In this document: positions 1 to 22,098 of the stretch, in pieces
Layout: the number at the start of each line of letters is the position of its first letter
Numbering within the stretch: the stretch's first letter is position 1
Virus record (IMG/VR): IMGVR_UViG_3300017917_003957
Coordinates: 1-22,098 of that record
Source of the DNA: a virus
Reading direction: 5' to 3' (one strand)
DNA length: 22,098 bases
Notes under the pieces: generated by a model
The model's database searches: none
Seen by the model: the letters and a program-made list of their open reading frames with translations, nothing else
Told to the model about the DNA's origin: nothing
Translations under genes and position numbers: made by a program

Positions 1-1
1 A

Positions 2-868
2 AGACCTGACATAAACATCGAGTTTACCGCTACATTTGCTAACCCTACAAACTTCGGTTGGTCTATTATCAATGCCGCAAATAATACATTTACTGTTAGA
101 TTTAGCGTGTTAACCGTAGACAATACAACAGGAACTTACACTGCTCCTGTTGTTGTAACCTCTTTAGGTGGAGTTGGTATCACGGCCACTGTGGTTGTGT
201 CTAATACAGTTGAAGTCGACATTGACTATACAAAATTTCAAAACTACGGAACATGGGTTAGTGCCGCTGCCCCGTATAATTCCGTTATAGGAATTAGTTA
301 CGATAAAATTGATAACAAGAGATATCTAACAATTGGTGTAGGAACTGGAGGAGACAATACAGCCGTTTATGGATTCGGCGGTCAAGTCTTTACTGCCACA
401 TCTACACTAGGTATATTGGCCACATCTACAGACTTAGATTATTCAGGCTGGTCTACTGTTTATAGATTCCCATTAGAAAATAGCGAACAACGCCTACTGT
501 CGGGGGCAAAAGATTTAGATGGTAATTATTTTTATAAAGTAAAGACCACCGAAGGCATTAACTATGAACAGTATTTTGGTTCAGAAGGATCTAAAGAATC
601 TATGTTCATTATCGATTCAGATGGTCTAGGTAATGTTAACATTGGCCTAACACACCTAAGAGAATTGTCAGGCGATGATGTCTTAGATAGAACACTTAGA
701 AATCTAACCAGAGCATTCTACTACTATTCAGATGTTGATGAACCGGGTCGCTATTATCAATTAGCATCCGGTCCAATATTAGATCAAACAGTCACTGAAC
801 TGTTTATTGGATTCGACAGTGTTGGTAACAAACAAACCAGTATCGTTCCCTTACCCAAGAGTTTTTAA
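2..868 (+). CDS. Structural/adhesin-like protein, C-terminal part (5' truncated)
   Basis: The reading frame is open from base 2 to the TAA at 866-868, so this is the C-terminal 288 residues of a longer protein. The GTG at 107 is only an internal codon. The visible part begins with beta-rich, Thr/Asn/Val-rich sequence of the kind found in phage tail and baseplate appendage proteins. A more globular section with many Tyr, Asp and Gly follows (for example YGFGGQVF and RAFYYYSD). There is no signal peptide, membrane segment or enzyme motif. It lies directly before the glycan-gene cluster, with a 15-base gap, and codes on the same strand as the fibre gene further right. A virion fibre or adhesin is the best guess from composition and position. 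No specific family is recognised. Confidence 0.6.
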   Translation, partial: RPDINIEFTATFANPTNFGWSIINAANNTFTVRFSVLTVDNTTGTYTAPVVVTSLGGVGITATVVVSNTVEVDIDYTKFQNYGTWVSAAAPYNSVIGISYDKIDNKRYLTIGVGTGGDNTAVYGFGGQVFTATSTLGILATSTDLDYSGWSTVYRFPLENSEQRLLSGAKDLDGNYFYKVKTTEGINYEQYFGSEGSKESMFIIDSDGLGNVNIGLTHLRELSGDDVLDRTLRNLTRAFYYYSDVDEPGRYYQLASGPILDQTVTELFIGFDSVGNKQTSIVPLPKSF

Positions 869-871
869 ATA
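865..871 (+). promoter_or_regulatory. Late-promoter-like TTAAATA before the glycan cluster
   Basis: TTAAATA overlaps the stop codon of the preceding gene and ends 12 bases before the ATG at 884. It is a one-base variant of the T4 late -10 core (TATAAATA). No Shine-Dalgarno sequence is visible between it and the ATG. AT-rich sequence makes chance matches likely, so this call rests mainly on the same arrangement recurring elsewhere in the window. Confidence 0.35.
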
Positions 872-883
872 ATTACTGTTATC

Positions 884-2644
884 ATGCTGTTTGATAACAT
901 ACCCATCATCGATCCCGAACGAGTAAAATCTATTGAGTATACCGGAAACGGAGATACCTACGATCAAGAGCTTTTTAAATTAGGAAAAGGCCTCGATCAG
1001 TTTGTTGTGCTCAATCCAGTTGCTCCTAGGTCTTGCCTAAATTCAATTAAAAAGATTCCATCGACAGACAAATGTGTTGTATGGCATTATAATTCAGATT
1101 GGATAGCTAAACTTTTTACAAAAAATTGGCAGTTAAACAATTATCTTTTTGTACAAATTGATGTTCCTTTATTTTGGAATCCTTACCTTCCTAAATTAAA
1201 AGTTGATATGAAAGAACTGATGCCTCCTTTGTGGGCACTGGACAAAGTCACTGCTTGGAGCATCGATGACAATTATAGTCCATCTCCGGATACTTGGTTG
1301 GTAAAATTTGTCCCCGAAGGAGTCAATGAAAAGATGGCCGAGTGGTTGTGGTTAGGAGCAATCACACCTGAGTTTGTATTCAAGCAGAATAACGATCTAC
1401 CCAAGCTAAATTTTGATATAGACTATGTTATCCCATGGCACGACCTGGCCTATGTACACACATGGTATCTAGATAAAGAAGTTGGGGATGATCGAGTGTG
1501 GGCATTCAAAATTATTCCTTCTGCCGAAACCATCGGCGAAAAAGATATGGGCACAGTTGAAATCATATCTGACTATACAGTTGAACATAATCCTGACTTA
1601 CCGAAACTGATACCCAATATTGATTATCAAATTCCTTGGTATGATTTTAAGTATGCTCATGTATGGTATCTAGACGAAGCAATTGCTGGGGAAAGAGTAT
1701 GGGCATTCAAAATTATCCCATCCGATGATATTGTAGGCGAAAAGGATATGGGGACAATAGTTCCTCAATTCAAAGTTGAGCAGAACTCAAGTTTACCTCG
1801 TCTTGAGTTTAAAATTGATTATGATATTCCATGGCACGATCTGGCCTACGAACATGTATGGTATTTGAATAAGAAAATAAACAGAAAAAAGATTTGGGCA
1901 GTTAAAGTTACACCGTCAGCAGAAATTAAAGGTGTAAAAGAAATGGGCACAATTGAACCATTAATACCCGATCAGCTAGACGTTATTTTTATCAGCTACT
2001 TTGAGCCCAACGCAGAAGAAAATTGGCAACGTGTTTTAGAAAAAGCACCTTGGGCTAAACGTGTCGACGGAGTTGAAGGAATTTTTGCTGCACATAAAGA
2101 AGCCGCACAAATTTCTGAAACGGACATGTTCTATGTAGTAGACGGTGATGCATGGCTAGTTGACGATTTTAATTTTGAATTTCAACCTACTCTTTTTGAT
2201 CGAGACTGTGCTTATGTATGGTCTAGTATAAATCCTGTTAATGGATTAATATATCAGAACGGCGGTGTTAAACTATTCAACAAAGAGATTATCTTAAATC
2301 AACGTACATGGAAAACCTTAGACATGTTCACCGGAATCATGCCTAAGATCAAATCTGAAGAGAAAGTTAGTTGTGTGGCAAAATTTAATGTAGATGAATT
2401 TAGCACATGGCGCAGTGCATTTAGGGAATCTGTAAAGTTATACACAATCAATCAAATGAATAGATTGAATACTTGGATGACAAAAGGTAAATCTAAACCA
2501 TTCGGACAGTATGCAATTGATGGTGCAAAAGAAGGATTTAATTTTGCACGAACTAACAAGAATAATCTAAAAGAACTACAAAAGATCAATGATCGCAAAT
2601 GGTTATTGGATAATTTTCAACAGTTTTATCAAAAAGATAAGTAA
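884..2644 (+). CDS. Glycosyltransferase-like protein with tandem ~67-residue repeats
   Basis: A 586-residue cytosolic protein. The C-terminal part (about residues 365-586) looks like a GT-A-type glycosyltransferase domain: a beta-strand start (DVIFISYFEPN), then FYVVDGDAWLV with a DxD-like Asp420-Gly-Asp422 of the kind that binds a metal and sugar nucleotide, then a stretch around INPVNGLIYQNGGVKLF. Between residues about 102 and 358 are three clear repeats starting LPKL or LPRL at residues 172, 239 and 304, with IDYxIPWxD, WYLxxxI, WAFKIIPSAE and EKDMGT blocks. A degenerate fourth copy starts at residue 102. The first 100 residues are unassigned. It heads the carbohydrate cluster, 25 bases before a radical SAM gene. 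Sugar donor and acceptor are unknown. The glycosyltransferase call is inferred from fold-like motifs and context. Confidence 0.6.
   Translation: MLFDNIPIIDPERVKSIEYTGNGDTYDQELFKLGKGLDQFVVLNPVAPRSCLNSIKKIPSTDKCVVWHYNSDWIAKLFTKNWQLNNYLFVQIDVPLFWNPYLPKLKVDMKELMPPLWALDKVTAWSIDDNYSPSPDTWLVKFVPEGVNEKMAEWLWLGAITPEFVFKQNNDLPKLNFDIDYVIPWHDLAYVHTWYLDKEVGDDRVWAFKIIPSAETIGEKDMGTVEIISDYTVEHNPDLPKLIPNIDYQIPWYDFKYAHVWYLDEAIAGERVWAFKIIPSDDIVGEKDMGTIVPQFKVEQNSSLPRLEFKIDYDIPWHDLAYEHVWYLNKKINRKKIWAVKVTPSAEIKGVKEMGTIEPLIPDQLDVIFISYFEPNAEENWQRVLEKAPWAKRVDGVEGIFAAHKEAAQISETDMFYVVDGDAWLVDDFNFEFQPTLFDRDCAYVWSSINPVNGLIYQNGGVKLFNKEIILNQRTWKTLDMFTGIMPKIKSEEKVSCVAKFNVDEFSTWRSAFRESVKLYTINQMNRLNTWMTKGKSKPFGQYAIDGAKEGFNFARTNKNNLKELQKINDRKWLLDNFQQFYQKDK
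1187..1960 (+). repeat. Four in-frame ~65-70 codon repeats inside the glycosyltransferase-like gene
   Basis: Repeat starts (the Leu of LPKL/LPRL) lie at 1187 (degenerate), 1397, 1598 and 1793, so periods are 70, 67 and 65 codons. The last three share the blocks IDYxIPWxD, HxWYL, (V/I)WAxK(I/V)xPS and K(D/E)MGT. DNA similarity is clear but diverged (for example cccatggcacgacctggcc against ccatggcacgatctggcc), which indicates old duplications and not a slippage artefact. Confidence 0.8.
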
Positions 2645-2669
2645 TTAACTACCAATATAATAAAACCCT

Positions 2670-4058
2670 ATGAGTCAAGAAACTGAACGAATTCGTAAAG
2701 TTATTCAAATAACAAATGAAATAAGTCCTACATTCTGTCTGGCTAAATGGCAGCATGTAACAATGTATATGAATACTGGACAAACTCATAGTTGCTATCA
2801 CCCACGACCTCATGAGATTCCTTTAGAAGAACTAAAAGACAATCCTAGTGCATTACATAATACCATAGAAAAGAAAAAAGAACGCGAGTTAATGTTAAAG
2901 GGCGAAAAGCCATCCGGATGCCAGTATTGTTGGAACATTGAAAGTCTAAGCCCAGATCACATCAGCGACAGGCACATTAGAAATGCTGGAATTTACTATC
3001 CCGAAGTTCTAGAAGAAGTAAAGAATAATAGCTGGGACTATAATGTAAATCCTTCTTACATCGAAATAAGTTTCAGTAACGAGTGCAATTTTAAATGTGG
3101 GTACTGTCATCCAAAGTATTCTAGCAGTTATTTCAGCGAGATCAGACAGCACGGTCCTTATCAAAATGTACAGAATCACGGGAATCATATTGACTGGTTT
3201 ACCATTTATCCCGAAGAAAATAATCCGTGGATTGACGCTTGGTGGAAATGGTGGCCCGAGATGTCGAAAACTCTGCAAATTTTAAGAATCACTGGCGGCG
3301 AACCCCTAATGCACAGAAGCACATGGAAGCTTCTTAAAATTTTAAAAGAAAGTCCAATGCCACAATTGGAATTAAATTTTAACAGTAACCTTGGCGTAAA
3401 GAATGCCATGGTTGATAAATTTGTCGGCGAGCTAAAATATCTTATTGATAATAAATGTATCAAACGTTTTAAACTTTATACTAGTATTGATGCATGGGGC
3501 GAACGTGCGGAATATATTAGAACAGGTTTAGATTTAAAGATATGGGAAAAGAATCTCGACACTTACATAAAGACTATAGGTCTTCCTGTAAGTTTTATGA
3601 TTACCTTTAATATTTTTTCTGTCACAACATTTAAAGATCTACTTGCTAAGATTTTAGAATTTCGAAAAAAATATAACAGATATAAGGTAGTTTCTACAAA
3701 TAAAGATCAGTTTCGAATTATTCAATTTGACGTTCCGTATCTTAAAGAACCTTTGCAGTATGACATTAATTTGTTGCCCAAGGACGAATTCTTACCCTAT
3801 ATGAGAGATAGTTTACAGTTTATCAAAGACAATATTCAGGACGACGATCCAACTAAATTCAGTGAACTAGAGTACGAAAGATTCCGTCGAGTTGTTGATT
3901 ATATGGAAACTACTCACTACGATGAAGCAAAGGTAAGAGAAGGACGTAAAGATTTTTATACTTGGTTTACTCAGTATGATCAAAGACGAAATGTTAATCT
4001 TTTAGAAACTTTTCCTGAAATGCAAAACTTTTTTGAATTGTGTAAAAATACAAAATAA
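2670..4058 (+). CDS. Radical SAM protein with N-terminal twitch-type Cys domain (copy 1)
   Basis: A 462-residue radical SAM enzyme. The core cluster motif is Cys139-x3-Cys143-x2-Cys146 (ECNFKCGYC), and the SAM-binding GGEP is at 209-212 (ITGGEPLM). Before the core are four conserved cysteines, Cys23 (FCLAKW), Cys42 (HSCYHP) and Cys84-x2-Cys87 (CQYC). Their spacing is the same in the second copy at 10288-11733, so they probably bind an auxiliary Fe-S cluster. This layout matches the radical SAM family described with an N-terminal twitch domain, common in aquatic phages. Its reaction is unknown; the neighbours suggest sugar or protein-side-chain modification. It is 2 bases from the following oxygenase gene. 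No Shine-Dalgarno is obvious, but a TATAAT sits at 2656-2661 close to the ATG. The family call is firm; the substrate is open. Confidence 0.88.
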   Translation: MSQETERIRKVIQITNEISPTFCLAKWQHVTMYMNTGQTHSCYHPRPHEIPLEELKDNPSALHNTIEKKKERELMLKGEKPSGCQYCWNIESLSPDHISDRHIRNAGIYYPEVLEEVKNNSWDYNVNPSYIEISFSNECNFKCGYCHPKYSSSYFSEIRQHGPYQNVQNHGNHIDWFTIYPEENNPWIDAWWKWWPEMSKTLQILRITGGEPLMHRSTWKLLKILKESPMPQLELNFNSNLGVKNAMVDKFVGELKYLIDNKCIKRFKLYTSIDAWGERAEYIRTGLDLKIWEKNLDTYIKTIGLPVSFMITFNIFSVTTFKDLLAKILEFRKKYNRYKVVSTNKDQFRIIQFDVPYLKEPLQYDINLLPKDEFLPYMRDSLQFIKDNIQDDDPTKFSELEYERFRRVVDYMETTHYDEAKVREGRKDFYTWFTQYDQRRNVNLLETFPEMQNFFELCKNTK

Positions 4059-4060
4059 AC

Positions 4061-4792
4061 ATGGAAAAGCTAGACGATTTTTTTACAAAGAATATTTTTG
4101 ATACGGCTGAAGACTACCTATCTGCCCAGCCTGGTCCTATGGGGGTGATTGACAATTTTTTGCCCAACGATGTCGCTCTAGCTCTTCACAACGAAATGAA
4201 TACAGTTCCTGACGAACACTGGAAAACTTTTACCAGGAACGGCAGTCACATGATGGAGTTGAACAAACTGCATCTAACACCATTGGCATTTCAATTGGTA
4301 AATTATCTGCACAGCTCTTATGTGCTAGATCAACTATGTAAGTTAACTGGATTTTCTAGTTTGATTCCAGATCCTTATCTGGTAGGCGCCGGATACAGCA
4401 AATCTTTTCACGGTGACACGTTAAAATTGCACACAGATTTTAACTGGAATGATCAGCTAAGACTTCACAGGGCCTGTTCGATTATTCTATATCTAACACC
4501 AGATTGGGATCCAGCCTGGCATGGGGGACTCGACTTTTACGATCAGAAAAGAAAAGAAGTAGTAACCCATGTAGATTGCCTGTTCAACAGGTGCCTAATA
4601 TGGAATTACCACAAATATGGATGGCACGGCCATCTTAAACCATTGAACTGTCCACCGAACATTTTTCGAAGCACTTTTAGATTGTTTTATTATTACAGTA
4701 ATTCAAGCTACAATCCTGACGATCTTCCTCATCGTAGTCAGTATTGGATCAACGATGACGGATTACCAACAGACAAGAAAGAATATAAATGA
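4061..4792 (+). CDS. 2-oxoglutarate/Fe(II)-dependent oxygenase (prolyl-hydroxylase-like)
   Basis: A 243-residue soluble enzyme of the double-stranded beta-helix oxygenase type. The iron site can be read as His124-Thr-Asp126 (LHTDFNW) with a distal His at 189 or 191 (GWHGHLKPL). Arg207 in STFRLFYYYS is the expected 2-oxoglutarate carboxylate ligand. YLTPDW followed by WHGGLDFYD is the usual strand between them in prolyl-4-hydroxylase-like members. Such enzymes hydroxylate side chains or small molecules using O2, Fe(II) and 2-oxoglutarate. Here the target could be a sugar, a lipid-linked intermediate or a virion protein. The stop codon overlaps the next ATG (ATGA), indicating translational coupling. 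The family call is secure from the motif spacing; the substrate cannot be read. Confidence 0.85.
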   Translation: MEKLDDFFTKNIFDTAEDYLSAQPGPMGVIDNFLPNDVALALHNEMNTVPDEHWKTFTRNGSHMMELNKLHLTPLAFQLVNYLHSSYVLDQLCKLTGFSSLIPDPYLVGAGYSKSFHGDTLKLHTDFNWNDQLRLHRACSIILYLTPDWDPAWHGGLDFYDQKRKEVVTHVDCLFNRCLIWNYHKYGWHGHLKPLNCPPNIFRSTFRLFYYYSNSSYNPDDLPHRSQYWINDDGLPTDKKEYK

Positions 4793-5958
4793 TTTACACA
4801 ATGACCAATGCTCATCATGGACTGTTTGATAGAGCTAAATTTAGACCATTAGAAGAAGCTGAATTCTCTCCTGGTAATACATATTGGTACGACCAACATG
4901 ACGCTGCGGTAAGAGATATTACCTTTGATTTGTTTCTAACGGAGGAGCATTTTAGACATTTATCAAATGATCCTACTTCAAAAATATTGATTTTTTACGG
5001 TGATGAATACTACAATATTATAGAACTAAAATGCTGGGTAGATACTTGTAAAAAGTGGAATATTCGTCCGGAGCAATTGTATGTTATGTGCTTAGACCAT
5101 AATTGGGTGCAGTGGACATTGGATGCATTAAAGAAACTAGATTTTGAAGGAATTAATATTCAAGAATATAATTTATTAATGAATCGAGTACAACCTCAAG
5201 AGGATAAACCGATTGATAAAAGATTTAGCGTTCTTAGTCGAAACTATAGTTCGTGGCGGTTGTCTCTATACATTCAGCTGTTAAAGACAGGATCGTTAGA
5301 AGAACATTTTAATTATACTTTTAATAATATTAATCCTTATCAGAACACCGTTTTTGATTTAGAGCACATTAGAAAGGATCTCAGTGATCTCAAAATTACA
5401 GAAACTGAGCAGGTAACACAATGGTTTACCGGTATCCCTTATGCCACAAAAGAAAATGTTTTAGAAAAATTAGCCAGCGAAGTTTATGATTTAATTTTGA
5501 CATCGGGTATAAATTTAATTGTTGAGTCTCATTTTGATCCATTCTGGACAGCTCATGGGCATAGAGGTTACGATCCTCAAGTATTCAGTCCGGCATTTCC
5601 AACTGAAAAAACTTATAAACCTATAGCTTGTAAAAGACCGTTTATTGCAGTTACCACTCCATATTTTTTACAAGAATTTAAAAATCTAGGATACAAGACC
5701 TTTCATCCCTACATTGACGAAACATATGATACAATCAAAGACGATTCGCAAAGAATGCAGGCAATTGTTAAAGAAGTACAGCGATTAAGTTCTCTATCAC
5801 GAGATGAATTTTTAGAACTGTTAGAAAACTGCAAAGAGATTACAGAGCACAATTTTAAGATTATGGAAAAAAATAAGGAGAAATTTTTACTTACAGAAAA
5901 ATTTCAATGGGTTGATCAGTACCTAGCAAAAGATACAGTTCCGCCACCGGTTCTTTGA
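4789..5958 (+). CDS. GT-B-like glycosyltransferase candidate, paralogue of the gene at 6967
   Basis: 389 residues, with no signal peptide or membrane segment. The C-terminal half shares a clear block with the protein at 6967-8325: EKT(Y/F)KPIA around Glu273-Lys274, then GYKTFHP(Y/F)I(D/N)E(T/S)YD and (T/L)EHNFK. A Glu-rich site preceding a Lys and a Gly/Pro-rich loop resembles the nucleotide-sugar pocket of GT-B enzymes such as fucosyltransferase-like families. The middle block SVLSRNYSSWRLSLY parallels KRTRVHRLWFFK in the paralogue. The N-terminal third looks Rossmann-like (ILIFYGDEYYN, LYVMCLDHNW). The start overlaps the upstream stop as ATGA; an in-frame ATG at 4801 is an alternative. Function is inferred from fold-like motifs and neighbours; it might instead be a non-catalytic phage-specific family. 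Confidence 0.5.
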   Translation: MIYTMTNAHHGLFDRAKFRPLEEAEFSPGNTYWYDQHDAAVRDITFDLFLTEEHFRHLSNDPTSKILIFYGDEYYNIIELKCWVDTCKKWNIRPEQLYVMCLDHNWVQWTLDALKKLDFEGINIQEYNLLMNRVQPQEDKPIDKRFSVLSRNYSSWRLSLYIQLLKTGSLEEHFNYTFNNINPYQNTVFDLEHIRKDLSDLKITETEQVTQWFTGIPYATKENVLEKLASEVYDLILTSGINLIVESHFDPFWTAHGHRGYDPQVFSPAFPTEKTYKPIACKRPFIAVTTPYFLQEFKNLGYKTFHPYIDETYDTIKDDSQRMQAIVKEVQRLSSLSRDEFLELLENCKEITEHNFKIMEKNKEKFLLTEKFQWVDQYLAKDTVPPPVL

Positions 5959-5968
5959 GGAAGAAAAT

Positions 5969-6970
5969 ATGAAAATATTAATTACAGGAGTAGCCGGTTT
6001 TTTAGGTAGTCATCTAGCAGATAGGATGTTAGCTCTAGGTCATACTGTCAAAGGTTGTGACAACATGACTGGCGGCTATCTCGATAATGTTCCACCTGGT
6101 GTTGATTTCAAACAGGGAGACTGTTGCGATCTAGACTTTATGGTAGAAATGACAAAAGACTGTGACATCGTCTACCATGCTGCTGCTACCCCGCATGAAG
6201 GTCTCAGCGTTTTTAGCCCCTATCTAATAACCAAGAGCATTTTTCAGGCCAGTGTTAGTACAATTAGTGCCGCAATACAAAACAAGGTAAAGCGATTTGT
6301 ATATTGTTCTAGTATGGCTCGATATGGAAATCAAGAATTTCCTTTTAAGGAAACGCAGCGTCCTGATCCTATTGATCCGTATGGCATAGCAAAGGTAGCT
6401 GGAGAAGATGTGCTTAAATCATTGGCACCTATGAACAATATGGAGTGGGTTATTGCAGTACCACATAATATTGTAGGTCCTCGACAACGCTATGATGATC
6501 CTTTTAGGAATGTCATGAGTATTATGATTAATAGAGTGCTTCAGGGTAATCCTCCGATAGTCTACGGTGACGGAAATCAAAAACGATGTTTTAGCTATGT
6601 AGACGACTGTGTATATTGTTTAGAAAAATTAGCACTTGATCCTAATATTAAAAATGATATCTTCAATATCGGTCCAGACGAGGAATTTGTTACCATAGGT
6701 CATTTAGCTAACATAATTATAGAAGAATTAAAGTTTGACGGTAAGCCTATTTTTGTAGCAGAAAGGCCAAAAGAAATTAAGTTTGCCACTTGTGATGCAA
6801 CTAAGGCTAGAAATATGTTAGGATATAAAACATCTACTAGTCTAATTGACAGCGTTAAATCAACAATAGAATATATAAAATCTCGAGGAGTTAAGCCTTT
6901 TGATTATTGCTACCCATTAGAGATTGTTAATGAACATACACCAAAAACTTGGTCAGAAAGGTTAATATGA
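5969..6970 (+). CDS. NAD-dependent sugar-nucleotide epimerase/dehydratase (extended SDR)
   Basis: A complete 333-residue extended short-chain dehydrogenase of the GalE/UDP-sugar epimerase group. The NAD-binding Gly7-x2-Gly10-x2-Gly13 motif (GVAGFLGSHL) is at the N-terminus. The catalytic residues are Ser114/115 (YCSSMARYG) and Tyr138-x3-Lys142 (DPYGIAKVAGE). HNIVGPRQRYDDPF and the VYGDGNQKRCFSYVDD block are the usual substrate-side motifs. It probably acts on a UDP-, dTDP- or GDP-sugar in the cytoplasm, supplying a modified donor for the flanking glycosyltransferase-like proteins. The exact sugar cannot be fixed. It has a good ribosome binding site (GAGGAAG) 6-8 bases before the ATG, unusual in this cluster. 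Its stop overlaps the next ATG (ATGA). Confidence 0.9.
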   Translation: MKILITGVAGFLGSHLADRMLALGHTVKGCDNMTGGYLDNVPPGVDFKQGDCCDLDFMVEMTKDCDIVYHAAATPHEGLSVFSPYLITKSIFQASVSTISAAIQNKVKRFVYCSSMARYGNQEFPFKETQRPDPIDPYGIAKVAGEDVLKSLAPMNNMEWVIAVPHNIVGPRQRYDDPFRNVMSIMINRVLQGNPPIVYGDGNQKRCFSYVDDCVYCLEKLALDPNIKNDIFNIGPDEEFVTIGHLANIIIEELKFDGKPIFVAERPKEIKFATCDATKARNMLGYKTSTSLIDSVKSTIEYIKSRGVKPFDYCYPLEIVNEHTPKTWSERLI

Positions 6971-8325
6971 TTAATTTTGTTTACGAAAACCCTGAAGAAT
7001 GGTTAAATCTTACTTCTTGCAAAGACATTAATACTTCCGGAATTGGTAGAGTAACTATCAGTCCGGTTTGTAACACAATTGCTCGTCTTATAAAATATAA
7101 GAGATATGAAAATCTGCAGAACAGCTTAAGAGTTGTATCAACTCCACCTGAAAATGAAAAATACATTGTTCCAGTCGGAGTAGCTCATAGCCCTTATGAC
7201 TGGTGCGGCCCTGATCAGTTCGGAAATGGCGGCGATGATGCAAAACCTAATAAGAAAAGTCTATTTGCATTTATTTCAGAAACTCTTCTGAAAGATATGC
7301 AGGAAGGTCGAGCCTATCTGCTAATTGATCAAACACACGAAGGTTATCAGACTGATTGGTTGTGGCAGTGGTTTCATAACAATTGCACTCAATATCAAAT
7401 AGATCCAAGACAGATTATCTATTTGACTGGTAATATGGACGCAGAAAAACAATATAAAAGTTGGGCTGATTCTCATAACTTAATTTCTAGAATGCTAGTA
7501 GGAGCCAACGCACACTTTGAATTAGTCATTTACGAAGTTGCAAAATACTATAACCATCCAACTTTTCATCTAAAGTTTATGCCAGGTCCTAAGGATGTTC
7601 CTGACTTCAAGACTCACCTTGATTATAAGATGAAAGATCTTTCGCGTATTTCGATGTTTAATATTTTGCAAAAAAGAACTAGGGTGCATCGCTTATGGTT
7701 CTTCAAACATCTATATGAAGCAGGTCTGATAGAAAATAACATCGTTACAATGAATAAGTTTGAATTTGATCAAACATACTATGAAAACCGTCAGATGTTA
7801 GAAGAAGAAGTAGAAGAATTGAATAGTATATTGCCATTGATGCCTAAAGAGCATCCCGGTAATGCAAATAACGATAATTTTGTATCATCAGATGGGGGCA
7901 ATTATATTCTAACTCTTAATGAACAGACAATGCTAGATAGTTGGTGTACAACAATCAGTGAAGCCAGTTACGGTGATCATGATAATACCTGTTTTATCAG
8001 CGAAAAAACCTTTAAACCAATTGCCGGTTATCATCCTTTTATTATGCTAGGTAGTAAGGGTAGTTTAAAGAATCTTCAAGATATGGGATATAAAACCTTT
8101 CATCCATTTATTAATGAATCGTACGATGAATTATCATCGTGGCCCCGAATGAGGGCAGTAACTAACGAAATGGTTAGATTGAATAAAATGACAGACGATG
8201 AACGGTTAGAATGGTTTAAGAGTGTTGAACCAATACTCGAGCATAACTTTAAGGTTCTTCACCGCCGCGGCGAAACTTATCCACTTACCTTTATTAACTT
8301 TATAAAAGCTCATCTCGATCAATAA
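6967..8325 (+). CDS. GT-B-like glycosyltransferase candidate, larger paralogue
   Basis: 452 residues from the ATG at 6967, which overlaps the epimerase stop as ATGA and has AGAAAGG just upstream. A TTG 18 bases earlier is a less likely start. The C-terminal block from Glu346-Lys347 (SEKTFKPIAGYHPFIM), through GYKTFHPFINESYD to LEHNFK, is shared with the protein at 4789-5958. The preceding ISEASYGD places another Glu before it, as in GT-B donor sites. The N-terminal half holds a Rossmann-like section (AYLLIDQTHEGYQ, IIYLTGNMDAEKQY) and the block RTRVHRLWFFKHLYEAGL. Together with its paralogue and the epimerase between them it probably forms part of one glycan pathway. Enzyme class is inferred, not proved. 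Confidence 0.5.
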   Translation: MINFVYENPEEWLNLTSCKDINTSGIGRVTISPVCNTIARLIKYKRYENLQNSLRVVSTPPENEKYIVPVGVAHSPYDWCGPDQFGNGGDDAKPNKKSLFAFISETLLKDMQEGRAYLLIDQTHEGYQTDWLWQWFHNNCTQYQIDPRQIIYLTGNMDAEKQYKSWADSHNLISRMLVGANAHFELVIYEVAKYYNHPTFHLKFMPGPKDVPDFKTHLDYKMKDLSRISMFNILQKRTRVHRLWFFKHLYEAGLIENNIVTMNKFEFDQTYYENRQMLEEEVEELNSILPLMPKEHPGNANNDNFVSSDGGNYILTLNEQTMLDSWCTTISEASYGDHDNTCFISEKTFKPIAGYHPFIMLGSKGSLKNLQDMGYKTFHPFINESYDELSSWPRMRAVTNEMVRLNKMTDDERLEWFKSVEPILEHNFKVLHRRGETYPLTFINFIKAHLDQ

Positions 8326-8326
8326 A

Positions 8327-9349
8327 ATGTTTAGCAGTCAAATTCCTATTATTAACGAACAGATTAAAAAAAATAACAAGGTTATTATTTCTATTGGATG
8401 TTCTTTTGTTCAAGCGCAGGGCGCCATTGATGACGACTTATTTGATAGTCACGAATGGGAATATCTAGGAATGGGCCATCCTTTAAAAATAAAAATAGAC
8501 AAAAGGACTGAGTTTGATCTAGTAAATCGATACCCAGAGTTAAAATATCATCAAGACTTTGGTTTAGATTTTTCTCTTATGGAGTTAAAGAATTCTTTTG
8601 TCAGTGTGCTTTGTAACAAATACTTTCAAGGAGCGTATACTCCGATTAATCTTGGACAGAAAGGTTGTGGTAATCGAGCATCAATTAAGGAATTGTACTT
8701 CTGGCCACAAATTGATTGGGGTAATGTTCACGAAATTATTGTTGTTTATGTACCTAGTGGTTTAGAACGATTTGACTTTGTTAATGATCTCTGGCCCGAT
8801 CACTTCCATTGGAAGGCCATGTGGCCCAACGAAGTAGAAAATCCTACAAACGGTCGAGAGCATTTATGGAATGGATATAATCGTTCCTTGTACTCTGAAA
8901 AGTTTGCTATCATAGAACAAATATCGCATATTCAAGAGTTGTTAACATGGTGTAAATCAAAAAATGCACGACTAATAGTGACTCCTGGATTTGATCGTCG
9001 CTACGATAGAGAATTTTTTGAAGCTGAACTATCAAAAACGATAACACGTGATATCAATGGTAAGGTTCAAGAAAACAAATTCTTAGGCATGTTTTCTAAT
9101 AACGAAAGCAAAGAACATCTATATCTTGCAGATCTATGGCCCTGGGATTCAATGTTCAAACCCAACGGCGCAAAAACATTTGCCGATATGGCGATGGATC
9201 AAGAACCTAATTTACCTGATAGAAATGATTTCTTCTTCCAATTTTTAGGAAACAGAAGTCCTAATGGTTGGATGACAGCCTGTGCCCATCCGGGAGCAAA
9301 GGCTCATGATTTGTTTGCAAAATTATTATTTGAAAAGTTAAAACTATGA
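8327..9349 (+). CDS. SGNH-hydrolase-like protein 1
   Basis: 340 residues with the blocks of the SGNH/GDSL fold: block I Gly24-Cys-Ser26 (ISIGCSFVQAQG) with the candidate nucleophile Ser26; block III LGQKGCGNR, where Gly113/Gly115-Asn116 would form the oxyanion hole; and block V HPGAKAH (His321 to His327) with the catalytic His near the C-terminus. Between them, IIVVYVPSG is the usual beta-strand. SGNH proteins are typically esterases or acetyl-transfer enzymes acting on sugars or lipids. In this cluster an O-acyl esterase or transferase acting on a glycan is plausible. There is no signal peptide, so it acts in the cytosol or is packaged. It starts 1 base after the upstream stop and overlaps the second SGNH gene by 4 bases. 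Confidence 0.65.
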   Translation: MFSSQIPIINEQIKKNNKVIISIGCSFVQAQGAIDDDLFDSHEWEYLGMGHPLKIKIDKRTEFDLVNRYPELKYHQDFGLDFSLMELKNSFVSVLCNKYFQGAYTPINLGQKGCGNRASIKELYFWPQIDWGNVHEIIVVYVPSGLERFDFVNDLWPDHFHWKAMWPNEVENPTNGREHLWNGYNRSLYSEKFAIIEQISHIQELLTWCKSKNARLIVTPGFDRRYDREFFEAELSKTITRDINGKVQENKFLGMFSNNESKEHLYLADLWPWDSMFKPNGAKTFADMAMDQEPNLPDRNDFFFQFLGNRSPNGWMTACAHPGAKAHDLFAKLLFEKLKL

Positions 9350-10275
9350 AAGATTTTTTTCCAATGCATCGTTGGACAGGGGAACGCGGATTCCTCAATG
9401 ACGGAAAATATAACGCACCTAACAATTATGTAGCTGGAGTAGAGTACGGAAAAGAAAATCCTCCCTACTTTCCTGGATACATAGAAAATGAAAACCATCC
9501 TTTTATGTTTTGTAATAGCTTGACACATCCTGATCCACAGGATAGTACAAAACTTTCATTTAATTTTTCCGGCAGCGACGGCCCGAAAGAGTTTGAAAAG
9601 AACAAAATAAAAAAAGGACCTGATTGGAAATATTTGACTAAAGAAATTACATATAATGTAAATTCAAGCGGATATAGAACGCACGAATGGAAAGACATTA
9701 ATTGGAAAGATGCTATTTTGTTATTTGGCTGTTCATGTACTTATGGAATTGGTGTTGCTGAAGACGAAACGATGTCCTACTATTTAGAAAAACTTACCGG
9801 CCGTCAGGTAGTAAACCTAGGATATCCTGGCGGATCAAATTCTGTAATTGCAACTCTGTGTGCTATCGCATTAGAAAAATATGGTAATCCTTACGCCGTA
9901 GTTGCTAATTGGACCACCGGCGATAGATATCGTCATTATTTTAAAGATCAATATCGAGAAGTCGGCCCTTGGGATCATAGTTCTGTGACTAAAAACGAAT
10001 TTGATAGAACTGTGCAGAATATAGATTTGTCAACTGCATGGGAAAGTCGATATCTAGATAGGTATAATGAATTGGCAGAAAACTACTACATTTCGAAAAT
10101 AGTTAAAACACTATGCAGGGGATCGAAGTATGTATCTATGAGTTATTTCGGATATATGGCACATATAAATCGGGCAGACTTTTATGTTCCATTTAGATTA
10201 GAAGCTAGAGATTTATTGCATCCTTCAGCAGAAGATCATGAAATTTCTGCTAAAAAGATTGTTGAATTACTGTAA
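9346..10275 (+). CDS. SGNH-hydrolase-like protein 2
   Basis: 309 residues. After about 120 residues of unassigned N-terminal sequence comes LLFGCSCTYG (Gly128-Cys-Ser130, candidate nucleophile). NLGYPGGSN (Gly163-Ser-Asn165) is the oxyanion Asn block, AVVANWTTGDR follows, and HPSAEDH (His292 to His298) lies near the C-terminus. This is the same motif order as in the gene just upstream, which it overlaps as ATGA. The two proteins are otherwise quite different, so they are distant paralogues and not a recent duplication. An O-acyl-sugar hydrolase or transferase role is inferred from fold and neighbours. The Cys before Ser at block I is shared by both proteins. Confidence 0.65.
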   Translation: MKDFFPMHRWTGERGFLNDGKYNAPNNYVAGVEYGKENPPYFPGYIENENHPFMFCNSLTHPDPQDSTKLSFNFSGSDGPKEFEKNKIKKGPDWKYLTKEITYNVNSSGYRTHEWKDINWKDAILLFGCSCTYGIGVAEDETMSYYLEKLTGRQVVNLGYPGGSNSVIATLCAIALEKYGNPYAVVANWTTGDRYRHYFKDQYREVGPWDHSSVTKNEFDRTVQNIDLSTAWESRYLDRYNELAENYYISKIVKTLCRGSKYVSMSYFGYMAHINRADFYVPFRLEARDLLHPSAEDHEISAKKIVELL

Positions 10276-10287
10276 AGAAAGATTAAA

Positions 10288-11733
10288 ATGAAAGATAAGA
10301 AAAAAGATCTTAACATTCGCGGCAATGAAATAGTAAAAGTTGACGGTAAAGATGTAAGCAAATACTTTGTAGATGCACAAGAAGTTAACAATAAACTAAA
10401 TCAAGTCAGCCCTAGTTTTTGTCTAGCCAAGTGGTTCAATGTAAGTATTCATATACCCACAGGACAGACTCACAGTTGCTATCATCCTAAGAGCCATCAT
10501 ATTCCCTTAGAGGAAATTAAGATAGATGTGTCGGCATTGCATAATACCAAGTATAAGAAAGAACAGCGAGCTCTGATGCTCAAGGGAGAAAGACCGTCCG
10601 AATGTCATTTTTGCTGGGAAATTGAAGATAGTGGTAATCAGTTAAGCGATCGCGCCTACAGAAGTAAAGATGTATGGAGAGAAGATGTTATTGAAGAAGC
10701 ACTGACTCTCGGATCCCAAGGTAACGCAAAGCCGAGATATGTTGAAGTAAATTTTAATCAAGCCTGTAATTTCAAGTGCAGATACTGTAGTCCCCATCTG
10801 AGTACCGAGTGGATGAAGGATATTGAAAAAAACGGCCCCTACATCCTTACTGATCGTTGGCATAATGATTTGACCTGGATGAAAGAGAGTAATGTCTGGC
10901 CCAATAATAGTCCAGACAGTCCATACATCAACGCATTCTGGGAATGGTTTCCTACAATCTATGACGAGCTTCATACATTTAGAATGACTGGTGGCGAACC
11001 ATTAATGGATAAAAATACCTTTAAGGTTTTTGATTATGTAAATCAACATCCTAAAAAAGATTTACATTTAAGCATTACTAGCAATTGCTGTCCTCCGGGA
11101 ACACAGTGGGCCAAGTTTATAAACAGCATGTACGAGTTTATCGATAATGACAGTATAGATCATTTTATGTTGTTCTGTAGTTTAGATGGTTGGGGAGAAC
11201 AAGCTGAGTATATTCGAACAGGTATGCATTTCGAAACGTTAAAAAAGAACATACGAAAGTTTTTATCTTTAGAACAGAAGCATAGCCTTACGTTTATTTG
11301 TACGTTCAATGTTTTAAGTTACACCAGTTGGTTAGATTATATAAAAAACATTTTACAGTTAAGAAAAGACTTTAACAAAGTTCGACAGTTAGTATGGTTT
11401 GATGCTCCACAACTACATTATCCTGACTGGCTAAGTGCAAAGTTATTGCCTGAAATGGTTACTGTACTAGAAGAAAGCATCGCATTTATGGAAGCCAATA
11501 AGGAAACATCAGACGAACCATTCAAAGGATTTACAGACTTTGAAATAAGCAAGATCCAGAGATTGGTAGACTGGATTCGAAGCCCTATACATTTTGATAA
11601 GGATCTTGCAATGAAAAACTTTTATCTGTTTATCAACGAAGGCGACCAAAGGAATCAAACAGACTTTTTAAAGACTTTTCCACAATTGACCGATTTTTAT
11701 CAAGAGTGTAAAGAAAAATTTGAAAATGATTGA
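10288..11733 (+). CDS. Radical SAM protein with N-terminal twitch-type Cys domain (copy 2)
   Basis: 481 residues, paralogous along its length to the protein at 2670-4058. The radical SAM motif is Cys160-x3-Cys164-x2-Cys167 (ACNFKCRYC) and GGEP is at 235-238 (MTGGEPLM). The four N-terminal cysteines, Cys45 (FCLAKW), Cys64 (HSCYHP) and Cys106-x2-Cys109 (CHFC), have exactly the spacing of copy 1 (19, 42 and 3 residues), which supports an auxiliary Fe-S cluster. It carries 22 extra N-terminal residues, Lys/Asp-rich. AAGAAAG before the ATG is an acceptable ribosome binding site. The following gene starts 8 bases inside its 3' end. Two divergent copies in one operon suggest two successive or substrate-distinct radical steps in the same pathway. 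Confidence 0.88.
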   Translation: MKDKKKDLNIRGNEIVKVDGKDVSKYFVDAQEVNNKLNQVSPSFCLAKWFNVSIHIPTGQTHSCYHPKSHHIPLEEIKIDVSALHNTKYKKEQRALMLKGERPSECHFCWEIEDSGNQLSDRAYRSKDVWREDVIEEALTLGSQGNAKPRYVEVNFNQACNFKCRYCSPHLSTEWMKDIEKNGPYILTDRWHNDLTWMKESNVWPNNSPDSPYINAFWEWFPTIYDELHTFRMTGGEPLMDKNTFKVFDYVNQHPKKDLHLSITSNCCPPGTQWAKFINSMYEFIDNDSIDHFMLFCSLDGWGEQAEYIRTGMHFETLKKNIRKFLSLEQKHSLTFICTFNVLSYTSWLDYIKNILQLRKDFNKVRQLVWFDAPQLHYPDWLSAKLLPEMVTVLEESIAFMEANKETSDEPFKGFTDFEISKIQRLVDWIRSPIHFDKDLAMKNFYLFINEGDQRNQTDFLKTFPQLTDFYQECKEKFEND

Positions 11734-12478
11734 TTCAAAGACAATTGTTCTAGTAACAGGCGGATTTGATCCTGTTCATAGAGGGCATGTTGAATGTTTT
11801 AAAGCTGCAAAGCAACTAGGAGACATTTTAATTGTTGGATTAAACAGCGATGAATGGTTGCGTCGAAAGAAAGGCAAGCCATTTATGCCTTTCAATGAAC
11901 GACAGTCGGTGTTAAACGCATTTCGTTATATAGACAATGTTATAGACTTCGACGACTCGGACGAGACTGCTAAAGATGCGATTAAAAAAGTAAGGAATCA
12001 ATTTCCTAAAGATAAAATTATTTTTGCCAACGGCGGCGACAGAACCTCTAGTAATGTACCCGAAATGGAAGTTACAGATAGCAATCTTGAATTTGTATTT
12101 TCAGTTGGGGGCAGCGACAAAGCAAACAGCAGTAGCTGGATTTTAAACGAATGGAAAAATGCATTAGCTGAACGAAATTGGGGAAACTGGAAAGTGCTTT
12201 ATGATACACAAGGGTGTAAAGTTAAAGAGTTAGTAGTTGAACCCGGTCGGGCTCTTAGTATGCAAAAACATAATTTGAGATCAGAGTTCTGGTTTGTTGT
12301 AGAAGGTACAGCAACGGTCTACTGGGACCACGGCACTTCAAAAGTAACCAAACACCAGTTTGAAATCATACACGTAAATGAATGGCATCGACTGGCTAAC
12401 GAAACTGACAAGATACTAAAAATAGTAGAGATACAATATGGATCACAGTGCGAAGAATCAGATATACTCCGTAAATAA
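11726..12478 (+). CDS. Nucleotidyltransferase-cupin (phosphomannose-isomerase-like) fusion
   Basis: 250 residues in two domains. Residues 5-140 are a cytidylyltransferase-like (RfaE/TagD-type) domain: GGFDPVHRGH at 12-21 with the HxGH signature (His18-x-Gly-His21), GLNSDEWLRRKKG, and NERQSVLNAF, the motif that precedes the phosphate site. Residues 160-250 are a cupin like the C-terminal isomerase domain of mannose-1-phosphate guanylyltransferase/phosphomannose isomerase: VEPGRALSMQKHNLRSEFW, VVEGTA and HRLAN. It probably activates a sugar- or alditol-phosphate to an NDP form, with the cupin isomerising or binding the sugar. Whether the cupin is catalytic is unknown. ATG 11726 is preferred over a TTG at 11720. 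It overlaps the upstream gene by 8 bases and the downstream one by 41. Confidence 0.8.
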   Translation: MIDSKTIVLVTGGFDPVHRGHVECFKAAKQLGDILIVGLNSDEWLRRKKGKPFMPFNERQSVLNAFRYIDNVIDFDDSDETAKDAIKKVRNQFPKDKIIFANGGDRTSSNVPEMEVTDSNLEFVFSVGGSDKANSSSWILNEWKNALAERNWGNWKVLYDTQGCKVKELVVEPGRALSMQKHNLRSEFWFVVEGTATVYWDHGTSKVTKHQFEIIHVNEWHRLANETDKILKIVEIQYGSQCEESDILRK

Positions 12479-13016
12479 AAATGCATTTAGCAGCGGACAG
12501 ATCGGTAGCAAGCTCTGGCTCTGTGAAGAATTAGAAGCATTGTTTGATAAAATTGATACCATATGGGTTTATGGAGGCTGGTACGGGCTTACTGGGTTTT
12601 TATTGTTATCTCGAAATAATATCGAAATTGGTAACATTAGGAGCTTGGACATTGATCAGCATTGCGAGTATGTTGCAGATATGATAAACGAAAATTGGGT
12701 AATAGACAATTGGAAGTTTAAAGCATTTACAGAGAATTGCAATGAAATTGAAATATCGGATGTTAAGCCAGATCTTATAATTAATACCAGTACAGAGCAT
12801 TTTGCCAGAAGAAGCTGGTGGGATAACATACCAGAAGGTACTACAGTGGCTCTTCAAGGAAACAATATGGCACACGAAGATCACCATATCCATACTGAGA
12901 GCCTTGAAAGTTTTATCGAACAGTTTCCTTTGACTACAATACTGTATCAGGGCGAGAAAACTTTTACCTATCCTGACTGGTCTTTTACTAGATTTATGGT
13001 AATTGGTGTAAAATAA
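12438..13016 (+). CDS. Class I SAM-dependent methyltransferase-like protein
   Basis: 192 residues. IWVYGGWYGLTGF (Gly46, Gly47, Gly50) looks like the SAM-binding glycine loop, SLDID (Asp71/Asp73) like the acidic ribose-binding end of strand 2, and DLIINTSTEHF (116-122) like the motif IV strand with its Asn/Asp-x-x-x-Glu-His. The WWDNIPEGTTVALQGNNM section would be the strand 5 area. The ATG lies 41 bases inside the preceding gene. No other in-frame ATG is near, and the conserved-looking block NAFSSGQIGSKLWLCEEL begins only 15 residues later, so a long overlap seems real. It is the last gene of the carbohydrate cluster and may O- or N-methylate a glycan. The target is unknown. Confidence 0.55.
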   Translation: MDHSAKNQIYSVNKNAFSSGQIGSKLWLCEELEALFDKIDTIWVYGGWYGLTGFLLLSRNNIEIGNIRSLDIDQHCEYVADMINENWVIDNWKFKAFTENCNEIEISDVKPDLIINTSTEHFARRSWWDNIPEGTTVALQGNNMAHEDHHIHTESLESFIEQFPLTTILYQGEKTFTYPDWSFTRFMVIGVK

Positions 13017-13054
13017 ACCCTCATTTTACCAAAAAACTTGCATTTTCCGCCTCT

Positions 13055-13084
13055 TTGACGCTATTATTATCAACTGCTGATAAT
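13055..13084 (+). promoter_or_regulatory. Sigma70-like promoter before lysis genes
   Basis: TTGACG at 13055-13060 and GATAAT at 13079-13084 are separated by 18 bases, each one mismatch from consensus. They lie in the 99-base gap between the methyltransferase and the cell-wall hydrolase. The predicted start near 13091 gives a leader of about 25 bases that contains the strong AAGGAGG ribosome binding site at 13104-13110. No late-type ATAAATA element is seen here. Confidence 0.5.
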
Positions 13085-13115
13085 TATTTCACCACTAACG
13101 AAAAAGGAGGTCGCA

Positions 13116-13697
13116 ATGACTGAATCAACGCTAGAACGGGAACCTGCTATGGAAAATTCTTTTGTAGGTACATTGGTTAAGACTATACTCGTAGCACTAA
13201 TGGTACTAGGATTTGCAGGATCTGTATATCTACTCAATTGGGCAGTAGATTCACGTTTATCTAAAATTGAAGCATTAGAAGAATCGAAGATCACAGCAGC
13301 CGTTCGAGAAAGACAATTAGCCTGTCTTGCTAAAAACATTTACCACGAAGCCGGTGGAGAACCGTTTGAAGGTAAAGTAGCTGTTGCACAGGTAACACTG
13401 AATCGAGCAGCTCATCGAGGGTTTCCTGACGATATTTGTCAGGTAATCTATCAGAAAAATGTTGTTTATGAAAAAGTAATTTGCCAATTTAGTTGGGCCT
13501 GTGATAGAACTTTAACCACACGCTATAAAAATCAAGCGGCTTACAAAGAAAGCATGGAAGTAGCTAAGAAAGTTCTGCTAGAAGGATTTAGATTGCCTAG
13601 CCTACAGAATGCATTATATTTTCATGCTGATTATATTAATCCGGGCTGGAAACGACAAAAAGTAGCACACATCGGACGTCACATTTTTTACAGGTAA
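13116..13697 (+). CDS. Membrane-anchored SleB-type cell-wall hydrolase (endolysin candidate)
   Basis: 193 residues. Residues about 19-43 form one hydrophobic segment rich in Leu, Val, Ala and Gly (signal anchor), followed by a short charged linker (46-66). From residue 69 the Hydrolase_2/SleB fold follows, with NIYHEAGGEP carrying the presumed catalytic Glu78, then GKVAVAQVTLNR, ICQFSW, ALYFHA and the C-terminal IGRHIFYR. Members cleave peptidoglycan (lytic transglycosylase or amidase-like activity). The N-in topology would place the enzyme in the periplasm, so it may act as a phage endolysin of the signal-anchor type. The start is fixed by AAGGAGG 5 bases upstream of the ATG, the strongest ribosome binding site in this region. 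A three-TM membrane gene follows 8 bases later. Confidence 0.85.
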   Translation: MTESTLEREPAMENSFVGTLVKTILVALMVLGFAGSVYLLNWAVDSRLSKIEALEESKITAAVRERQLACLAKNIYHEAGGEPFEGKVAVAQVTLNRAAHRGFPDDICQVIYQKNVVYEKVICQFSWACDRTLTTRYKNQAAYKESMEVAKKVLLEGFRLPSLQNALYFHADYINPGWKRQKVAHIGRHIFYR

Positions 13698-13705
13698 GGA
13701 AACTT

Positions 13706-14026
13706 ATGTTTATTCTCGACACTATCAAACAATCTCCCTCAATCGTATGGAAATTTCTTCAGGATCACTTGGGTCGTATTAGTAGTCATACATTAGGGTG
13801 GCTTACAATTATTCTACTGCATTTTGCTAGCCTTCCAACTTTGTTGGCTGTATTGCTAGCAGAGAATGACAAATTGCCCCCTGTTGATCTTATGATCTTT
13901 GTGTGGAGCGGTCTGATTACGCTATTCTTCAAGAGCCTCATTGAACGTAACTTTTTGTATATTGCGACAATCTGTCTAGGCTTCTGCGCTCAAACAGTGA
14001 TTATGAGTTTGATTCTATTCAAATAA
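13706..14026 (+). CDS. Three-TM small membrane protein, holin candidate
   Basis: 106 residues with three predicted membrane segments at about 30-52, 60-79 and 82-105, short connecting loops and an amphipathic N-terminus (KQSPSIVWKFLQDHLGR). Size, topology and position directly after a cell-wall hydrolase fit a class I-type holin, which would form the membrane lesion for lysis. Aquatic phage genomes often carry this conserved protein next to such a hydrolase. It has AAGGA before the ATG and is probably co-transcribed with the hydrolase. An alternative is a membrane protein of unknown role; the holin role is inferred from topology and neighbours only. Confidence 0.55.
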   Translation: MFILDTIKQSPSIVWKFLQDHLGRISSHTLGWLTIILLHFASLPTLLAVLLAENDKLPPVDLMIFVWSGLITLFFKSLIERNFLYIATICLGFCAQTVIMSLILFK

Positions 14027-14029
14027 ATA
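14023..14029 (+). promoter_or_regulatory. T4-type late promoter core ATAAATA
   Basis: A perfect ATAAATA overlaps the end of the holin candidate gene and ends only 5 bases before the ATG at 14035. No Shine-Dalgarno lies between. With the T4 late spacing (start about 6 bases after the octamer), transcription would begin at or next to the ATG. Confidence 0.6.
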
Positions 14030-14034
14030 GTTTC

Positions 14035-14364
14035 ATGAGAGTTTACGAAATTTTAACTGAAGAGCAATTAGATGAAATAAACTGGCGTAAAGGTCTTGCT
14101 ACCGGTGCCCTTGCGCTAGGTGCTCTAGGTGCTGTTGGACAAGCCCAGGCTAGAGTAGTTCCTGGGCAAGATCCTTCAATTAATCGGCTAACTGGAAAAC
14201 CTAATGTCCAACAAGTTGATCAAACTCAACAGGCACCGAGACAACAAGCACCATCGAATACCGGATTTAGTAAAGAGTATCTCGAAAAAGTTGTAAACGG
14301 TGAGCATCCTCGCCCACTAATCAGCAAAGAAAAAGCTCAAGAACTATTAAAACAATACAAATAA
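14035..14364 (+). CDS. Small virion-type protein with capsid-targeting-like N-terminus
   Basis: 109 residues, unknown function. The first residues, MRVYEILTEEQ, resemble the T4 internal-protein capsid-targeting peptide (MKTYQEFIAEA), and LTE at 7-9 fits the gp21 prohead-protease consensus (Leu/Ile-x-Glu). After INWRK comes a small-residue hydrophobic stretch (about 20-38, Gly/Ala/Leu-rich, ending AQA-R) that resembles a signal peptide or fusion-like segment. The rest is Gln/Pro-rich and then helical and basic (PRPLISKEKAQELLKQY). It is preceded by a late-promoter core and no ribosome binding site. It may be a minor head protein cleaved during assembly and ejected with DNA; that is inference from the N-terminus and promoter class. 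Confidence 0.7.
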   Translation: MRVYEILTEEQLDEINWRKGLATGALALGALGAVGQAQARVVPGQDPSINRLTGKPNVQQVDQTQQAPRQQAPSNTGFSKEYLEKVVNGEHPRPLISKEKAQELLKQYK

Positions 14365-14365
14365 C

Positions 14366-14608
14366 ATGCGTATTTTAGAGCTACTGGAAAAAAAACTACC
14401 CTCGCCCACTAAGAGTCAGTGTGCTGTTAAGCGTCTAAGCAATGTAAGATACAGTCAATGTGTTAGCTTGGGCCTTAGAGCACACGATTCAGATCATACT
14501 GACGGTACAGGCAAACAGGGTGTAAAAGGTAGCGGTGTACGCCTAAAAGGCAAAAAAGCCAAGAGCGAAATTCACGGCGGGCCAGTTAAAGACTACGACG
14601 GAAAGTAA
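14366..14608 (+). CDS. Small basic Gly/Lys-rich protein, capsid-targeting-like N-terminus
   Basis: 80 residues, not assigned to a function. It starts MRILELLEKK, similar in pattern to the preceding protein (Met-Arg, then Glu and a Leu pair, then charged residues), with LLE at 6-8 fitting the Leu-x-Glu prohead-protease site. The remainder is strongly basic and glycine-rich (GTGKQGVKGSGVRLKGKKAK), a composition common in small DNA-associated phage head proteins. The ATG lies 1 base after the upstream stop and has no ribosome binding site, so translation is probably coupled. Its 3' end overlaps the convergent minus-strand gene by 16 bases, with no terminator hairpin visible between them. Confidence 0.6.
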   Translation: MRILELLEKKLPSPTKSQCAVKRLSNVRYSQCVSLGLRAHDSDHTDGTGKQGVKGSGVRLKGKKAKSEIHGGPVKDYDGK

Positions 14609-14958
14609 TCGTCTAGATTATCATCTTGATTGAACACTTCTACGGCTTTTTCTAGAAGTTCTTCGTGATCCATAGATCCCCACTTGTCATCAAGTTCGTA
14701 GATCTTATCTTCATCTATTTCTTCTATCTCTACACCGAGAAGTTCCATTAGTTCTGTTTGAGTAATAAACTCTCCTCGCATATGGCTGACCCATATACAG
14801 GTTAAGAAACTACAAAGGAATACTAGACGACTGTCATCGATACCATACTCGTCACACCAGTCTGTGGTTCTTTGTAGATAATAATCTATATCTTCTAGTC
14901 TGTGTTCTAGCTGTGTAATCCATTCTTTTGTGTCGTCTCTAGTCCACGGTCTTGTCAT
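14593..14958 (-). CDS. Acidic protein of unknown function, last gene of the Fe-S operon
   Basis: 121 residues, rich in Asp and Glu, especially after residue 60 ([17 protein letters not shown] and [11 protein letters not shown]). No known motif is recognised. Its start overlaps the IscA stop by 4 bases, so it is translated in the same operon as the cluster-assembly genes. The Isc operons of proteobacteria end with the small acidic IscX, which binds IscS. Size (121 against about 66 residues) and sequence do not let me call this IscX. A role as an acidic adaptor, iron-binding or regulatory protein is only a guess from position and charge. It might equally be an unrelated phage gene. Confidence 0.6.
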
Positions 14959-15275
14959 ACTCTAAAACTTTCACCGCAGCCACAGCGGTCTTTTTCGTTG
15001 GGATTACGAAACTCGAATCCCTCGTTGAGTCCATTGCGAACCCAATCCATTTCTAGTCCAGTTATGTAAGTCATGCTTTTACTATCTACATAAACATGGA
15101 CTCCCTTTGATTCGAAGACTTTATCTGAATCGAATGCCCTATCTACAAACTCAAGAACATAGGCAAGTCCGGAGCACCCTGTGGTTTTAACACCTATTCG
15201 GATACCAAGGCCCTTGCCTCTTTTTGTTAATTGTAATTTGATTTTTTCAGCAGCCTTCTCAGTTAACGAGATCAT
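14955..15275 (-). CDS. iscA: A-type Fe-S carrier protein, IscA-like
   Basis: 106 residues, full length for the family. It has the three invariant cysteines: Cys34 in TTGCSGLAY, and Cys98 and Cys100 in [20 protein letters not shown] and [17 protein letters not shown] match IscA more than the ErpA-like protein encoded at 15861-16184. A-type carriers accept a cluster from the IscU scaffold and pass it to apo-enzymes. Its ATG lies 17 bases inside the 3' end of iscU and its stop overlaps the next gene by 4 bases, so the three are one translational unit. A phage-encoded copy could direct clusters to phage Fe-S proteins such as the two radical SAM enzymes. The family call is firm. Confidence 0.93.
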
Positions 15276-15651
15276 GCTTATTCCGATAATCTTCTATTGC
15301 CGCCTTAATCGCATCTTCAGCAAGTATTGAACAGTGTATTTTGACCGGAGGTAGGGCAAGTTCTTCTGCAATCTGACTATTCTTAATGCCTCCTGCTTCG
15401 TCAAGAGTCTTGCCCTTGACCCATTCTGTGACAAGAGAAGATGATGCGATTGCTGACCCGCATCCATACGTCTTAAAACGGGCGTCCTCAATAATGCCTG
15501 TTTCATGGTTTACCTTTATCTGAAGTTTCATCACATCGCCGCAGGCAGGTGCTCCAACCATACCTGTACCTACGGAATTGTCGTTTTTATCAAAACTACC
15601 AACGTTACGAGGATTCTCGTAATGGTCGATAACTTGATTTGAATATGCCAT
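15259..15651 (-). CDS. iscU: Fe-S cluster assembly scaffold protein IscU
   Basis: 130 residues, the usual IscU length. All scaffold residues are present: Cys37 and Asp39 (PACGDVMKL), Cys64 ([11 protein letters not shown]), His106 and Cys107 ([15 protein letters not shown]). The LPPVK motif at 100-104, the recognition site for the HscA chaperone, is intact. IscU receives sulfur from a cysteine desulfurase and builds [2Fe-2S] or [4Fe-4S] clusters. There is no iscS, hscA/hscB or fdx in this window, so the phage protein would have to use host partners. TAGGAG lies upstream of the ATG. A small Cys-rich gene ends 17 bases before it and iscA overlaps its 3' end. No key residue is missing, so it should be functional. 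Confidence 0.95.
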
Positions 15652-15668
15652 TTAGGGTATCTCCTATT

Positions 15669-15818
15669 TTAATTCTCAGCACATCTTTCGCAGGTACACT
15701 CAGTGCAGTCACAGTCGTCTGTCATGCAACTATGACCACAATGTGCATCGCATCTGCAACGACATAAAAATTTAATAGTGTATCTTTGATAAGAATCGTC
15801 GTTCGTTTCAGTGTTCAT
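15669..15818 (-). CDS. 49-residue cysteine-rich, metallothionein-like peptide
   Basis: A short gene read directly from the minus strand. It starts at the ATG at 15818, 8 bases after a strong AAGGAG (15827-15832), and stops at TAA 15669-15671, 17 bases before iscU. Residues 1-18 are polar (MNTETNDDSYQRYTIKFL). Residues 19-46 hold ten cysteines (19, 21, 23, 27, 31, 36, 38, 41, 43, 46), mostly as CxC and CxxC pairs, plus His26 and His29. This density is typical of metallothioneins or other small metal-binding proteins. As first gene of the phage Isc operon it may store or deliver iron, zinc or copper, or tune metal availability for cluster assembly. No specific family is recognised. Coding is supported by the ribosome binding site, spacing and Cys pattern. 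Confidence 0.8.
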   Translation of the reverse strand: MNTETNDDSYQRYTIKFLCRCRCDAHCGHSCMTDDCDCTECTCERCAEN

Positions 15819-15836
15819 AATTTTAGCTCCTTGAAA

Positions 15837-15843
15837 TATTTAT
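15837..15843 (-). promoter_or_regulatory. T4-type late promoter core ATAAATA for the Isc operon
   Basis: Reading the minus strand, ATAAATA ends about 18 bases before the ATG of the Cys-rich peptide. The predicted start, near 15831, is right at the AAGGAG ribosome binding site. It lies 4 bases from the oppositely directed GTAAATA for the erpA-like gene, so the two promoters are nearly superimposed. Confidence 0.55.
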
Positions 15844-15847
15844 TTTA

Positions 15848-15854
15848 GTAAATA
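15848..15854 (+). promoter_or_regulatory. Late-promoter-like GTAAATA before the erpA-like gene
   Basis: GTAAATA (one base from ATAAATA) ends 6 bases before the ATG at 15861. There is no Shine-Dalgarno. By T4 late spacing the transcript would start within about one base of the ATG. It partly shares its region with the divergent Isc promoter. Confidence 0.5.
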
Positions 15855-15860
15855 GCATGT

Positions 15861-16184
15861 ATGATTAAAATTACCGATTCAGCAAAAGATAAAATACTAG
15901 ATCTTCTAGCAGAAGAAAACAATCCCGATTTAAAATTGCGTACCTTTGTGCAAGGTGGCGGCTGTTCTGGATTTCAATACGGCTTTACATTTGATGAAGA
16001 ACAAAATGAAGATGATTTTGAATTTCCAATCGGCGAATCAAAATTATTAGTAGATGCAATGAGTATGCAATATCTTCAGGGTGCTGAAATTGATTATAAA
16101 GAAGATCTAACAGGTTCTAGTTTTTCAATTAAAAATCCTAATGCTCAAACTACCTGCGGCTGTGGCTCCAGTTTTAGCGTATAA
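15861..16184 (+). CDS. erpA: A-type Fe-S cluster insertion protein, ErpA-like
   Basis: 107 residues. The blocks [16 protein letters not shown] (Cys35), [15 protein letters not shown] and [16 protein letters not shown] (Cys99, Cys101) are close to those of proteobacterial ErpA, which is about 114 residues. ErpA is the A-type carrier that delivers [4Fe-4S] clusters to late targets such as radical SAM isoprenoid enzymes. It is divergent from the IscU/IscA operon and has its own late-promoter-like element. Having both an IscA-like and an ErpA-like carrier means the phage has a two-step delivery route, needing host IscS. The carrier call is firm; ErpA rather than another A-type subgroup is likely from the [11 protein letters not shown] and CGCGSSFS signatures. 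Confidence 0.93.
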
Positions 16185-16187
16185 TGG

Positions 16188-16216
16188 TTGACATTTACCA
16201 ATAATTTCTGTAAAAT
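16188..16216 (+). promoter_or_regulatory. Strong sigma70-like promoter before DNA ligase
   Basis: TTGACA (16188-16193) matches the -35 consensus exactly. A 17-base spacer separates it from TAAAAT (16211-16216), five of six for the -10. The predicted start is about 16223, with AGGA at 16238-16241 as the ribosome binding site before the ATG at 16249. This type of promoter is expected for early or middle expression by unmodified host polymerase, unlike the ATAAATA elements elsewhere. Confidence 0.7.
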
Positions 16217-16239
16217 AACTTATCTTGACTATTTTACAG
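16208..16239. promoter_or_regulatory. 10-bp perfect inverted repeat over the ligase -10 and ribosome binding site
   Basis: CTGTAAAATA (16208-16217) and TATTTTACAG (16230-16239) are exact reverse complements, separated by 12 bases. The left arm covers the -10 hexamer, and the right arm ends within the AGGA ribosome binding site. It could be a repressor operator. In read-through RNA from the erpA-like gene it could be a hairpin that hides part of the ribosome binding site. The arms are too AT-rich and lack the T-run needed for a terminator. Confidence 0.55.
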
Positions 16240-16248
16240 GATCATTTT

Positions 16249-17550
16249 ATGAGCAAGCCCTGCTATCAAATTATTGCAGAACTCGAAGCTGATAATAGCC
16301 GATTGGCAAAAGAAGCGATTATTCAAGAACACGCAGACAACAAAGAACTTTTTGAAGGATTTAAGTGGTGTCTAAGTCCTTATTCAACTTTTGGTGTCAA
16401 GAAGGTTCCTACACACGGTGGTCCTGACGGACAAGGACTGCCTTGGGCGGCATTTGAAGAATTGCTGACCCTTCTTAGCTCTCGACAGCTTACAGGTGAT
16501 GCCGCACGTGATGCTATTGAATTGGCTCTTTCTGCCAGTACACAGGCCCAATGGAACTACTGGTATCGTCGCATCCTAATCAAAGACCTCCGTTGCGGCG
16601 TCAGCGAAAAGACTATCAACAAAGTCAAAAAGAATGCGGTGCCTGTGTTTGAGTGTATGCTGGCACACGATGGTGCTAACCATGAAAAGAAAATTACAGG
16701 TAAGAAACTGCTCGAACCCAAGCTCGACGGAGTTCGCTGTCTTACTGTAGTTGACTATGAAAATCGAACTGTGGTTCAATATACTCGTAATGGTAAAGTT
16801 CTAGAAAACTTTGGCCATATCACTGACAGCATCCAAGAACATATTGACCTTGTTGGACGAAGCTATGTTCTTGATGGGGAAGTTGTTTCTACTAGTTTTC
16901 AAGCACTTATGAAACAGGTACATCGCAAAGACGATGTTCAAGCCAGTGATGCTCGACTGATGCTCTTTGATATTATTCCTCTCAGCGAATTTAAAAAGGG
17001 GAAGAGTGTTATGGGTCAACGTCGCCGTACTAATCTGCTACGCAGTCTTAAGGCGGTGTTTGAAAAGATTGGACATGTTGATATCATTCCTCAAGAAGAA
17101 GTTGACCTTGACAGTTATGTCGGTGAACTACAATTTAAACAGTTTAATAAAGACGCCATTGAACAAGGGTTCGAAGGCATTATGATCAAGGATCCAGAAG
17201 CAGTTTATGAATGCAAGAGAAGTACCAGTTGGCTCAAGCAAAAACCCTTCATTGAAGTTAGTTTGGCTGTTATGGCTGTTGAAGAGGGCACAGGTCGTAA
17301 TCAGGGACGGTTGGGGGCTATTATCTGTGAAGGCGAAGATGATGGCAAACGCATTGCTGTCAATGTCGGCTCGGGGTTTACTGATGATCAACGTGGTGAA
17401 TTTTGGTCCAATCGAGAATCTCTACTTGGTCAGATTGTTGAAGTCCGAGCAGATGCGGCTACTAGGAATCAGGATAGCGAAGATGTATATTCCCTACGTT
17501 TCCCACGCTTCCTTCGTTTCCGCGGCTTTAAAGCAGGTGAAAAAATATAA
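16249..17550 (+). CDS. ATP-dependent DNA ligase
   Basis: 433 residues from the ATG at 16249, which has AGGA 7 bases upstream. A TTG at 16225 lies inside the promoter repeat and is rejected. Motif I is EPKLDGVR with the adenylated Lys158. Motif IV is EGIMIKD (Glu309-Gly310), and motif V is SWLKQKP with Lys330 and Lys332. VLDGEVV is motif III. About 150 N-terminal residues form the helical DNA-binding domain usual in long ligases. A C-terminal OB domain follows, with VNVGSGFTDDQR and GQIVEVRADAATR. It seals nicks in phage DNA replication and repair. Size is close to T4 gp30 (487 residues). It is followed 1 base later by a small conserved gene and then infA, likely one transcript. Confidence 0.92.
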   Translation: MSKPCYQIIAELEADNSRLAKEAIIQEHADNKELFEGFKWCLSPYSTFGVKKVPTHGGPDGQGLPWAAFEELLTLLSSRQLTGDAARDAIELALSASTQAQWNYWYRRILIKDLRCGVSEKTINKVKKNAVPVFECMLAHDGANHEKKITGKKLLEPKLDGVRCLTVVDYENRTVVQYTRNGKVLENFGHITDSIQEHIDLVGRSYVLDGEVVSTSFQALMKQVHRKDDVQASDARLMLFDIIPLSEFKKGKSVMGQRRRTNLLRSLKAVFEKIGHVDIIPQEEVDLDSYVGELQFKQFNKDAIEQGFEGIMIKDPEAVYECKRSTSWLKQKPFIEVSLAVMAVEEGTGRNQGRLGAIICEGEDDGKRIAVNVGSGFTDDQRGEFWSNRESLLGQIVEVRADAATRNQDSEDVYSLRFPRFLRFRGFKAGEKI

Positions 17551-17551
17551 G

Positions 17552-17797
17552 ATGGATAAACGAGCAGTAAAAGAAGTTATGTATGGGGGCATACAAGAAA
17601 TGTGCCGTAACAGGCAGTTATATTACAAGGGCATCAGCCCTGAATACAGTCACTGGACAGAAGAAGGAAAAAAGGCACTTCAGTCTTTTATGGACATGAT
17701 GTCTTACCAAGTGATAAAAGCTGAAGAAGAAGATCTTAAAGATCGTTCAAAAGAAATGATAATTAAGGGTTTAAAAGGAGAAAACCAAGGATCGTGA
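17552..17797 (+). CDS. Small conserved phage protein of unknown function
   Basis: 81 residues starting at the ATG 1 base after the ligase stop. A longer open frame reaching back to 17207 lies over the ligase and is not used. The sequence is mainly helical and charged, with [20 protein letters not shown] and a Lys/Glu-rich C-terminus ([21 protein letters not shown]). I have seen similar small proteins (HWTEEGK ... KGLKGE pattern) in aquatic T4-like phages, without a known role. There are no cysteines except one, no membrane segment and no nucleic acid motif. It sits between DNA ligase and an IF-1 homologue, whose GTG overlaps its TGA stop, so it is co-translated with them. Confidence 0.75.
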
Positions 17798-18012
17798 GCA
17801 AAGAAGATGTTATTAGCATAGAAGGAAAAGTAGACGAAGTTCTGCCCAATGCTATGTTTAGAGTCACACTCGACAACGGAATAAAAATATTAGGGCATAT
17901 TTCTGGACGTATGAGACAGAATAAAATTCAAATTTTAGCTGGAGATCTAGTCCGAGTAGAAATGAGCCCATACGATCTGTCAAAAGGTCGTATTGTGTAT
18001 CGTAGCAAATAA
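17794..18012 (+). CDS. infA: Translation initiation factor IF-1 homologue
   Basis: 72 residues, the exact length of bacterial IF-1. It is similar along its whole length: [40 protein letters not shown], and the near-invariant end [17 protein letters not shown]-1 is an OB-fold protein that binds the 30S A site during initiation and assists IF-2 and IF-3. The start is GTG, overlapping the upstream TGA (GTGA), with AAGGA 6-8 bases before it. It is the last gene of the ligase transcript, followed by a hairpin terminator. No inserted or lost segments are seen, so the protein should fold. A phage copy could raise or alter initiation on phage mRNAs, or replace host IF-1; either role is inference. The identity is secure. 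Confidence 0.93.
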
Positions 18013-18034
18013 CAGCTATATTTCTATATAATAG

Positions 18035-18057
18035 AAAACCCGCCGAAGCGGGTTTTT
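18035..18057. terminator. Bidirectional hairpin terminator
   Basis: AAAACCCGC (18035-18043), a 4-base loop and GCGGGTTTT (18048-18056), followed by a T-run. On the plus strand the loop is CGAA; read on the minus strand it is the very stable UUCG closed by C-G. T-runs lie on both sides, so it can end the ligase-infA transcript and the convergent HNH transcript, whose stop codon lies at 18060-18062. Confidence 0.88.
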
Positions 18058-18059
18058 GT

Positions 18060-18569
18060 TTACTCTAAGTAGTTTGCCCAACTTGGATGTTGGTGATCCC
18101 ACTTCATTTTCTTACGTTTTTCAACTAATTGAAAATATGTAGGCTTAAACGGCTTAGATTTCGGAACGATTTTCTTATCGTTGCCCTTGTTGGCATTACA
18201 GGGACCGCAGGCAGTTACTGTATTTTCAAAGGTAGTTTTACCACCGTGACTGGTTGGCAAAACGTGATCTAGAGTAGCAGTACCGCGTGATACACTGTCG
18301 CCGCAGTATTGGCAGACATAACCGTCACGTAGAAAAACGTTGTGCTTAGAGAAACGAATCGTAGTTTTACGCTTTTCGTATTCTTTTAAGATCATAACAG
18401 CAGGCACCTTGGTTTCCCAAGATTGGCTATGTACAATCCAATCGTCGTACCAATCCAGCACAGTAGCTTTGTCAAGCACCATGTATTTGATTGATTCTTC
18501 CCAAGAGATTGTAGAAAGCGGTAGCCAGGAAACTGGTGCACCGTCCGCGTTTAAGATTAGGGTACTCAT
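18060..18569 (-). CDS. HNH endonuclease
   Basis: 169 residues. An N-terminal region of about 75 residues (STLILNADGAPVSWLPLST) resembles that of bacterial HNH_5-type nucleases. The HNH core follows: two CxxC pairs (Cys86/Cys89 and Cys121/Cys124) binding structural Zn, Asp101-His102 (TLDHVLP) as first catalytic His, Asn116 (FENTV) and Asn125/Asn127 (CNANKGN). The C-terminus is basic. It cleaves DNA by a metal-dependent mechanism. In a phage it could be a free-standing homing nuclease or act in packaging or host DNA degradation. It is the only minus-strand gene between plus-strand blocks and has its own promoter and terminator, as expected for a mobile nuclease insertion. Which role it plays is not visible. 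Confidence 0.88.
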   Translation of the reverse strand: MSTLILNADGAPVSWLPLSTISWEESIKYMVLDKATVLDWYDDWIVHSQSWETKVPAVMILKEYEKRKTTIRFSKHNVFLRDGYVCQYCGDSVSRGTATLDHVLPTSHGGKTTFENTVTACGPCNANKGNDKKIVPKSKPFKPTYFQLVEKRKKMKWDHQHPSWANYLE

Positions 18570-18577
18570 GTTCTAAC

Positions 18578-18584
18578 TATTTAT
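18578..18584 (-). promoter_or_regulatory. T4-type late promoter core ATAAATA for the HNH gene
   Basis: The minus strand reads CATAAATAGTTAGAAC directly before the ATG at 18569. The ATAAATA core ends 8 bases before the ATG, and no ribosome binding site is seen. The predicted leader is 2-3 bases. Confidence 0.55.
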
Positions 18585-18635
18585 GTTAGTGGTTAATCAC
18601 TCTTTTATTATAATGCCAAATACAAAAAAAAGCAA

Positions 18636-18642
18636 CTAAATA
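18636..18642 (+). promoter_or_regulatory. Late-promoter-like CTAAATA before the collagen-like fibre gene
   Basis: CTAAATA lies 44 bases before the ATG at 18687, with AGGA at 18675-18678 as ribosome binding site. It differs from the other late-type elements here in giving a normal leader of about 38 bases. It is divergent from the HNH promoter. Confidence 0.45.
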
Positions 18643-18686
18643 AGCGCAGTCTGGTAAAATTCCAATGTCAACACAGGATCAAATAA

Positions 18687-21209
18687 ATGGCTATTCAAGT
18701 AATTAACACAGGTACTGGCCCAAATTCGGGCAACGGTGATACTGTCAGGGCGGCTTTTTCAAAAGTAAATGCTAACTTTACCGAATTAGCTGGTCTAATC
18801 GGAACAACAGGTACAACTTTTATAGAAGTTGTCGGTGATTCTGCTAAGAATCTTTTTGTACATAGTAGTCATTCCGGCGTTACAGCGGAATATAATGATA
18901 GCGCCAATATTATATCTTTAACTGTTGCTGGCGGCATTGGAGGAAGCGGACCTACTGGGCCCGAAGGCCCATTCGGACCACAGGGCGTACAAGGACCACA
19001 GGGAGCCGTTGGCCCTCAAGGGCCTCAAGGAGCTGCCGGTTTGCAGGGAGATACAGGTCCACAAGGTGATGCAGGAGCTACCGGCCCTACCGGCCCTGCT
19101 GGTTTGCAGGGAGATACAGGTCCACAAGGACCACAAGGAGTTCCGGGATTAAACGGTCCACCGGGCGCACCGGGACCTCAAGGACCTACTGGGCCCGGAA
19201 CTGTTAATACCGGTACGGCAGGGCATCTTGCCTATTATCCATCATCTGGGGTGCTAATTAGTTCTACTTCGTCCTTACAAATACAGTCGAATAATATATC
19301 TGTTAGCACTAATCTTATACCATCTGCTGACGGAATCTATAATCTAGGTTCGTCTGCTAGAAAATGGAATACAGCATATTACAATACTCTAACTATTAGA
19401 AATGCTATCGCCACGGGTGATTATGATAATGACAATTATACAATCTTTAAACAAGTTGAAAACGTAATCTATAACACCACATCGGCAGCTTACAAGGTTT
19501 ACGGATTCACCTCAACTTACGAACAGTCAACTGTGATTGTTAATGAAGATGCTAACGTTAATCAAGTTTTATTCTTAGGTGATACCGACGGTGCTCAACC
19601 TGAAACATTATTCGGTATCGGTGTAGCAGATAACAGCAGTGAAGCATATCTGTTGCCGTCAACTGGATACGAAGCGACATGGCAGAAACGTTTAGAACTG
19701 TTAGGTAACGGAAAATTAATTTTACCCGTAAACGGAATTGAAGTTGCGGGGAATATTAGACCATTAACTTCAAATGCTTATGATTTAGGATCCACGTCGA
19801 GTCAATGGCGTAGTTTATATGTAAGTTCAAGTACAATTTATATTGGCGGAAAATCATTAAGTATCAATGAATCTGGAACACTGTTAGTTCAAGGATCTCC
19901 TGTTACCGGAAGTGGCGGCGGAGTTCAAGGTCCGACAGGGCCAGCCGGTGTTGCAGGTCCTACTGGCCCAAGTGGCGGTCCAAGTGGTCCTCAGGGAGAT
20001 ATAGGTCCAACTGGTCCAAGTGGACCTTCTGGAGCTGGAGCGCAAGGACCTACTGGTCCCCAGGGAAATGTAGGCGCACAAGGTCCTCAGGGTGTTACTG
20101 GTCCAAGCGGACTAGCAGGTGCTCGAAATTTTGTAGTAACAAACAATGGTGCCAGTGATTATACAATCGACGGAGCTAATGATCCTACACTTAATTTGCT
20201 ACGAGGATTTACATATACATTTGATGTAAATGCCTCCGGCCATCCATTTTGGATTAAGACCTCTCAGACAACCGGTACAGGAGATAGTTACAACAATGGA
20301 GTAACAAACAATGGTACACAGTCCGGTGTTATAACTTTTGCTGTGCCTTATAACGCTCCAAGTACACTATATTATATTTGCCAGATTCATGGTAGTATGA
20401 GTGGCATTATTAATATTTCGGACAGCGGCCCTAGTGGTCCTTCTGGAGTAGGAGCTCAAGGCCCTACTGGTCCAATTGGTCCGACTGGCCCAGGTGTAGG
20501 AGCTCAAGGACCAACTGGTCCTTCCGGAGTAGGTGTTCAAGGACCTACTGGACCTACTGGAGCAGGTGTTCAAGGACCACAAGGCGCTCAGGGACCAACA
20601 GGACCGCAAGGAGATCAGGGACCACAGGGACCTGCAGGACCCCCGAGTACATTACCTGGACCTAGTGGTCCAACTGGTCCCAGCGGACCAAGTGGCGCAG
20701 GTGCAGACGGTCCAACCGGTCCAGTAGGACCAACTGGTCCAAGTGGTCCGATCGGAGTAGGTGTTGCAGGTCCTAGCGGACCACAGGGCGTTACAGGCCC
20801 GAGCGGTGTAAGTGGGCCAAGCGGCGCAGGCGCACAAGGACCTCAAGGTCCCAGTGGTCCCAGTGGTGTAAGTATAGAAGGTCCAACCGGTCCTAGTGGT
20901 CCCTCTGGCCCCAGTGGTGTAAGTGTTCCTGGAGCAGCTGGTCCAACAGGTCCTAGCGGTCCAAGTGGTCCAGCAGGATCAGCAGGCCCAACTGGAGCCG
21001 GCGTTCCGGGTCCTAGTGGCCCTTCAGGCCCGACGGGCGCAGGAGTCCAAGGGCCAACAGGTCCAAGCGGTGCAACTTTTGTAACACCAGGTCCTACTAG
21101 CTCAACTAGTACAGGTATTGCAGGTCAAATGGCTGTATCAGGTACAGATACGCTTTATGTTTGTATTGCACCGAATAGTTGGATTAAATTTATAGGCACT
21201 ACATTCTAA
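18687..21209 (+). CDS. Collagen-like tail fibre/appendage protein with cupredoxin-like insert
   Basis: 840 residues. The N-terminus ([26 protein letters not shown]) is typical of aquatic T4-like appendage proteins. Gly-X-Y tracts lie at about 88-171, 415-479 and 580-797, rich in GPTGPSG and GPQG units, and should form trimeric collagen-like stalks. Between the first two tracts are two copies of a Y-x-LGS-x4-W-x3-Y motif (about 216-232 and 366-382), common in fibres. Residues about 480-578 are a separate cupredoxin-like beta domain with His519, Cys565, His568 and Met571 as possible copper ligands. The C-terminal 30 residues ([26 protein letters not shown]) look like a small capping or trimerisation unit. 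It probably forms a long, flexible virion fibre. The fibre call is firm; host receptor unknown. Confidence 0.85.
19038..19129 (+). repeat. 29-bp direct repeat within the first collagen-like tract
   Basis: The 29 bases at 19038-19066 recur exactly at 19101-19129, an offset of 63 bases or 21 codons (seven Gly-X-Y triplets). Both encode [10 protein letters not shown]. Exact identity at the DNA level indicates recent duplication and a place where tract length may change by recombination. Confidence 0.85.
20124..20420 (+). other. Cupredoxin-like domain coding segment inside the fibre gene
   Basis: About 99 residues (480-578) interrupt the Gly-X-Y tracts. They show [36 protein letters not shown] with His519, [17 protein letters not shown] with Cys565, and QIHGSM with His568 and Met571. 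The order His, then Cys-x2-His-x2-Met matches the ligand pattern of type 1 copper proteins (plastocyanin has Cys-x2-His-x4-Met). Metal binding is inferred and not established. Confidence 0.6.
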
Positions 21210-21216
21210 TTAAATA
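21210..21216 (+). promoter_or_regulatory. Late-promoter-like TTAAATA before a small virion gene
   Basis: TTAAATA follows the fibre stop codon and ends 7 bases before the ATG at 21224, with no ribosome binding site. It has the same placement as at 14023 and 15848. Confidence 0.45.
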
Positions 21217-21223
21217 TTACATT

Positions 21224-21505
21224 ATGAGAGCAACAGAAATTATTAGAGGCGTTTTAGATCTTATTGATCAAGTTGAATGCGCTCAAGAAACACAAGAAGA
21301 TCCTGTGCAGGGCGCATTTGCACAGTTGTTTTCTCAAATGACAGCAGCAGAACCACAGGGTTACGACAACAGCCCCGATCCTCATATACAAGGGGTTAAC
21401 AGTGTTACAGTGAATGCGGGCGGCGGATTAAATGGTCCTAAAAACCCTGCAGATCTAAGAGCCGATTCTGTGAGCATGTACCCTAACTTTCAAGCCAAGG
21501 AATAA
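21224..21505 (+). CDS. Small virion-associated protein of unknown function
   Basis: 93 residues. It begins MRATEIIRGVLDLIDQVE, an amphipathic helix that shares the Met-Arg-x-x-Glu-Ile/Leu pattern with the two small proteins at 14035 and 14366. The C-terminal half has GYDNSPDPHI, VTVNAGGGLNGPKNPADLRADS and a final SMYPNF. This is a pattern I associate with small conserved proteins of aquatic myoviruses (NSPD, AGGG-NGPK-P-D-R, MYP) that have no assigned role. It is short, with no membrane segment. It lies between a fibre gene and further structural genes, so it is probably a virion component or assembly factor. The next gene starts 2 bases after its stop. Confidence 0.7.
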   Translation: MRATEIIRGVLDLIDQVECAQETQEDPVQGAFAQLFSQMTAAEPQGYDNSPDPHIQGVNSVTVNAGGGLNGPKNPADLRADSVSMYPNFQAKE

Positions 21506-21507
21506 AA

Positions 21508-21798
21508 ATGAGTCGATATCATACCCTTTATGCTAGCAATAGCAGTACACCGAAATTTACCACATTACAAACCGGAGCGGCCAGTGTTAGCACAGCAGTT
21601 ACCGCAAGACGTATCACAGTGGTAACTAACGGAACAAGCCAATTTATGGCTTTCGGAACTAGCACAGTTGCAGCTACTACTGGTAGTTGTGTAATTCCAG
21701 CAAATTCTATGATGGATTTTAATGTAACTACCGGAACGCATGTAGCTTTTATTAGCCCAACAGGCCTAGGTTACGTTACACTTATTGACGCTGATTAA
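21508..21798 (+). CDS. Small beta-rich structural protein
   Basis: 96 residues, rich in Thr, Ser, Ala and Val with alternating hydrophobic residues, so probably an all-beta fold. Typical segments are TAVTARRITVVTNGTSQFMAFGTS, VIPANSMMDFNVTTGTHVAFISPTG and the end GYVTLIDAD. No enzyme motif, signal peptide or membrane segment is present. AAGGA lies 6-8 bases upstream of the ATG. It is in a run of virion genes and is likely a tail, neck or capsid decoration protein. I do not recognise a named family, so the role is inferred from composition and location. Confidence 0.7.
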   Translation: MSRYHTLYASNSSTPKFTTLQTGAASVSTAVTARRITVVTNGTSQFMAFGTSTVAATTGSCVIPANSMMDFNVTTGTHVAFISPTGLGYVTLIDAD

Positions 21799-21801
21799 TA
21801 A

Positions 21802-22098
21802 ATGGCACAAGATCGCTATGCCAACAACAGCACAGCCTATGAACATCCACAGGAGAGCAATCTTCTAAATATTCATAAGGTCATGCAATACAACAGCACG
21901 GGTCAACCTGTTGCTCGTGTTCACGTTGATGGCATAACCTTAGAAGGCGATGTCATTGTTGACACTGTTAATTTAAGCACATCAACACTGGCCGCACTAG
22001 AAACTATAAATGTAATTCAAAGCTCAACTCCCTGGGTAATTACCGGATCAGTAGTTGTTAGCAATTTTACCAGCACTGTTCAAGTTAGCAATACTTTA
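21802..22098 (+). CDS. Structural protein, N-terminal part (3' truncated)
   Basis: The ATG at 21802 opens a frame without stop to the end of the window (99 codons). It starts 3 bases after the previous stop. The N-terminal 45 residues (MAQDRYANNSTAYEHPQESN, HKVMQYNSTGQPVARVHVDG) are polar. The rest is a Val/Thr/Ser-rich beta pattern (VIVDTVNLSTSTLAALETINVIQ, VITGSVVVSNFTSTVQVSNT) like repetitive phage fibre or baseplate proteins. The protein continues beyond the right edge, so its size and domains cannot be judged. A virion protein is likely from composition and neighbours. Confidence 0.65.
   Translation, partial: MAQDRYANNSTAYEHPQESNLLNIHKVMQYNSTGQPVARVHVDGITLEGDVIVDTVNLSTSTLAALETINVIQSSTPWVITGSVVVSNFTSTVQVSNTL

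Follow-up and report, generated by a model that had tools for sequence, protein, structure and literature searches.

What is a short, cysteine-packed reading frame doing directly in front of a viral iscU gene, and is its product tied to iron-sulfur (Fe-S) cluster assembly or to some other handling of metal? The question arises in a 22,098-nt stretch of viral DNA (IMG/VR virus record IMGVR_UViG_3300017917_003957, positions 1 to 22,098; the whole stretch is called the window here), for which a first-pass annotation had proposed a metallothionein-like (MT-like) gene as the first gene of a phage Isc operon, with a peptide that links metal supply to cluster assembly.

The reading frame and its operon

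The ORF lies on the minus strand, which the first-pass annotation had left unstated, with its ATG at 15818 and its TAA ending at 15669 (Table 1). Its translation is MNTETNDDSYQRYTIKFLCRCRCDAHCGHSCMTDDCDCTECTCERCAEN, 49 amino acids followed by a stop. The layout described earlier proved accurate, from the AAGGAG and its 8-nt spacing through the 49 codons plus stop to the 17-nt gap between the MT-like stop and the iscU ATG (15651), and AGGAG-type sites precede many of the homologues described below as well. The reported count of ten cysteines and two histidines is likewise exact for a core of precisely 28 residues with the pattern CRCRC..HC...C....C.C..C.C..C. First-order Markov simulation of the window, repeated 300 times, gave at most 8 cysteines per 30 amino acids and never 10 (0/300) in any frame. 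An overlapping plus-strand ORF (15639-15767) was rejected, as it found no support and would run antisense to the constrained MT-like gene.

Table 1. Features around the MT-like gene in the window.
Feature	Coordinates	Strand	Evidence
MT-like gene, 49 aa, Cys10 (phage MT-like family)	15669..15818	minus	sequence, homologue scans, conservation
Predicted metal-ligand core, 28 residues (residues 19-46), CxCxCxxHCxxxCxxxxCxCxxCxCxxC	15681..15764	minus	spacing identical in 51 distinct type A cores
Shine-Dalgarno AAGGAG, 8 nt 5' of the MT-like ATG	15827..15832	minus	sequence
AATAAATA, match to T4-like late promoter NATAAATA, 26 nt 5' of the MT-like ATG	15837..15844	minus	consensus from PMC2984593
iscU, Fe-S scaffold, next after the MT-like gene	15259..15651	minus	TIGR01999, E=2.3e-67, above cut-off
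iscA, A-type carrier, overlaps the iscU end	14955..15275	minus	TIGR02011, E=3.4e-47, above cut-off
u121, 121-aa protein, 4-nt overlap with iscA, possibly a gp33-like late-transcription coactivator	14593..14958	minus	weak PF16805 match, E=0.11
erpA, A-type carrier, divergent from the MT-like gene	15861..16184	plus	NF010147, E=1.3e-49, above cut-off

The T4-like late promoter described in cyanophages reads NATAAATA (PMC2984593), and in the window the MT-like gene is the first gene behind a match of this type, ahead of iscU and iscA. Because the match stands before the MT-like gene, the series MT-iscU-iscA-u121 is probably a single late transcript, in which the MT-like gene would be co-transcribed with iscU and iscA by virtue of its place between their promoter and iscU. 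The motif ATAAATA is depleted in the window, with three copies versus about nine expected by chance, at 14023-14029 (plus), 15837-15843 (minus) and 18578-18584 (minus), and gene starts lie just downstream of them at 14035 (plus), 15818 (minus) and 18569 (minus). These sites are likely, though not certain, to be late promoters, since the other two stand only 9-15 nt from ATGs, which is close for a -10 element. Late-promoter matches also occur at -28 to -31 of the MT-like gene in three relatives (L153, L158 and L170; -26 in the window). Upstream of phage iscU genes (80 loci, 73 distinct sequences), 14 of the 73 have, within 60 nt, a sequence identical to TATAAATA or one letter away from it, compared with 5% of background windows.

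The u121 gene is kept behind iscA or iscU in four other loci (L030, L031, L044 and L050). Its product ends in an acidic C-terminus (DNLDDYFPS) and, judged by sequence, is possibly a counterpart of gp33, the T4 late-transcription coactivator. Elsewhere, the window encodes two related radical-SAM proteins (2670-4058 and 10288-11733, both plus) and a 2OG-Fe(II) oxygenase (4061-4792), all three of which the phage Fe-S genes may serve. The phage genome further carries a homologue of translation initiation factor IF-1 (17794-18012, plus; PF01176, E=2.5e-27).

A constrained family found in phages

Scans of IMG/VR contigs yielded 28 homologous loci at first. Of the 149 matches to a subsequent profile scan we retained 80, and further sequences were gained by scanning with two divergent members. 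The resulting family comprises 69 distinct sequences (compared over the last 42 amino acids), all of which keep the ten ligand positions. In an alignment of 54 rows, eight cysteine columns and the histidine of the HC motif (H26) are invariant and the other two cysteine columns hold cysteine in 51 of 54 rows; as the scan patterns were short, conserved and cysteine-containing, conservation inside them is partly selected for, and the other columns are free of such bias. The same alignment displays a widely conserved DD..Y motif near the N-terminus. Fifty-one distinct cores, which we call type A, share one spacing with not a single indel, and several of their non-ligand residues are nearly fixed (glycine in 49/51, serine in 50/51, threonine in 49/51, and aspartate or glutamate at three sites). 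In the type B subfamily (15 distinct cores), CxxCxH replaces CxCxC, so that the third cysteine is a histidine in 15 of 15 cores and the other cysteines are retained.

At the nucleotide level, each of the ten cysteine columns has TGT in some members and TGC in others, and the dN/dS ratio that the first-pass annotation had suggested computing (NG86) has a median of 0.14 over 174 homologue pairs, which are not independent of one another, with every pair below 1. Frameshifts and non-conserved cysteines, named in advance as observations that would undo the gene call, were looked for among the homologues, and neither occurred. With the array conserved across homologues, a chance origin of the cysteines is untenable, and the ORF is a real gene under constraint. 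That it might be no gene at all, being short and known from sequence alone, is a reading to which we assign practically no weight in view of the homologue conservation, the dN/dS values and the ribosome-binding site, and the first two of these led us to reject a non-coding ORF.

To which family does this gene belong? The statement that it belongs to no named one is borne out, as the protein matched nothing in Pfam, PHROGs, NCBIfam or the PDB. The bacterial metallothionein model PF02069 left the window protein unmatched up to E=1 and 54 homologues unmatched up to E=10, and neither the protein nor its homologues matched any other metallothionein model. We found no relative in PLSDB plasmids, none in INPHARED phages beyond one chance-level match, and none in two short-pattern scans of about 85,000 GTDB prokaryote species genomes; a cellular origin was rejected on these two scans, within the limits of their patterns. 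Nor did the open-access literature searched describe a phage metallothionein or metallothionein-like protein. Taken together, the empty searches of protein families, structures, phages, plasmids and prokaryote genomes make this, by sequence comparison, an uncatalogued, phage-borne family that is found only in phages among the databases searched. Its members are metallothionein-like by chemistry and are not members of PF02069.

Proposed roles: metal buffer or structural zinc protein

We favor the reading that the product is a metallothionein-like Cys10His metal-thiolate buffer or donor, acting late in infection, and put its probability at roughly 0.55, ahead of a structural zinc adaptor and of a donor specific to Isc. 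The predicted metal binding would suit the composition: the window protein has ten cysteines in 49 amino acids (about 20%), set in the invariant CxC/CxxC array that characterizes metallothioneins as a functional class. The type B substitution exchanges one metal ligand for another, which argues for metal and against a disulfide. A disulfide-rich secreted peptide was rejected on this swap and on the lack of a signal sequence, by eye, in the window protein.

In the proposed mechanism, a small cytoplasmic protein would work as metallothioneins do, with its ten cysteines and invariant histidine wrapping a metal cluster in place of a hydrophobic core. By analogy with metallothionein chemistry, a 28-residue stretch with eleven ligands, each invariant or swapped, would fit about three to four Zn(II) or several Cu(I). 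Produced late, the protein would buffer or donate metal during the period in which phage metalloproteins and particles are made, and would protect thiol and metal sites during infection. The AlphaFold2 model of the peptide has nearly no secondary structure except a short helix at the C-terminus, at low confidence (pLDDT 64); this lack of regular structure would fit a peptide organized by its metal, as weak evidence.

Several observations count against the buffer reading. No metallothionein model matched the family. The non-ligand residues (HCG-S, the threonine present in 49 of 51 cores, the D/E sites) are fixed beyond what a pure buffer would require, and this points to a specific partner. Another is the commonest neighbor of the gene, c1. 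The gene is most often arranged as c4-MT-c1, and in 25 of 52 distinct loci c1 comes immediately after it; c1 (L016:4132-4752 and relatives) is a conserved phage protein of about 210 amino acids that often overlaps the MT-like stop. Its predicted structure is confident (pLDDT 92) and, compared with solved structures, has no known fold, matching uncharacterized viral proteins only.

The main alternative is that the peptide is a structural zinc mini-protein serving as an adaptor or regulator, in which metal would hold a rigid surface of conserved non-cysteine residues toward a partner of phage or host origin, with c1 as a candidate. The near-fixed non-ligand residues, the conserved N-terminal motif and the recurrent, often overlapping c1 all speak for it. 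Yet eleven ligands per 28 residues far exceed what one or two structural sites require, and the neighbors differ between loci (c1, c5, c27 or Isc genes), so there is no universal partner; a c1 homologue was sought in the window and not found. We regard this alternative as unlikely, with about one chance in four of being right, and return to the metal-thiolate buffer or donor as the preferred account.

How does such a protein compare with known metallothioneins? Like the bacterial proteins SmtA, BmtA and PmtA (PF02069), it is small and would be cytoplasmic, with 9-10 cysteines plus histidine ligands in CxC/CxxC motifs and an expected load of about 3-4 Zn, but it has no detectable sequence relation to them and its spacing is unlike theirs. 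Animal metallothionein alpha and beta domains carry dense CxC/CxxC arrays with 9-11 ligands per cluster. The phage peptide shares this density and differs in its invariant histidine, in the W, Y or F within the core of many members and in having no PDB sequence match. Bacterial metallothioneins are described as well folded around a GATA-type zinc-finger element (PMC10612145), of which the low-confidence AlphaFold2 model of the phage peptide displays no sign, and they are host genes under SmtB or Zur control (PMC9337993), unlike the phage gene.

Iron-sulfur genes, redox neighbors and a possible role in host metal economy

The reading of the first-pass annotation amounts to a protein devoted to phage Fe-S assembly, whether as a supplier of metal or thiol or as a regulator, and the gene for such a component would keep a conserved place in isc operons. 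In the window the MT-like gene lies between the late-promoter match and iscU-iscA. Isc genes also occur within about 2 kb of the MT-like gene in two more sequence groups, one of L057-type loci and one of L120-type, L154-type and L214 loci, which are similar in sequence and partly share an nrdA-nrdB region; in L214 the MT-like stop overlaps the IscA start. Among contigs of at least 50 kb, iscU is present on 11 of 19 with an MT-like gene and on 0 of 6 polymerase-matched contigs without one, which suggests that the two genes co-occur, with a small control and contigs that share lineages.

Against this stands L050, which shares the gene order of the window (ligase, erpA, iscU, iscA, u121, hyp80, hyp106, hydrolase) and lacks the MT-like gene: its erpA-iscU gap measures 51 nt (1127-1177), versus the 209 nt that hold the gene in the window, so presence of the gene varies at this site. 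A search around iscU turned up an MT-like homologue within 3 kb in only 1 of 80 phage loci (L057), and on longer MT-bearing contigs iscU usually lies 14-110 kb away. Outside the window we saw two close MT-Isc pairs where about 0.6 would be expected by chance (estimated from contig extents), and the adjacency is therefore not statistically secure. One locus filed as phage (L177, CAKLQH020000011.1, 'Acinetobacter phage MD-2021a') contains the entire bacterial operon iscR-iscS-iscU-iscA-hscB-hscA-fdx together with ppiD and hupB and is therefore probably chromosomal DNA.

We thus rejected Isc as the general context of the family. The operon claim holds in the window phage, where the gene sits behind the promoter match and ahead of iscU-iscA, and fails as a generalization, since most relatives lie elsewhere. 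The link from metal supply to cluster assembly becomes a minority hypothesis in light of L050, the single locus in 80 and the distant iscU genes; a role devoted to Fe-S assembly is conceivable, weakly supported and, by our estimate, improbable at around one chance in eight. IscU and A-type carriers are a known class of phage auxiliary metabolic genes (PMC5332604), to which the window adds IscU, IscA and ErpA; an MT-like peptide is no component of the described Isc or Suf systems. CyaY/frataxin and IscX are likewise small; they regulate or supply IscU, and their genes lie within Isc systems or their products act on these. They are acidic, folded and not cysteine-rich, and the MT-like protein has no family match to them.

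Several relatives lie among redox or metal genes, in keeping with the favored metal-thiolate reading, in the order nrdA-[iscU-erpA]-c5-MT-[iscA]-thioredoxin-nrdB, most fully in L120 (816-5853; nrdA-iscU-erpA-c5-MT-x-iscA-thioredoxin-nrdB). A position flanked by nrdA and nrdB, with a thioredoxin-like gene next to it, would suit a thiol-redox buffer or oxidant scavenger for ribonucleotide reductase and other thiol enzymes, but most MT loci are outside this cluster and the type B swap retains a metal ligand while losing a thiol, leaving such a role very improbable. The c5 gene of this cluster (L003:4159-4809, phrog_3704) is labeled 'ferredoxin' or 'PurM' in cyanophages; with no Pfam match and, by eye, no ferredoxin cysteine motif, that annotation looks doubtful. 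The cyanophage genes beside c5 (L178 and L179) include no homologue of the MT-like peptide.

That phages carry Fe-S assembly genes is already known. What the MT-like family may add is a phage-only Cys10His metal-cluster protein, unrelated to cellular metallothioneins, with which large T4-like phages would steer the zinc or copper economy of the host late in infection and, in some lineages, control its Fe-S economy too; taken as one joint claim, we offer this tentatively, at somewhat short of even odds. The sequences are short and defined, and thus ready for expression and testing. A widespread, conserved family of this kind would mean that phages manage metals directly.
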